64,000 bases of DNA from contig NZ_JACOGC010000005.1 in assembly GCF_014284195.1 (NCBI RefSeq), positions 248,001 to 312,000 on the forward strand, in the 5' to 3' direction. Every line of letters starts with the position of its first letter. Position 1 is the first letter of the stretch. Of this stretch, positions 1-64,000 are shown piece by piece. The DNA is from Cognatundibacterium griseum. Its GTDB lineage: Bacteria > Pseudomonadota > Gammaproteobacteria > Burkholderiales > Burkholderiaceae_D. A model generated the notes under the pieces. That model saw only the letters and a program-made list of their open reading frames with translations. It had not been told where the DNA came from and ran no database searches. The translations under genes were made by a program, and so were the position numbers.

Positions 1-135
1 ATGCATCGCAAATTTATTGCCGTGACTGGTGGCGATACCAGCCGCATCCTGACCACGATGCTGCAGCAATAACAGCGCATCATAGATCAGTTGATTAACG
101 GGATTACTTGAAACAACACCGACGATGCCACACAT
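1..135 (-). CDS. purF: Amidophosphoribosyltransferase, N-terminal fragment
   Basis: Only the first 45 codons are in the window; the gene runs off the left edge. The protein starts MCGIVGVV, so once the initiator methionine is removed Cys2 is the N-terminal nucleophile of the class II glutamine amidotransferase domain. The stretch [14 protein letters not shown] is the family's conserved glutaminase motif. PurF makes phosphoribosylamine from PRPP and glutamine, the first committed step of purine synthesis. It is last in the minus-strand series that passes through cvpA, 22 bases upstream, which is the usual cvpA-purF pairing. Confidence 0.95.
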
Positions 136-157
136 GGTGGACTCCTAAAAAGACAAA

Positions 158-646
158 TTAAAACCGTACATGACTGGAAACCGACGCCGGCAAAAACGGA
201 ATCACCGTATTCGCTGCGGTTTCTGCCAAAGGACTGAACACGGCATTTTTCCAGAATGCCTGCTGCGGCATGGAGGTCATCCCGCACACCAGCACAGCTG
301 CCAATACCAGCACGCAACCGCGTGCCAGTCCAAATAATCCACCCAGACCACGGTCTGCCAGCGACAGGCCGCTCGCCTTGATCACCGCATCGACCGCCAT
401 CATGACCAGCGCCATCAACAAACGGACACCGATAAACAAGGCCAGAAACGCAATAATCAACCGGACAATCTGCCCCGGGAAAAGCGATGGCAGCCAGCCA
501 GCCAGTACTTCGCTGTAGGCGTTGGCAACCACAAAAGCAACGATCCAGCTCACCAGCGAAAGAATCTCTTTGATCAGGCCGCGCATCGTACTGATCACGA
601 TAGAACAAATCAGGATGATCAGAACCACATAGTCAAAAAGCGTCAC
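158..646 (-). CDS. cvpA: CvpA family inner-membrane protein
   Basis: A 162-residue hydrophobic protein with about four membrane segments (roughly residues 5-25, 28-48, 65-85 and 102-122), the size and pattern of CvpA. Family members lie beside purF and in enterobacteria are linked to colicin V production and envelope tolerance; the molecular function is not settled. The start is GTG at 646, 15 bases after the stop of the SPOR gene. No good Shine-Dalgarno sequence is visible, only a weak GGATG, so coupling to the upstream gene is likely (inference). The position between the SPOR-protein gene and purF is a conserved betaproteobacterial arrangement. Confidence 0.92.
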   Translation of the reverse strand: MTLFDYVVLIILICSIVISTMRGLIKEILSLVSWIVAFVVANAYSEVLAGWLPSLFPGQIVRLIIAFLALFIGVRLLMALVMMAVDAVIKASGLSLADRGLGGLFGLARGCVLVLAAVLVCGMTSMPQQAFWKNAVFSPLAETAANTVIPFLPASVSSHVRF

Positions 647-661
647 GATGAATGCATCCGG

Positions 662-1771
662 TTAATTCGGCACCAGCGTGCCATTGAGTCCCTGTTTCAC
701 TAATCGGGCGCGCATTTTTTCCGCCTCGTCCTTAGAGGCAAACGGGCCAACCCGCACACGAATTTTTTCGCCTGAAGCAGTTGCCACTTTCTGCGTATAG
801 GAACGGATGCCGGCGGCTTTCAGTTTTGACTGTAGTTCATCCACCTTATCCTGGCTGGCCAATGCCGCCACCTGTACCTGGTAAGCTGAAGATTTTTCGG
901 CAACCTCTGTTTTGCCAGCAGGTTTGGCAACCGGTCTGGGCGGCGCTTTTCCTTCCAGAATCGCCATCGCACGGGCTGCCTCATCCTCGTCACCGGCAGG
1001 TTTCTGTGTTTTGACAGCCAGATTAGCGGAAGCGGCCGGCTTGATATCGGCGTGTTCGGTTTTGCGTTCTGCTTTTGCAGCAGGTTCTTTGACAGGGTCT
1101 TTGTCCCCTTGTCTGACGGCTGTTTTTGTATCGGCTTTTACTTCTGCTTTTGGCTCAGCCCTGAGTTCATTGCGGGTATCAGGCTTCACAGCGGAGAGAT
1201 TGTCATTTTTGCCGTCAGTCCGCGCAGGTGCGGTCGACGTCGCTGTTGCTGCTTTTTCCGACCGGTTCTGACTGAGCGCCGTCACGGTGGCGACCGTTGC
1301 CGCCCCGGCAGCCACTACGGCAGCAGTTTTTCCGGCAGGCTGAGGGATATCCCGCTTTACCTTGTCTGCGCTGACAGGATCGATAATTTCTTCTCCGGCA
1401 TCATCGGCACTGACGATTGTTTTACGTGGATTGACCGGTTCTGCCGGCTGGCTGGCGCTGCTGTCATTTGCCTTGTTGTCTTTGGAGGGAATCCTGATGG
1501 CGATATCATCCGGCAGGGGTCTGGGTTCAGAGTCGAGCAGCATTGGCAAACCGATGATAGCCGCCAGCGCCAGTGCGACCGCACCAATCAGGCGTCTTCT
1601 GGCGCGTTTTTTTTCGGGCAGGATAGGATCATCCGCTTTACGGCGGCTGGTATCGGCCTTCTTGCTGCGGCTGCGCGACTGTACGCTGTCTTCTTCGGCA
1701 CGGGAGCGGAATTCGCCGCTGTCGTGGCTGTCAGATGTTTCCTGTTTTTTAAAACGCGAGAACAAACCCAT
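662..1771 (-). CDS. SPOR-domain cell-division/envelope protein (DedD-like)
   Basis: A 369-residue protein with a basic cytoplasmic N-terminus (residues 1-60), one membrane segment (about 62-80, RLIGAVALALAAIIGLPML), a long low-complexity linker rich in Ala, Lys, Glu and Pro, and a C-terminal SPOR domain (about 295-369, starting near AYQVQVAALAS). SPOR domains bind denuded peptidoglycan at division sites, so this is a bitopic septal protein of the DedD/FtsN type. It sits between folC and cvpA, where dedD lies in many proteobacteria. The linker differs widely between species, so only the two ends support the call. Confidence 0.88.
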   Translation of the reverse strand: MGLFSRFKKQETSDSHDSGEFRSRAEEDSVQSRSRSKKADTSRRKADDPILPEKKRARRRLIGAVALALAAIIGLPMLLDSEPRPLPDDIAIRIPSKDNKANDSSASQPAEPVNPRKTIVSADDAGEEIIDPVSADKVKRDIPQPAGKTAAVVAAGAATVATVTALSQNRSEKAATATSTAPARTDGKNDNLSAVKPDTRNELRAEPKAEVKADTKTAVRQGDKDPVKEPAAKAERKTEHADIKPAASANLAVKTQKPAGDEDEAARAMAILEGKAPPRPVAKPAGKTEVAEKSSAYQVQVAALASQDKVDELQSKLKAAGIRSYTQKVATASGEKIRVRVGPFASKDEAEKMRARLVKQGLNGTLVPN

Positions 1772-1839
1772 GAGCGAATAATCTGTTTGGTGGACATTGT
1801 TTTACCCCTGAAAATCAAGGGTAAATCCGCAAAATTGTC

Positions 1840-3129
1840 TTAATGCAGCGCTGACCTTCTGGCGCGCATCACACCCGCCACCGTCAGGAAAGAACCGAAG
1901 ACCACTATTCTATCATTTTCACCCGCCTGACTCATGGCCTGTGCATACGCCTGCTCAGGAGAATCAAAGGTCTGGATGGTTTTTTCCGGATCAGCCAGCA
2001 CTCCGGCGTCCAGCAGTTTCTGTTTCAGCTGCAATGCCGTTGCCGCCCGTGGCAGCGGCAGGCCGGTCACATACCAATGGTCAATCTTTCCTTTCAGATG
2101 TGCGATCACACCGTCAATATCTTTGTCCAGCATGGAACCGAAAACGGCGTAGGTATAAGCATGAAAACCCATGTTGTCGAGATTCTGGGACAGCGTCGCC
2201 GCTGCATGCGGGTTATGCGCCACATCCAGCACGACGGACGGCCGGCCGGGCATCACCTGAAAACGCCCGGGTAAATCGACCATCGCCAGTCCGGTACGAA
2301 CCTCTTGCGCCCCCACCGGTAACTCAATCCGCAATGCTTCCAGCGCAGCCAGTACCGCCGCCGCATTCAGCAACTGATTCGCGCCGCGCAGACTCGGATA
2401 CCCGAGCGAATTGCGCCGCTGGGAACGGCCGCCGTAATTCCACTGCTGTTTATCGCCGTTGTAATTAAAATCGCGGCCAAACAACCAGAGGTCGGCACCA
2501 ATCGCATTCGCATGGTCAATCAGCGATTGCGGCGGCAGCGGATCAGCGCAAATAGCCGCTTTACCGGGGCGGAATATTCCAGCCTTCTCAAAGCCGATTT
2601 TTTCGCGGGTATCGCCGAGGTAATCAGTGTGATCAATATCGATACTGGTCACGACAGACACATCGGCATCAATCACATTCACCGCATCCAGACGTCCGCC
2701 CAGCCCGACTTCCAGAATCACCACATCCAGCGGCGCTTCCGACAATAGTTGGCAGATTGCCAGCGTAGTGAATTCAAAGTAGGTCAGCGAGGTAGCCTCC
2801 CTCGCCTGCTCCACCGCTGCAAATGCCTTGATCAACACCGCGTCGCTGACGTTTTCGCCATTGATACGGGCACGCTCATTGAAATCAAGAAAATGTGGCT
2901 TGCTGTACAGCCCAACCCGGTAGCCGGCCTGCATCAGAATCGATTCCAGCATGGCACAGGTCGAGCCCTTGCCATTGGTTCCCGCCACCATAATGACAGG
3001 GCAATGGAACTGCAAATGCAGGCGGTCTTTAACTGAAGCAACGCGCTCCAGTCCCATGTCGATTTCTTTCGAGTGACGCGTTTCAAGCAGCGTCAGCCAT
3101 TCCGGCAAGCTTACGGGTAAATTTGGCAT
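1840..3129 (-). CDS. folC: Bifunctional dihydrofolate/folylpolyglutamate synthase
   Basis: A 429-residue Mur-ligase-family enzyme. The ATP-binding loop VAGTNGKGST (about 48-57) and the C-terminal ligase domain with DVAHNPHA are present, and length matches FolC. It adds glutamate to dihydropteroate and extends the polyglutamate tail of folates in the cytoplasm. The start ATG at 3129 lies only a few bases beyond the T-run of a strong hairpin terminator that follows accD, so folC either uses readthrough or has its own start point. The Mur-ligase fold and the neighbours accD and cvpA agree with the usual betaproteobacterial order. Confidence 0.96.
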   Translation of the reverse strand: MPNLPVSLPEWLTLLETRHSKEIDMGLERVASVKDRLHLQFHCPVIMVAGTNGKGSTCAMLESILMQAGYRVGLYSKPHFLDFNERARINGENVSDAVLIKAFAAVEQAREATSLTYFEFTTLAICQLLSEAPLDVVILEVGLGGRLDAVNVIDADVSVVTSIDIDHTDYLGDTREKIGFEKAGIFRPGKAAICADPLPPQSLIDHANAIGADLWLFGRDFNYNGDKQQWNYGGRSQRRNSLGYPSLRGANQLLNAAAVLAALEALRIELPVGAQEVRTGLAMVDLPGRFQVMPGRPSVVLDVAHNPHAAATLSQNLDNMGFHAYTYAVFGSMLDKDIDGVIAHLKGKIDHWYVTGLPLPRAATALQLKQKLLDAGVLADPEKTIQTFDSPEQAYAQAMSQAGENDRIVVFGSFLTVAGVMRARRSALH

Positions 3130-3133
3130 AAGA

Positions 3134-3166
3134 TAAAAAAAGCCCGAAGAACAGCGTTTCGGGCTT
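3134..3166 (-). terminator. Rho-independent terminator after accD, abutting folC
   Basis: Read on the minus strand, AAGCCCGAA and TTCGGGCTT pair across a short loop and are followed by a run of seven T. The T-run ends four bases before the folC start codon, so the element could limit folC expression from upstream promoters. Confidence 0.75.
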
Positions 3167-3189
3167 GGGGTATCAGAGTAAAGAGAAAA

Positions 3190-4062
3190 TCAGGCAACGG
3201 CTTCAGCAGGCTGGCTTTGCAGCAAGGCTAACAAACGGGCAATTTCCTCACGCATCTTGCGGCGGTCGACAATCATGTCAATCGCACCTTTCTGCAGCAG
3301 GAATTCAGAACGCTGGAAACCTTCCGGCAGTTTTTCACGAACGGTATTTTCAATCACGCGCGGACCGGCGAAGCCAATCAGCGCTTTCGGCTCGGCAATC
3401 ACGACATCGCCCAGGAACGCAAACGAGGCCGAAACGCCGCCTGTGGTCGGGTCAGTCAGTACCGAGATGAAAGGCAATTTCTTTTCAGATAATTTCGTCA
3501 GCATGGAGGTTGTTTTTGCCATCTGCATCAGCGACAGCACGCCTTCCTGCATACGGGCGCCACCACTGGCAGTAATGCAAATAAACGGCACTTTCTGCTC
3601 CAGCGCAGCCTGCGCACCACGGACAAAACGCTCACCCAGTACAGAGCCCATCGTACCGGCCATGAATTCATAGGCGAAACAGGACACAACGACCGGCACA
3701 GCCATGATGGAGCCGCCCATCACAACCATGGAATCGGTTTCCCCGGTACCTTCCAGCGCGTCTTTCAGACGGTCTGTGTATTTTTTACTGTCTTTGAATT
3801 TCAGCGTATCAACAGGTAGGATTTCCTGTCCGATTTCATAGCGGCCGCCGGCGTCGAGCAAAGCGTCGAGGCGTTCGCGGGCACTGATACGCATGTGATG
3901 ACTGCATTTCGGGCAGACATGAATATTGGCTTCCAGATCAGAACGGTACAACACAGCCTCGCAGGACGGGCACTTGACCCAGAGTCCCTCAGGAATCGAT
4001 TTCCGGTTTGCGGATTCCGAACGTTGTATGCGCGGTGGCAACAGTTTTTCTAACCAACTCAT
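3190..4062 (-). CDS. accD: Acetyl-CoA carboxylase carboxyltransferase subunit beta
   Basis: A 290-residue protein with the N-terminal four-cysteine zinc ribbon (CPSCEAVL then CPKC, about residues 28-53) and the crotonase-type carboxyltransferase domain containing [12 protein letters not shown] and [14 protein letters not shown]. With AccA it transfers carboxyl from biotin to acetyl-CoA, the committed step of fatty-acid synthesis. The start ATG at 4062 has a strong GAGGAG Shine-Dalgarno sequence. It lies 103 bases downstream of trpA, with a hairpin between them, and is followed by a terminator before folC. Confidence 0.97.
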
Positions 4063-4079
4063 GTTTTCTCCTCATTGCT

Positions 4080-4105
4080 ACTGGCAACCCCAGGGGTTTG
4101 CCAGT
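4080..4105 (-). other. Strong intercistronic hairpin between trpA and accD
   Basis: ACTGGCAA, CCCC, A, GGGG and TTTGCCAGT form an almost perfect hairpin of about 12 base pairs. No T-run follows on the minus strand; the accD ribosome-binding site comes instead. It may stabilise or process the trp-accD transcript rather than terminate it. Confidence 0.5.
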
Positions 4106-4165
4106 GTCTGATTCTCTGGTGCAAGAACCGTTCAGCGATCTGTTTTTTAACAGCAGGCGCGTATT

Positions 4166-4963
4166 TTACTCGTCCAACGCCTGTCTGACACCAGAAATAA
4201 AACTTTTTACTGCAGCAACTGCCTGTTCAGACGGGGTGTTTTCCAGCTCCTGAATAATACGGGACCCAATTACCACGCCGTCTGCCACTGAGCTGACCGC
4301 TCTTGCAGTGGCGCCGTCACGGATACCGAAACCGACGCCTACCGGTACGTTCACGTGCTTCCTGATCCGCGGGATCATGTCTGCAACCGCAGCCAGATCC
4401 AGATTACCGGAACCGGTAACCCCTTTCAGCGACACATAATACACATAACCGCTGGCAATCTTTCCAACCTGAGCCATGCGCTCATCGGTGGATGTCGGCG
4501 CCAGCAGGAAAATAGTGTCCATGTCATGTTGCTGCATTTCCGATGCGAATTCTTCGCACTCCTCGGGCGGATAATCCACCACGAGCACTCCGTCCACTCC
4601 GGCTTCGGCAGCCTGGCGGATAAAAGCCTGCTGCCCCATGCGTTCGACCGGATTGGCATATCCCATCAGCACGACCGGCGTTTTTTGATTGTTTACTCTA
4701 AATTCGCGGACGAATTGTAATACATCACGCAAACCAACTCCAAATTGCAGCGCCCGCTCCGATGCGCGCTGAATGACCGGGCCATCCGCCATCGGGTCGG
4801 AGAAAGGGACACCCAACTCAATAATATCCGCCCCGCCCTCGACCAGAGCATGCATCAGCGGCACCGTCATGGCGGGTGCCGGGTCTCCGGCAGTAATAAA
4901 AGGAATCAGTGCTTTTCTGTTGTGTGCTGCCAGTGCAGCCAGGGTACTTTTTATCTTTGACAT
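4166..4963 (-). CDS. trpA: Tryptophan synthase alpha chain
   Basis: A protein of about 265 residues from the ATG at 4963 ([11 protein letters not shown]). It has the TrpA signatures [24 protein letters not shown] with the catalytic Glu near residue 50, and GVGFGIRD for phosphate binding. TrpA cleaves indole-3-glycerol phosphate to indole, which is channelled to TrpB. An upstream in-frame start at 5002 would add 13 residues not typical of the family, and an AGG lies ahead of the chosen ATG. TrpB ends 192 bases upstream, an unusually wide gap filled by an inverted-repeat element. Confidence 0.96.
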
Positions 4964-5022
4964 AGTAGAAAACCTGTTGATCTGCCCGTCATTACGGGCC
5001 ATAAAGTGTGTCAGGATGCATT

Positions 5023-5125
5023 CTCAGAATCCAGATACTCCCCCCAGTATGTTTTGAAATCCTTATTTTTTGTGGACTTCAGAAGAATTTCCTCAAAAAT
5101 ATGGGGGAGTATCTGTTTTTCTGAG
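5023..5125. repeat. Inverted-repeat element between trpB and trpA
   Basis: A perfect 13-base arm CAGATACTCCCCC at 5032-5044 is matched by GGGGGAGTATCTG at 5103-5115. An outer pair, CTCAGAA at 5023-5029 and TTCTGAG at 5119-5125, extends the symmetry. The 58 bases between the arms are T-rich and have no coding potential. The same 13-base core recurs at 42635-42647, which marks this as a small dispersed element or a shared binding site. The left arm also reads TACT-C6-AGTA, close to the operator type of CsoR/RcnR metal regulators. Confidence 0.7.
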
Positions 5126-5155
5126 TCTTTCTGATTTTTTCTGCCTGAACCGCAG

Positions 5156-6433
5156 TCAGAATTTCAATCCGGCGCGCTCGGCAACCGTATGCATATCCTT
5201 ATCACCACGGCCTGACAAATTGGCCAGCACAATCTGATCTTTGGGCAATGTCGCCGCCAGCTTGGTGGCATAGGCGAGCGCATGACTGGATTCCAGCGCC
5301 GGAATAATGCCTTCAATCCGGCAGCAATCATGGAATGCCTTTAATGCTTCTTCATCGGTAATCGTCACGTATTCGGCGCGGCCACTGTCCTTCAGCCAAG
5401 CATGCTCCGGCCCGACTCCGGGGTAATCCAGTCCGGCGGAAACGGAATGCGTTTCAATGACCTGTCCGTTTTCATCCTGCAGCAGATAGGTCCGGTTACC
5501 ATGCAGCACGCCGGGGGAACCCGCCGTCAGCGAGGCTGAATGGCGGCCACTTTCCATGCCGTCACCTGCCGCCTCGACGCCGATCAGCCGGGTTTCTCGA
5601 TGATCGATGTAAGGATAAAAAATGCCCATCGCATTTGAACCGCCGCCAACACAAGCCACCACATAATCGGGCTGACGTCCGGTCAGTTCCGGCATCTGCC
5701 ACAGACATTCTTCACCGATCACCGACTGAAAATCCCGCACCATCATCGGATACGGATGTGGTCCCGCCACGGTGCCGATGATATAAAACGTGTTATCGAC
5801 ATTCGCCACCCAGTCGCGCATCGCTTCATTCAAGGCGTCTTTCAGGGTCTTTGAACCCGATTCGACCGGCACCACCGTGGCGCCGAGCAACTTCATCCGG
5901 TAAACATTCTGCGCCTGACGCTTCACGTCTTCCGACCCCATGTACACCACGCACTCCAGGCCAAAACGTGCGCAGATAGTGGCTGTTGCCACGCCATGCT
6001 GACCAGCGCCGGTCTCAGCGATCACTCGCGGCTTCCCCATGCGCTTTGCCAGCAAAGCCTGGCCGATGACGTTATTGATCTTATGCGCCCCGGTATGATT
6101 CAGATCTTCACGCTTAAAGTAAATCTGCGCGCCACCAATCAGATCGGACCAGCGCCTGGCGTGATAAACCGGGGATGGCCGGCCGACAAAATATTTCAGT
6201 TCATTTCTGAATTCAGCCAGAAACGCCGGATCGTGCTGATACTTGGCATAAGCATCCCGCAGTTCATTCAGGGCATGCGTCAGCGTTTCGGAAACAAAGC
6301 TGCCGCCATAAGGACCGAAATGACCTCGGCTATCCGGCAAGTGATAGCCGGCAGACTGGTAAATGGCTTGCTTTGTCTGCTGATTCAGGGATTGACGCTC
6401 GAACTGAGCGTCGAGGGATTGTAATTCTTTCAT
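5156..6433 (-). CDS. trpB: Tryptophan synthase beta chain
   Basis: A protein of about 425 residues from the ATG at 6433 (MKELQSLD), chosen because AGGA lies five bases ahead of it. It has the PLP lysine in HTGAHKINN, the glycine-rich phosphate loop [10 protein letters not shown] and the C-terminal LSGRGDKD. TrpB condenses indole with serine to give tryptophan and forms an alpha2-beta2 complex with TrpA. It has a slightly longer N-terminus than enterobacterial TrpB, as in other betaproteobacteria. It follows trpF by 111 bases and precedes trpA in the same direction. Confidence 0.97.
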
Positions 6434-6544
6434 AATCATCCTTTGTCCGGCGGTCATGCGCTGCGCTCATGGCAGTGGCAGCCCGCCCGTGTCTTAGTCT
6501 GGCATATCCGGAAAGCAGCGCACAGTCTGCGCCACATCCCGGCA

Positions 6545-7216
6545 TTACCGGCAGGCTTCATGCACTGCACGAATAAACGCCTGCACCTTTACCTCATCCT
6601 TTACACCTTTCGACAGCTCGACGCCACTGCTGACATCGACCGCAAAAGGCCGCACCTGACTAACTGCGCCAGTCACATTTTGAACGCTCAAGCCACCACT
6701 TAAAACGACCCGAGGCGCGAGCTCTTTTGGAATGAGAGACCAATCAAACACCTTTCCACCGCCGCCGTAACCATCCACGAAGGTATCCAGCAGCAAACCA
6801 TTAAACAAAGGACTTGCATCACGATATGCACGCTCACATTCTAGCAAATCGTCAGCGCTTGTGTCAGGCCTGATACGGTATGCCCGGATAAACGGCCGCT
6901 GCACGCCGGCAGCCAGCATGGCACACTGCTGCGGCGTTTCATCACCATGAAATTGTAACAACTGTACCGGAGCCTGCTCCAGCACGGTGCGCAATTCAGG
7001 CTCAGTCACATTCACAAACAATCCCACAGACATCACAAAGGGAGGAAAAGTACGCAACAGATCTGCCGCCTGCGCGGGCGTCACATAGCGCGGGCTGGCC
7101 GGATAAAACACCAGCCCAACCGCATCTGCCCCGGCAGCAATCACGCTTGCCACATCTTCAGGCCGGGTCAGGCCGCAAATCTTGATTCTGGTTCTGCGTG
7201 TCATCATCAAACTCAT
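6545..7216 (-). CDS. trpF: Phosphoribosylanthranilate isomerase
   Basis: A 223-residue TIM-barrel protein starting near RIKICGLTRPED, the N-terminal catalytic-Cys motif of TrpF, with the catalytic Asp in LLLDTFVDGYGG and the phosphate loop LSGGL. It converts N-(5-phosphoribosyl)anthranilate to the carboxyphenylamino deoxyribulose phosphate. ATG codons at 7216, 7207 and 7204 are all possible starts. It is a stand-alone TrpF, not fused to TrpC as in E. coli, and is first of the trpFBA set here. Confidence 0.96.
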   Translation of the reverse strand: MSLMMTRRTRIKICGLTRPEDVASVIAAGADAVGLVFYPASPRYVTPAQAADLLRTFPPFVMSVGLFVNVTEPELRTVLEQAPVQLLQFHGDETPQQCAMLAAGVQRPFIRAYRIRPDTSADDLLECERAYRDASPLFNGLLLDTFVDGYGGGGKVFDWSLIPKELAPRVVLSGGLSVQNVTGAVSQVRPFAVDVSSGVELSKGVKDEVKVQAFIRAVHEACR

Positions 7217-7331
7217 TGATCGGATGTGTAATTTTTCATTGTACTCTCACCGATTGTTTTTCTGAGCAGGCGCCTGAAAAGACAGGAAGTTCTGCGATAA
7301 TTCAAAGATCACCCAGATTCCAATCATAACC

Positions 7332-8114
7332 ATGCCAAGCGCCGACAACCGCATCACAACCCTGTTTGATTTGCCGATCCGGAGCATGCGCTTTCATGAA
7401 GCCAGCCAAACCTTGATGACCGCCGCCACCCGGCACGATCAGCCATCCCAGATCGTGGTGACGCCGAATGTCGATCATATTGTGCGGCTGGATCAGCAGC
7501 CAGAATTCAAAAACCTGTATGCCACGGCAGATTATATTTTTGCAGATGGCATGCCCGTGGTCTGGGCCAGCAAAATGACCAGCAACCCGCTACCGGAACG
7601 CGTCACCGGCGCAGATTTATTCGTCGCCCTGTGCAAGCAATGTGCACAGAAAAACCTGCCCGTATTCATCCTCGGCGGCATGCCCGGACAGGAACAGGAA
7701 CTACAGGACGCCTTTGCCCGCACCTACCCGGGGCTGCCAGTCAGTATTTTTTGCCCATCCATGCAATTCACTCCCGATGGCAATGAGGCTGACACCGCTA
7801 TCGGGCGCATTCAGGACGCCGGTCCTGCTATTTTATTCATCTGCCTCGGCATGCCGAAGCAAGAATATTTCGCTTTTCGTTATCGCCGTGAAATTCAATC
7901 GGGGAATGTGCCGTTAATTCTGTGCGTCGGCGCAGCGATGGAGTTTGCACTTGGTCAGAAAAAAAGAGCGCCTCTGTGGATGCAAAAAATCGGCATGGAA
8001 TGGTTCTGGCGCCTGGCTTCAGAGCCCCGCCGTCTGTGGCAGCGCTACACGGTTCAGGGCAGCCGTTTTTTCGGCATTCTGCTCAGGGAACGCCGAAAAC
8101 TCCGGCAATCCTAG
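7332..8114 (+). CDS. WecG/TagA/CpsF family glycosyltransferase
   Basis: A 260-residue protein with the family hallmarks VVTPNVDHIV (about 42-51), IFADGMPVVWASK (about 72-84) and the C-terminal CLGMPKQEYF and VGAAMEFALGQKKRAP. GT26 enzymes transfer an N-acetylmannosamine or related sugar onto lipid-linked GlcNAc, an early step in enterobacterial common antigen, teichoic acid or exopolysaccharide synthesis. The donor and acceptor here cannot be read from sequence. It is separated from the rest of the polysaccharide genes by aceA and is transcribed divergently from trpF. A bidirectional-looking terminator follows. Confidence 0.9.
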   Translation: MPSADNRITTLFDLPIRSMRFHEASQTLMTAATRHDQPSQIVVTPNVDHIVRLDQQPEFKNLYATADYIFADGMPVVWASKMTSNPLPERVTGADLFVALCKQCAQKNLPVFILGGMPGQEQELQDAFARTYPGLPVSIFCPSMQFTPDGNEADTAIGRIQDAGPAILFICLGMPKQEYFAFRYRREIQSGNVPLILCVGAAMEFALGQKKRAPLWMQKIGMEWFWRLASEPRRLWQRYTVQGSRFFGILLRERRKLRQS

Positions 8115-8153
8115 CCGGCACGCGCGCAGAATAGACAAGGGCATCGGCACAGC

Positions 8154-8189
8154 AAAAAGCCGCACAGAAAACAATCTGTGCGGCTTTTT
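8154..8189. terminator. Bidirectional rho-independent terminator between wecG-like gene and aceA
   Basis: AAAAAGCCGCACAGA pairs with TCTGTGCGGCTTTTT around a short AAACAA loop. The A-tract and T-tract on either side make it usable by both convergent genes. It lies 40 bases after the + strand gene and about 90 bases after aceA. Confidence 0.88.
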
Positions 8190-8281
8190 CTTTACTACGG
8201 GAGATTGTTGCCGGCATCACACCGACCTGCTGAACGACGCCGAACCAAACGTCCGGCGGTCATTGAGCAACATGCAATGCA

Positions 8282-9577
8282 TTAAGCGATTTTCTTTTCG
8301 AAGAATTGCTCATCTTCAGTGGAGCCGTGCAATGCGGTTGTCGAAGACTGACCTTGCTGGATAGTCTGGGTCACTGCATCGAAATAGCCGGTACCGACTT
8401 CACGCTGATGCTTCACTGCTGTAAAGCCTTTTTCTGCCGCGGCAAATTCTGCTTCCTGCAGTTCAACGAATGCCGACATCTGGCGACGTGCATAACCATG
8501 AGCCAGGTTGAACATGCCGTAGTTCAGTGCATGGAAGCCCGCCAGTGTGATGAACTGGAATTTATAGCCCATTGCGCCGAGTTCTTTCTGGAATTTCGCA
8601 ATCGTTGCGTCATCCAGATTTTTCTTCCAGTTAAACGATGGCGAGCAGTTGTAGGACAGCAGCTTGCCTGGGAACTTGGCGTGGATTGCATCGGCAAATG
8701 CTTTAGCAAATTCCAGGTCAGGCTTACCAGTTTCGCACCAGATCAGATCAGCATATTCAGCATAAGCCAGACCACGGGAAATCGCTTGCTCCAGACCTGG
8801 TTTAGTTTTGTAGAAACCTTCAACAGTGCGTTCGCCAGTGCAGAATGGCTTGTCGTTTGCGTCAACATCAGAAGTCAGCAAATCTGCGGCTTCGGCATCA
8901 GTACGCGCCAGAATCACGGTTGGTGTGCCCATGATGTCCGCAGCCAGACGTGCCGCATTCAGCTTTTCAACTGCTTCACGGGTAGGAACCAGAACCTTGC
9001 CGCCCATGTGGCCGCACTTCTTGACGGAAGCCAGCTGATCTTCGAAGTGAACGCCAGAGGCGCCAGCTTCGATCATCGCTTTCATCAGTTCAAAAGCATT
9101 CAGAACACCACCGAAACCGGCTTCCGCATCAGCAACGATTGGTGCAAAGAAATCGATATCGTCTTTACCTTCAGACCATTGGATCTGATCAGCGCGTGTC
9201 AATGTGTTGTTGATACGCTTGACGACCAGCGGAACAGAGTTCGCTGGATACAGGGATTGGTCAGGATACATTTCACCAGCAACGTTGGCATCGCCAGCAA
9301 CCTGCCAGCCAGACAGGTAAATCGCTTTCAGGCCAGCTTTCACCTGTTGCATTGCCTGATTACCGGTCAACGCGCCCAGTGCATTGATGAATGGCTCGTT
9401 ATTGACCAGATCCCACAACTTGATCGCACCGTTTTTCGCGATTGTGTGCTCCACCTTGATGGAACCACGCAGACGGACTACGTCTTCTGCTGTGTAGTTA
9501 CGCTTGATACCTTTCCAGCGTGGATTGGTATCCCAGTCTTTTTGCAATTCTGCTACTTGTTGTGCGCGTGTTGTCAT
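8282..9577 (-). CDS. aceA: Isocitrate lyase
   Basis: A 431-residue enzyme of the E. coli-type length class. The catalytic loop KKCGHMGGK has the nucleophilic Cys at residue 188, and [13 protein letters not shown] and [11 protein letters not shown] line the active site. It splits isocitrate into glyoxylate and succinate, the first step of the glyoxylate bypass needed for growth on acetate or fatty acids. The start ATG at 9577 has an AGGAG site. It has its own promoter with an adjoining palindrome and ends at a shared terminator, so it is a single-gene unit. It is set inside a polysaccharide region to which it has no obvious functional tie. Confidence 0.98.
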
Positions 9578-9940
9578 GCTGCTCTCCTGTGGTCAAAACA
9601 AATGAAATGTGAATTCCGTTGAGATCAATAATAGGAGATTTTTTGCGCAGCAACAAGGTCTTATATAAGACATATAACAAATATTTATTCTTTTAAATTC
9701 ATACACTTAAATTTGTTTTTTTGCGATACGAAATACCTTTTCTTAAAATGAGAAAATTAATTTGTGCAAATAGTGGCGATCTTTTCACAATACGAGAAAT
9801 GAATTTCACATTACAATATTTTGCCGGGAATATTCGATTCAGAAGATTATTCTGCCGGCATGCCAACACAGATGCACAGCGTAACCTGCATCAGATCACG
9901 CCGCGCACCGGATCAATAGCTTTTACACCAGGAGAAAATT
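9578..9940 (-). promoter_or_regulatory. aceA promoter region with palindromic operator candidate
   Basis: On the minus strand TTGTTG (9651-9656) and TATTAT (9628-9633) are separated by exactly 17 bases, a good sigma-70 promoter. Directly upstream of the -35 lies the perfect 14-base palindrome GTCTTATATAAGAC at 9658-9671, well placed for an activator or repressor. Further up is ATTTGTGCAAAT, a smaller dyad. The rest, to 9940, is AT-rich with no gene that I recognise. Confidence 0.65.
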
Positions 9941-12382
9941 TCAACGCGTGCCTGAAAAAATCAGCTCAAACCAGGGGGATGACTGATGCAGCGTAACAGA
10001 GAAACCGCCTTTGACGACGGCAACATCCTTATCGGGCACAGCAGCCAGCCTGCTGCCATTCCCATCGAGGGGATACACGGTCAGATGTTTGGCCGGCGAC
10101 GGGTAAAAAAAACTGGCAGCAATCCGCTCCGTCCATACTGGACCGGTCGCGTCTCTTGCTCCCGATATTTGGCGGGTATGCGGCAGGTCCGGCTCCAGCG
10201 TCCACCACATCCTGTCACCGGTATAGGAAATCAGTTCTTTGGGACGCTGCGGCATCTCGCCTGGCTGGCTGCCGGTCGTTGCGCCGCTGAGGCTGAGCAG
10301 TACGCGACGCGAAGTGACCAACGGCAAGGCATCGCGGCTCATCAATGTCATCACACCATAGTGCCTGCCACCAAATACCGGCAAAAATGGCATATCCTGC
10401 GTGACGATCATTCTTGAGGCTGTGGTTCCTGCAAAAAAAGCACTGTACGGCGTAATGACCTGCAAATGATGCAACTCTGCGTTATAACGGAGAAACTTCT
10501 CATTTTTTACCACCGCGTTGTCACTCTGCTGACCTTCACTACGCCCCGGCTCCCGATCTTTTCCGGTCGCCAAACCCGTACCGACAATTCCCTGCAACGG
10601 CTGCGAAGAATCAACCGAGATTTGGCGCGTTAACACCTGCTGCGGGCTGACCTGTTCATGTTTTTCCAGATAATCCAGATAGCCCGGGGAAGAAACGCCC
10701 TCTCCCAATGCGCCCAGCATCTGGCGTTTTTCAACCGGCACGGAAAGAATTTCCCGTTCGCGTAACACCGGAATCTGAAAATAGCGGAACATGGCAGCAG
10801 ACATGCCGACATGCACCAGCTGACCGGTCATTCCGCTCAACCCAAAACTGTCCGGTAAAGCATTCCAGGTCTTGCCATCGCCATACTGAAAGAAAAACAA
10901 TCCGTCCCAGTCCTGCGCACTGGCCACCGCAGCCATGACCGGGATAATTTCGGCACTCTGACGATTTGGATACGCCTGATTGAATTCGCTGATGACAAAC
11001 GGTTTCCTGACATCGCGATAAAAGGCTCTGGATAATAATCCGTCCCATCCCTCGCGGAGCACGGACTGATCTCTGATACGCCAGTCATGGCTATCCCAGG
11101 ACTGATGCGGAAAGTCGTAATGATCTACATAAAAATGCTCATCGACGTAATCCATGTCCTGTTGCGTATCGACATTCAGCAAGCCGCCGAAATACGCCTG
11201 CGTGCCTGTCACGGGAACCAGGCCGCCCACCTCGGCGTGGACGGTATTACGCAAGGTATCGACATATTGTTTATCCATCTCGACCAGGAAACGGACAAAA
11301 TCCAATACTCTGCGCCCGGCGCCGGCCTGATGTAATTTCAGGCCGGGCTCAAGTATGTCCGGTACCTGCCATCCAAGACGATTCAGTACGCGGTACAGAA
11401 AATACTTCACGCGCCCCAGCCAGCCTTCACCGTGCGCCAAAACAGCATTTTCAGTGCTTTTTACCAGCAACGCTCCCTGCTTGGGCAGGTCACAGCTTCG
11501 CCACAGACTGCAAGCCTGAGCCAGGCTGCCATGTTGCCGCACCAGCCAGTGCTGCCAGTGTTGCTGCAAGATGCGTTCGTATTCACCCGGTAACTGATCC
11601 AGCTGTTTTCTTTGCCATGCGCCGGTCAGCGAAGACTCGTTATTGATTTCCACCAGCGCCAGCACCGGGTCATTGTTCAACTGCAACCGGCGCAGCAGCT
11701 GCTGGGCATATTCGATCTGCAATGCGATCATGCGCGGCTCGAACAAATGCAGGGGGTGACTGGCAAACGGCATGGATGCGCCCGGCGGCAAGGGAGTCAG
11801 CTGATCCACTGCATAACGGAAGGTGTAGCCGACATGCAGATTCAGGTTCACATACAGTCCCTCTTCTTTCAGGGCATCCATAAATACCCGCAAGCGATGG
11901 AGTGCCGTCTGGTTAAAGCTGGGGAAAGCGCCAGTCGTCAGAATTCCCAGGGGCTGCTCATCACTGTCGCTCAGCACCGAGTCCAGATGATGCAGACGTA
12001 CCGCATTGAACCCGAGTGCCCGCAAACGCCGCGCAATGACCGGCGCATCTTCCTCGCGCGGGAAATTGGCAGCGTCCGACAGGTTGATGCCAAACAGTCT
12101 GACCCGCTGGTCGTCACGGGTGCGGGGCAGATGATCCGGCCCAACCCGGAAAAAATGTCCGTCTTTCGCGAATAACTGATCCGCCGGATTTAACGTGTGA
12201 TTCAGTGCAGAAAAATCGGCAATTGCCGGGAGTTTATTTTCGTCGATTTGAAACGGATACCATTCCAGTGCTTCGGCCATTGCCGGACGGATGGCACAAT
12301 AAATCAGCAAAATAGCCGGAAAAAGGAAGCCGACACAGCAAACCCGGAATAAATGACGCCTTTTACAATGAAAATAGTTCAT
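9941..12382 (-). CDS. Secreted or membrane-anchored glycoside hydrolase, clan GH-A type
   Basis: An 813-residue protein with an N-terminal hydrophobic segment (about 12-36) ending near AMAEA, so it is exported or anchored in the inner membrane facing the periplasm. The TIM-barrel pattern is that of clan GH-A: RALGFNAVRLHHLD (about 121-134), INNES with the likely acid/base Glu249, and FVISEFNQ with the likely nucleophile Glu465. The C-terminal 300 residues look beta-rich. It lies in the polysaccharide region, so it probably trims or cleaves the polymer (inference). The exact GH family and substrate are not recognisable by eye. Part of a betaproteobacterial exopolysaccharide context. Confidence 0.75.
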   Translation of the reverse strand: MNYFHCKRRHLFRVCCVGFLFPAILLIYCAIRPAMAEALEWYPFQIDENKLPAIADFSALNHTLNPADQLFAKDGHFFRVGPDHLPRTRDDQRVRLFGINLSDAANFPREEDAPVIARRLRALGFNAVRLHHLDSVLSDSDEQPLGILTTGAFPSFNQTALHRLRVFMDALKEEGLYVNLNLHVGYTFRYAVDQLTPLPPGASMPFASHPLHLFEPRMIALQIEYAQQLLRRLQLNNDPVLALVEINNESSLTGAWQRKQLDQLPGEYERILQQHWQHWLVRQHGSLAQACSLWRSCDLPKQGALLVKSTENAVLAHGEGWLGRVKYFLYRVLNRLGWQVPDILEPGLKLHQAGAGRRVLDFVRFLVEMDKQYVDTLRNTVHAEVGGLVPVTGTQAYFGGLLNVDTQQDMDYVDEHFYVDHYDFPHQSWDSHDWRIRDQSVLREGWDGLLSRAFYRDVRKPFVISEFNQAYPNRQSAEIIPVMAAVASAQDWDGLFFFQYGDGKTWNALPDSFGLSGMTGQLVHVGMSAAMFRYFQIPVLREREILSVPVEKRQMLGALGEGVSSPGYLDYLEKHEQVSPQQVLTRQISVDSSQPLQGIVGTGLATGKDREPGRSEGQQSDNAVVKNEKFLRYNAELHHLQVITPYSAFFAGTTASRMIVTQDMPFLPVFGGRHYGVMTLMSRDALPLVTSRRVLLSLSGATTGSQPGEMPQRPKELISYTGDRMWWTLEPDLPHTRQISGARDATGPVWTERIAASFFYPSPAKHLTVYPLDGNGSRLAAVPDKDVAVVKGGFSVTLHQSSPWFELIFSGTR

Positions 12383-12450
12383 GAATTAAATCGCCACAGC
12401 TAAGCAAGCCATTAGAATATCGCACAAACAAATAAGAAACGCATCCGCTG

Positions 12451-13782
12451 ATGAAGAATCCCCGGCCACTCCCGTCAGACCAGCTCGCTGTATATGAGAT
12501 CCACATCATCAGGCTCATGGTGGTGCTGTTTGTCGTTTTTTCGCTGCTGCCTTATGGCCTGTCATGGGACTACACCGGCTCATCTGCCCTGACCATGGAA
12601 GGTTCGATGACCACCAAACTGGAATGGGGCAGCCTGTTCGCAGTTTCGGCAGTCTTGCTATACCGCCATCTGCCAACAGTGTTAAAAGATCTGCGCGTCA
12701 TCAATCCTTTTTTGGTGATGGTGCTGTTGTGGTGCGCCTTATCAAGCCTGTGGTCACCACTGCCGCTGGTCACTTTCAAGAGAGCGATTCAGCTATACGG
12801 ACTCGTCATGCTGGGTCTGGCTATCCAATTGGCTCCGAATGCACTGCACTTGCTGGCAAAAACCATGCTGTACACACTGATGTGCATACTCGGTCTATCG
12901 CTCCTGATCGTCATTGTTTCGCCATCAACCGGTATTGACTATGAACTTGGCCGGGCATGGCGCGGGGCGCTTTCCCAGAAGAATGAACTGGGTCAGGTGG
13001 CCGCCATGTCCATCCTGCTGTGGCAGGTACGGTCCTGCATGGAAAAAGTGGATGTGAAAATTCTGATGCTTTCGCTGCTGTTCTGTTTCTTTATGCTGGT
13101 CATGAGCAAAAGCTCTACCAGCATGATCATCACCATTGTCACCAGTGGTATTTTTCACACCTTGCGCAAACATCATCTCGCATCGATTTATCCGCTGACG
13201 CGCATCTTCCTTGGAGTGTTCTGCCTGGTGCTGCTGGCAGTCTATGTGTTCTACATGCAGGAATCCCGCCTCCCCACCTGGCCGGAGGTGACTGCACCGA
13301 TTGCAGGTATTTTTGGAAAAGGCACCGACCTGACTGGCCGGACCGATATCTGGGAGCTGATCTGGGTTGAAATTCACCGCCATCTGCTGATTGGACTGGG
13401 TTACGGCTCGTTCTGGCTGGGACCGGACAGCCTTTCGCAATTCATCATTGATGCTCTGCACTGGATTCCGCTGCAAGCCCATAATGGCTATCTTGATATC
13501 CTGAATGAACAGGGAGCGATCGGGCTGACTTTGACAATCCTGACTTTACTGATGCAAGCACGATCACTGACCTTACTGGCCCGTGACGACCGGGTACAAG
13601 CCGCTTTCTGGAGCGCCATGCTGCTGGTCGTTGTAGTAACAAACTTCACTGAGAGCAGCCTGTTCCGCGGTTTCGGATTTCAAAACGTCTTGTTCATCTG
13701 CGCGCTGACCTCGGTCACATCGGCAACACGCCGCCTGAATCAGGTTGACCGGGAAGCTACGCAAACCATCAACGCAAGATAG
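12451..13782 (+). CDS. O-antigen ligase / polymerase-like membrane protein
   Basis: A 443-residue polytopic membrane protein with about ten to twelve hydrophobic segments and one large periplasmic loop (about residues 275-345). The loop holds GRTDIWELIW and an HNGYLDILNEQG motif, typical of the Wzy_C / WaaL superfamily. Such proteins polymerise lipid-linked repeat units or ligate the polymer to lipid A. Here a polymerase role in exopolysaccharide synthesis is more likely, given the EpsE/F/G genes nearby; this is inference. It is transcribed away from the glycoside hydrolase gene, with 68 bases between the two starts, and ends 11 bases before the stop of the acyltransferase gene. Confidence 0.85.
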   Translation: MKNPRPLPSDQLAVYEIHIIRLMVVLFVVFSLLPYGLSWDYTGSSALTMEGSMTTKLEWGSLFAVSAVLLYRHLPTVLKDLRVINPFLVMVLLWCALSSLWSPLPLVTFKRAIQLYGLVMLGLAIQLAPNALHLLAKTMLYTLMCILGLSLLIVIVSPSTGIDYELGRAWRGALSQKNELGQVAAMSILLWQVRSCMEKVDVKILMLSLLFCFFMLVMSKSSTSMIITIVTSGIFHTLRKHHLASIYPLTRIFLGVFCLVLLAVYVFYMQESRLPTWPEVTAPIAGIFGKGTDLTGRTDIWELIWVEIHRHLLIGLGYGSFWLGPDSLSQFIIDALHWIPLQAHNGYLDILNEQGAIGLTLTILTLLMQARSLTLLARDDRVQAAFWSAMLLVVVVTNFTESSLFRGFGFQNVLFICALTSVTSATRRLNQVDREATQTINAR

Positions 13783-13792
13783 GCAAACCGGC

Positions 13793-14836
13793 TTAGTGGG
13801 CGTAAGGGTAACCAAGCCGCTGGAAGGGCTGCTCGATCAAACGATAAGACAGATCAGAAAGTACAAATGACGCGATCAGCAGGAGCGCCATCCGCGACGG
13901 CAATGACCAGTCTGGCAACCAGAACGTGATCATCCCCAGCACCAGCCAGTGATACAGATACAGGGAATAGCTGACCCGCCCGATATACGCCATCGGGCGC
14001 GAACCCAAAATACGCGCAGCCAGCCCTTGCTGCAGCACCAGCGTTGAAAACATCATCAGCAAGGCGATGCCTTGCAGGGAATAACGCCAGGATTCACGAA
14101 AATCCTCGCCGCGGTATAACAATGTCGCCAGCAGCAGCACCGAACCACCCGCCGCGAGCCATCGGCTGTTTAAAACCGAGTGCGCCCCGGGATAGCGTGC
14201 CAGCAGCAAAGCAAGACAGGAACCATACAAAATCGAATCGGCACGCGTATCAGTCGCTTTATAAATCCGGAACCTCGCCAGATACTCCTGTCCCACACCA
14301 TACACAAGATATAAGCGCCACAACAGGATCAACACGATGAGTGCGGTGATCATTTGCAAAAACCTTTTCGGCGAAGCGATCAGCAACGCAAACGCAAACG
14401 GGAACACCATGTAAAAATGCTCTTCGACAGCCAGCGACCAGGTAATTCCCAAAGGAGAAGGAAGTGCAGTACCGCTGAAGCCCACAAAAATATCAAAATA
14501 ATTTGCGAAGTAAAAAAACACGGCAAACAGCTCCACCCAGCGCCATTCCACATGTGCTGCATACATTACCAGTAAAGCGATCGCTACAAAAACCAGGAGC
14601 GCTGGCAGCAGCCGGAAAAATCGCCGCAGATAGAATTTTTTAATATTCATCACGCCGTTCTTATCCCACTCCCGAATCATGAGGCGTGTGATAATAAAAC
14701 CGCTGATGAAAAAGAAAATTGTCACCCCGAGCCCACCAGGGACAATATGACCAAGCCAGGCATGCGAGATCAGCACCAATAAAATAGAAACCGCCCGCAA
14801 GCCATCCAAAGCCTGCAGGCGTGAAGAATTATTCAT
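13793..14836 (-). CDS. Acyltransferase family 3 (OafA/YrhL-like) membrane protein
   Basis: A protein of about 347 residues from the ATG at 14836 (MNNSSRLQALDGLRAV); a GTG at 14845 would add three residues. The N-terminal LDGLRAVSILLVLISHAW with its conserved His, about ten membrane segments, and RLIEQPFQRLG at the C-terminus are the acyltransferase_3 signature. These enzymes transfer acetyl or similar groups to sugars in O-antigen, peptidoglycan or exopolysaccharide. The context says it decorates the polysaccharide made by this locus. There is no SGNH hydrolase domain. Confidence 0.9.
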   Translation of the reverse strand: MNNSSRLQALDGLRAVSILLVLISHAWLGHIVPGGLGVTIFFFISGFIITRLMIREWDKNGVMNIKKFYLRRFFRLLPALLVFVAIALLVMYAAHVEWRWVELFAVFFYFANYFDIFVGFSGTALPSPLGITWSLAVEEHFYMVFPFAFALLIASPKRFLQMITALIVLILLWRLYLVYGVGQEYLARFRIYKATDTRADSILYGSCLALLLARYPGAHSVLNSRWLAAGGSVLLLATLLYRGEDFRESWRYSLQGIALLMMFSTLVLQQGLAARILGSRPMAYIGRVSYSLYLYHWLVLGMITFWLPDWSLPSRMALLLIASFVLSDLSYRLIEQPFQRLGYPYAH

Positions 14837-14860
14837 ACCCGCCACTCAAAAAATACCGCA

Positions 14861-15799
14861 TTATTTGTCACCATAGGCAGCAAACAGCCGGCCACGAAAA
14901 TGATTTAATTTTCCCAACTGGGAGACGCATGTCCGCAGCCATGAAAAGGCTTTCAGCGGAGCAAACAACATCAGCAGTACACTGAATAACAACGCCGCTA
15001 CGGCCTGCACAATGGCTTTTATTGAGAGAAACACTGCCCGCTTGCGACGTTGCTTTAGAGGGGTGCATGCCAGTTCGGTTCGCATATACAGCTGCCCGGT
15101 ACGGAACGACCTGTTGAGCAACCAGGTTGCCGTGGCACGTTCGGCAGGCACGATTTCGGAGACGGGTGCCTCATCACACCAGATCATGCGCGCTCCCGCG
15201 AGATCCAGCTGTCTGAACAGCATGGAATCCTCACCGCCGGTCTGGCCATAGGCAGGATCAAACGGTCCGGCATCCGGTGAGCCGGCGTAAATGGCGCTTA
15301 AAGTCTGTTTCCGGACCAGCACATTGCCGCTGCGCGCATCCTGATGACGAATCTGGGTACCGGTCAGTAATCGTCGCCGGTCAAAATAAGCACCACGACG
15401 TATCCAGCCGGGAACACCATTCTGATACTCAGGCACAACCGGCGCAAACACAACATCTGCCTGATATTTTTGCTGCGCTGAAAACAGATTCAGTAACCAG
15501 TCACGCCCAGGACACTCATCATCATCGACCATGCTGATCCAATCAGCACTCGCGGCGTGAATAGCCGCATTTCTGGCCAGAGAAATATTCGGCGTCTGCA
15601 GTGCCAATGCAATCAGCCTGCTGCCATATTGATGCCCGAACTCAGTCAGCACCTGTGCGGCGGACTGCGCCGGATCATTATCAACGACGACGACCTCCAA
15701 TACATCGGCAAAACCCTCCTGCGAAAAAACAGCCTGCAGAAGGCGGCGTAAAAGTTCGGGACGCCGGAATGTGCAAATACAGATACTGATCCGGACCAT
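14861..15799 (-). CDS. Family 2 glycosyltransferase
   Basis: A 312-residue GT-A fold glycosyltransferase. RISICICTFRRPELL starts the nucleotide-binding half. DWISMVDDDECPG holds the metal-binding DDD near residue 95. QTGGEDSMLFRQL matches the acceptor/base region. A hydrophobic segment at about 265-285 suggests membrane association. It adds a sugar to the growing lipid-linked repeat unit on the cytoplasmic face. It lies four bases downstream of the epsG-like gene in the epsE-F-G order, so it is very probably co-transcribed. Confidence 0.9.
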   Translation of the reverse strand: MVRISICICTFRRPELLRRLLQAVFSQEGFADVLEVVVVDNDPAQSAAQVLTEFGHQYGSRLIALALQTPNISLARNAAIHAASADWISMVDDDECPGRDWLLNLFSAQQKYQADVVFAPVVPEYQNGVPGWIRRGAYFDRRRLLTGTQIRHQDARSGNVLVRKQTLSAIYAGSPDAGPFDPAYGQTGGEDSMLFRQLDLAGARMIWCDEAPVSEIVPAERATATWLLNRSFRTGQLYMRTELACTPLKQRRKRAVFLSIKAIVQAVAALLFSVLLMLFAPLKAFSWLRTCVSQLGKLNHFRGRLFAAYGDK

Positions 15800-15803
15800 A
15801 GAA

Positions 15804-16751
15804 TCAGTTCTGTCCCAGATAAGTCTTCAGAAAAGACAATCCTGGCAATGATGTCAGGCGATTGCGCCATCCCTTTGAATGGCTGGCAGCAGACGACTCA
15901 TTGAAGATCGTTCCGATAATCTCGACCCCTGCTGCCTGCATCGTATTTTGTGTGTGGCGGATATCGTTAATCAGCGTCACATCCTGCTTCGCCACCAGCA
16001 GCGCATAACCCAGCTGGTGTGCTACCAGCTGGGCATCTGAAGCCCGCGTCGCAGCATAAGTATCAACAACAAATGTATCAAACTGACCTGCACAGGACTC
16101 TAAAAGCTGGCTCATTCTCGGAACACGTAAAATTTCCAGCGGATTAGGAGGACGCGGCCCCGACGGCAATATATGCAGATCAGGCATCAGAGGAATCAAC
16201 GCCTGCTGATACGGAATACGACCTGCCAGTACCGACGAAAGCCCATCCTGGGTACCAAGTGCCAGATAATCATGCAGATTGCCAGTGCGCAAGTCGGCAT
16301 CAATCAATAACGTCTTCCGCCCAACCTGAGATAAAGCAATTGCCAGACTGATCGCCATATAGCTTTTGCCTTCATCAGAACCCGGGCTGATCAGCGCAAT
16401 ACTGATCTTGTCCTGCGTACTGAAGCGCAATAACAACTCACTGCGTAAACGACGAATTTCTTCTGCCTCTTTTGAAAACGGCGCATGCAAAAAGCGCAGT
16501 CCCGGATCAGCGACGCCATTCAGCAATTCTTTGCTGCTGTAACCGAACTGTTCTCCCAGCGCAGAATCAATTTCTGCCTGACTGAGCAATCCCAGACTCA
16601 ATGCAGCATCGCCAAAGCGCAGTTTTTTGAGTTTCTGCTCCTGCGCAATCTGCTCAATTTGCTGGACTGTCAGCAAGCCTTTTTGCAAAAATAATTCACC
16701 GAGACGACCAACTCTGACGGATGCATGTTCCGGATTTTTCCATTCAGACAT
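15804..16751 (-). CDS. EpsG-like chain-length ATPase with N-terminal MshEN-type module
   Basis: A 315-residue protein from the ATG at 16751, which overlaps the epsF-like stop by eight bases. Residues 16-39 and 45-68 are two 24-residue motifs of the form RLG(x)6GLL...Q, separated by five residues, the layout of the c-di-GMP-binding MshEN domain. Residues 115-315 are a CpsD/CapB-type P-loop ATPase: Walker A SPGSDEGKS at 122-130, A-prime LLIDADLR at 148-155, and FDTFVVD as Walker B. Bacterial tyrosine kinases of this class drive polysaccharide chain-length control with an EpsF/Wzc partner. The usual C-terminal tyrosine cluster is missing (a single Tyr in the last 25 residues). A start at 16778 is possible but would overlap epsF much further. 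Confidence 0.85.
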   Translation of the reverse strand: MSEWKNPEHASVRVGRLGELFLQKGLLTVQQIEQIAQEQKLKKLRFGDAALSLGLLSQAEIDSALGEQFGYSSKELLNGVADPGLRFLHAPFSKEAEEIRRLRSELLLRFSTQDKISIALISPGSDEGKSYMAISLAIALSQVGRKTLLIDADLRTGNLHDYLALGTQDGLSSVLAGRIPYQQALIPLMPDLHILPSGPRPPNPLEILRVPRMSQLLESCAGQFDTFVVDTYAATRASDAQLVAHQLGYALLVAKQDVTLINDIRHTQNTMQAAGVEIIGTIFNESSAASHSKGWRNRLTSLPGLSFLKTYLGQN

Positions 16752-18183
16752 GAGATGTCCCTTCCGTTTTCCGGCCACCAGATTTCACTTCCCACATGCT
16801 TTCACTAAAACCGATATGCGCCATCACCGGCACACTGAATTCCTTTTCCAGATCTTCAAGACAACGTACCCGCCTTTGCGAGAGTTCCAGTAAAAAAGCT
16901 GAACTCAATGCAAACAACAGCCCTGCAATCATGCCAAAAATCAGATTATTCCTAAGAATCGGCTTGGCATGTTTCTTGGGCAAATCGGCCCATTGCATGA
17001 CTGTCGCGTCAGAAATCGCAACATTGCTGGTCATCAGCAACTCATCAAACTTCTGTATCGCTGCGTTATACACTTTTTGCACACTGTCCAATTGGCGCTG
17101 ATACGAACTGATCACATCACGATGTTTTTTATTTTCGAATGTCTTTTTCTGAAAACTCGCCAACTCATCTTCCATGACCTTTTGTTGCTGTGCCAACCGC
17201 CCTTCAACTGCCATTAAAGAATCCATGGCCGTCGCCGCCTCCCGCTGCAGCTTATCGTTTAAAGCCTGCCGTTCATTCTGGATGGCGATGTATTTGGGAT
17301 GACGAACACCAAGTGTCGCCTTCGCATTTGCCAGTTGCGCATCGAGTGCGATCAATGCGGATTTGACGCCGGATATGTGACCGATGCCTGCAATTTCAGG
17401 TATATCGGAATTCAGATTTCCCTGTTTCAGCAGTTTTTCCAGTGACTGTCGCTTTGCCTGCGCTTCCACTTTCTGAAGCTGGACATCCAGAATACGGGCG
17501 CTGAGCGCGCTCATCTGGCGGGACTCCACATCGACCCGTTCATCCACATCCACAATCTGATACTGCTCCTGATAGGCCGTGAGTTTTTTCTGGATCTCAT
17601 CCACCTGCCGGCTCAGCGATTCGAGTTGAAAGTTGTACTGCTCTTTACGCGCGCGTGCCGGGGCATTCATCATTTCCAGCGATAAATTGATATAGGCCTT
17701 GACTACCGAATTCACCACATCTTTCGCATGTTCAGGTGTGGATGCAGCATACTGAATTTCAATCACGCGGCTGTTTTTGTGTGGCGCCACCTCAATATTA
17801 CGGGTAATCGATTCTGCGATAATGCGCATCGCGCTCTCAGGTCCATATTGCGCAATTAATTTTTTGTTCGCGGGAACATTCTGTAAATGCAGATCGGCAA
17901 TCACACGCTCAGCGACCTGCACACTTTTAATCACGTCGAATTGCGTCTGCAGATAGCTCTCATCCTGCAAAGGGTGAAACTGTTTGCCGCTGATCGGATC
18001 ATTCATGCGGTAATCAATATAAATATCCGCAACTGCCACATACGTTTTTGGCAGCAAAAAACTGGAAATACCAGCCAGTAACACAGCGATAACGACAATC
18101 ACAACAATCAGGTGCCGTCTGGCGCGCAGCATGGCGCCAATCTGGGTGAAAGAAAGAATAAGTTCGTGAGAAGAAGATCGCAT
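16744..18183 (-). CDS. EpsF-like polysaccharide chain-length determinant (Wzz/Wzc-type)
   Basis: A 479-residue protein with a first membrane segment at about 24-44, a long periplasmic region with a Wzz domain start (residues 50-130) and coiled coil (about 185-390), and a second segment at about 420-440. This is the polysaccharide co-polymerase layout, without a fused cytoplasmic kinase; the ATPase is the next gene. It sets polymer length and couples polymerisation to export through the EpsE channel. It ends inside the start of the epsG-like gene (ATG overlap), and begins eight bases after the epsE-like stop, so the three are an operon. Confidence 0.9.
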   Translation of the reverse strand: MRSSSHELILSFTQIGAMLRARRHLIVVIVVIAVLLAGISSFLLPKTYVAVADIYIDYRMNDPISGKQFHPLQDESYLQTQFDVIKSVQVAERVIADLHLQNVPANKKLIAQYGPESAMRIIAESITRNIEVAPHKNSRVIEIQYAASTPEHAKDVVNSVVKAYINLSLEMMNAPARARKEQYNFQLESLSRQVDEIQKKLTAYQEQYQIVDVDERVDVESRQMSALSARILDVQLQKVEAQAKRQSLEKLLKQGNLNSDIPEIAGIGHISGVKSALIALDAQLANAKATLGVRHPKYIAIQNERQALNDKLQREAATAMDSLMAVEGRLAQQQKVMEDELASFQKKTFENKKHRDVISSYQRQLDSVQKVYNAAIQKFDELLMTSNVAISDATVMQWADLPKKHAKPILRNNLIFGMIAGLLFALSSAFLLELSQRRVRCLEDLEKEFSVPVMAHIGFSESMWEVKSGGRKTEGTSHV

Positions 18184-18191
18184 CGGCTGTG

Positions 18192-19133
18192 TTAAAAAAT
18201 TCTTTCGTTAACAAACACCACATCACCGGGCAATACCGGATCGGTCAGATTGGCAGGAACTGCCTGTATATTGCCGCCATCCGATTTCCGGTAAATCAGC
18301 ATGCGCGACGTTGATCCCCTATCAGTCACGCCACCGCCAATCGCCAGAACGCGCATGATGTTCAGGTCGTTTTCAACCGGATACATACCTGGTCGCCGGA
18401 CTTCACCGTACACATAAAAATTCTTCTGCTGTCCAATAATCAGCACATCATTCGGCAAAACTGACTGCATCAATGCGGCCTGATTCTTTCCTTCCTCCAG
18501 ATCCAGCTTCAGGGAAAGCACCTCCTGAGCTGCCGTTGCGCCGGCAGAAGGTGTCCGGCGCAAGATGCGCAGACTTTTATCTGCCCTGGTCGTGGTTCCG
18601 CCCGCCAGACTCAGCGCATCCAGCATGGATACCGGGCCCTGCAAGGGATATCTTCCGGGGCGCAGCACTTCCCCCAGGACAGAAAAACTGCGGCTGATTT
18701 GCTGGGCGACTTTGACCGACACTTTCGGGTCCAGCAAATATTGTCCCTGTTCCAGCTTACGAGCAAATTGTGCGGCGACTTCGCTGGCGGTTTTACCTTT
18801 GACTTCAATCACGCCGACCAGCGGCAGCGTAATGATGCCGCTTGCCCCCACCAACACGTCAGCACTCATGTCAGGTTGTCCGAATACCGTAATCAGCAAC
18901 TGATCCCCCTCACCGATTACATCTGGAAATTGTGCTGACTGACTCAGCCCGGCATCAACCGGTTTATCCGGGATAGTGTCTGATGTTGAGGTCGTGGATG
19001 CAGGCGGTAACCTGCGCAGTTCAGCCTCCATCTTCAGCGGAGCAGCAGAATTCGTTTCCTGCGCAAAGAGCGCACTCCAGCCAAGACACAGCAGACAGGC
19101 AAGCAGCACTCGCCTTGCCAGGCATAAGTTCAT
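18192..19133 (-). CDS. EpsE-like polysaccharide export protein (Wza family)
   Basis: A protein of about 313 residues from the ATG at 19133, which gives a clean signal peptide ending near LFAQ; an upstream ATG at 19157 would add eight residues. It has the polysaccharide-export domain (about residues 75-165, IGEGDQLLITVFGQPDMS) followed by SLBB-type repeats with GEVLRPGRYPL and GEVRRPGMYPV. No lipobox cysteine is obvious. Such proteins form the periplasmic and outer-membrane channel for exopolysaccharide. It is the first gene of the epsE-epsF-epsG-glycosyltransferase operon. Confidence 0.92.
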   Translation of the reverse strand: MNLCLARRVLLACLLCLGWSALFAQETNSAAPLKMEAELRRLPPASTTSTSDTIPDKPVDAGLSQSAQFPDVIGEGDQLLITVFGQPDMSADVLVGASGIITLPLVGVIEVKGKTASEVAAQFARKLEQGQYLLDPKVSVKVAQQISRSFSVLGEVLRPGRYPLQGPVSMLDALSLAGGTTTRADKSLRILRRTPSAGATAAQEVLSLKLDLEEGKNQAALMQSVLPNDVLIIGQQKNFYVYGEVRRPGMYPVENDLNIMRVLAIGGGVTDRGSTSRMLIYRKSDGGNIQAVPANLTDPVLPGDVVFVNERIF

Positions 19134-19157
19134 TTTAACAATGAGAGGGAAGATCAT

Positions 19158-19482
19158 TACACACTAAAAAAAGAGTCAATCGGATTATTCTATCTTGCCA
19201 ATGCCGGTGAAACAGGATATTTCTCCTGAATGGACGAATAATACTCAGGCATTTTTTTGAGTGTGAAGAAATAAATGCCGCATAACAATTATTAACCATT
19301 AACAAATTGTAACTTAACTCTTGCTCATATAACATTGCCAGACGTATTTCATCGACGGGAACAAAAGTTATTTACTACCTGCCGTGCTTGGCGCGATGAG
19401 GAAAACAGTCAATCGTCCTGTCTGATGATGACTGTCTCTGCGCTTTAAGACACACCATGACGACAACCAGCATCATAAGTTC
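19158..19482. promoter_or_regulatory. Divergent promoter region between epsE operon and glycosyltransferase
   Basis: 325 AT-rich bases between divergent transcription units. GGCATTT/AAATGCC (about 19237-19276) and ACAGTCA/TGACTGT (around 19406-19436) are seven-base dyads, and ACAATT...AATTGT brackets a TTAACCATTAA core near 19290. These could be regulator sites for polysaccharide expression, but no single promoter stands out. Confidence 0.4.
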
Positions 19483-20478
19483 ATGCCTGCCCTGAGAGTG
19501 AAATACATTCTGCCAATGACTGAAAGCCCATCCATGACCACAACGCCGTCCATACCTGTCACTCCACCGTCTTCGCAGGACGTGTCCAGTCACCCACAGA
19601 CCGTGGTTCCGCTAGTCATCATTGCCCCCGTCAGGGATGAAGCCGGGCTGATTCGCCTGACGCTCGATTCCATGGTCAGACAGACCGTGAGGCCGGTTGA
19701 ATGGGTCATCGTGGATGACGGCTCAAAAGACGAGACACCTGAAATCGTCCGTGAATATGCCCAAAAATATCCCTTCATACGCCTGGTGCGGCGACCAGAC
19801 CGCGGATTCCGGAAAGTCGGCGGCGGGGTCGTTGCAGCCTTTAAATACGGCATCACCCAGATAGTAAACCAGGACTACGCCTACATTGCCAAACTCGATG
19901 GCGATATGTCTTTTGGTCCGCGCTACCTGGAAATCATGTTCGAAAAATTTGCAAACGACAGCAAACTGGCCGCCGTTTCAGGCAAAGTATTCCGGGAAGA
20001 AGGCGGAAAAAAAATCGAGGAAATCATCATTGATGAACATGTCGCCGGACAGTTCAAACTCTACCGCCGGGAAGCATTTGAACAAATCGGTGGCTTCGTG
20101 GAGGAAGTGCTGTGGGATGGCATCGACGTGCATACCGCCCGGATGAAAGGCTGGAACACGCTGAGTTTTTATCATCCTGATGCCATCCTGATGCACCACC
20201 GGCTGATGGGGTCATCCGATAAAAATGTGTATCGCGGCCGCTTGCGCTGGGGACGGGGTATCTGGTTTATGGGTTACCATCCTCTCTATGCAATCGCTTC
20301 CGGAATTTTCAGGATGCGGGAAAAACCGTTTGTTATCGGCGGCCTGCTGATTATTGCGGGTTATCTGGGTGCTGCACTGAAAGGTGCTCCCCGCTATGAC
20401 AATCCGGAGTTCAGACAACATTTACACCAATGGCAGTTGGCCCAGATCAAAAATCTGATATTCAAAAACAAAACCTGA
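19483..20478 (+). CDS. Family 2 glycosyltransferase
   Basis: A 331-residue GT2 enzyme with a GT-A domain: VIIAPVRDEAGLI, VEWVIVDDGSKDET (UDP-sugar binding) and IAKLDGDMSFGPRYLE with the DxD metal site, then an acceptor region with VLWDGIDVHTARMKGW. The tail has one hydrophobic stretch (about 285-300). It probably adds a sugar to the repeat unit, just before the priming transferase gene that follows 18 bases downstream. Starts at 19483 or 19516 (MTESPSMTTTP) are both possible; neither has a strong ribosome-binding site. Confidence 0.9.
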   Translation: MPALRVKYILPMTESPSMTTTPSIPVTPPSSQDVSSHPQTVVPLVIIAPVRDEAGLIRLTLDSMVRQTVRPVEWVIVDDGSKDETPEIVREYAQKYPFIRLVRRPDRGFRKVGGGVVAAFKYGITQIVNQDYAYIAKLDGDMSFGPRYLEIMFEKFANDSKLAAVSGKVFREEGGKKIEEIIIDEHVAGQFKLYRREAFEQIGGFVEEVLWDGIDVHTARMKGWNTLSFYHPDAILMHHRLMGSSDKNVYRGRLRWGRGIWFMGYHPLYAIASGIFRMREKPFVIGGLLIIAGYLGAALKGAPRYDNPEFRQHLHQWQLAQIKNLIFKNKT

Positions 20479-20496
20479 TAAAACCCAGTTCAGTTT

Positions 20497-21915
20497 ATGT
20501 TCAATTCTTATTCTCCGGAACGATCATCCCAGCCGGCACATCTGCTTTCTGTATTGATAGGGATATTGTTCGGATCAGTCATCTGCATAACCTTATTTGC
20601 CATCATTATTAATGTCGAGCATGTCGAACCAGAGATTTTTGGCGTACGCCTGCTGATTGCAGCACTCACCAGCGTGATTGTGTTTTCCAGTCATCACCTG
20701 CTGAATGCCCTGCAGACCAAAAAGCCACTGACCATATTTCCCAAACTGACCTGGCGCTGGTTTGTCGTTTTCATGGTGGTTTTACTGACCGCTTATGTTG
20801 ATAAAGCGGCAGAACAACTATCGCGTCTGGTGATGTTGCTGTGGCTGGCAATCACACCTTTCGCACTGATGCTGACAGCAATACTGGTCCGGACTACCGC
20901 GATCCTGTACTACTCGAATCCGGCGCGCCGCCGTAAGGCCGTGATCGTGTGGGCTAATTCAGCCTGTGCTGATCTGGTCAAGGAGTTACGCAGCTCCCCG
21001 CTGGCCGCTATTGATGTGATCGGTTTTTTTGATAACCGGAGCGATGCCCGCCCTCCCGCACATTTAAAAAAGCTGGGCAATCTGAATGAGGCCGTTGACT
21101 GGATCGTGGATCCGGCGACCGGAAAAATCAACGTCGATGTGGTTTTTATCGGTCTTAGCAATAAAGAACCCGCAGAACTCATGGAAGTCATCGAAGTGTT
21201 ATATGACAGCACGGCAACCACTTATTTTGTTCCGGAGTCTGCCATTTTTGGAATGCCCGGCATCCAGCTGAGGGAACTTGCCGGGAAACCTGTCCTGGCC
21301 TCTTCCGAAACTCCATTCATCGGGCTGGCGGCGCTGCCCAAACGCTTGCTGGATCTGATCGGTGCCACGATTGGACTAATTTTATTGTCACCAGTCATGC
21401 TCGCCATTGCCATCGGTGTCCGACTCAGTTCGCCCGGCCCTGTTCTGTTCAGACAAAAGCGTTATGGTGTCGCCGGGAAACCGATTAATGTGTATAAATT
21501 CCGCAGCATGAAAGTGACGCAGGCGGATGTGCCGGTGATTCAGGCAAAGGTCGGGGATACCCGGGTCACCAAATTCGGCAGCTTCCTCCGCAAAACCTCG
21601 CTGGATGAATTGCCGCAGCTATTCAACGTACTCCAAGGTAATATGAGCCTGGTAGGCCCGCGTCCTCACGCGATTGAACACAATGAGCTATACCGGAAGC
21701 TCGTGACTGGTTATATGTTCCGTCACAAGATCAAACCGGGGATTACCGGCTGGGCCCAGGTTAATGGTCTCAGGGGAGAAACGGAAACGCTGGAAAAAAT
21801 GCAGGCCAGGGTCGATTACGATCTGTATTATCTCCAGAACTGGTCGATCTGGTTTGATATCGTCATTATCTGGCGCACCGTCAAGGTTCTGTTCGGTGAT
21901 AAAAACGCCTACTGA
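20497..21915 (+). CDS. Undecaprenyl-phosphate sugar phosphotransferase (WbaP/WcaJ type)
   Basis: A 472-residue polyprenyl glycosylphosphotransferase. About four or five membrane segments lie in the first 150 residues, then a CoA-binding-like Rossmann domain (about 145-260), a last membrane hairpin, and the catalytic domain from about 278 with [44 protein letters not shown] and VGPRP. It transfers a sugar-1-phosphate, often glucose, onto undecaprenyl phosphate and so starts repeat-unit synthesis. It ends 12 bases before the convergent FemAB-like gene. Confidence 0.95.
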
Positions 21916-21927
21916 TTTCTGAAAATA

Positions 21928-22980
21928 TCAATGCTGTTTCCATTGACGGATCAACTTTCCAGCAGCTGACTGTTTGAGATTCTGCCGCAGCGAACGGTAG
22001 CACATCTGCACATCGCGAATCAGGCGCGGAGCAGCGATGGCTCCCTCGCAAAGGGGAATAAAATCAGTTGCGAAACGCTGTTTGTAAGCCTGCTCTCCCC
22101 GTCCCAGATCAATCAGGGTAATGCCATGCTGCTGCGCCTCTCTGGCACAAGCAGCAAGTAGAATCAGGCCCGGCGAAAACTCGGCATAATCCGTGTCATA
22201 CCATGGAAACCAGTAATGCAACACCTGGCCGGAGCGCATACCAAAATGAGCCGCCACCAGATGATCTCCTGCATGCAGGGTTGAAAGCATGCCGGAAAAT
22301 TCCGGTGTAGTCTGCTCAAAAATATCATTCACTGCGTCGCGTATCCATGGCACGGCAAATATGTCATGTTGCGCCCCCACTGTTTTAATAAACTGAGCTG
22401 ACTTTCCCTTCAATAAGGCCAGGAAGTCATCACGGCTGCGGGACTCCATCACAAAGCGCAACGGCCCAGCCTTTTTTTCCAGCTTGCGCTGATTGGTTTC
22501 TGTTTTCTTGAATAAAGAAGCATCGCGCAATTGAGTCAGCGTCTGGATATATGCATCAAACCCTCCCGCCAGATTCAATGTCAGCGAACGGCTCTGCTCC
22601 CAGGAAAACGCAGCAAACTCCCTGCGCTCCGCAGGCATGTGATTAAAGCCCATATAATGAACCTGCGCTGCACGTAACATCTCTCCGACAGAAAGCATCA
22701 TTCCGGGCGAACATACCGGCCCCTGATAGTCAGTCAGACTGCCGCCAACCGGCCCGGCAACAAAGGCACTCTTACGCTGGAAAGGGAAAAATCCAATAAT
22801 CTGATTGTGATCTTCGATCACCAGAACCCTGACATCTGGCTGTGCCACAGCCATGATTCTGGTGTAAGCCGGATGATAATACGGACTTTGAAAAACAGGT
22901 GACAGGCTACGCTGATGCTGCCATACACGCTCCAAAGCAACATCAATTTCATCGACACTGATCTGGCTGAATTTCATCAT
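21928..22980 (-). CDS. FemAB/CelD-like GNAT-fold acetyltransferase
   Basis: A 350-residue protein resembling the BioF2/CelD-like acetyltransferase family. VLVIEDHNQIIGFFPFQRK and a second half with FSGMLSTLHAGDHLVAAHFGMRSG and WYDTDYAEFSPGLILLAACAREA are the two related GNAT-fold halves. Family members are common in exopolysaccharide and cellulose gene groups and are thought to acylate sugars or peptides; the acceptor here is unknown. It overlaps the yihY-like gene by four bases and so is translated with it, although functional linkage to that gene is not evident. Confidence 0.78.
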   Translation of the reverse strand: MMKFSQISVDEIDVALERVWQHQRSLSPVFQSPYYHPAYTRIMAVAQPDVRVLVIEDHNQIIGFFPFQRKSAFVAGPVGGSLTDYQGPVCSPGMMLSVGEMLRAAQVHYMGFNHMPAERREFAAFSWEQSRSLTLNLAGGFDAYIQTLTQLRDASLFKKTETNQRKLEKKAGPLRFVMESRSRDDFLALLKGKSAQFIKTVGAQHDIFAVPWIRDAVNDIFEQTTPEFSGMLSTLHAGDHLVAAHFGMRSGQVLHYWFPWYDTDYAEFSPGLILLAACAREAQQHGITLIDLGRGEQAYKQRFATDFIPLCEGAIAAPRLIRDVQMCYRSLRQNLKQSAAGKLIRQWKQH

Positions 22981-24254
22981 TGCGCGGATGCACTGCTGTT
23001 CATGTTTAAAAAATATTGCTCCAGATTTTTTTGCAGGCTGGACTCAATCACTTCCTCTACCAACGCCGACAACTGACTACCCCGCACCGGTTCAAATACG
23101 AATACCTTATACACATCAGCCAGCTTGAGCACACCGGGATGAATCGCCAAGGTCCACAATTCGCTCCCCTCCCCGCCACTCCGCCACCATGCTGCAGATT
23201 GACTCTGGGACAGATCGGGAGTGATTTTTGCCACCCACCCCATTTCCAGCATTCTTTCCAGCAAACCTTCAATTTCGTCCAGGCCAAACCGGGTCTCCAG
23301 CCGGATTTCCGATACCTGAACAATTGCATTGCTTTCTTTTGCTCTTGCCCTGACCAGGACACGAAGGATATTCATGGCATCTTCAAAAGCGCTGCCCGGT
23401 GTAGGGACATGCCACCAACGCTCATACTTCACGACAGGTAATGCCGCCGCAATCACTGCGCCAATCAACGTAATGAGCCACGATAAATAAATCCACACCA
23501 GAAATATCGGAATAGCTGCCAAAGCACCATACACAATAGTGTAAGTTGGAAAATGCGTGACGAAGATAGCAAATCCACGCTTGGCAATCTCAAATGCACA
23601 TCCTGCAAACAGGCCGCCCCAGGCGGCATCGCGCCAGTTGACTGTGCGGTTTGGTACCGACATATACAGCAGTGTAAAAGCGCCGGTCGTAAACAAAATT
23701 GAGATCAGGGTGAAAACCATTCCGCCCAAAAATGGCACTGTGCCGACCATGCCACTGGTCGCCGTGAACAGATAGGAAGTAATCGAAATCGAGCCACCGA
23801 TCAGCAATGGCCCCAGCGTCACAATCGCCCAGTACACCAGAATCCGCTGAAACAGCGGACGGGAGCGCTTGACCTGCCAGATCTGATTGAATGAACGATC
23901 AATCATCGCCATTGTTGTCACCGCCGTCAGCATTAATGCAATACCGCCGACTGCGGATAGTCTGGTGGCCTTGGTTGCAAACTGCGTCAGATAACCGAGT
24001 ATCGTATTTGCAATTCCCTTCGGCATCAGATTCTGTACAAAATACGCCTCCAGCGAGGCGCGGAATGTATTAAACAAGGGAAAAGCTGTGAAAATCGCCA
24101 GTGCAACCGTCAGAATAGGCACCAGTGCCAATACGGTCGTAAAAGTCAGACTGCCAGCCACCTGCGGCAAACGTCCCTCACGCAAACGGCGACGTGCAAA
24201 CTGAAACAGATTCTGTAAATGCTTCCAAGATAATCCTGGCATAAAATTCTTCAT
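22977..24254 (-). CDS. YihY/BrkB family inner-membrane protein
   Basis: A 425-residue protein with about six membrane segments in residues 30-275 (SLTFTTVLALVPILTVALAIF and GALAAIPIFLVWIYLSW are characteristic) and a C-terminal cytoplasmic tail of about 150 residues. The tail looks like a winged-helix fold near EIRLETRFGLDEIEGLLERML. The family was once misnamed ribonuclease BN; its true role is unknown. The start ATG at 24254 is divergent from wrbA. It is first of a two-gene unit with the FemAB-like gene. Confidence 0.9.
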   Translation of the reverse strand: MKNFMPGLSWKHLQNLFQFARRRLREGRLPQVAGSLTFTTVLALVPILTVALAIFTAFPLFNTFRASLEAYFVQNLMPKGIANTILGYLTQFATKATRLSAVGGIALMLTAVTTMAMIDRSFNQIWQVKRSRPLFQRILVYWAIVTLGPLLIGGSISITSYLFTATSGMVGTVPFLGGMVFTLISILFTTGAFTLLYMSVPNRTVNWRDAAWGGLFAGCAFEIAKRGFAIFVTHFPTYTIVYGALAAIPIFLVWIYLSWLITLIGAVIAAALPVVKYERWWHVPTPGSAFEDAMNILRVLVRARAKESNAIVQVSEIRLETRFGLDEIEGLLERMLEMGWVAKITPDLSQSQSAAWWRSGGEGSELWTLAIHPGVLKLADVYKVFVFEPVRGSQLSALVEEVIESSLQKNLEQYFLNMNSSASAQ

Positions 24255-24280
24255 TCCTTACACAAGGCTGCTATTTTACT

Positions 24281-25296
<1,016 letters not shown>

Positions 25297-25310
<14 letters not shown>

Positions 25311-26706
25311 TTTTTTAAATCTGTGTCGCCAAGTCACCGGAGCAGATCATGTAGTCACCGATGCGGATTCTCTGCAAGCTTACGAATCCGAATGGCGGCA
25401 ACGCATAAAAGGCAAAGCACTGGCAGCAGTCCGCCCGGGCTCTACCGAAGAAGTCGCACAGATCGTCCGTCTATGTCAGCAGTTCAGGGTTCCGCTCGTA
25501 CCACAGGGAGGTAATACCGGGTTGGTGTACGGCAGCATTCCCGACCATCAGGGCAACGCCGTGGTGCTGTCCCTGAAACGGATGCAGACAATCCGCGAGC
25601 TGGACATAGACAATGAAACGATCACTGCGGAAGCAGGCTGCCTGCTCGCACAAGTGCAACAGGCGGCTGCAGATGCAGGAAAACTATACCCTTTATCGCT
25701 GGCATCGGAAGGAAGCTGCACAATAGGCGGGAATTTATCCACCAATGCCGGCGGAACCGCCGTGCTGCGTTACGGAAATGCCAGAGAATTATGCCTGGGG
25801 CTGGAAGTGGTGACTGCCAACGGCGATATCTGGCATGGACTCAAAGGGCTGCGCAAAGACAACACCGGATATGATCTGAAAAATTTATATATCGGTGCGG
25901 AGGGCACACTCGGAGTCATCACTGCCGCCACTTTAAAATTATTCCCGGCGCCGCGGGCCAGCTGCACGGCCTTGGCTGCCGTTGCGACACCGGATGCAGC
26001 CTTGCGCTTATTAAATGCGGCCAAAAATCATCTGGGCCCGACCTTAACAGGTTTTGAGTTGATATCGGACTTTTGCCTGCAATTGGTGCTCAGACATTTT
26101 CCAGAGCTGCGTCATCCATTCCAGCAAACTTCTCCATATTACGTACTACTTGAAATTGCCAGTCATGAATCGCAGGAACATGCGGCCGGATTATTGCTGG
26201 ATCTGCTGGAAAAAGAGTCCGCCCAAAATCAGCTGCAGGATGCCGTCATTGCGGAATCAAGCCGTCAGGCACAAACCTTGTGGAGCCTCAGAGAAAATAT
26301 TTCGATGGCCCAGGCTGCGGAAGGGAAAAATATCAAACATGATATCGCCGTCCCGGCCTCATCCATTCCGGCATTCATTGCAGAAACCGATGCGCTGCTG
26401 CACCGGCACTTCCCCGGGTGCCGCATTGTCTGCTTTGGGCATATGGGGGATGGCAATCTGCATTACAACATCTCCGCGCCCAAACACACCGGCGATATTT
26501 TTTTAAAACAACAGGAGCCAATTAACCGTATCGTGCATGATCAGGTTCAGCGGTTTAACGGTTCAATTTCCGCGGAACACGGTTTGGGAACATTAAAGAA
26601 AGAAGAGATCCGACGCTACAAATCCACGATCGAACTGAATCTGATGCAAACCATCAAAACCGCACTCGATCCGCACAATCTCATGAATCCTGGAAAAGTT
26701 CTGTAA
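25297..26706 (+). CDS. FAD-linked oxidase, D-2-hydroxyacid dehydrogenase type
   Basis: A 469-residue enzyme with an N-terminal FAD-binding PCMH domain (about 40-215, VPQGGNTGLVYGSIP, GGNLSTNAGGT, GAEGTLGVIT) and a C-terminal FAD-oxidase domain with CFGHMGDGNLHYN and SISAEHGLG, whose His residues bind metal and substrate. The family includes D-lactate, D-2-hydroxyglutarate and glycolate dehydrogenases; substrate cannot be fixed from sequence alone. It is last of the wrbA-DUF2069-oxidase unit. Length is typical of D-2-hydroxyglutarate dehydrogenase-like members. Confidence 0.9.
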
Positions 26707-26722
26707 CCAGAAAGGAGCCCCT

Positions 26723-27193
26723 ATGTCTCAGCCTGATAACCCTTTTCTGTTGAAACTGAGTTCCCTTATTTTCCTGTTGACGCTTTCAGGCAGCAGTCTG
26801 GCAACGGTTTACCGCTGTGAGCAGCAAGGAAAAATTCAGTATAGTCAGACGCCCTGCCCGTCCGGGCAAACAGGACAGGTATTGCATCAACCACTTTCTT
26901 CAGTTCCCTCCGAATCGGAAAGAGTGCAGGCTACCGGGGTCGCAAATCAGGAAAAAGCTGCGGCCAATAAGCTGGAAAAAGACCGGCATACCAGAGAGCA
27001 AAAACAGGAACGGGAGCTCCGCCAACTCAGCGCACAACGGGAAAAACAAAAAAGCCAGTGCGAGCGGGCACAACTTCAGGTGAAATGGGCGAACGAAGAC
27101 GTACACCGGGCACAACCCAAAGCAGAGACCAGAGCAAAACAAAAACTAAAGCGGGCGAATGAAAAAGCTGCTCTGGCTTGCCGTCACTCCTGA
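26723..27193 (+). CDS. DUF4124-domain periplasmic protein with coiled-coil tail
   Basis: A 156-residue exported protein: signal peptide of about 28 residues (LIFLLTLSGSSLA), then ATVYRCEQQGKIQYSQTPCPSGQ, the DUF4124 motif with two cysteines, and a charged Lys/Glu/Arg-rich helical tail (about 70-150). Function is unknown; such proteins are common in betaproteobacteria. An AGGAG site precedes the ATG. It overlaps the convergent FUSC-type gene by ten bases at the 3-prime ends. Confidence 0.75.
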   Translation: MSQPDNPFLLKLSSLIFLLTLSGSSLATVYRCEQQGKIQYSQTPCPSGQTGQVLHQPLSSVPSESERVQATGVANQEKAAANKLEKDRHTREQKQERELRQLSAQREKQKSQCERAQLQVKWANEDVHRAQPKAETRAKQKLKRANEKAALACRHS

Positions 27194-28275
27194 GCCGCTT
27201 TCATTTTCCTGGCGGCATAGCTGAGCATACCTGGATGATGCATGATGCTGCCACCAACAAAACCGACCACACTGCCGATCACAATATCTGACAGCCTTGT
27301 CATCACCAGCGTTTCCGGGGGAATGTGAATCGTCCCGCCCTCAGCAAACAGCATCGTCATCGGCGTGATAAAAATCACTGCCAGACCATAGTTCCTGACC
27401 ACCAGTGACTCTACAATAAAATTCAGAAGAACAATACTGACTGCATACGTCCAGACATTCAGGGAAAGTGAAAAAACCATCCATGCCAGCCCCATGCCCA
27501 GTGCGGTTCCTGTGATCCTGTGAATATTCCGGTGCCAGACCGATCTGAAATTCGCGCCCTGCATGATCGCCAGACAGGAAACCGGTACCCAGTAAGGATT
27601 AGGCAATTTGAGCATCAGCGACAGTAAATAAGAACCGCCGACAAAAAAACCAACGACACCCGCCTCCAAGGTGATTAAAAATAACTCCTGCTTTGAACGC
27701 GATGGCTTTGAGGGCTGCGTCAGCCCTAATACCGGTCCGGGAAAAACAATCAGTGTGTAAATAAAGGCGACCAGGCAAGACAGCATGCATCCCAACGCGA
27801 GCAGGCCGATCCTGACCGGAATCAACGCAACATCAAAAGGTAAAGTGCTGCCAATTGTCGCCATAAAAATAAAGAAAAAACTGCCGGGCGGGGAAATCGA
27901 ATAATAGCGGCAGATGATTTCAACAAGCACGACGGTCAGCGCCAGCACGATCGTAGACAAATAGGGGTTGATGCCAGCGACGATCGCCAGCGTGAAACAC
28001 GCCAGGAAACCGAAAGTACACATCATCAGACTCTGCATACGGTGAACCAGCGCGGTCTTGGGCAGATATAAAATCACCAGCGTTCCCATACATACCAGCA
28101 AAGCATAATCCATCCGGCCATAATAGGCACCGGTAAAGACGGGAATCGCCATACAGACAGAAGCAACGAATGCAATATGCCACGGACGCGAAGGTGTATT
28201 CAGCCGCAGCAAATGCCTTACCTCATCCGCCAGATGGCTGAACCATATCCGGATCCGGGTTTTATCAATACGCAT
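27184..28275 (-). CDS. FUSC-family inner-membrane protein (aromatic-acid exporter-like)
   Basis: A 363-residue protein with two blocks of membrane segments: about five or six in residues 35-185 and another set in 215-345, separated by a basic loop (PSKPSRSKQEL). This is the duplicated layout of the fusaric-acid-resistance/YccS/AaeB superfamily, here without the long cytoplasmic domains. Export of an organic acid is a plausible role but not proven. It is a single gene whose 3-prime end overlaps the DUF4124 gene. Confidence 0.8.
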   Translation of the reverse strand: MRIDKTRIRIWFSHLADEVRHLLRLNTPSRPWHIAFVASVCMAIPVFTGAYYGRMDYALLVCMGTLVILYLPKTALVHRMQSLMMCTFGFLACFTLAIVAGINPYLSTIVLALTVVLVEIICRYYSISPPGSFFFIFMATIGSTLPFDVALIPVRIGLLALGCMLSCLVAFIYTLIVFPGPVLGLTQPSKPSRSKQELFLITLEAGVVGFFVGGSYLLSLMLKLPNPYWVPVSCLAIMQGANFRSVWHRNIHRITGTALGMGLAWMVFSLSLNVWTYAVSIVLLNFIVESLVVRNYGLAVIFITPMTMLFAEGGTIHIPPETLVMTRLSDIVIGSVVGFVGGSIMHHPGMLSYAARKMKAAQE

Positions 28276-28616
28276 TATTCCTTTGCTCCATCTCTCATTT
28301 TCCGGCTTACTGACAATTGAAGTGTCAGCCTGAAAACAGTCTTTACCTGCTTATGCGTAGTTTATCTCACATCCGGAATCCATGAGATCGCAGCGGCGTA
28401 ATTCCATGGTCAATAATTCAGGGTAATTTGAGCCTGAAGCCACCAACTCTTAACAAGGACAGTATTGATTTCAATGCATAGCCTGAGTGATGAAGACGTG
28501 TGGCTTCCGTGCCCTCCCGGAAAGGAGAAGTAAGCACGGGAGCCACGCATCTGCGAACAGAAATCATCGGGAAAATGGAAAAAGAAAATACCATCGCGTT
28601 TCAATTCAGGTGGACC
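28276..28616 (-). other. Non-coding stretch between the outer-membrane protein gene and the FUSC gene, with a long hairpin
   Basis: 341 bases with no recognisable gene. It contains the hairpin at 28498-28548: GTGTGGCT and CCGTGC pair with GCACGG and AGCCACGC, and CTCC pairs with GGAG inside the loop. It could be a factor-independent terminator without a clear T-run, or a structured leader of the FUSC gene about 220 bases ahead of its start. It matches no riboswitch consensus that I can recall. Confidence 0.4.
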
Positions 28617-29567
28617 TTAAAACCCCAGGCTTGTACCCACCGAAACGGTATATTTCGGCGCCAGTTGATATCCATTCAGATTGTGATAAAGCGGTACCTG
28701 TAAAAACATATACATCCTGACCCGCTCAGTCATATTCCAGGTGAGACCTGGGCTGATATATAAGGTCTTACCTCCACTATCATCCGGAGACGCATTCACA
28801 CCGGAATCTTTCGATGAAATCCGTCCATTCAACTGCAATTGCGGAATCCAGGCACCCATAGCTGCATACCGGATTCCTGCATTCAGATTCAAACTTTTTC
28901 CCGGTTGATAACCATCACGATGATTCAAAGGAAGCTGGGTCATTGCCTGAACAAAGTAATCCCAGTCAGGAGAGAGTTCATTAAATTGAAAAATTCCTGC
29001 AATCAGATCTGTCGTTCCGCTGCCTGGCTGCAAACCGCGATCCAATGGCTGTCCTGCCAATGCACCACTGTTAAAATTTTCAGTATGACTGCCCGTAGCC
29101 AGCTTCAGGCCGAACTGAATACCCAGATTATGATTTTCAGTCAGTCCGGTATACCGTCCGATCACCTTCATATCTCCCAGACTATGGGTATGAGATGCTC
29201 CGGCATCCGAGCCATCAAAGGCAAAGCCATTCGTTGCATGAGTGCGATCGACATACGGCAGCTGGACAGTGACTCCCCAGTCCGGTGATGCCGTGTAATC
29301 CACGCTCGCCGTCAGGTATTGATTTTTTGTGTACAGCTCCTGCTCATGTCCATCGACCGGCCATGTCATGGTTTTACCAGTCCCGTTTCGCATCTGGTTT
29401 TGATTCAGATAGTCATAGCGCAGATCGAACCGGAATCCGGGATCGGATGAAAAACCCTGATTTTGCCAATCCGAACTGAGGGAACATCCACAGCTGGCGC
29501 AGGAAAATGCAGCTGCAGATGTGAGAGAAAAAATAGCACCCGCCGTTATTTTTAAAAATGTTTTCAT
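28617..29567 (-). CDS. Cysteine-rich-start outer-membrane beta-barrel protein
   Basis: A protein of about 316 residues from the ATG at 29567 (MKTFLKITAGAIF), with a signal peptide ending near AAAFS. The mature N-terminus is CASCGCSLSSDW, three cysteines in five residues, then a chain rich in alternating beta strands ending in the typical C-terminal Phe (SLGF). This is the layout of a small family of outer-membrane proteins seen near DUF2946 genes and copper-handling genes; I recall that association from family context and did not test it. The cysteines could bind metal or a lipid. An ATG at 29582 is an alternative start. Confidence 0.65.
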   Translation of the reverse strand: MKTFLKITAGAIFSLTSAAAFSCASCGCSLSSDWQNQGFSSDPGFRFDLRYDYLNQNQMRNGTGKTMTWPVDGHEQELYTKNQYLTASVDYTASPDWGVTVQLPYVDRTHATNGFAFDGSDAGASHTHSLGDMKVIGRYTGLTENHNLGIQFGLKLATGSHTENFNSGALAGQPLDRGLQPGSGTTDLIAGIFQFNELSPDWDYFVQAMTQLPLNHRDGYQPGKSLNLNAGIRYAAMGAWIPQLQLNGRISSKDSGVNASPDDSGGKTLYISPGLTWNMTERVRMYMFLQVPLYHNLNGYQLAPKYTVSVGTSLGF

Positions 29568-29699
29568 GTGATTACGTCGCATAAAGTCTGATGCAACCAG
29601 CCATTCACTGGCCCGGTTCGCATCAACAGGTTAGCAAAAATACTGTCATCATCTGACATGAACCAGGCAAGCACCGATTCATTCAGACTAAGCATCCAA

Positions 29700-30077
29700 T
29701 CAACATGCAGGCGGTGCGCGGGTCTGATAGGCGTTGTGAAAACGACCTGAAGGAAGTACCTCATCATCCGGTATAACACTAATTGCCGAGCGAATGAAGG
29801 CAGGAACAAAACTACGGCTAACGGGAGGATGCGCACTCTGAGAATCCAGACTCAGCAGACAAAGAACACAGTGCTTATCTGATACAGAAAAATCGACTTT
29901 CTCAGATAAAAACTGTTTGATCTGAACTGATGGAATTGCCGCACTACAAATGCTATCCGTTCCCGGATTGCCGGCACGGAGACGATGTACCAACGAGGGG
30001 GCGATGAATGCAAAAAGCATGACTCCTATCAGGAGCCAGATGATGCGCTTTTTATGCAATTCACTGAAATAAATCAT
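29700..30077 (-). CDS. DUF2946-family small membrane protein
   Basis: A 125-residue protein with one N-terminal membrane segment (about 11-32) and the motif DKHCVLCLL (about residues 67-75), the CxxC of DUF2946 proteins. Family members occur with TonB receptors, copper chaperones and cysteine-rich outer-membrane proteins, and are suspected to act in copper handling. It lies 132 bases upstream of the cysteine-rich barrel gene in the same direction, so the two are probably co-expressed (inference). Confidence 0.7.
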   Translation of the reverse strand: MIYFSELHKKRIIWLLIGVMLFAFIAPSLVHRLRAGNPGTDSICSAAIPSVQIKQFLSEKVDFSVSDKHCVLCLLSLDSQSAHPPVSRSFVPAFIRSAISVIPDDEVLPSGRFHNAYQTRAPPAC

Positions 30078-30307
30078 TTTCCGGAAATATTAGACTGTCA
30101 AAGTCGGCGTTAATTGTATGCAATATGATTACTGCTTGGTTTGATTCAGAACATAAATTCTTCGGCCAGACAGCAGATGTTTTTTGAAAAAAATAATCCG
30201 GCTCAGATTATCATGCAAAGATTGCAGTATTTCACGTTATTACGGTATAACGCACCTCTGTAACTCACCCGGCCCAAAGAATAGATTTTGTGACAATCCC
30301 GCCAATG

Positions 30308-30337
30308 CAAAAGCCCAGTCTGCATACTGGGCTTTTG
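30308..30337 (-). terminator. Terminator of the tRNA-Arg gene
   Basis: CAAAAGCCCAGT and ACTGGGCTTTTG form a perfect 12-base stem around a six-base loop. It lies 26 bases beyond the tRNA 3-prime end on the minus strand, with a T-rich end. Confidence 0.8.
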
Positions 30338-30362
30338 TATTAAATCACATGCTGAAATTTAT

Positions 30363-30439
30363 TGGCCTGCCCAGCAGGAATCGAACCTGCGACCCCGAGC
30401 TTAGAAGGCTCGTGCTCTATCCAACTGAGCTATGGACAG
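30363..30439 (-). tRNA. tRNA-Arg (anticodon TCT)
   Basis: 77 bases on the minus strand with a seven-pair acceptor stem (CTGTCCA with TGGGCAG, one G-T pair), D arm AGCTCAGTTGGATAGAGC, anticodon stem CGAGC/GCTCG around CTTCTAA (anticodon TCT), T arm GCAGGTTCGATTCCTGC, discriminator G and an encoded CCA. It decodes AGA, and AGG by wobble. It has its own promoter and terminator. Confidence 0.97.
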
Positions 30440-30480
30440 TCTGATTTCCGGATCGGTGCCACGGAAAAACTGAAGGCTGA

Positions 30481-30509
30481 ATACTACATGTTATCCGTCC
30501 TTGTTTCAA
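30481..30509 (-). promoter_or_regulatory. tRNA-Arg promoter
   Basis: On the minus strand TTGAAA (30504-30509) and TAGTAT (30481-30486) are spaced by exactly 17 bases. The predicted start is about 35 bases before the tRNA. An imperfect dyad CCGTTCTTG/CAAGGACGG overlaps the -35 and may serve as the glmM terminator. Confidence 0.7.
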
Positions 30510-30551
30510 GAACGGGATGTGATTCATGCCAAATCGGCTGACAGAAATTCG

Positions 30552-31895
30552 TCAGATTTTATCGATACAGGCAACCAGACGGCGCGCGTAGGAAGTCGCC
30601 AGCTCCCTGTCATCCGCTTCAACCATGACACGGATTAACGGTTCTGTGCCTGATGGACGGATTAATACCCGTCCCCGCCCATCCAGCAACGCCTCTACAT
30701 TCTCTTTTTCCTGCATCAGCGCTTCATTTTTTTGCCAGTTAAAGCCAGGAACAACCCGCACATTTAACAGCACCTGAGGAAACAATGTTAGCTCATCAAA
30801 ACACGCATCCAGATTTTTTCCCATACGGCGCAATGCAGACAAGACCTGTAACGCGGAAACGATCCCATCCCCGGTTGAATGTTTATCCAGACAGAGCAAA
30901 TGACCAGAACCTTCGCCGCCCAGTATCCAGCCGTGCTCCTGCATTTGCTCCAGGACATACCGGTCGCCGACTTTGGCCCGGATAAAACCGACACCAAGTT
31001 TTTTCATCGCGATTTCAACCGCCATGTTAGTCATCAGCGTGCCGACGACGCCTGCCACGGGGCCAATGGCCAGACGGTCAATCACCATCAAATACAGCAG
31101 CTGATCGCCATCGTAAATCTTGCCATTTTTATCGACCATTACCAATCGGTCGGCATCACCATCCAGGGCAATACCCAGATCGGCGTGATTGGCGCGTACT
31201 GCAACTGCCAATGCATCAGGTGCCGTTGCACCAACCTTGTCATTAATATTTAAACCATTGGGTGCATTACCAATCGCAATCACTTCCGCACCCAGCTCAT
31301 GGAATACATGAGGGGCAATGTCGTAAGCAGCGCCATGCGCGCAGTCAACCACGATCTTCAGGCCACGTAAATCCAATTCTGTGGGAAAAGTACTCTTGCA
31401 AAATTCAATGTAGCGACCGTTCGCATCACGTAAACGATGCGCTTTTCCAAGATGCTCCGAACTCACGCACTCCATCGGTTTCTCAAGCTCAGCCTCGATT
31501 GCTAGCTCAGTTTCATCGGCCAGTTTATTGCCTGACGCAGAGAAAAATTTAATCCCGTTGTCGTCAAAAGGATTATGAGACGCCGAAATCACCACTCCAG
31601 CAGACAATCGCAAAGCTCTGGTCAGATAAGCCACGGCGGGCGTCGGCATAGGTCCGGATAACATCACATCCACACCGGCAGCAGCGAAACCTGCTTCCAG
31701 CGAAGCCTCCAGCAAATAACCTGAAATACGGGTATCTTTACCAATCAAAACCGTAGGACGTTTATCAGTATGCACTCCAGCCTGTACCAAGACCTTACCT
31801 GCGGCATAGCCAAGACGCATCACAAAATCCGGGGTAATCGGTGAAACACCTACCCGTCCGCGAATACCGTCAGTTCCAAAATATTTTCTTGTCAT
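30552..31895 (-). CDS. glmM: Phosphoglucosamine mutase
   Basis: A protein of about 447 residues from the ATG at 31895 ([13 protein letters not shown]). [15 protein letters not shown] carries the phosphorylated active-site Ser near residue 102; ALDGDADR binds magnesium; and [13 protein letters not shown] near the C-terminus binds the substrate phosphate. It converts glucosamine-6-phosphate to glucosamine-1-phosphate for UDP-GlcNAc. It follows folP by 14 bases, the ftsH-folP-glmM order common in proteobacteria. Confidence 0.97.
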
Positions 31896-31909
31896 AGTCA
31901 ATTATCCAG

Positions 31910-32749
31910 TTACACCAATGCCTGCCACACATTCAATACATCAACGGTTTCAGCGACATCATGGACACGCAAAATCGCTGCACCGCGTTGCGCAGCCAAC
32001 AGCGCTGCCGCAAGACTCCCCGCCATCCGGTGCTCTACCGGCCGGCCAGTCAGGTCACCAATGATGGTTTTGCGCGAAATACCAACCAACACAGGCAGTT
32101 TAAGTTGACGTTGAAGCACATCAACTCCACAAAACAATTCGATATTATGCTGCCTGCTTTTGCCAAAACCAATACCGGGGTCGATACAGATACTTTCCTC
32201 AGAAATGCCTGCCCCAAGCAGCGCCTGCACCCGGTCCTGCAGGAAATGTCCGACTTCCGTGGAGACATCCTGATAGTCAGGTGAAATCTGCATGGTCGCC
32301 GGTAAATTTTGCATATGCATGACACACAGGCCTGCGTCAGTTCCGGTAACCGCAGCGATTGACTCGGCAGAAGCAAACCCCTTGATGTCATTGATCATGT
32401 CCGCACCTGCCAGCAATGCCTCACGCATGACTTCCGGCTTGTAGGTATCGATTGACAAAGGCTTTCCGCAATCGCGCAATGCGAAGATCACCGGCATAAC
32501 CCGATCGAGCTCTTCATTCAGCGACAGGACTTGCGAACCAGGCCTGGTCGATTCACCACCGATATCAATGATATCCACACCATCCCGTATCATCTGCTCA
32601 GCGCGAGAAATCGCGCTGTCCAGAGAGAAAAACTGCCCGCCATCAGAAAATGAATCCGGCGTGATATTCAGGATTCCCATGACCAACGGTTTTGCCCCTT
32701 GCTGACGCAAGGGAAACCGGTATCTGCCACATTGAAAATAGGTCGTCAT
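31910..32749 (-). CDS. folP: Dihydropteroate synthase
   Basis: A TIM-barrel enzyme of about 279 residues from the ATG at 32749 (MTTYFQCGRYRF). Signatures are MGILNITPDSFSDGG, DIGGESTRPGS and the C-terminal LRVHDVAET. It joins p-aminobenzoate to the pterin pyrophosphate and is the sulfonamide target. A TTG at 32764 has an AAGGAG sequence six bases ahead and would add five residues; the ATG has no such site. That AAGGAG lies in the stem of the ftsH terminator, so the true start and its control are uncertain. Confidence 0.95.
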   Translation of the reverse strand: MTTYFQCGRYRFPLRQQGAKPLVMGILNITPDSFSDGGQFFSLDSAISRAEQMIRDGVDIIDIGGESTRPGSQVLSLNEELDRVMPVIFALRDCGKPLSIDTYKPEVMREALLAGADMINDIKGFASAESIAAVTGTDAGLCVMHMQNLPATMQISPDYQDVSTEVGHFLQDRVQALLGAGISEESICIDPGIGFGKSRQHNIELFCGVDVLQRQLKLPVLVGISRKTIIGDLTGRPVEHRMAGSLAAALLAAQRGAAILRVHDVAETVDVLNVWQALV

Positions 32750-32780
32750 AAAAAATAAAGGCAAGGATTTCTCCTTACCT
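32750..32780 (-). terminator. Terminator after ftsH that abuts the folP start
   Basis: On the minus strand AGGTAAGGA and TCCTTGCCT pair around GAAA with one mismatch, followed by TTATTTTTT, which runs directly into the folP ATG. The stem contains AAGGAG, a possible Shine-Dalgarno sequence for an alternative TTG start. Confidence 0.65.
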
Positions 32781-32824
32781 TTTTTAGATTTTTTGAATTT
32801 TATTAATCAATTACGTTATCAGAG

Positions 32825-34714
32825 TCAGGCAGGCGCTGTGGCATTGGCAGGCATGCCGCCAGAAGTATTGTCGCTGGAGGATTTTCCTGTTGACTGTCCC
32901 AATTTTGGAGGGCGCGGTTCCAGACCATTCATGATGTCGTTGACCTGATCAGCATCAATGGTTTCCCATTCGAGCAGCGCTTTCGTCATTACCTCGACTT
33001 TTTCACGGTTCGCCTCCAATAACTGGCGGGCATGTGCATATTGTTTATCCAGAATCGCCCGAATCTCCGCATCCACTTTCTGTTGCGTAGCTTCGGAAAT
33101 TGTTTTGGAGGACATGCCGAAATAACCTTCCTGCTGATTATCCTCATATACCATGACACCCATACTGTCAGACATACCGAAACGGGTCACCATGGAGCGC
33201 GCCAGCTTGGTAGCACGGGCAAAATCGTTGGATGCGCCAGTTGACATCTGACCGACGAAAATCTCTTCTGCAATACGGCCACCGAACAGTATCGAAATTT
33301 CTTCCAGCATCTTATCTTTGTAGCCGCTGATCTGATCATGCTCTGGCAGTTGCCAGGTCAAGCCGAGTGCAAACCCGCGAGGCATAATGGTGACTTTATG
33401 AACCGGGTCTGCCTTAGGTAAAAGTTTAGCAACCACCGCATGACCTGATTCGTGGTAAGCCGTGTTGCGACGCTCTTCCTCACGCATCACCATGGATTTA
33501 CGCTCAGGTCCCATGAAGATTTTGTCTTTTGCATCTTCAAAATCCAGCATCTCTACCAGTCGCTTGTTACGGCGGGCGGCAAACAGAGCCGCCTCATTGA
33601 CCAGATTAGCCAGATCAGCGCCGGACATACCTGGCGTTCCGCGAGCAAGAATATCCGCTTTGACGTCGCTACTGATAGGAACCTTGCGCATATGGACATT
33701 CAGAATCTGCTCACGACCACGAATATCCGGCAATCCGACTGAAACCTGACGATCAAAACGTCCCGGGCGCAGCAAAGCCTTATCCAGCACATCGGCACGA
33801 TTGGTTGCAGCAATCACAATCACACCGGAATTTGCTTCAAAGCCGTCCATTTCAACCAGCATCTGGTTCAGCGTCTGTTCCCGCTCATCATTACCACCAC
33901 CCATACCGGCACCACGGTGACGGCCAACGGCATCAATCTCATCAATAAAAATAATGCATGGAGAATGTTTTTTAGCATTCTCAAACATGTCCCGCACGCG
34001 CGAAGCACCGACACCGACAAACATTTCAACAAAGTCAGAACCGGAAATAGTGAAGAAAGGAACTTTCGCTTCACCCGCTATAGCACGCGCCAACAGTGTC
34101 TTACCCGTTCCTGGTGGCCCCACCATCAGAATACCGCGGGGAATGCGTCCGCCCAGTTTTTGAAATTTGGTCGGATCACGCAGAAAATCGACAACTTCAG
34201 TCACTTCCTCTTTGGCCTCATCACAACCCGCCACATCGGCGAAGGTGACATTATTATTGGTGTCATCCAGCATGCGGGCTTTGGATTTGCCAAAAGAGAA
34301 CGCGCCACCTTTGCCACCGCCCTGCATCTGACGCATAAAGAAAATCCAGACACCAATCAACAACAGCATCGGGAACCAGGAGATAAACACTTGGGAAAGG
34401 AAGGATGGTTCTTCTGGCGGTTTATTATCAAATTTGATGCCATTATTGACCAGATCACCTACGAGGCCGCGGTCAAAAATCGTCAGCTGAGACTTGATTT
34501 TCTTACCGTCAGACGTGATGGCAGTCACTGTTCGGTTGGCATCATCAATCGTGGCCTCTTTAATATGCTTCGCTTTTACTTCATCAAGGAACTCTGAATA
34601 AGGCACAGAAGCCATACCAGTACCAATGCTCTTCCCTTCAAACTGCTTGAAAAGCGTGAAAAGCACGAGGGCAACCACAACCCATATAGCTGCTTTTGAA
34701 AACATATTATTCAC
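32825..34714 (-). CDS. ftsH: ATP-dependent zinc metalloprotease FtsH
   Basis: A 629-residue membrane-bound AAA+ protease. Membrane segments lie at about 9-22 and 108-126 with a periplasmic domain between. Walker A GPPGTGKT is at 199-206, IIFIDEIDA follows, and the zinc site HESGH is at 421-425. FtsH degrades membrane proteins and regulators such as LpxC and heat-shock sigma factor. The start is GTG at 34714: AAGGAG lies five bases ahead, while the ATG three codons later is too far away. The C-terminal 30 residues are a variable Ser/Gly/Pro tail. Confidence 0.97.
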
Positions 34715-34835
34715 GAGAACTCCTTGGACGCTCTAAGCGCCATTTGATACGTAATCATTCATTCTACCCCCATTGGGCAGAGCTTGCTAGTTGACATATG
34801 CTGTCAGCATTGACGATTATCAAGTGCAAAATCAG

Positions 34836-35480
34836 TCATTCCGGATGTTTTAAACCTTTTCCAAGTAAAAATATCTCCGATGATTTGTCCTTGCTCGCTT
34901 TAGGTTTTTTATTCATGACGAGTTTGAACTCGTCCTTAAACATATTGACAATATTATTGTAACTTGGACCATGAAAACACTTGACCAGCAAAGAGCCGCC
35001 GGGCTTTAAGTGCGCGCGCGCAAAAGCAATCGCGAGCTCAATGATGTACTCTACACGAGCCGCATCCACCGTCGAATTTCCTGACAAATTGGGCGCCATA
35101 TCCGATAAGACAAGATCCACCTTCCGCCCCACGAGTTTTGATTCCAGCTGATCCAGAACTTCATCCTCACGGAAATCTCCCTGAATAAACTGGACATCCG
35201 CAATCGGCTCCATTGGCAACAGGTCCAGAGCAAATATTTCCCCCAGAATCCCCCCGCCTTCCTTGCCAGCGAGCTTGTTTCTGACATACTGAGACCAGCT
35301 GCCCGGTGTTGCACCCAGATCCACAATAATCTGCCCCGGCCGGATCAGTTTTTCAGCCTCATCAATCTCTTTCAGCTTATAAACAGCGCGCGCACGGTAA
35401 CCCTCTTTTTGTGCCAGCTTCACGTAAGGATCATTAATATGATCGTGAACCCAATTTTGATTGAATTTATTTTTTGCCAT
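34836..35480 (-). CDS. rlmE: 23S rRNA (uridine 2552-2-prime-O) methyltransferase
   Basis: A 214-residue Rossmann-fold methyltransferase. The SAM loop [14 protein letters not shown] is about residues 48-61, and the catalytic Lys-Asp-Lys-Glu set is present (DMAPNLSGN holds the Asp; LLVKCFHG the second Lys). It methylates U2552 in the A loop late in 50S assembly. It lies upstream of ftsH in the same direction, and divergent from yhbY across 32 bases, which is the conserved yhbY-rlmE-ftsH arrangement. Confidence 0.96.
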
Positions 35481-35512
35481 TCGCGTAAAATACAGCCTTG
35501 AAAGGAATTATT

Positions 35513-35986
35513 ATGTTAAAACTTACGCCCGCCGAAAGAAGCGAACTCAGATCCGAAGCCCATGCCTTAAAACCGATTGTATTGATCGGCGAAGCTGGAC
35601 TGACACCTGCCGTGCTCAAGGAAATCGATGCTGGCCTCAATGCACATGGATTAATGAAAGTCCGGGTGTTTGGTGATGACCGTGAAGCACGTATCGCCAT
35701 GTACGACTCAATCTGCGCGGAACTGAATGCAGCACCGGTTCAACACATCGGCAAGCTTCTGGTGATTTATCGCCCCAAAACCGACAATATCAAAGAAACC
35801 AAGCTGGTTAAAAAGGGAAAAGGCCTGCGCGAAGTCACGATCGTGAAACCCAGTGCCAGCGGCACCAAAAAACCGACTGTTTCCAAAGTAATGGTTAAAG
35901 GTAACGAACGCGTTACTCAGGGTGGCAATGTCAAACGCGCCAAACCCCGCCAGGCCAGCATGAAGAAATCGTCTTTGGGGAAATAA
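35513..35986 (+). CDS. yhbY: YhbY-type ribosome assembly RNA-binding protein
   Basis: A protein of about 157 residues from the ATG at 35513, which has AAAGGA ahead of it. Residues 1-95 form the CRM domain, with ALKPIVLIGEAGLTPAVLKEID and the GxxG-like loop. The C-terminal 60 residues are a basic Lys/Arg/Ser/Gly extension not found in the 97-residue E. coli protein but usual in betaproteobacteria. It binds pre-50S particles. It is divergent from rlmE and ends at a terminator. Confidence 0.92.
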   Translation: MLKLTPAERSELRSEAHALKPIVLIGEAGLTPAVLKEIDAGLNAHGLMKVRVFGDDREARIAMYDSICAELNAAPVQHIGKLLVIYRPKTDNIKETKLVKKGKGLREVTIVKPSASGTKKPTVSKVMVKGNERVTQGGNVKRAKPRQASMKKSSLGK

Positions 35987-36019
35987 CAAAGCAATCAGGC
36001 ATCAGCCACATACAAGATG

Positions 36020-36042
36020 ACCCGGCGCAAGCCGGGTTTTTC
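36020..36042 (+). terminator. Rho-independent terminator after yhbY
   Basis: ACCCGGC and GCCGGGT pair around GCAA, followed by TTTTTC. It lies 33 bases after the yhbY stop. Confidence 0.85.
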
Positions 36043-36107
36043 TTAAGCGCAATACCTTTTTACTCATTCGCAGAGCGCTCAACGCAGAGCGCTCAAAACG
36101 GACAAGA

Positions 36108-36584
36108 TCAGACGTACAACACTTCCAGCACTTCATACTCACGAATACCAGCCGGCGCCTGAACACCGACCACATCTCCGGCATATTTGCCGATCAATGC
36201 GCGCGCAATCGGAGATGTAATAGAAACCTTGCTGAGTTTAATATCCGCCTCATCTTCGCCAACGATCTGATAACTGACTTTCTGTTCGTTCTCCAGGTCT
36301 TCAAGATGCACTGTTGAACCAAACACCACACGACCTTCCGCATCCAGCGTAGCCGGATCAATGACCTGTGCAGACCCCAGCTTTCCCTCCAGTTCTGCGA
36401 TGCGACCTTCAATGAACGCCTGACGCTCTTTCGCCGCATCATACTCCGCATTTTCAGACAGGTCACCCTGAGCGCGAGCCTCTGCAATCGCATTAATAAC
36501 AGCAGGACGCTCCTTTGTTTTCAAATTGTGCAATTCCTGCTTTAACAATTCTGCACCAAACTTGGTGATAGGCACTGTACTCAT
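36108..36584 (-). CDS. greA: Transcription elongation factor GreA
   Basis: A protein of about 158 residues from the ATG at 36584 (MSTVPITKFGAELLKQEL). The N-terminal coiled coil (about 10-75) contains ARAQGDLSENAEYDAAKERQ, with the acidic Asp-Glu tip that enters the RNA polymerase secondary channel. The C-terminal FKBP-like domain has the end motif SPIARALIGK. It stimulates cleavage of backtracked RNA. It follows carB after a strong terminator. The upstream triplets GTG AAT AAT ATG are identical to the start of ftsH; GTG at 36593 is an alternative start. Confidence 0.96.
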   Translation of the reverse strand: MSTVPITKFGAELLKQELHNLKTKERPAVINAIAEARAQGDLSENAEYDAAKERQAFIEGRIAELEGKLGSAQVIDPATLDAEGRVVFGSTVHLEDLENEQKVSYQIVGEDEADIKLSKVSITSPIARALIGKYAGDVVGVQAPAGIREYEVLEVLYV

Positions 36585-36610
36585 ATTATTCACATTGATC
36601 AAAGTAAAAA

Positions 36611-36662
36611 TACAGAGGTCACAGCCGACATAATTAAAACTATGTCTTTTGTGACCTCTGTA
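36611..36662 (-). terminator. Long hairpin terminator after carB
   Basis: TACAGAGGTCACA and TGTGACCTCTGTA form a perfect 13-base outer stem, with an inner stem of GACATA and TATGTC. TATTTTTAC follows on the minus strand. It separates carB from greA. Confidence 0.85.
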
Positions 36663-36706
36663 TCAAAAATTCAGCACCGGAAAAACTGCCGGCACCCTTG
36701 TTTGCG

Positions 36707-39700
36707 TCAGTTTAAGGTCTTATGCAAGCCTTGTAAATCATAAACATGCAATTCGTTCAAATAACGCATACCCTCAACCGCCGCCTCTGCACCGGCAATC
36801 GTGGTAAAGGTGGTTGCACGCGCAATCAGCGCCGAAGTGCGGATTGCACGGGAATCGGTAATCGCATTACGTTTTTCCTCAACGGTGTTGATGACCAGAG
36901 CAATTTCATTATTCTTGATCATATCAACAACATGCGGACGACCTTCCACCACTTTATTGACAACAGAAACCGGAATGCCTTCTGCTGCAATTGCCGCAGC
37001 CGTTCCTCTGGTCGCGACAACAGAGAAACCCAGCTCGACCAGATCCTTCGCCACTTTGACACCACGCGGCTTATCGCTGTTTTTGATACTCAGGAAAACT
37101 TTACCAGAAGTTGGCAACTTCACACCAGCTCCCAGTTGTGATTTCACGAAAGCTTCGCCGAATGTCTTGCCCACACCCATGACTTCACCGGTCGATTTCA
37201 TCTCAGGTCCGAGAATCGTATCAACACCAGGGAATTTCACGAACGGGAATACCGCTTCCTTCACACTGAAATATGGCGGCACGACTTCTGCACCGATACC
37301 TTGCGAATCCAGTGACTGACCAACCATGCAGCGTGCCGCGATTTTGGCAAGCTGTAAGCCGGTGGCTTTCGATACATACGGAACGGTACGCGAAGCACGC
37401 GGATTGACTTCCAGCACAAATACGACGTCCTGACCGTCTTTGTGCTGAATAGCAAACTGCACGTTCATCAAACCGACTACGTTCAGACCTTTTGCCATCA
37501 ATGCAGTCTGACGTTTAAGCTCAGCAATCGTTTCTTGCGAGAGCGAGTAAGGCGGCAGCGAACATGCAGAGTCACCCGAATGGACACCTGCCTGCTCAAT
37601 ATGCTCCATAACACCACCAATGAAAGTACGGGTGCCGTCAGACAAGCAATCGACATCAACTTCAATCGCATCATTCAGGAAACGGTCGAGCAATACAGGA
37701 GAGTCATGCGAGACCTTGACCGCTTCACGCATGTAGCGCTCCAGATCACGCTGCTCATGCACGATTTCCATTGCGCGTCCGCCCAGTACATAAGATGGGC
37801 GTACGACCAGCGGATAACCGATTTCCTGCGCCAATGCCAATGCCTCTGGTTCAGTACGTGCAGTGCGGTTTGGTGGCTGACGCAGGCCAAGCTCCTGCAA
37901 CATTTTCTGGAAACGTTCACGATCTTCCGCAGCATCGATCATGTCGGGCGAGGTACCGACGATAGGTACGCCGTTTGCCTCCAGATCAAGCGCCAGCTTC
38001 AAAGGTGTCTGACCGCCATATTGCACGATCACGCCGACTGGTTTTTCCTTGTCGACGATTTCCAGCACGTCTTCCAGTGTCAGCGGTTCGAAATACAAAC
38101 GATCAGAGGTATCGTAGTCGGTCGATACGGTTTCCGGATTACAGTTCACCATGATGGTTTCGTAACCGTCTTCGCGCATCGCAAATGCAGCATGTACGCA
38201 GCAATAATCGAACTCAATACCTTGACCGATACGGTTAGGGCCACCGCCCAGCACCATGATTTTCTTCTTGTCAGTTGGATTCGATTCGCATTCTTCTTCG
38301 TACGTCGAATACATGTAAGCAGTATTCGTGGCAAATTCACCGGCACAGGTATCCACGCGCTTGTACACCGGACGCACGTTCAGGGCACGGCGCTTTTCGC
38401 GGATAGCAGTGTCTGTGGTTTTCAGTAACTTGGCGAGACGGCGATCGGAAAAACCTTTTTTCTTCAGCGTCAGCATCATGTCTTTATCGATGCTATCCAG
38501 ACTCTGTTCGTCCAGCCACAATTCGATATCGATAATGTCCTTGATCTGCACCAGGAACCAAGGATCAATGTGCGTCAACTGATGCACTTCTTCCATTGTG
38601 AAACCTTGAGCGAATGCATCACCCACATACCAGATACGATCAGGACCAGGTTCGCCCAGTTCTTTTTCCAGAATCTCGCGATCCTGGGTTTTTTCGTTCA
38701 TGCCATCGACGCCAACTTCCAGACCGCGCAAGGCCTTCTGGAAGGATTCCTGGAAAGTACGGCCAATCGCCATGACTTCACCCACCGATTTCATTTGCGT
38801 CGTCAGACGATTATCGGCCTGCGGGAATTTCTCGAATGCGAAACGCGGAATCTTAGTCACAACATAGTCAATTGACGGTTCGAACGATGCCGGCGTTGCG
38901 CCGCCGGTGATTTCGTTGCGCAATTCGTCAAGCGTGAAACCGACTGCCAGTTTCGCCGCGATTTTAGCGATCGGAAAACCGGTCGCTTTCGATGCCAGTG
39001 CCGAAGAACGCGATACGCGTGGATTCATTTCGATGACGATCATGCGACCGTCGGCCGGATTGACCGAGAACTGCACGTTGGAGCCGCCGGTATCGACACC
39101 GATTTCACGCAGCACCGCCAGCGAGGCGTTACGCATGATCTGATACTCTTTGTCGGTCAGCGTTTGTGCCGGAGCAACCGTGATGGAGTCGCCGGTGTGC
39201 ACGCCCATCGGGTCCAGATTTTCGATGGAGCAGACGATAATGCAGTTATCCGCTTTATCGCGCACCACTTCCATCTCGTACTCTTTCCAGCCGATCAGCG
39301 ATTCTTCAATCAGCAATTCATTGGTCGGCGATGCTTCCAGACCGCGTTTGCAGATGGTTTCGAATTCTTCCGGATTGTACGCAATGCCACCACCAGTACC
39401 GCCCATCGTGAACGATGGACGGATGATGACCGGAAAGCCAACATCCTTTTGCACAGCCCAGGCTTCATCCATCGAATGCGCAACGCCGGAACGGGCAGAA
39501 CCCAGGCCGATCTTGGTCATTGCATTTTTGAATTTCAGACGGTCTTCCGCTTTATCAATCGCTTCAGGGGTTGCGCCGATCAGTTCAACTTTGTATTTAT
39601 CGAGCACGCCGTTGCGCCACAAATCCAGCGCGCAGTTCAGTGCAGTCTGACCACCCATGGTCGGCAGAATGGCGTCCGGCTTCTCCTTGGCGATGATGCG

Positions 39701-39925
39701 TTCAACCACCTGCCAGGTAATCGGTTCGATGTAAGTCACATCGGCCATTTCCGGATCCGTCATGATGGTCGCCGGATTGCTGTTAACCAGAATCACGCGG
39801 TAACCTTCCTCGCGCAAAGCCTTACATGCCTGTGCGCCGGAGTAATCGAATTCGCAGGCCTGGCCAATGATGATAGGACCAGCGCCGATAATCAGTATGC
39901 TTTTTATGTCTGTACGTTTTGGCAT
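36707..39925 (-). CDS. carB: Carbamoyl phosphate synthetase large chain
   Basis: A 1072-residue enzyme with two ATP-grasp halves: residues 1-400, with [21 protein letters not shown], and about 555-935, with [19 protein letters not shown]. Between them is the oligomerisation region, and at the C-terminus an MGS-like allosteric domain. It makes carbamoyl phosphate from bicarbonate, ATP and ammonia supplied by CarA, for pyrimidine and arginine synthesis. The start is three bases after carA. A long open frame antisense to it is only a reflection of codon use. Confidence 0.98.
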
Positions 39926-39928
39926 TTA

Positions 39929-41092
39929 TTATTCTCCTGTTTTTGCCGTGGTCATCAATGCGGTGAAACTATCGAACAGGTAAGCGATATCGTGCGGACC
40001 TGGTGACGCTTCAGGATGCCCCTGGAAGCAGAATGCAGGTTTGTCAGTGCGCGCAAAACCCTGCAGCGAGCCGTCGAACAGAGACACATGCGTGACGCGG
40101 CAATTGGCGGGCAACGAGGCCGCATCGACTGCAAAGCCGTGATTCTGTGAGGTAATCAGCACTTGCTTGCTGTCGAGATCCTGCACCGGATGGTTGGCGC
40201 CGTGGTGACCAAATTTCATCTTGAGTGTTTTCGCACCGGAAGCCAGCGCCATGATCTGATGCCCCAGACAGATGCCGAAGGTCGGGATACCTTTTTCGAT
40301 CAATTCTTTGGCAGCAGCAATCGCGTAGTCACAAGGCTCAGGATCACCAGGACCATTCGACAGGAATACGCCATCAGGATTTAAAGCCAGCACATCGGCA
40401 GCGCTTGACTGCGCCGGCAGCACGGTGACCTTGCAACCGCGCTCAGCCAGCATACGCAGGATGTTGCGCTTCACGCCGAAGTCAAAAGCGACGACGTGGA
40501 ATTTCGGATCAGTGAGCTGACCGTAACCTTCGCCAAGCTTCCACTCAGACTCGGTCCATTGATATGCTTGTTTGGCCGATACGACTTTCGCCAGATCCAT
40601 GCCGGACAGTCCCGGGAAAGACTTTGCCAGCGCAATCGCTTTTTCCGCATCATCTCCCACCAGAATCGCACCGCCCTGCGCACCTTTTTCACGCAGGATG
40701 CGCGTCAGTTTGCGGGTATCGATACCGGCAATCGCGACGATGTTCTGGGATTTCAGGTAATCGGAAAGGGAGGATTCAGAACGGAAATTAGACACCAGCA
40801 AAGGCAGGTCTTTAATGATCAGGCCGGCAGCGTGGATTTTTTCGGACTCAACGTCTTCGGCATTGATACCGGTATTACCGATATGCGGGTAAGTCAGCGT
40901 GACGATCTGGGAACTGTAACTGGGGTCGGTCAGAATTTCCTGATAGCCTGTCATCGAGGTATTGAAAACCACTTCGCCGACGGTATGGCCGGCAGCGCCG
41001 ATAGCATATCCTGTAAAAATGGTTCCATCTGCAAGAGCAAGTATCGCGGTGTCCTGGCCGGAACGAAGAAGGGACTGCGGAATGGGCAGCAA
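39929..41092 (-). CDS. carA: Carbamoyl phosphate synthetase small chain
   Basis: A protein of about 387 residues from a TTG at 41092 ([11 protein letters not shown]), chosen because AGGAG lies six bases ahead and the length then matches the family. An upstream start at 41158 would add 22 poorly conserved residues. The C-terminal class I glutamine amidotransferase domain has [14 protein letters not shown] with the catalytic Cys, and [11 protein letters not shown] with the catalytic His. The N-terminal domain contains [17 protein letters not shown]. It supplies ammonia to CarB, the next gene. Confidence 0.93.
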
Positions 41093-41246
41093 GGGCAACT
41101 CCTGTATTGTTACCGCCGCTGCGACGCCCCAAGCTGTCGTTTTCCGCAGGCCGAGCAAAGATGCCGCGCAGCCTGAAAAAAGATGATGGAGCGATGTGAA
41201 TTTGGGTAGGCGCTACGGCGAGATTTCGGATTAGTTAAACCCTCGA

Positions 41247-41275
41247 ATTATAGCCCGAAACAGCCTTTCAGGCAA
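41247..41275 (-). promoter_or_regulatory. carAB promoter
   Basis: On the minus strand TTGCCT (41270-41275) and TATAAT (41247-41252) are spaced by exactly 17 bases. The predicted start leaves a leader of about 150 bases before the carA TTG. The leader includes a T-run near 41185, but no clear attenuator hairpin was found. Confidence 0.7.
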
Positions 41276-41375
41276 ATTCCCGCCGCAGAAATCCTGCCCC
41301 GTCATCCACGAATTACGTCTGGCCGCACGAGGATGTGATCAATGTGCCATCATCTCGTGCAGCCTTGAACTGAAA

Positions 41376-41783
41376 TTACAGCCCCAGTGCTGCAATCCCT
41401 GCTTTTGCAATCTGTGCATCTTCCTGGGATTTGACGCCGGAGACGCCGACTGCGCCTACGCAGAAACCATCTGCCATGATTGGTACGCCGCCTTCCAGCA
41501 TCCCCTCCAGCAAAGGTGCGCTCAGGAATGAATAACGGCCATTATTGATAATGTCTTCATAAATCTTGGACTCACGCTTGCCCAACGCGGCAGTTGCCGC
41601 TTTGGCAGGTGCGATGTGTGCAGAAATCGGCGCCACGCCATCCAGACGCTGGAGCCACATCAGATGTCCGCCATCATCGACAATCGCGATGACCACCGGC
41701 CATTGATTCGCCTTCGCTTCCGCTTCGGCTGCTGCCGCAATTTTTTTCACATCATCCAGAGTCAGCATTGGTTTGGTTTGCAT
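41376..41783 (-). CDS. GlcG/HbpS family protein
   Basis: A protein of about 135 residues from the ATG at 41783, which has GGAGG five bases ahead. LTLDDVKKIAAAAEAEAKAN, VVIAIVDDGGHLMWLQRLDG, GGVPIMADGFCVGAVGVSG and QEDAQIAKAGIAAL are the full GlcG/HbpS signature. The family includes a heme-binding extracellular sensor protein of Streptomyces and the glc-operon protein of E. coli; the role here is unknown. It is a single gene, followed on the minus strand by the carAB promoter region. Confidence 0.9.
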   Translation of the reverse strand: MQTKPMLTLDDVKKIAAAAEAEAKANQWPVVIAIVDDGGHLMWLQRLDGVAPISAHIAPAKAATAALGKRESKIYEDIINNGRYSFLSAPLLEGMLEGGVPIMADGFCVGAVGVSGVKSQEDAQIAKAGIAALGL

Positions 41784-41898
41784 CTTTTCCTCCATGTCAA
41801 AGTGCCGCGATTGTACGCCAGAGATCGCTCATCAGGAGTAAAAACAGTTTTGCCTTCCAGCCCGAGTTTTCAGATTAACCAGAGAAACAGTCAAAAGG

Positions 41899-41927
41899 TT
41901 TACATTGTTTGGAACTTCGCTTAAAGT
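41899..41927 (+). promoter_or_regulatory. Possible promoter of the NlpC/P60 gene
   Basis: TTTACA (41899-41904) and TAAAGT (41922-41927) are spaced by 17 bases and lie 30 bases before the start codon. Confidence 0.45.
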
Positions 41928-41957
41928 GGGGCGGTTTTCAAGGACAGGACCCCAAAG

Positions 41958-42515
41958 ATGCAGAGAAACGTTTCCAGGATTGCCACTCTTAAAAGATTTG
42001 CGCTCTTAGCGCTGATCACTGCGTCCCTGCAAACCACTTTCTGCCAATCCGCCTCGGCTGTCGATGCCCTCACCTCCGGCACAGACACCTCTTCCACACT
42101 GAGCAAATTACAGGAAATCCGGCAACGCGCCGCCGATCTGACCATGAAAGCGATCGATTTCATGGGCATCCGCTATAAACGCGGCGGCAGCACTCCTGAA
42201 AACGGACTGGATTGCAGTGGATTCGTCCGCCTGGTGTTTAAAGACGCCCTCGGTGAAAACCTGCCCCGCACAGCGGCAGAAATCAGCCGCGTCGGAGAAA
42301 ACGTGGATCAAAAAGATCTGCAGCCCGGCGATCTGGTGTTCTACAACACATTGCGCCGCGGTTTCTCGCACGTCGGGATTTATCTGGGTGACAATAAATT
42401 CATCCACTCGCCATCCGCCGGTGGACAAATTCGCGTTGAAAGTATGGATATCGCGTACTGGAAAAAACGCTTCAACGGCGCCCGCCGCATCAGTGAAGAA
42501 AACACCAAGCAGTAA
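41958..42515 (+). CDS. NlpC/P60 family peptidoglycan endopeptidase
   Basis: A 185-residue exported protein with an N-terminal signal segment (about 10-31, FALLALITASLQTTFC) and an NlpC/P60 domain (about 58-178). The catalytic Cys is in NGLDCSGFVR, and the His is in GFSHVGIYLGD, followed by the polar third residue in FIHSPSAGG. Such enzymes cut D-Glu-mesoDAP or mesoDAP-D-Ala bonds in cell-wall peptides. It resembles E. coli MepS/Spr. It is convergent with the patatin gene; the repeat element at 42635-42720 lies between them. Confidence 0.92.
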   Translation: MQRNVSRIATLKRFALLALITASLQTTFCQSASAVDALTSGTDTSSTLSKLQEIRQRAADLTMKAIDFMGIRYKRGGSTPENGLDCSGFVRLVFKDALGENLPRTAAEISRVGENVDQKDLQPGDLVFYNTLRRGFSHVGIYLGDNKFIHSPSAGGQIRVESMDIAYWKKRFNGARRISEENTKQ

Positions 42516-42634
42516 TCATGATGACCTCGCCGGCTATGCACCTCCGGCAAAAGCAGGTCAGGAGCGCGCTCCAAAAACACACCGCAGATGCTCCGTCCAG
42601 ATTACAGGGGCGGCCAGCGCATCCAGAGCAGACG

Positions 42635-42720
42635 CAGATACTCCCCCTGCTTTTGAATCAATCCAGCCTGATGCCAGCATTAATATTAGCGTCTGAAACA
42701 TACTCCCCCGGAGTATATTT
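42635..42720. repeat. Second copy of the ATACTCCCCC repeat element
   Basis: CAGATACTCCCCC at 42635-42647 is identical to the left arm of the trpB-trpA element, and both are followed by a TTTTGAA. At 42700-42716 the palindrome ATACTCCCCCGGAGTAT repeats the motif, followed by ATTTTT. The element lies between two convergent genes and could also act as their terminator. Confidence 0.6.
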
Positions 42721-42728
42721 TTCTCCGA

Positions 42729-43688
42729 TTACCGCTCCTGCAACAATTTGATTTTTTGCCTTAACTCCGGCATCGCCAGCATGGCCGCTTTTTCACCAGC
42801 CAGGATCGCCAGATTACGCCCGGCAAAATCACTGCCTTTCATGCTCGGCAACTCTGGACGGATCACGATATCCGCCTGTTTCAGCTCAAACTGATTAATG
42901 CTCTGCCCCATGATGGTGACCGTCTGCAGCAGAATATCAATGGTACTGCTGCCATTCTGGGTTTCGGGTTGCTGGGATATATTGACCGCAATCACCAGAT
43001 CCGCGCCCATATCACGCGTAAAACGAACTGGCACCGGCGCCACCAGACCGCCATCGACATATTGACGGTCATTGATTCTGACTGGCTGGAACACGGCAGG
43101 AACCGCCGAAGACGCGCGCACCGCGGTGCCGGTATTCCCCCTCTGGAACAACACAGCCTGTCCGGTGGACAGATCGGTCGCCACAGCACCAAACGGCTTT
43201 TTCAGTTTTTCAATGGGTACATGATTCACCATGCGGTTAACGTACGCCTGCAAAGCATCGCCCTTTAAAACACCGCTGGATTTAGAAAACAAAGGTAAAG
43301 ACCAGTCAGAAATGGTCGCCTCATCCATTTCCAACGCCATCTTTTGCAGGGCAAAGCCATTATTCCCCGCCGCATACATCGCCCCGACGACACTGCCCGC
43401 ACTGGTTCCCACGATCACGTCAGCAAAAATTCCCTGCGACTCCAGCGCCTTGATCACGCCGATATGCGCAAAACCGCGGGCGGCCCCGCCCCCCAGCGCC
43501 AGTCCGATCCGGACAGGACGAGGTGTTTTTTGCACCGCTACCGGCGCGACTTGCTGGGTAACCGCTCCCTGAGTCGCAAGCGGCGTCGTGCCGCAGGCAG
43601 ACAACATCAGTGCCGTGGTTGCAGCCACCAGCAAAGGAAAAACATCAATGCGCCGACGCATTGCATTCAGTGAAGAAAATATCGACAT
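42729..43688 (-). CDS. Patatin-like phospholipase lipoprotein
   Basis: A protein of about 319 residues from the ATG at 43688. The N-terminal segment ends in the lipobox LSAC, so it is a lipoprotein. The patatin domain (about 65-245) has the oxyanion motif GGGAARGFAHIG, the nucleophile in GTSAGS and the catalytic Asp in DGGLVAPVP. It resembles RssA/YchK esterases. It probably hydrolyses lipids in the envelope; the substrate is unknown. Starts at 43709 or 43661 are also possible. Confidence 0.88.
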   Translation of the reverse strand: MSIFSSLNAMRRRIDVFPLLVAATTALMLSACGTTPLATQGAVTQQVAPVAVQKTPRPVRIGLALGGGAARGFAHIGVIKALESQGIFADVIVGTSAGSVVGAMYAAGNNGFALQKMALEMDEATISDWSLPLFSKSSGVLKGDALQAYVNRMVNHVPIEKLKKPFGAVATDLSTGQAVLFQRGNTGTAVRASSAVPAVFQPVRINDRQYVDGGLVAPVPVRFTRDMGADLVIAVNISQQPETQNGSSTIDILLQTVTIMGQSINQFELKQADIVIRPELPSMKGSDFAGRNLAILAGEKAAMLAMPELRQKIKLLQER

Positions 43689-44124
43689 AAACCTGCGGTC
43701 CCAGCACAAAAATCAGACACAAACAAAACAGGGCAAGAAATGACAACTGCCCGCGAGAGGATGAAAGCCATCCCAAAAGGCAGTGATTATATGACCTTCC
43801 CAATGGGGTTGCACGTCGTCACACGTGCGAACCATCATCGATCAGTTCATCTTGAGCGATTTTAGCGGTTGATCACTTTATTTTCGGCGCAATAAAAGCC
43901 AGACCTGACATCAGACGCCAGATGAAAATTTCACGACGATCAGCCATGGCGATATAAAGCTGTCATCATATTGACATATTCACCATTGATAATTGCCCGA
44001 TCATCCGGTCCAGGATGAAAAATAAGCGGCCTGCTCAATAATGATTTACTTCAAAAAGCAATCGATTGCGCAATCGTTAAAATCATTTAAAACAAGTCTA
44101 TAAAAATCCACTGGGAATCATCCA
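43689..44124 (+). promoter_or_regulatory. Control region of cpdB with a PHO-box-like repeat and palindromes
   Basis: This region of about 430 bases has no gene. CTGTCAT at 43960-43966 and TTGACAT at 43971-43977 are direct repeats 11 bases apart, the layout of a PhoB box. Closer to the gene, GCAATCGATTGC (44058-44069) and CGATTGCGCAATCG (44063-44076) are overlapping perfect palindromes that end about 50 bases before the start codon. Confidence 0.5.
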
Positions 44125-46206
44125 ATGAAAAAACTTATCTGGCTTTCCCCGCTGGCAACGCTCACGCTTGCAGCCTGCGGTAACAGCAACATCCTCAGCA
44201 CGACTCCGGCCATTCCTGAAGGCACCACATTGAAAGTAGCGTTGCTGGAAACGACAGACCTGCATCAGAATATCCTGAGCTATGATTATTACGGACTCAA
44301 AGCAGACACCAGCCTGGGGCTGGAGAGAACCGCGGCCCTGATCAATTCTGCACGCGCAGAAAACCCGAACACCGTTTTGCTGGATGATGGCGACGTGATT
44401 CAAGGCACCCTGCTTGGCGATTACCAGGCTATCGCCTCGCCGGTTCCTTGCAGCGGTACAATGGCGATTCACAAAGTCATGAATGCCTTGAAATACGATG
44501 GCGCCGGCGTCGGTAACCATGAATTTAACTACGGCCTGAATTTCCTGAGCCAAATCACGAATACTGATTTTGGTATCAGTGATGTGACCAAGCCAAGCAA
44601 TTGCGGCGCCCCGAGTTTCCCAGTTGTGCTGGCCAACGTGGTCGGTGCTACCAGCCAGAAGCCGATTTTCAATCCCTACTCCATCATTCCGAAACAGTTT
44701 TCCGCCACCAAACCGGATGGCACTTCCATGAACGTCACGTTGAACGTCGGCATCATGGGCTTCGTACCACCACAGATCATGGATTGGGATCAGAAATACC
44801 TGGCCGGCAAAGTCATGGTCAACGGTGTCGTTGAAACTGCCAATCAGTATGTTCCTGAGATGCGCAACAAGGGTGCCGACCTCGTCGTCGCGCTGTCACA
44901 CGGCGGGCTGGATGCATCGGCTTACAGCCCTAAAATGGAAAACGGCAGCCTGTACCTGTCCACCACCGGTATCGACGCCCTGATGCTGGGCCACTCACAT
45001 CTGATTTTCCCGCAGGCTAAAGAAGTCAACGCGCCGAAAATCGATGCTTCGCTGGCTGCACTGCCTGCGGATAAAGTTGATACCGCCAAGGGTCTGATCA
45101 ATGGCATACCGGCAGTCATGGCGCAAAGCTGGGGCCGCCGCCTGGGCATCATTCAGATGACCCTGAAATACCAGAGCGGAAAATGGGTAGTTCAGAAAGA
45201 TCTGACCAACGTCGAAGCACGCGGTTTCAAATACAAAGACGGCATCACCATCGTTGATGCCGATGCGTCTGTAGCGCCACTGGTCGATACGGAACACAAA
45301 GCAACGCTTGCTTATGCCACTCAGCCGTTAGGCACCACAACCGACTTTGAAATGTCCGCCTATTTTGCACTGGTCGGCGATGTCAGCGCGATTCAGATCG
45401 TGAATCAGGCGCAGATCGATTATGTTAAAAACTTCATTGCCAACTCAACCGACGCCACGATCGCCAGCTATAAATCCATCCCGGTGATCTCCTGCAGCGC
45501 ACCGTTCAAAGCTGGCCGTAATGGCGCAACCGACTTTACCGATGTGGCACCAACCGCCACCAGCACCAGTCCGGTCGGCCTCCAGGTGCGCAACCCGGGC
45601 GACCTCTATTTGTACGGCAATAACAATCTGCAAGCCGTTAAAATCAAAGGTTCCGATCTGAAAAACTGGCTGGAAACCTCCGCCAAACAGTTTGCCCAGA
45701 TCAATCCGGCGCTGACCACCGAGCAGGATCTGGTTCCATCCTACTCAACCATCTACAACTATGATGTGTTCTACGCTGAAAACAATGCGCTGCAATACCA
45801 GATTGACGTCACTCAGCCAGTCGGAAGCCGTATCGTGAATCTGACCTATGCCGGCAAACCGGTCGCAGCCACTGATGATTTCATCGTCGGCACCAATGAT
45901 TACCGCGCTGGCGGCGGCGGTAATTTCCCGGGAATCGACGGCAGCAAAACCATCATCAAATCGCCGGATGCCAATCAGGCCGTTGTCAGCAGATATCTGA
46001 AGAAGCAAAGCAAAATCACGCTGGCGAATAATGGTTCCGGCCAGAGCTGGAGTTTTGTCAAAGTCGCGACACAAGGTCCGGTCATTCTGCGTTCAGCGCC
46101 GGGCAAACTGGCCGTCGCGAATACCGCAGGTCTGGCACGTGTGAAGTCTGAAGGTGCACTGGATGCCAATGGCTTCTCCAAATATGCCATCGATCTGAGC
46201 AAATAA
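44125..46206 (+). CDS. cpdB: 2-prime,3-prime-cyclic-nucleotide phosphodiesterase / 3-prime-nucleotidase lipoprotein
   Basis: A 693-residue exported metallophosphatase. The signal peptide ends in the lipobox LAAC, so it is lipid-anchored. The calcineurin-like domain has ETTDLHQN, LLDDGDVIQGTLL, GVGNHEFNYG, LSHGGLD and LGHSHLIFP, which supply the two metal sites. The C-terminal 5-prime-nucleotidase domain has FYAENNALQYQIDVTQPVG and NDYRAGGGGNFPG for base stacking. It hydrolyses extracellular nucleotides to release nucleoside and phosphate, which fits the PHO-box-like sequence upstream. Confidence 0.92.
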   Translation: MKKLIWLSPLATLTLAACGNSNILSTTPAIPEGTTLKVALLETTDLHQNILSYDYYGLKADTSLGLERTAALINSARAENPNTVLLDDGDVIQGTLLGDYQAIASPVPCSGTMAIHKVMNALKYDGAGVGNHEFNYGLNFLSQITNTDFGISDVTKPSNCGAPSFPVVLANVVGATSQKPIFNPYSIIPKQFSATKPDGTSMNVTLNVGIMGFVPPQIMDWDQKYLAGKVMVNGVVETANQYVPEMRNKGADLVVALSHGGLDASAYSPKMENGSLYLSTTGIDALMLGHSHLIFPQAKEVNAPKIDASLAALPADKVDTAKGLINGIPAVMAQSWGRRLGIIQMTLKYQSGKWVVQKDLTNVEARGFKYKDGITIVDADASVAPLVDTEHKATLAYATQPLGTTTDFEMSAYFALVGDVSAIQIVNQAQIDYVKNFIANSTDATIASYKSIPVISCSAPFKAGRNGATDFTDVAPTATSTSPVGLQVRNPGDLYLYGNNNLQAVKIKGSDLKNWLETSAKQFAQINPALTTEQDLVPSYSTIYNYDVFYAENNALQYQIDVTQPVGSRIVNLTYAGKPVAATDDFIVGTNDYRAGGGGNFPGIDGSKTIIKSPDANQAVVSRYLKKQSKITLANNGSGQSWSFVKVATQGPVILRSAPGKLAVANTAGLARVKSEGALDANGFSKYAIDLSK

Positions 46207-46235
46207 GTAACTGACTTTCAGAACCTTGCATGACC

Positions 46236-46268
46236 AACGCACTTCCATGTCCAGTGGAAGTGCGTTTT
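46236..46268 (+). terminator. Rho-independent terminator after cpdB
   Basis: ACGCACTTCCA and TGGAAGTGCGTT form a near-perfect stem around a short loop, followed by TTTTCC. It ends 17 bases before the next start codon. Confidence 0.8.
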
Positions 46269-46284
46269 CCCGTTTAAATAAACC

Positions 46285-47016
46285 ATGAAAATATTGTTGA
46301 TCATCACCCTGTTCAGCCTGTTCGTCAGCGCATGCACGCCCGCCCCCAGCGCTCTGCCCACGACTGCTGAAATTGAATCCGCCGGAATGCGCGCCATGCA
46401 CGGACAGCAAGACGAAGCTTTTCAGCATCTCCGCATCTGGGCAAAACAAGGCAATCCACAGGCGCAACGCGAACTGGGATTAGCGCTCAGCGCCAAGACA
46501 GATCAGTATCCGGAAGCCATTCACTGGCTGGAGCAGGCCGCCAAGGGCGGCGATGCACAGGCGCAATTCGCAGTCGCTGAAGCAAATTACAAATCCGGAC
46601 TGGGATTAACCCAAAACTTCACGCTCGCCTGGCAATGGTATGAACGGGCAGCCAACCAGCACCACCCCAAAGCCAGCTTCATGCTGGCACGTATGGCGAA
46701 ATATGGAGAAGGCACCAGACAAGATCTGCAAACATCCGTCCATTGGCTGCAAATCGCCAGCGATCAGGGAAATGCGCAGGCGATGTTCCTGCTGTCGAAT
46801 GCTTATGCTGCAGGTGAAGGTGTACAAGTAAATCCCCAAAAAGCCAGAGAGTGGCTGGAACGATCAGCAGAAGGAGATTACCCGGTCGCCATCCATGCCC
46901 TCGCTCTGGAGCTGAGCGGATCCACAGAAAACCGGCCGACTGATTTGCAGACGTCGCGGCATCTGATCAAAGAAGCCTCAGATGAGCGATTGTTGAGATG
47001 GAACAGGTATCAATAA
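46285..47016 (+). CDS. Sel1-repeat (TPR-like) lipoprotein
   Basis: A 243-residue lipoprotein: the signal ends in the lipobox SAC near residue 14, and the rest has about four or five Sel1 repeats, recognisable as A..WLEQAAKGGDAQAQF, AWQWYERAANQHHPKASF, VHWLQIASDQGNAQAMF and AREWLERSAEGDYPVAI. Sel1-like solenoids mediate protein contacts. The partner is unknown. It lies 79 bases downstream of cpdB, behind a terminator. A weaker hairpin follows at 47088-47116. Confidence 0.88.
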   Translation: MKILLIITLFSLFVSACTPAPSALPTTAEIESAGMRAMHGQQDEAFQHLRIWAKQGNPQAQRELGLALSAKTDQYPEAIHWLEQAAKGGDAQAQFAVAEANYKSGLGLTQNFTLAWQWYERAANQHHPKASFMLARMAKYGEGTRQDLQTSVHWLQIASDQGNAQAMFLLSNAYAAGEGVQVNPQKAREWLERSAEGDYPVAIHALALELSGSTENRPTDLQTSRHLIKEASDERLLRWNRYQ

Positions 47017-47087
47017 CAAGAAAATAGGAAAGAAACGATCTTTTAGATCTTATTTTCGCATGTCATTTTTAATATACGGCAACAAAA

Positions 47088-47116
47088 AAGACGGCAGCAT
47101 TGCACTACCGTCTTCT
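47088..47116 (+). terminator. Probable terminator after the Sel1-repeat gene
   Basis: AAGACGG and CCGTCTT pair, with AG/CT inside, preceded by an A-run and followed by CTTCTT. The T-run is weak. Confidence 0.5.
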
Positions 47117-47414
47117 TATGCTTCGCCAAAAACAACGAGGAATCCGAGAAACCTCAATTCGCAATCATTGCGGAGTCATAATGCATCAATTTTCTTTCTA
47201 CTTCGCACATAACCGGCACAACAGAAACAACCGGGGCTCAAAAAACAATAACTCTGAAAGTAAGATAATTTTTTATGCCAACCTCCCGTTTTGAACCAGT
47301 TACAGCTTCACTATAGGCTTTTCATCAAAAACCGGAAGAAAATTAAAACTATCTGCATCGGATACAAGATTGAGAAAATTAAATAAATTAAATAACTCAA
47401 CCCTTGCCACCCCA
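47117..47414. other. AT-rich non-coding stretch
   Basis: About 300 bases clearly richer in A and T than its neighbours, between the convergent Sel1 and S49 peptidase genes. I find no gene or strong hairpin in it. It could be a remnant or an untranslated 3-prime region of the S49 peptidase transcript. Confidence 0.4.
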
Positions 47415-48407
47415 TCAGTGTAAAAAGTTTTTATTCCCCTTCCAGAGAGAGGTCATTGCAGCAGCCCCCATCGACGCACCGAATTTCTTCAAAACTCTCT
47501 CCGGCAAGCCATCTTTCTGCGTATAGTCGACAACGTTATCAGCCTTGAATACATCACGGGCAACTGTGTCGATCGTGCCAAAATCGTCTGCCAGTCCCAT
47601 TTCAACAGCCTTGCTGCCAATCCAGAACAAGCCGGAGAATGTATCAGGTGTCTCTTTCAGACGTGCGCCCCGCCCTTTGCGAACGACATCAATAAACTGG
47701 GCATGTATCTCATTGAGCATTGCTTGCGAATAAGCCTTCTGCTTTTCCGTCTGCGGAGAAAACGGATCCATAAATCCTTTATTTTCACCCGCAGTCATCA
47801 TCCGGCGCTCAACTCCCAGCTTACTCATTAAGCCAGTAAAACCAAAACCATCCATCAGCACACCGATAGAACCGACCACGCTGGCTTTGTTCACATAGAT
47901 TTTGTCAGCCGCCGAAGCAATGTAGTAGCCGCCTGACGCACAAATTTCGTTCACGACAACATACAATTTTTTATCCGGATACTCTGTCCTGAGGCGAACG
48001 ATTTCATCATTAATCATGCCGGCCTGAACCGGACTCCCTCCGGGACTGTTAATGCTGAGAATAACGCCAACCGATCCCTCGTCTTCAAACGCACGATCGA
48101 GCGCAGGAATCACCTCGCGCGCACTCGCATTACCTTCCGAATCAATTTCACCATCAATTTCGACTAATGCGGTATGCCGGCCAGGACTTTTCATTTCTAT
48201 ATCACTCAACCCTGCGATTTGGTAAATACTAAATACGATCAATATCAGGGTCGTCAATTTAAAGAAAATTCCCCAGCGCCGGCGCAAACGTTGTTCGCGC
48301 AAGGTTTCAAATGCCAGCTTTTCCAGGACATCCCGCTCCCAGCCAGCACTGGAAACATTTGCGCTTGCCGCGGACGTATCCGTTTGCGGTGTTTGTTCAT
48401 TTATCAT
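47415..48407 (-). CDS. sppA: S49-family signal peptide peptidase (SppA-like)
   Basis: A protein of about 330 residues from the ATG at 48407; GTG at 48410 is one codon upstream. It has a single membrane segment (about 48-66) and an S49 peptidase domain: ILSINSPGGSPVQAG, the Ser nucleophile in NEICASGGYYIASAADKIY, and VGSIGVLMD. This is the short single-domain form, which digests signal peptides after their release. It is the last gene of a set with the Rieske protein and HAD phosphatase upstream on the same strand. Confidence 0.92.
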   Translation of the reverse strand: MINEQTPQTDTSAASANVSSAGWERDVLEKLAFETLREQRLRRRWGIFFKLTTLILIVFSIYQIAGLSDIEMKSPGRHTALVEIDGEIDSEGNASAREVIPALDRAFEDEGSVGVILSINSPGGSPVQAGMINDEIVRLRTEYPDKKLYVVVNEICASGGYYIASAADKIYVNKASVVGSIGVLMDGFGFTGLMSKLGVERRMMTAGENKGFMDPFSPQTEKQKAYSQAMLNEIHAQFIDVVRKGRGARLKETPDTFSGLFWIGSKAVEMGLADDFGTIDTVARDVFKADNVVDYTQKDGLPERVLKKFGASMGAAAMTSLWKGNKNFLH

Positions 48408-48421
48408 CACGTCAGTTTCAA

Positions 48422-48781
48422 TCAGGCAATAACAGGTTGAATATAATCATCAGGATGCCAGTAAATCATTCCATCCGATTCGGTTACATGGATTTTTCTC
48501 AAACGGGCTCCGCGGCATGGTCCGCCTGAACAATGACCTGTTTCAGGTTCGTAAATAGCGCCATGCGTTGCGCACATGATGTAAAGCCCGCTCGATTCCA
48601 GAAACTCGCCGGGATTCCAGTCCAGCTCCACCGGCACATGGGCGCACCGGTTCAGATAAGCATGCACAGCACCCGCATAACGAATCACAAAACCAACTGC
48701 ATCATCACTGCCGGCAGTCACCGGAAAGCGAATACCCAATCCGCCTTCAATTAAGGCATCAGACTGGCAAATTGATATCAT
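48422..48781 (-). CDS. Rieske [2Fe-2S] ferredoxin-like protein
   Basis: A protein of about 119 residues from the ATG at 48781, which has GGGAG five bases ahead. The cluster ligands are visible as RCAHVPVEL (Cys-x-His) and MCATHGAIYEPETGHC (Cys-x-x-His). It lacks an oxygenase catalytic domain, so it acts as a small electron carrier. It sits between a HAD phosphatase and sppA, 14-22 bases from each, the recurrent order in Burkholderiales. No function has been established that I know of. Confidence 0.9.
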   Translation of the reverse strand: MISICQSDALIEGGLGIRFPVTAGSDDAVGFVIRYAGAVHAYLNRCAHVPVELDWNPGEFLESSGLYIMCATHGAIYEPETGHCSGGPCRGARLRKIHVTESDGMIYWHPDDYIQPVIA

Positions 48782-48803
48782 TGTCACTCCCGCTCCACTC
48801 TTC

Positions 48804-49463
48804 TCAGGCGTTTTGCATCAGCCAGGCATGCAAATCACGTACAGTTTTTGCCGAATACAACGGGTTCAGCGCAGCCAGCGCATCGGCCTGGTGCGCGCCG
48901 TATTCAACCGCGACAGAAGCTGCGCCGGCATTGTTTGCCATCTGAAGATCATGCGTGGTGTCACCAATCATCAGTGTTCTCTGCATATCCTGCCCCAACT
49001 CCCGCGTCAGTTCCTGCAACATCGCAGGATGTGGCTTGGAAAAGGTTTCATCAGAGCATCGTGTTGCATCGAATACTGAAGTCAGTTTTGCTGTATGTAA
49101 CGCACGGCTCAGACCAACCCTGCTTTTACCGGTTGCCACCGCCAGGAAATATCCCTCCTGCACCAGCTCATTCAGCATATCCCGCACACCGTCAAACAAT
49201 GGCAGCTCGTGATCTTTAAGCAAATAATGGTAACGATAGCGCTCCACCATCCGCGGATAGTATTTAGGGTCAATGTCCGGTATCGCTGCTTTCATCGCAT
49301 CAGCCAGCGACAAACCGATCACATAAGATGCAGCACTGTGATCCGGAACAGGCAACCCAAGATCCTTTGCTGCAGCCTGAATGCACTGCACGATCGTGGC
49401 AGTGCTGTCCATCAGCGTACCGTCCCAATCAAAGACAATAAAATCAAACTGCTTTTTTGACAT
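48804..49463 (-). CDS. HAD-superfamily hydrolase, phosphoglycolate-phosphatase-like
   Basis: A 219-residue HAD hydrolase. Motif I is VFDWDGTLMDS (nucleophilic Asp near residue 12), a cap domain spans about 18-85, motif II is VATGKS, motif III is Lys in FSKPHP, and motif IV is IGDTTHDLQMANNA. It resembles the Gph family. The substrate could be phosphoglycolate or another small phosphate ester. It lies downstream of rluC on the same strand, as in many betaproteobacteria, where it may be co-transcribed. Confidence 0.92.
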   Translation of the reverse strand: MSKKQFDFIVFDWDGTLMDSTATIVQCIQAAAKDLGLPVPDHSAASYVIGLSLADAMKAAIPDIDPKYYPRMVERYRYHYLLKDHELPLFDGVRDMLNELVQEGYFLAVATGKSRVGLSRALHTAKLTSVFDATRCSDETFSKPHPAMLQELTRELGQDMQRTLMIGDTTHDLQMANNAGAASVAVEYGAHQADALAALNPLYSAKTVRDLHAWLMQNA

Positions 49464-49578
49464 GTTCTTAAATGCTCAGTTATTTCAAAATAGCAACTAT
49501 GTTGCCGGAAAATAACGGCATCATACCACTTTGGCAAAGTAAGTTTTGAGCGACTGGCTCACGCCACGAGTCGCAAGA

Positions 49579-50586
49579 TCATCCCAGGCTGAACAAAAAT
49601 GCCTCGCAATCTTCAGGTAATCGGGCATTCACCGTCATGACCTTTCCATTTTCCGGATGCATAAAAGTAATCTGATGTGCATGCAGGAACATCCTTTTAA
49701 AAGCACCGTGATCCGTATTTGCCTTCTGTAAGGATTTATTCAAGGCGAAGTCGCCATATTTCTCATCTCCGACAATCGGAAATCCGCTGGCCGACAAGTG
49801 CACCCGAATCTGGTGGGTACGTCCCGTCTTCAACTCCGCCTCCAACAAAGCAAAACGCTGGTATTTTTTCTTCAGGGAAAATATCGTATGAGATGCCATC
49901 CCATCCGCCTGCACCCGTACCCGTCGCTCACCGTCTGCAGTCGTGTATTTATGCAATGGCAATTTGACATGCTGCCGGGCATTTTTCCAATCCCCGGCAA
50001 TCAAGGTGTAATAGCGCTTGTCAGTGACGCCATCACGCATCTGTTCATGCAAATTAGTTAATGCAGTACGTTTTTTTGCAATTAACAGTATTCCGGAGGT
50101 TTCACGATCCAGGCGATGCACCAGTTCCAGAAATTTAGCTTCCGGCCGGGAAGCCCTCAGTTGCTCAATCACGCCATAGCTGACGCCTGAGCCGCCATGT
50201 ACAGCGACACCTGCTGGTTTATCAATAATCAACAAATAAGGGTCTTCATACAAAATAGGAAATTCCAGCTTAGGCACCACCTGCACAGACGTTTCGGCGA
50301 CACGGATAGGCGGAATCCTCACCACGTCCCCCTCTGCCAGGCGATACAACTGATCTATGCGCCCTTTGTTAACCCTCACCTCGCCGGAACGTAAAACTCG
50401 ATAAATATGGCTTTTAGGCACCCCTTTGCAAATGCGCAGCAGGAAATTATCGATACGCTGACCTGCCTCTTCTTCTGAAATAGTCAGCAACTGCACGCGT
50501 GGCTGCGACGTCGAAGACTGCTCGGGGAAAGAATTTTGCATTTGTTTTTGCTTCGTTTCCCGATTAATTGTCGCTAAGTCCTTCAT
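49579..50586 (-). CDS. rluC: 23S rRNA pseudouridine synthase C
   Basis: A 335-residue RsuA/RluA-family enzyme. The S4 RNA-binding domain spans about residues 42-100 (AGQRIDNFLLRICKGVPKSHIYRVLRSGEV), and the catalytic domain has VHRLDRETSGILLIAK with the active-site Asp, then TGRTHQIRVHLS. It modifies uridines 955, 2504 and 2580 in E. coli numbering. The N-terminal 35 residues are polar; ATG at 50541 is an alternative start. It is divergent from rne across a 621-base gap, the conserved rluC-rne pairing. Confidence 0.95.
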   Translation of the reverse strand: MKDLATINRETKQKQMQNSFPEQSSTSQPRVQLLTISEEEAGQRIDNFLLRICKGVPKSHIYRVLRSGEVRVNKGRIDQLYRLAEGDVVRIPPIRVAETSVQVVPKLEFPILYEDPYLLIIDKPAGVAVHGGSGVSYGVIEQLRASRPEAKFLELVHRLDRETSGILLIAKKRTALTNLHEQMRDGVTDKRYYTLIAGDWKNARQHVKLPLHKYTTADGERRVRVQADGMASHTIFSLKKKYQRFALLEAELKTGRTHQIRVHLSASGFPIVGDEKYGDFALNKSLQKANTDHGAFKRMFLHAHQITFMHPENGKVMTVNARLPEDCEAFLFSLG

Positions 50587-51207
50587 TTTGAATATATAAT
50601 CATTTGTGCTTCAGCAATTACGCTTGAGCAGTGTAAGAGAAATAAACGACTATTTTACACAGGGGTCAGTTCATCAGCCTCGCCTGTTCGCAAATATGAT
50701 GAAAAAGATGTGTATGCGACGGCATCTGCAACCAGGGTAATAACCGATTGTTATTATCGGGTCTGAGCAGAAGCGGTTGGATCAGAGAGTACAGATAGCA
50801 AGGATAAATAGGATAAGAGAGGCTGGTTCGCACTGCACCGCTGCGCTTATCCTGAAATTGATTTTTGTAGTAAAGGCGATTCCGTCAGGCACAACAGAAA
50901 AAGATGGCCTGACACCAAAGTTGCGCATCGCCTGGCGTTGACTTTAGCTATTGCACAAATATAGCTGAAGAAATAATGCGGGGAACGTGTGCACTCGGCT
51001 TTCTATTGAAATTTTTACGCGCCTGGCGCGAAGCAGAAAAAATGACAAATAATATTGCATGCAGCCTTGTGCTGATTGCAGTCATTCTGCTGCGCCACTG
51101 GCATTTACCCTGCCCTCATACTCCGTCCTGCATACATCCCCGATAGCACAGCTGCCTTATTATAATAAAGTGCGGCAAAAGATGACCAAAAGGTCACGGA
51201 GTAAAAA
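50587..51207 (+). promoter_or_regulatory. Long rne leader region with nested hairpins
   Basis: A gap of 621 bases between divergent rluC and rne with no gene. AGGCGAT (50874-50880) and ATCGCCT (50927-50933) bracket TCAGGC (50885-50890) and GCCTGA (50907-50912), a nested hairpin. A TATAAT at 51161-51166 is a late promoter candidate. TGACC-AAAA-GGTCA (51183-51196) forms a small hairpin just ahead of the ribosome-binding site GGAG. In E. coli a long structured leader lets RNase E control its own mRNA; the same may hold here. Confidence 0.5.
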
Positions 51208-54144
51208 ATGAAACGTATGTTGTTCAATGCAACGCAGCAAGAAGAGCTGCGCGTTGCCATCGTCAATGGGCAAAAACTCATCGACATCGATATTGAGACT
51301 GCCGGTCGCGAATTGCGCAAGTCAAATATCTACAAGGGTGTAATCACCCGTATCGAACCCTCCCTCGAAGCCTGTTTCGTCAACTATGGCGAAGAACGTC
51401 ACGGTTTCCTTCCTTTTAAAGAAGTGGCCCGCACCTATTTCAAGGAAGGTATTGATGTACGCAATGCCTCCATCAAGGAAGCGCTGCGCGAGGGCCAGGA
51501 AATCATGGTGCAGGTTGAGAAAGAAGAACGCGGCAACAAAGGTGCCGCGCTGACTTCATTCATTTCACTGGCCGGGCGTTATCTGGTGCTGATGCCAAAC
51601 AATCCTCGTGGCGGTGGCGTATCGCGCCGGGTTGAGGGCGAAGATCGCCAGGAATTGCGCGAAACCATGGACAAACTGGATTTGCCATCCGGCATGTCCG
51701 TCATTGCCCGTACAGCAGGCATCGGCCGCAATGTGGACGAACTGCAATGGGATCTGAACTACCTGATGCAATTGTGGCGGGCAATCGAAGGTGCCGGCAA
51801 GTCTGCACCGGGCGCCTTCCTGATTTACCAGGAGTCATCCCTGGTCATCCGTGCGATCAGAGATTACTTCCAGCCGGATATCGGTGAAATCCTGATCGAT
51901 ACCGACGATATCTACGAACAGGCTCAGCAGTTCATGAGCCACGTGATGCCTGACATGGTGCATCGCGTCAAGCGTTACAGCGACGATGTGCCGCTATTCT
52001 CACGCTTCCAGATCGAACACCAGATCGAAACCGCATACAGCCGTACCGTCCCACTGCCATCCGGCGGCGCGATTGTGATCGACCATACTGAGGCACTGGT
52101 ATCGGTTGACGTCAACTCAGCCCGTTCGACACGCGGCGGCGATATTGAATCCACCGCGTTCAACACCAATCTGGAAGCAGCTGAAGAAGTTGCGCGCCAG
52201 TTGCGTCTGCGCGATCTGGGCGGCCTGATCGTGATCGATTTTATCGACATGGAAAATGCCAAAAACCAGCGTGAAGTTGAAACCCGCCTCAAAGATGCAC
52301 TGCGCTATGACCGTGCACGCGTCCAGATGGGCAAAATTTCCCGTTTCGGCCTGATGGAGTTGTCGCGTCAGCGCCTGCGCCCTTCCCTGTCTGAAGGTAG
52401 CCATGTGACCTGCCCGCGCTGCAACGGTACCGGCCATATCCGCGATACCGAATCATCCGCACTGCAAGTCCTGCGTATCATCCAGGAAGAGGCTATGAAG
52501 GAAAATTCGGCAGCCATTCACGTACAGGTGCCAGTCGATGTGGCAGCTTTCTTGCTGAATGAAAAACGCGGCGAAATCCTGAAAATTGAAACGCGTCACC
52601 GTGTGACCGTGATCCTGATCCCGAACAAGCATCTGGAAACGCCGCATTACAAACTTGACCGTCTGAAAAACGATGATCCACGTCTGGAAGATCATCACGC
52701 CAGCTACGCCATGGCAGAGCAGGCAGATACCGACATCGGTTACAACAAACGCCAGAAAGAAGACGTCAAACCGCGCCAGGAAGCCGTCGTCAAGAGCATC
52801 ACGCCTGAGCAGGCGCCGATCGTGGAACGCAAAGAACCTGCACCGGCAGCACCGGTATCTGCACCAGCAGCACCGGGCTTCTTCGGCAAACTGTTTGGTT
52901 TCTTGTTTGGCAAATCGGAAGCTGCGCCAGCGCCATCCGCTGAGGCAGAAGAGAAACCGGCAGAACGGGAACGCAACGGACGCAATCCGCGCAGCAATCA
53001 ACGCAATCGCAACCGTCGCAACCGCGAAGACCGGGAAGACAAACCAGCATCCGCACGCAATGACAAAGCAGAAGTAACTAAACCTGCGGTCACCGAGCAG
53101 CCATCCCGTCCGGGCAAACAGGCAAAACCGCCAAGGGAAGAACGCGAGCCACGCGAAAGTAAAGAAGCCAAAGAACCAGCCGAAGGCCGCCGCGAACGCC
53201 AGCAGCGCCTGCGTGAGGAACGCAAGGAAGCGATGTTAACGGAAGCCAAAACCGAAGACAAAGACAGCATTCAGAAGCACGCTGATCCGGTGCCAGTTCA
53301 GGTCATGCCCGACGCGGCGCTGCAAAATCAGGAAACAGGTCCTGACAATGAGCTGGGCGAACAAGGTGAAGAGCGTCGTCGCCGCCGCCGCCGTGGTGGT
53401 CGCAACCGCAACCGCCGTGAACGTGAAGCAGGTGAAATGAACGAACAGGGCGAATTGCCTATTGATGCAAACGGTGATGCCGGCCTGTCTCCTGTATTTG
53501 AACCTGTGGCAGAAATTGCTGAAAATCACGTCGCCCCGGCTTCGCTTATCCAGCTTGATTCTCAGACTGAACAAGTTGCGGTGACTTATACAACCGAAGT
53601 CACGGCAACAATACCAGTCCAGACGGAGACAGCATCCGCTTCTCAGACTGCTGCTGACACTCACGTGGCAGTTGAAGCACCGTCGGCGGTAAAGCCTGTC
53701 GTTGATGTATCAGTGGCATCAGTAGCATCAGCGCCAGCAGTTGAACCGGAACAAGCCGCAGTCACTGCAGCTGCAATTGCAGACACAGTTCCTGCTGTAC
53801 ATCAGGAACCTGCATCCATTCCAGCACAACCGGTGAATGTAGCGCCTGCTGTAGCAACTCCGGTCACTCCTGAGATCACGGCTCCGGTACAGGTGGTTAC
53901 AACGCCTGCTGCAGTCAAAGCGACCTCGACTGCAGCACCATCCGCAGCAATCATGCCCGTTGATGATTTGCGCCAGATGTTGCAGGCGGCCGGTCTGGAA
54001 CTAGCAAGTACGGATCCGGTGAAGTTGCGTACAGCACAGGAAAGTACTGAGAAAATCGTACCTGTACAGCGTGTTCCGCGTGAGCGGAAACCGCTACCGC
54101 CAGCCTCCAGCGAACCGCTGGTTCTGGTTGAAACACGGCGCTGA
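51208..54144 (+). CDS. rne: Ribonuclease E
   Basis: A 978-residue RNase E. The N-terminal catalytic half (about 1-510) has the S1 domain from residue 37, the active-site Asp301 (VSVDVNSA) and Asp344 (LIVIDFIDM), and the Zn-link CPRC at 402-405. The C-terminal half is disordered, with Arg/Glu-rich blocks that would bind RNA or partners and a Pro/Ala/Val-rich tail of repeats such as PAAVEP-like runs. It starts decay and processing of most RNAs and is the degradosome scaffold. The start ATG has GGAG six bases ahead. Confidence 0.97.
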   Translation: MKRMLFNATQQEELRVAIVNGQKLIDIDIETAGRELRKSNIYKGVITRIEPSLEACFVNYGEERHGFLPFKEVARTYFKEGIDVRNASIKEALREGQEIMVQVEKEERGNKGAALTSFISLAGRYLVLMPNNPRGGGVSRRVEGEDRQELRETMDKLDLPSGMSVIARTAGIGRNVDELQWDLNYLMQLWRAIEGAGKSAPGAFLIYQESSLVIRAIRDYFQPDIGEILIDTDDIYEQAQQFMSHVMPDMVHRVKRYSDDVPLFSRFQIEHQIETAYSRTVPLPSGGAIVIDHTEALVSVDVNSARSTRGGDIESTAFNTNLEAAEEVARQLRLRDLGGLIVIDFIDMENAKNQREVETRLKDALRYDRARVQMGKISRFGLMELSRQRLRPSLSEGSHVTCPRCNGTGHIRDTESSALQVLRIIQEEAMKENSAAIHVQVPVDVAAFLLNEKRGEILKIETRHRVTVILIPNKHLETPHYKLDRLKNDDPRLEDHHASYAMAEQADTDIGYNKRQKEDVKPRQEAVVKSITPEQAPIVERKEPAPAAPVSAPAAPGFFGKLFGFLFGKSEAAPAPSAEAEEKPAERERNGRNPRSNQRNRNRRNREDREDKPASARNDKAEVTKPAVTEQPSRPGKQAKPPREEREPRESKEAKEPAEGRRERQQRLREERKEAMLTEAKTEDKDSIQKHADPVPVQVMPDAALQNQETGPDNELGEQGEERRRRRRRGGRNRNRREREAGEMNEQGELPIDANGDAGLSPVFEPVAEIAENHVAPASLIQLDSQTEQVAVTYTTEVTATIPVQTETASASQTAADTHVAVEAPSAVKPVVDVSVASVASAPAVEPEQAAVTAAAIADTVPAVHQEPASIPAQPVNVAPAVATPVTPEITAPVQVVTTPAAVKATSTAAPSAAIMPVDDLRQMLQAAGLELASTDPVKLRTAQESTEKIVPVQRVPRERKPLPPASSEPLVLVETRR

Positions 54145-54157
54145 TCTGAGCGCCCGG

Positions 54158-54194
54158 AAAAACCGGCAAGCCCGAACAGGTCTTGCCGGTTTTT
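54158..54194 (+). terminator. Rho-independent terminator after rne
   Basis: AAAAACCGGCAAG and CTTGCCGGTTTTT form a perfect 13-base stem with an 11-base loop. It lies 13 bases after the rne stop. Confidence 0.92.
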
Positions 54195-54375
54195 CTTTCA
54201 AGGGTGATGCTCGCTGATACAATGGACTTAAGAGCCTGACGCAATCTCAGTCACTGACTGCGTCTATAGGCTTGGATGTGCTGAAGATGCACTTAGGAAG
54301 CGCCAGCGCTTTCTGAACAGATGCCGTATCTGCACCGGATTTTAAAACCAGCGACTCTTCATCAATTCTATTTCC

Positions 54376-55710
54376 ATGACCGTCAGTCAGACTCAAGAGC
54401 AACCGGAAACCATCTCACTCAGAACTGCCTTCTGGTACTGGCTCAAACTCGGTTTCATCAGCTTTGGCGGACCTGCCGGTCAGATTGCAATGATGCACAT
54501 TGAACTGGTGGAAAAACGTCGCTGGATTTCGGAGAACCGCTTCTTACACGCGCTGAATTACTGCATGCTGCTGCCAGGACCGGAAGCAACCCAGCTTGCC
54601 GTGTATATTGGCTGGCTCATGCACAAGACTGCAGGCGGACTCCTTGCGGGAATACTTTTTATCTTCCCCAGCTTACTCATGCTGATTGGACTATCCTGGC
54701 TCTACGTGCTGTTTGGACAACATGCCATCGTCACAGGCATCCTGTATGGAATTAAACCTGCCATTGTGGCCATCGTGCTCGGCGCTGCATGGCGTATCGC
54801 GCAGCGTAGCTTAAAGACCAGAACGCTCATGGTCATCAGCTTTTGCGCGCTGATCGCAATCACTCTGCTTCAGGTTCCATTCCCCGCGATTATTGTCGCA
54901 GCAGCAGTTGCAGGAATACTGTTTCGCCATCAATGCAGCCCCATCAGCGCCAATCCCCATGCAGCAGGCAACACTCAGCAGCACGCGCCGGCACTCATCG
55001 ACGATCACACTCCCACGCCGCCTCATGCCCGATTTTCCTGGAAAGGACTGTTTCGTTTTGCTGCCGCAGGACTATTGACCGGGAGCGCGGTCTGGCTGAC
55101 CTTATTCCTGACACTGGGGCTGTCTAATCCACTGACGCAAATGGGCTGGTTTTTCACCAAAACGGCGCTGCTCAGCTTTGGAGGTGCTTATTCTGTATTG
55201 CCCTATGTATTTCAGGCTGCAGTCGGTGACTTTCACTGGCTCACAACCCCTCAGATGATGGATGGACTGGCACTCGGGGAAACAACGCCCGGACCATTGA
55301 TTATGGTGGTCGCTTTCGTCGGTTTTATTGGCGGCTGGAGCACTCAGGCAATGGGCGCCGGCGCTACTGCGATGGCTGGCATTGCCGGCGCAACTGTTGC
55401 CTGTTTCTTTACCTTTTTACCGTCTTTCGTTTTCATTCTTGCAGGCGGGCCGCTGGTTGAGTCGAGCCGGCATCAATTTCATCTGACGGCACCACTCAGA
55501 GCCATTTCAGCGGCAGTCGTCGGTGTGATTATCAGTCTGGCGTTTTTCTTCGCCAACCATGTTTTTTTTAACCCTCTGCATCAACCTGATCTGCCCGCTA
55601 TTGGGCTGACAGCCGCTGCCTGTATTGCGATATTTCGATATAAAACAGGTACCGTCATATTGCTGCTGATTTTTTCCTTTCTTGGATTTCTCATCCGGCA
55701 ACTGACCTGA
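54376..55710 (+). CDS. chrA: Chromate transporter
   Basis: A 444-residue CHR-family membrane protein of the long, two-domain form. Both halves carry the family motif: FISFGGPAGQIAMMH at about 30-44 and LLSFGGAYSVLPYVF at about 260-275, each with PGP (LLPGPEATQLAVY and TTPGPLIMVVAFV). It exports chromate from the cytoplasm by proton-coupled transport. It is a single gene, transcribed like rne. Whether chromate is the true substrate in this organism cannot be read from the sequence. Confidence 0.94.
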   Translation: MTVSQTQEQPETISLRTAFWYWLKLGFISFGGPAGQIAMMHIELVEKRRWISENRFLHALNYCMLLPGPEATQLAVYIGWLMHKTAGGLLAGILFIFPSLLMLIGLSWLYVLFGQHAIVTGILYGIKPAIVAIVLGAAWRIAQRSLKTRTLMVISFCALIAITLLQVPFPAIIVAAAVAGILFRHQCSPISANPHAAGNTQQHAPALIDDHTPTPPHARFSWKGLFRFAAAGLLTGSAVWLTLFLTLGLSNPLTQMGWFFTKTALLSFGGAYSVLPYVFQAAVGDFHWLTTPQMMDGLALGETTPGPLIMVVAFVGFIGGWSTQAMGAGATAMAGIAGATVACFFTFLPSFVFILAGGPLVESSRHQFHLTAPLRAISAAVVGVIISLAFFFANHVFFNPLHQPDLPAIGLTAAACIAIFRYKTGTVILLLIFSFLGFLIRQLT

Positions 55711-55788
55711 TTCGCCGTATTCCAGTCACTTCGCTGCACTCATGGTATTGTGTGAGCCTATGCCTGACTTTTTTACTTTAGTATTGCA

Positions 55789-56913
55789 ATGACGGAAAAA
55801 TTCATCCCGATCACTGACATGCGCCTGCATGCTTCCCAGTCGGACATTCCCGCAGAACTGGTTGCTCCTGCCGGACATCTGGCCGACAGATTGCAACGGC
55901 CTTTACATGATCTTCGGATCTCAGTCACAGACCGCTGCAATTTCCGGTGCGTGTACTGCATGCCCAAAGAGCTGTTCGATAAGCATTACCAATACCTGCC
56001 GCATAACGATTTACTCAGTTTTGAGGAAATCACCCGACTGGCCCGGATTTTCGTTGCACATGGCGTCCGAAAAATCCGGCTGACGGGTGGCGAACCACTG
56101 CTAAGAAAAAATATCGAAGACCTGATTGCCATGCTGGCCGTCCTGCGCACTCCTGACGGTGAAAAGCTTGATCTGACATTAACCACCAATGGTTCCTTGC
56201 TGGCGAAAAAAGCCTCTGCCCTGAAAGCAGCAGGACTCAGCCGCATTACCGTGTCACTCGACTCGCTGGACGATGGCATTTTCAAGCGCATGAACGATGT
56301 CGACTTCCCCGTTTATGATGTCCTGGAGGGTATTGACGCAGCGCATGCCGCAGGCCTGGGACCGGTCAAAGTCAATATGGTAGTGAAAGCAGGCGTCAAC
56401 GATCAGGAAATTGTGAGCATGGCGCGTTATTTCCAGCATACGCCGCACACACTCCGTTTTATCGAGTACATGGACGTCGGCGCTTCCAATGGCTGGCAAT
56501 TGAATGAAGTGATTCCGTCGGACGAAATCGTGCGCCGCATACAGCAAGCCGGCATGCCTCTGATCCCGCTCAAATCCAGCCGTATTGGAGAAACTGCGGA
56601 ACGCTGGCAACATGTCGGCAGAAGTAGCGAAATCGGCCTCATTTCCAGTGTGACACATGCGTTTTGTGGTGATTGCAACCGGATTCGGCTCTCCACGGAG
56701 GGCAAATTGTACACCTGTCTTTTTGCCAGCCATGGGCATGATTTACGCGCATTATTGCGGGACGCAAAACAATACAGCGATCTTCAGTTATCGAATGCGA
56801 TCGCGGCCATCTGGCAACGCAGAACCGACCGGTATTCCGAATTGCGCAGCCAGCAAACTGAAGCGTTAAACGATCAAACGAAAAAAATTGAAATGTCTTA
56901 CATCGGCGGCTGA
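55789..56913 (+). CDS. moaA: GTP 3-prime,8-cyclase
   Basis: A 374-residue radical-SAM enzyme. The N-terminal cluster motif is [14 protein letters not shown] (Cys-x3-Cys-x2-Cys) and the second iron-sulfur site is [21 protein letters not shown]; it ends in the required Gly-Gly (SYIGG). With MoaC it turns GTP into cyclic pyranopterin monophosphate, the first step of molybdenum cofactor synthesis. An N-terminal extension of about 35 residues precedes the family core. It begins a moaA-mobA-moeA group. Confidence 0.97.
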
Positions 56914-56964
56914 ATTCCCATCATTCAGCCACGATCTCAGCACAGGTATCCGAAAGCATCTTTT

Positions 56965-57576
56965 ATGACAGGTATTGATCAGCAACTGATTACCGGACTG
57001 ATTCTGGCAGGCGGGCGCGGTACCCGTATGGGACAGGTCGATAAAGGCCTGCAGAATTTTCGTGGCGCGCCAATGGCATTGCATGCATTGATGCGGCTAT
57101 CCCCGCAGGTCGGTGAAATCATCATTAACGCCAATCAGAATCTGGCTGTCTATGAAAGTTTTGGCACCCAGGTGTGGCCGGATCAGATCGAAGGTTTTGC
57201 CGGCCCGCTGGCAGGTGTGCAAACCGGGCTGCAGCATTGCGAAACACCTTATATGCTGACCGTACCTTGTGATTCCCCCTTATTACCGGAAAATCTTTGC
57301 GCCCGCCTATCCGCAGCCCTGCTCAGTGACGATGCCGATCTCGCGCTGGCAGTGACGCTGGAACAGGAAGATGGCATTACCCGCCGCCAGACGCACCCAG
57401 TATTTGCGCTGATGAAAGCCAGCTTGCTACCCTCGCTGACAGATTTTCTTCAACAGGGCGGACGAAAAGTTGACGCCTGGTTTCAACACCTCCGCATTAC
57501 TGAAGTGCTCTTTGAAGACAGCAGTGGCTTCAGGAACATCAATACCCTGCAAGAACTACGTCAATTTGAATGCTGA
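56965..57576 (+). CDS. mobA: Molybdenum cofactor guanylyltransferase
   Basis: A 203-residue nucleotidyltransferase with the GTP-binding motif LAGGRGTRMGQVDKGL (about 13-28), GFAGPLAGVQTGL, and the metal-binding VPCDSPLLP. It adds GMP to Mo-molybdopterin to form the guanine dinucleotide cofactor used by bacterial DMSO-reductase-type enzymes. It lies 51 bases after moaA and 9 bases before moeA. Confidence 0.95.
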   Translation: MTGIDQQLITGLILAGGRGTRMGQVDKGLQNFRGAPMALHALMRLSPQVGEIIINANQNLAVYESFGTQVWPDQIEGFAGPLAGVQTGLQHCETPYMLTVPCDSPLLPENLCARLSAALLSDDADLALAVTLEQEDGITRRQTHPVFALMKASLLPSLTDFLQQGGRKVDAWFQHLRITEVLFEDSSGFRNINTLQELRQFEC

Positions 57577-57585
57577 TATCCCGCT

Positions 57586-58890
57586 ATGAAATCCCTCACT
57601 TCCGCCTCCCCGTCCTGTTTGCAAGAAATTGTCAGCTGCTTGTCCGATTACGACCCAGATGCCCTGCCCGTCTCGCAGGCACAGGACATCATCCGGCAAT
57701 TTATGACTCCCGTACAGTCAGTCGAAAAAGTCGCCATACGTCAGGCTCTGGGACGAGTCCTTGCCAAGGACATGATTTCCGGAATTGATGTTCCGGCACA
57801 CAATAACTCGGCAATGGATGGCTACGCATTGCGCGGCAGTGATCTTCCAGCGACAGGCCAGCTGACATTCCGCATTATTGGCACGGCTTTCGCCGGGCGC
57901 GCCTGTGAAAGTGCCGTTACTGCCAACGAATGTGTTCGTATCATGACAGGAGCCGTTATGCCTGCCGGTTGTGATACCGTGATTCCACAGGAATTCACAC
58001 TCGACAGCACCGATGCGTCAGTCATCATCCCCGCAGGAAAAGTGCACCCAGGCGACAACCGCCGGCTGAAGGGTGAAGATCTGACGGCGGGACAAGTGGC
58101 GCTGAAAAAAGGCAAGATTCTGCGCCCTGCCGATATCGGGCTACTCGCCTCGCTCGGAGTGGCCGAGGTGCCAGTCCAGCGCCGGTTGCGCGTTGCTTTT
58201 TTCTCCACCGGGGATGAGCTGCGGTCCTTAGGTGAACCGCTGGATACCGGCTGCGTTTATGACAGCAACCGCTACACACTGTATGGCATGCTGCAACGGC
58301 TTGGTTGCGACATCATTGATATGGGCGTCATCAAAGATGATCCGGCAGAACTCGAAGCCGCTTTTCGTTCTGCCTGTGAAAATGCGGACGCCATCATCAC
58401 GTCGGGTGGTGTATCAGTAGGTGCGGCAGACTACACGAAGCAGATCATGGCAACGCTTGGCGATGTCGCCTTCTGGACCATCGGCATGCGCCCGGGCAGA
58501 CCGATGGCATTCGGCAAAATCCACTCCGGCGGCAAAAGCGCGTATCTGTTTGGCCTGCCGGGTAATCCGGTCGCAGTGATGGTGACTTTCTATTTCTTTG
58601 CCCGTCAGGCATTGCTCTATATGATGGGGGCCGATGCTGCACCATTGCCGCTGCTTCCCGCCATCAGTAAAACCGCCATCCGCAAACGCCCCGGCAGAAC
58701 CGAATACCAGCGTGGAATACTGAGCATCAATCAGGATGGACAGGCCGAAGTCGTCGTTACAGGCTCTCAGGGTTCAGGTATATTGCGCTCTATGTCAGAA
58801 GCAAACTGTATGATTGTGCTTCATCATGAACAAAATCAGGTACTGGCAGGCGATCAGGTGAGTGTTTTATTATTTGAAGGACTGATCTGA
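57586..58890 (+). CDS. moeA: Molybdopterin molybdenumtransferase
   Basis: A 434-residue MoeA. The four-domain layout is recognised from DVPAHNNSAMDGYALR near residue 70, GAVMPAGCDTVIPQE, FFSTGDELRSLGEPL, TSGGVSVGAADY and FGLPGNPVAVMVTF. It inserts molybdate into adenylylated molybdopterin. It closes the moaA-mobA-moeA group. Length and motif order are usual, with an N-terminal extension of about 20 residues. Confidence 0.96.
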   Translation: MKSLTSASPSCLQEIVSCLSDYDPDALPVSQAQDIIRQFMTPVQSVEKVAIRQALGRVLAKDMISGIDVPAHNNSAMDGYALRGSDLPATGQLTFRIIGTAFAGRACESAVTANECVRIMTGAVMPAGCDTVIPQEFTLDSTDASVIIPAGKVHPGDNRRLKGEDLTAGQVALKKGKILRPADIGLLASLGVAEVPVQRRLRVAFFSTGDELRSLGEPLDTGCVYDSNRYTLYGMLQRLGCDIIDMGVIKDDPAELEAAFRSACENADAIITSGGVSVGAADYTKQIMATLGDVAFWTIGMRPGRPMAFGKIHSGGKSAYLFGLPGNPVAVMVTFYFFARQALLYMMGADAAPLPLLPAISKTAIRKRPGRTEYQRGILSINQDGQAEVVVTGSQGSGILRSMSEANCMIVLHHEQNQVLAGDQVSVLLFEGLI

Positions 58891-59028
58891 ATGCCTTGTC
58901 ATGGCATAATCCGGCAGACATAAAATCGTTTATTCGCTGCTGCGGCAGCGGTGGGCATCACGATTGTTCCTTGCGTTGCCATCTCCGGCAAGCAGGTACA
59001 ACGCATTTTTCTATATATGGAGATCAGA

Positions 59029-59862
59029 TTGAACGCATCAAAATGGTTATTAGGTGCCTGCGCATCCCTCGCTTTGCTGAGCGGCTGCGGCGGAAAAAGC
59101 ACGGCAACCGTACTCGCCAGCGTCAGCAAAGTGACGATTGACCAGGTTGCTTACCGCCAACCGATGACGATGGTGATTACCGGCCAGAATCTGGATAAAG
59201 GCATTACCGTGACCAATCCCGGTTGCCTCAGCCTGACAGAAGTCGCTGGAGGCAGCCCTACTCAGCGCACATTCACCTGTAAAATTATCGCGGTGGGCAC
59301 ATTCAATGCCACGGTGACCAATGCAAATGGTGGCAGCCTGTATTTCGCCTCACTGACATCGACTCTGGCGGCGGCACCGCAAGTCACCCTCGGTACCAGT
59401 CAGGGCAATATCGTTGTAGAGCTGAATCCTGCAAAAGCACCAGTGACCGTCGATAATTTCCTGAATTATGTCGAGAGTGGTTTTTACCCCAACAAGATAT
59501 TCCATCGCGTCGAAAAGAATTTCGTGATTCAGGGTGGCGGTTACACCAGCGATCTGACACTGGCCACCACCTCGGCGACCATCAAGCTTGAAACCGGACT
59601 CAGCAATACCCGCGGTACGATCGGCATGGCAAGGACTTCGGTTGCAGACTCCGCCACTTCACAATTCTATTTCAACGTGATCGATAACAGCGCCGCATTT
59701 GATGCAAGCACCACCAATACCGGTTATGCCGTATTCGGCAAAATCGTTTCCGGACTCGATGTGATGGATCAGATCAGCAATGTGCCGGTATCCGCACAAG
59801 GCGGTCTATCGAACGTACCGGTCACCCCGGTGCTGATTACCTCTGCCAAACGTACGCAATAA
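59029..59862 (+). CDS. Lipoprotein peptidyl-prolyl isomerase (cyclophilin) with an N-terminal beta domain
   Basis: A protein of about 278 residues from a TTG at 59029, which has GGAG six bases ahead and gives a compact lipoprotein signal ending in LLSGC. An ATG at 59017 is the alternative. Residues about 27-115 look like an IPT/Ig-like beta domain with two cysteines, and about 117-275 form the cyclophilin domain (IVVELNPAKAPVTVDNF, FHRVEKNFVIQGGGY, MARTSVADSATSQFYFNV). It would speed proline isomerisation of envelope proteins. The domain pairing is unusual; PpiA-type enzymes lack the first domain. Confidence 0.85.
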   Translation: MNASKWLLGACASLALLSGCGGKSTATVLASVSKVTIDQVAYRQPMTMVITGQNLDKGITVTNPGCLSLTEVAGGSPTQRTFTCKIIAVGTFNATVTNANGGSLYFASLTSTLAAAPQVTLGTSQGNIVVELNPAKAPVTVDNFLNYVESGFYPNKIFHRVEKNFVIQGGGYTSDLTLATTSATIKLETGLSNTRGTIGMARTSVADSATSQFYFNVIDNSAAFDASTTNTGYAVFGKIVSGLDVMDQISNVPVSAQGGLSNVPVTPVLITSAKRTQ

Positions 59863-59865
59863 AAG

Positions 59866-59890
59866 GATGGCAGCATGCTATGCTGCCATC
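59866..59890 (+). other. Hairpin after the cyclophilin gene
   Basis: GATGGCAGCAT and ATGCTGCCATC form a perfect 11-base stem a few bases after the stop codon. No T-run follows, so it is a transcript-stabilising hairpin or a weak terminator. Confidence 0.5.
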
Positions 59891-60009
59891 GTGTGCTGCC
59901 AGATTCTCACAAACCGTTTCATCGTCGTTCGCAGTACACAGGTTTCGTGCATCCCACCTTCACGGAACCTGCAGGACTTAACATCAAACTCATGAAATAA
60001 GGAGAGAAA

Positions 60010-60345
60010 ATGAAGAATTACGGTCAACAACTTCTGGTACTCGCCAGTCTCTGTCTGGGTCTGCAAGGTACTGCACTGGCAGCTAAGGATGATGCAAAAA
60101 AAGCTCCGGCCAGCGCAACCGCCAGCGTCAGTGCCAAGGCAGAACTGATGGACATCAACAGCGCCAGCAAAAAAGAACTCGCAACACTGCCGAAAATCGG
60201 CGATGCCCGTTCCGATGCCATCATCAAGGGTCGCCCATATCGTGGCAAAGACGAATTATTGTCGCGTAAAATCCTGACCGAAGATGTTTATAATGGCATT
60301 AAAGACATGATCATTGCCAAGCAAAAAACTGCTGATAAAAAATAA
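60010..60345 (+). CDS. Exported helix-hairpin-helix (ComEA-like) protein
   Basis: A 111-residue protein with a signal peptide of about 24 residues (ending near ALAAK), an Ala/Lys/Ser-rich spacer, and one helix-hairpin-helix domain (about 48-104) with the motif DINSASKKELATLPKIGDARSDAI. ComEA proteins bind DNA in the periplasm during transformation, but single-domain members occur in species without known competence. An AAGGAG ribosome-binding site precedes the ATG. It is a stand-alone gene. Confidence 0.88.
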   Translation: MKNYGQQLLVLASLCLGLQGTALAAKDDAKKAPASATASVSAKAELMDINSASKKELATLPKIGDARSDAIIKGRPYRGKDELLSRKILTEDVYNGIKDMIIAKQKTADKK

Positions 60346-60458
60346 TTCTTGTCGCTTTGCCGGTATTCTGTATCAGGTCTGCACTGGAACAGGATACCGT
60401 TTACTAATCAGCGTTCCCTGCTGAGAAATGATTTGCAATGCAATTGAAGGATGCGTCT

Positions 60459-61703
60459 ATGTTCAGTCTATTGCCTCGCTTTTTCATTTTCGCGTTCTGT
60501 ACGCTCATTTCTCTAACTGCCCTCGCAGACGACAGCAGTAATTTCTCCATTACCGGATTTGGTACTATCGGCGTGGTGCATAACACCACCAGTGATGCCG
60601 ATATCATCCGGGATCTTTCGCAAAATACCGGAACCGGCCATACGCGTCAGAATGATATTAATATGGACAGCAATCTGGGCTTGCAGGCAGACGCGCATCT
60701 GAACGATGTCGTTGACGCTGCTGTTCAGGTAGTCAGCCGTTACGGTCCAAATGAATACAAGCCGGAAGTCACCTGGGCTTATGCAAAATATTCTCCCAAT
60801 GACACCGTGCAGCTCCGGCTGGGTCGTCTTGGCTTTGATGTTTATCTGCTTGCAGATTCGCGCAATATCGGCTATTCCTATACTTGGGTACGCCCGCCGA
60901 TTGATTTTTTCGGCAATCTGATCGTTTCCTATTTTGATGGCTTTGATACCACTATCAGCCGGGATCTAGGACATGGTCAGGTCAGGCTGAAGTTTTTCTC
61001 CGGTATGGCGAGAGAAAAAGTCTATAACGGCATTCCTAATCAGTTTTTTTCACTCAATGGCTCCAGACTCACAGGCGGCCATGTGGAATACCAGCAAGGT
61101 AACTGGACATTCCGTCTTGGTCATTCACAGCTACGCTTCGCCAACGAAAACCCGGTTAATGATCTGATTACGCCGGTTCTGAATTCCCCCGCATTTCAAC
61201 TCTTTTATCCGGGCGCATCCCAGCTATCACAGAAAGTGCTGATGCAGGATAAAAATGCACGCTACACCTCGTTGGGGATCGTGTATGATAAGGGCCCCTT
61301 GCAGGCACAATTGATGTTAAGCCGTATCAATTCAGGCAGTCTGTTTTTTCCGGGCTCAGATGCGGCTTATTTATCGGCCAGCTACCGGGTCAAAAACTGG
61401 ACACCCTATGTGACCTATTCTGGTGTCCGCCCCAGCGGAGAGCGCGCCAACATTCAGATCAGTCCGCAATTGCCGCCTGAAATACAAGGATTCCTGCAAG
61501 CATTAAGCACTGGGCTGAATGATCAGCTCAGCAAGCAAAACACCATAACGGCTGGCGTCCGGTATGACCTGTCAGAGAATGTCAGCGTTAAAGTTCAGCT
61601 TGATCATATCCGCAGTCAGGACAGTTTCCTGATCCGGAATGACCTGCCCAACTGGAATGGCCGGGCGACGCTGCTGAGTCTTGCTGTTAATTTTATTTTC
61701 TGA
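60459..61703 (+). CDS. Porin-like outer-membrane protein
   Basis: A protein of about 414 residues from the ATG at 60459, preceded by AAGGA. The signal peptide ends near TALA, and the rest alternates as in a beta barrel, with Gly/Tyr/Asn-rich strands and the C-terminal Phe (NFIF). It resembles porin-superfamily barrels lacking an assigned substrate. It is first in an operon with a phosphate-binding-like protein (3 bases apart) and a diguanylate cyclase. Confidence 0.8.
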   Translation: MFSLLPRFFIFAFCTLISLTALADDSSNFSITGFGTIGVVHNTTSDADIIRDLSQNTGTGHTRQNDINMDSNLGLQADAHLNDVVDAAVQVVSRYGPNEYKPEVTWAYAKYSPNDTVQLRLGRLGFDVYLLADSRNIGYSYTWVRPPIDFFGNLIVSYFDGFDTTISRDLGHGQVRLKFFSGMAREKVYNGIPNQFFSLNGSRLTGGHVEYQQGNWTFRLGHSQLRFANENPVNDLITPVLNSPAFQLFYPGASQLSQKVLMQDKNARYTSLGIVYDKGPLQAQLMLSRINSGSLFFPGSDAAYLSASYRVKNWTPYVTYSGVRPSGERANIQISPQLPPEIQGFLQALSTGLNDQLSKQNTITAGVRYDLSENVSVKVQLDHIRSQDSFLIRNDLPNWNGRATLLSLAVNFIF

Positions 61704-61706
61704 CCC

Positions 61707-62135
61707 ATGACGACAACCCTGTTGCGTATTCTGTTATTACTGATGTGGCTGCTGTGTGGCAGTGCAGAGGCTGAACTCGTTGTCATCGCTAACCATAACA
61801 GCGGTATTGATAAACTGAGCAAAGACGAAGTCATCAACCTGTATATGGGACGTAACCGTAAATTACCAAACGGACTCACCGTGCTTCCGCTGGACCTGAA
61901 TAGCGCCCATGAAGAAAAAGCGGCTTTCTATGAACAACTGGTCGGCAAGGAAATCGCAGAAATCAACTCCTATTGGGCGCGCCTGCGCTTTTCAGGGCAG
62001 GGTTACCCGCCGCGTCAGCTTGACTCCGCAGACGAAGTGCTTAATATCGTCAGCGAAAATAAAGGTGCAATCGGCTACATTGACAGGAAAAAAATAGACA
62101 AAAGAGTTAAACTGATTTACATCGTCAATCCTTAA
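61707..62135 (+). CDS. PstS-like periplasmic phosphate-binding-domain protein
   Basis: A 142-residue exported protein: signal peptide of about 19 residues (LLLLMWLLCGSAEA), then a half-length PBP-like domain with LSKDEVINLYMGRNRKLPNG and KGAIGYIDRKKI, motifs of the phosphate-ABC substrate-binding family. It is far shorter than PstS and has no transporter genes beside it. Such proteins are found next to GGDEF sensor genes and are thought to be sensory partners (inference). It lies between the porin-like gene and the diguanylate cyclase. Confidence 0.85.
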   Translation: MTTTLLRILLLLMWLLCGSAEAELVVIANHNSGIDKLSKDEVINLYMGRNRKLPNGLTVLPLDLNSAHEEKAAFYEQLVGKEIAEINSYWARLRFSGQGYPPRQLDSADEVLNIVSENKGAIGYIDRKKIDKRVKLIYIVNP

Positions 62136-62154
62136 CTGACTACGTATCTTGCGC

Positions 62155-63774
62155 ATGCGTGAACTGATCCGTAATAGTATCGTCTTTCGCAGTGCCTCCG
62201 CAGTACTTGGAGTCAGCTTCTTCATTGGTATTTTGTTTTCCGTTGCCAGCTACATTTATTTTGTCGACGAAGAACAGGACCAGACGGTTAACACAGTCTA
62301 TGACTTGCTGGCATCCCTTGAAAATACCGCCAGCATCGCCTGCTACATCAACGATCAGAATCTTGCCAACGAGGTCGTGAATGGCCTGGGCAGAAACGCG
62401 GATATCAGCCAGGTCAGTATCAATGTCAAAGGAACGATCCTGGCTGAATTGGTCAAACCGACACCACCGCATCACCCCAGTATCGCGACTTTATTCCGAA
62501 AAAATATCAACCACATCGACCGGGATATTTCATCTCCGTTCAACAGTTCAGAAAAAGTCTGCACCGTCCATATGCAGATCAATCAGGATGCCGTTTTTGA
62601 ACACAGCACATCCAAAGCGCGTTTCGTCGTTGCGCTGCTGCTGTTCCAGACCGTGCTGATCGCCCTGGCACTGGTTTATATCATGTACCGCATGGTGACC
62701 AATCCGATTAAATCGATTTCTGACCGGCTGCATACACTGCTCCCCCAGAACGGTGAATTACTGCAGCATCCGCACCGGCACACAGGTGATGAACTGGGAC
62801 AGCTGGTCAATGATGTGAATAATATTATTTCCGATCTGGTGTCATCGCTGGATGAAGAAAGACATCTGCGGGTCCAACATGCATTGGGTGAAAAAAAGTT
62901 CCAGGCGATTTTCGATAATGCCGAAACCGGCATCTTCCAGATGAACGAACACGGCGAGCTGATTTCCTATAATCAGGCTCTGGCACGCATGCTTGATCTT
63001 CCCACCGGCCAGACAATTGCTTCACATGCGTTACTGGAGCGGATCAGCGGACAGGAACTGCGGCTGCATCTGATGATTCACTCAGCCATCAGCGAGGCAC
63101 AGATTCTGTCTGAAGATTTTTATATTGAGCTCGGTCAGAATAAAAAGAAGTGGCTCAATATCGTTTTACATGCCGCCGAGAACGGCGTGCTGCAAGGGCT
63201 GATCAATGATGTCACTGAACGCAAGCAACAAGAGGAAAAAGCGCATCAGCTGGCAGTCACAGATCACCTTACCGGACTGAACAACCGGCTCGGGCTGGAC
63301 AGGGAAATGGCGCGGCTGGCGAAAGAAAACGCCAATGGAACCGGATGCCCGTTCTTTTTACTGCTGATCGATCTCGATAAATTCAAAACCGTGAACGACA
63401 CTTATGGCCACAGTGCCGGTGATATCGTACTGGTTCATTTCGCGAAAATCCTGTTGCGCACACTGAGAAAAACCGATTTCATTGCCCGTCTTGGCGGTGA
63501 TGAGTTCGTGCTGCTGCTAAGAGGGCTGGATGACCTCAGTAAGGCGGAAGAGATTGCCCGGAAAATTATTTCCCAGGCATCGCGACGGATTGACATCAGC
63601 CCCGATACCCAGGTTCAGATCGGGACCAGTATCGGCATCAGCTACACGCCCGCGACCGCATTTTCACCGGAAGACCTGCTGGCGCAAGCAGATGCTGCTA
63701 TGTATGAAGTAAAACAGCATGGCAGAAATGCTTATCAGGTCGCGCCGTATTTTCCGGATGATCCTGCCAGATAA
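62155..63774 (+). CDS. Membrane diguanylate cyclase with periplasmic sensor, HAMP, PAS and GGDEF domains
   Basis: A protein of about 539 residues from the ATG at 62155; a TTG six bases upstream is the alternative. Membrane segments lie at about 14-35 and 157-178, enclosing a periplasmic sensor of about 120 residues (CHASE8-like by layout). A HAMP linker (180-235), a PAS region (about 245-345), and a GGDEF domain (about 370-535) follow. The active loop GGDEF is at 447-451, and the inhibitory RxxD site (RKTD, 438-441) is intact, so the enzyme should make c-di-GMP under product control. The periplasmic partner gene lies 19 bases upstream. Confidence 0.93.
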   Translation: MRELIRNSIVFRSASAVLGVSFFIGILFSVASYIYFVDEEQDQTVNTVYDLLASLENTASIACYINDQNLANEVVNGLGRNADISQVSINVKGTILAELVKPTPPHHPSIATLFRKNINHIDRDISSPFNSSEKVCTVHMQINQDAVFEHSTSKARFVVALLLFQTVLIALALVYIMYRMVTNPIKSISDRLHTLLPQNGELLQHPHRHTGDELGQLVNDVNNIISDLVSSLDEERHLRVQHALGEKKFQAIFDNAETGIFQMNEHGELISYNQALARMLDLPTGQTIASHALLERISGQELRLHLMIHSAISEAQILSEDFYIELGQNKKKWLNIVLHAAENGVLQGLINDVTERKQQEEKAHQLAVTDHLTGLNNRLGLDREMARLAKENANGTGCPFFLLLIDLDKFKTVNDTYGHSAGDIVLVHFAKILLRTLRKTDFIARLGGDEFVLLLRGLDDLSKAEEIARKIISQASRRIDISPDTQVQIGTSIGISYTPATAFSPEDLLAQADAAMYEVKQHGRNAYQVAPYFPDDPAR

Positions 63775-63787
63775 ATCAAGTATCGCT

Positions 63788-64000
63788 TTAATCCTGCCCC
63801 TGCTCTGACGGATCGTCCGTAATCCCCAGCAAATCCTGCGCAGCATCAACAGGTAAAGCCTCGACCTGCTTCAGTTTGCGAGTCATCTGACGGGTTCTGA
63901 CTTCGGCCTGATCAATATTTTTTGCCGCCCGCTCCAAAGCAGTTTTAGTCTGCGCCAGTACGCTGCCGAACTTATCGAATTCTGTTTTGACTGCGCCCAG
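63788..64000 (-). CDS. rmuC: RmuC family recombination-limiting protein, C-terminal fragment
   Basis: The last 70 residues of a gene that runs off the right edge. LGAVKTEFDKFGSVLAQTK and KLKQVEALP match the C-terminal coiled coil of RmuC, which limits inversions and short-repeat recombination. It is convergent with the diguanylate cyclase gene, 13 bases away. The nuclease-like core is outside the window. Confidence 0.85.
   Translation of the reverse strand: MGAVKTEFDKFGSVLAQTKTALERAAKNIDQAEVRTRQMTRKLKQVEALPVDAAQDLLGITDDPSEQGQD

Follow-up and report, generated by a model that had tools for sequence, protein, structure and literature searches.

An EpsG-like BY-kinase-fold ATPase with an N-terminal MshEN_N-like domain and a putative c-di-GMP site in an exopolysaccharide gene cluster of Cognatundibacterium griseum

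Introduction

A 64,000-nucleotide stretch of the Cognatundibacterium griseum genome (contig NZ_JACOGC010000005.1, positions 248,001 to 312,000; referred to as the window, whose own numbering is used throughout) contains an epsG-like gene whose product carries a short domain resembling the c-di-GMP-binding MshEN module in front of its ATPase part. The question raised by this locus is whether c-di-GMP could act directly on the chain-length machinery of a Wzx/Wzy-type exopolysaccharide (EPS) pathway.

For BcsA, c-di-GMP control on the synthase enzyme itself through a PilZ domain has been described, and the glycosyltransferase NfrB is activated by c-di-GMP through an MshEN domain (PMC8669469). For Wzx/Wzy-type chain-length proteins, phosphotyrosine cycling has been described, with phosphorylation of a tyrosine cluster as the toggle of BY-kinase rings (review PMC12220298). 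The main text of PMC5013675 gives as MshEN partners ATPases, glycosyltransferase, receiver, HD-GYP, CheA, CheX, cyclase and Ser/Thr kinase, and a later paper connects MshEN with polysaccharide secretion in general terms only. In the literature that could be reached, with supplementary tables and most subscription journals beyond reach, no paper was recognisable as naming a fusion of MshEN with EpsG or a BY-kinase; curators may know the fusion, since NCBI's own two models overlap on these proteins. In another Wzx/Wzy-type pathway, the Caulobacter holdfast protein HfsK acts as a c-di-GMP effector, and no "first" is claimed here for that reason.

Results

The epsG-like gene lies on the minus strand (15804..16751), reads from an ATG at 16751 to a stop codon at 15804-15806 and encodes 315 amino acids, and the plus strand across the same interval contains many stops. 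A Shine-Dalgarno-like GGAAGGGA is located directly upstream of the ATG, and a GTG at 16778 is also possible as a start. The protein consists of an N-terminal MshEN_N-like domain followed by a BY-kinase-fold P-loop ATPase domain, and the predicted full-length model has a mean pLDDT of 88. The EpsG-like identity given by the original prediction is supported by an end-to-end alignment with the EpsG model TIGR03029 (profile 4-273 of 274; E 6.6e-67) and by adjoining epsE- and epsF-like genes, but the score of 225.5 bits is under the equivalog cut-off of 313.8 bits.

An EPS gene cluster surrounds the epsG-like gene, which agrees with the polysaccharide setting proposed for it. The gene encoding the EpsF-like Wzz-type co-polymerase (16744..18183, minus strand; TIGR03017, E 3.8e-82, 276.4 bits, cut-off 422.75; Wzz PF02706) overlaps the epsG-like start by 8 bp and is preceded by the gene encoding the EpsE-like polysaccharide export protein (18192..19157, minus strand; TIGR03028, E 1.8e-58, 197.7 bits, cut-off 262.65; Poly_export and SLBB), both neighbours also being below their own equivalog cut-offs. 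Directly downstream of the epsG-like gene is a family 2 glycosyltransferase (14861..15799, minus strand), and the cluster further encodes an Acyltransferase 3 protein (13793..14845, minus strand), a Wzy-type polymerase/ligase (Wzy_C; 12451..13782, plus strand), another family 2 glycosyltransferase (19483..20478, plus strand) and an initiating sugar transferase (Bac_transf, WcaJ-like; 20497..21915, plus strand). The gene order epsE-epsF-epsG-glycosyltransferase is the same in the Undibacterium loci L065-L067, and the EpsG-like protein probably helps set exopolysaccharide chain length. An 813-aa protein with a weak glycoside hydrolase 5 match under the cut-off (9941-12382, minus strand), also present in L065-L067 and L069, may trim the polymer. 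The EPS genes are also adjoined by a gene for an Acetyltransf_6 (GNAT) protein (21928-22980, minus strand), which is of the same general kind as the c-di-GMP-responsive HfsK.

Searches for GGDEF and EAL domains gave no match inside the EPS cluster, and genome-wide there were 33 GGDEF and 18 EAL matches, which give the genome the capacity for both synthesis and breakdown of c-di-GMP. About 45 kb from the epsG-like gene, the window encodes a likely diguanylate cyclase (62149-63774, plus strand), which has a GGDEF match and a PAS-like match scoring slightly below its cut-off.

On rereading, the two 24-residue motifs and their five-residue spacer were exactly as originally described. The MshEN_N-like domain (residues 16-68; 16548..16706, minus strand; genome-scan locus G000:C15:264548-264706) is made up of motif 1 (R16-Q39, RLGELFLQKGLLTVQQIEQIAQEQ), the spacer (residues 40-44) and motif 2 (R45-Q68, RFGDAALSLGLLSQAEIDSALGEQ), both motifs fitting R-(L/F)-G-x6-G-L-L-x11-Q exactly. 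With a relaxed motif definition after Wang et al. (PMC5013675), the pair at five-residue spacing arose in none of 200,000 shuffled versions of residues 1-300, and a chance match was rejected on this count. Across all six reading frames of the window, the relaxed pair occurs once, at the epsG-like gene, and single relaxed motifs occur three times.

The profile NF053729 ("cyclic di-GMP-binding domain-containing protein, MshE-related") aligned residues 16-68 with profile positions 1-53 of 53 (E 3.9e-8). The expected profile match was therefore found end to end, but its 33 bits (36.8 bits in the scan of alignment A3) are under the curated 38-bit cut-off, and Pfam-A gave no T2SSE_N/MshEN family at E<=1. 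In the whole-genome scan the domain scored 36.5 bits (E 1.6e-8), and 16 relatives scored 38.2-48.6 bits, above the cut-off. This score cannot settle c-di-GMP binding, because two EpsG proteins lacking Arg16 reach 48.8 bits.

When residues 1-75 were compared with PDB sequences by phmmer, V. cholerae MshE ranked first (E 8.4e-6) in an ungapped alignment of 54 residues (16-69), and Arg, Gly and Gln at positions 1, 3 and 24 of both motifs, with Arg in both, were all retained (6/6). The domain was predicted as a four-helix bundle in models of both the full protein and the domain alone (the latter with mean pLDDT 79, pTM 0.62). Its best structural match was MshE with c-di-GMP (5HTL), at 0.8 Å over 53 columns, the Foldseek E-value being only 0.07. 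MshEN homology is thus borne out by NF053729, the PDB sequence search and the predicted fold, and by sequence comparison and modelling the 53-residue N-terminal domain is truly homologous to MshEN_N. The four-helix domain (16506-16724, minus strand) also weakly resembles the class II fumarase C-terminal domain in sequence and predicted structure (Pfam FumaraseC_C, E 0.069).

The part behind the motifs, originally described as a P-loop CpsD-type domain, was identified by structure comparison as a BY-kinase-fold ATPase. Its core (residues 118-285; 15897..16400, minus strand) was delimited by Pfam, alignment and structure search, the best matches including 3bfv (E 5.7e-18) and several Wzc 3la6 chains (1.6 Å over about 200 columns). 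It contains Walker A (..SDEGKS, with K129), Walker A' (LLIDADLR) and Walker B (VVD). The EX2RX2R motif is present as EEIRRLR (residues 97-103; 16443..16463, minus strand), with E97 and R103 in 117/117 and R100 in 116/117 EpsG rows. In BY-kinases this motif has a role in oligomerisation and builds the octameric ring. All of these elements, the Walker A Lys included, are kept in the clade of close relatives described below.

A C-terminal tyrosine cluster was absent in all EpsG rows, 117/117 having 0 or 1 Tyr after residue 284, and the EpsG-like protein has a single Tyr in its own tail; because the cluster is missing, the protein is referred to as a BY-kinase-fold ATPase. The Walker A Lys (residue 129; 16365-16367, minus strand) is found in 20/20 clade rows versus 20/97 other EpsG, being absent in the remaining 77/97, and residue 129 is Arg in 44/97, despite the family name of tyrosine kinase. 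Presence of the Walker A Lys did not simply track how well motif 1 is preserved, since a Rubrivivax-type group has the Lys with a decayed motif 1. The clade tails are 25-41 residues long versus a median of 2 in other EpsG (own tail 15807-15899, minus strand), and they were basic in 11/11 tried. The tail was also considered as an amphipathic membrane anchor; 3/11 clade tails beat shuffles (fraction <0.01), and the anchor is not claimed because the protein's own tail does not exceed shuffles (0.838).

The conservation alignment comprised 119 rows, or 117 once repeats were removed. Rows L001, L017, L018, L020, L022, L023, L028 and L064 had been excluded beforehand as a repeat of the protein itself, as lacking the N-terminal module or as not EpsG, and loci matching the ATPase part alone were also excluded. 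Alignment A2 contained 65 of the best 80 loci, and A3 contained 57 of the 66 rows of A2. The MshE-related profile matched 57/57 sampled EpsG domains at E<=0.01 (alignment A3), in a sample that favours EpsG with the N-terminal domain because the 80 loci most like the EpsG-like protein were kept. Since the EpsG model TIGR03029 itself covers the N-terminal domain (profile 4-60) and all 57 domains match, the MshEN-like/EpsG fusion is a family trait. Among 274 genomes of the class, 15/16 TIGR03029 hits >200 bits include the N-terminal part, and a hit above the equivalog cut-off occurs in 5/274.

The protein belongs to a clade of 20 of the 117 EpsG rows, on one side of one supported branch (100/99; the bootstrap had not settled). 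These 20 rows represent 18 genomes, 17 of them from Undibacterium and one from an uncultured Oxalobacteraceae bacterium; the two surplus rows, L065 and L067, are repeats that group as identical with L038 and L051. This EpsG type is present in 17/36 genomes of the genus, its own included. Retention of the conserved Arg and Gln in close homologues had been singled out beforehand as decisive for the prediction, and every clade row has the two Arg, the two Gly and the two Gln (20/20 rows, 18 genomes). In the other 97 EpsG rows, Gly18, Gly47 and Gln68 are invariant, while Gln39 is found in 89, Arg45 in 74 and Arg16 in 10. Motif 1 is degenerate in most of these proteins, with Ser at position 1 in 56 and Lys/Arg at position 11 in 71. 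All six key residues are found in 8/97 when Lys or Leu, tolerated at motif position 1 of MshEN (PMC11731258), are allowed there. On average, clade sequences vary less at the contact positions than in the remainder of the domain or in the kinase. Import of the domain from another MshEN protein was judged unlikely, because the EpsG hallmarks F46, A49 and A50 are shared with the other EpsG set.

Five of the six guanine-stacking positions (2, 17 and 21 of both motifs) hold a large hydrophobic residue in the EpsG-like protein, and the domain is therefore classed as an MshEN-like homologue and not as a proven receptor. The exception is Ala36 (motif 1 position 21; codon 16644..16646, minus strand), equivalent to Leu29 of V. 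cholerae MshE, which belongs to one of the two leucine triads that the guanines stack on (PMC12002112). Residue 36 is Leu in 0/20 clade rows and small (A, S, G, T) in 19/20, with Phe in one natural clade member (L047), and the equivalent position is Leu in 25/25 other MshEN domains examined in the genus, these being the higher-scoring ones held to be non-EpsG by length and sequence. Phe46, in place of MshE Leu39, might compensate for Ala36; it is also found in 96/97 other EpsG, of which 65 have Leu36. Single changes at conserved MshEN hydrophobics cost >10-fold, and two such variants were still ligand-stabilised (PMC5013675). A second caution on binding is that helix 1 begins early in the predicted model, because such a start helped block c-di-GMP binding in PilF GSPII-A. 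Binding of c-di-GMP by the EpsG-like domain is nevertheless considered likely.

Discussion

The EpsG-like protein would work as a cytoplasmic ATPase with EpsF, the Wzz-type co-polymerase, and EpsE, the export protein, in a Wzx/Wzy-type pathway. The Undibacterium-clade domain, in which most c-di-GMP-holding residues are kept, most likely binds one c-di-GMP, with an affinity that would be micromolar and not nanomolar. With 22 residues between it and the ATPase part, and 28 between it and the EX2RX2R motif, a ligand-binding bundle would be a suitable candidate for setting ring assembly. Ligand at residues 16-68 would alter the packing of the domain, via the 22-residue linker, against the EX2RX2R helix (97-103), and this change would switch ring assembly on EpsF and thereby polymer length or export. 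As for the direction, activation is conjectured from the parallel with NfrB and MshE. Binding, ring control and its direction are the parts that we infer, and the explanation as a whole, from MshEN_N homology to ring control via EpsF, is given slightly better than even chances.

The domain resembles that of V. cholerae MshE (5HTL; PMC5013675) in its two 24-residue motifs, five-residue spacer and four-helix bundle. It differs in having no MshEN_C subdomain before the next domain, in its partner, a BY-kinase-fold ATPase instead of the GspE/PilB ATPase, and in Phe for Leu at motif 2 position 2 and Ala for Leu at motif 1 position 21. It shares with EpsG (TIGR03029) the end-to-end alignment, the EpsF- and EpsE-like neighbours and the N-terminal domain in the family model, whereas a near-canonical motif 1, the Walker A Lys and a basic C-terminal tail set the clade type apart from most other EpsG sampled. 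NfrB likewise has an MshEN domain joined to an exopolysaccharide enzyme, but on the C-terminal side of a synthase-type glycosyltransferase and not on a co-polymerase ATPase, and the NfrB model matched the EpsG-like domain weakly (E 0.0029, 16.1 bits; whole-protein cut-off 1170). With the Wzc/CapB BY-kinases the protein shares the ATPase fold and the EX2RX2R motif, but it lacks their tyrosine cluster and has the MshEN-like domain in front.

Retention of the domain across the family despite a decayed first motif indicates that it has a job not needing the full site. The bundle could accordingly serve only for docking or ring architecture, for example on the cytoplasmic tail of EpsF, with c-di-GMP binding lost as in XpsE and PilF GSPII-A and the clade Arg kept for another reason. 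This reading, possible though clearly on the less probable side, draws on the small residue at motif 1 position 21 in 19/20 clade rows and on the Ser at position 1 (56/97) and Lys/Arg at position 11 (71/97) of motif 1 in other EpsG; a PilF construct with Ser at position 1 of motif II lost c-di-GMP binding, and Arg at position 11 is among eight changes in the non-binder XpsE (PMC5013675). Against it, the six residues most needed for binding are kept in 20/20 clade rows, and the contact positions are on average the more conserved ones.

The BY-kinase fold, the Walker A, A' and B motifs kept in the clade and four low-molecular-weight phosphatase matches in the genome would also fit a conventional tyrosine autokinase with a non-regulatory N-terminal domain, whose control of chain length would, like that of Wzc, run through phosphotyrosine cycling. 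With the tyrosine cluster lacking in 117/117 rows, and the phosphatase matches on contigs C10 and C13 whereas the window is on C15, this is improbable. That the motifs match by chance in an unrelated helical stretch has next to no probability: small helical bundles look alike, and the FumaraseC_C match (E 0.069) and fumarase rows in the structure searches point that way, but the motif pair was found in 0/200,000 shuffles, 57/57 family members match the MshE-related profile at E<=0.01, and MshE ranks above the fumarases in the structure searches.

Since EpsG tails have 0-1 Tyr and the Walker A Lys is missing in 77/97 others, something else may set ring assembly, and because no sampled EpsG has a tyrosine cluster, gating by c-di-GMP is an attractive substitute. 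On this view, the family annotated as tyrosine kinases would be under a different form of regulation. The broader proposal is that the whole EpsG family is misnamed and forms a class of co-polymerase ATPases whose ring assembly is set by the MshEN-type domain instead of a phosphotyrosine cluster, c-di-GMP being the ligand in the Undibacterium clade at least; it is speculative and rather unlikely to hold in full.

If the preferred reading, c-di-GMP binding by the clade domain with control of the ring, is true, the messenger would act on polymer length or export without an intermediary, through its binding module on the co-polymerase ATPase, and a Wzx/Wzy-type chain-length machine would be under direct post-translational control. 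The near-canonical site in one clade and the decayed site in many relatives offer a ready comparison. Two Undibacterium genomes (loci L054 and L055; G287, G289) carry the common EpsG type with a decayed motif 1 and have no clade-type match.
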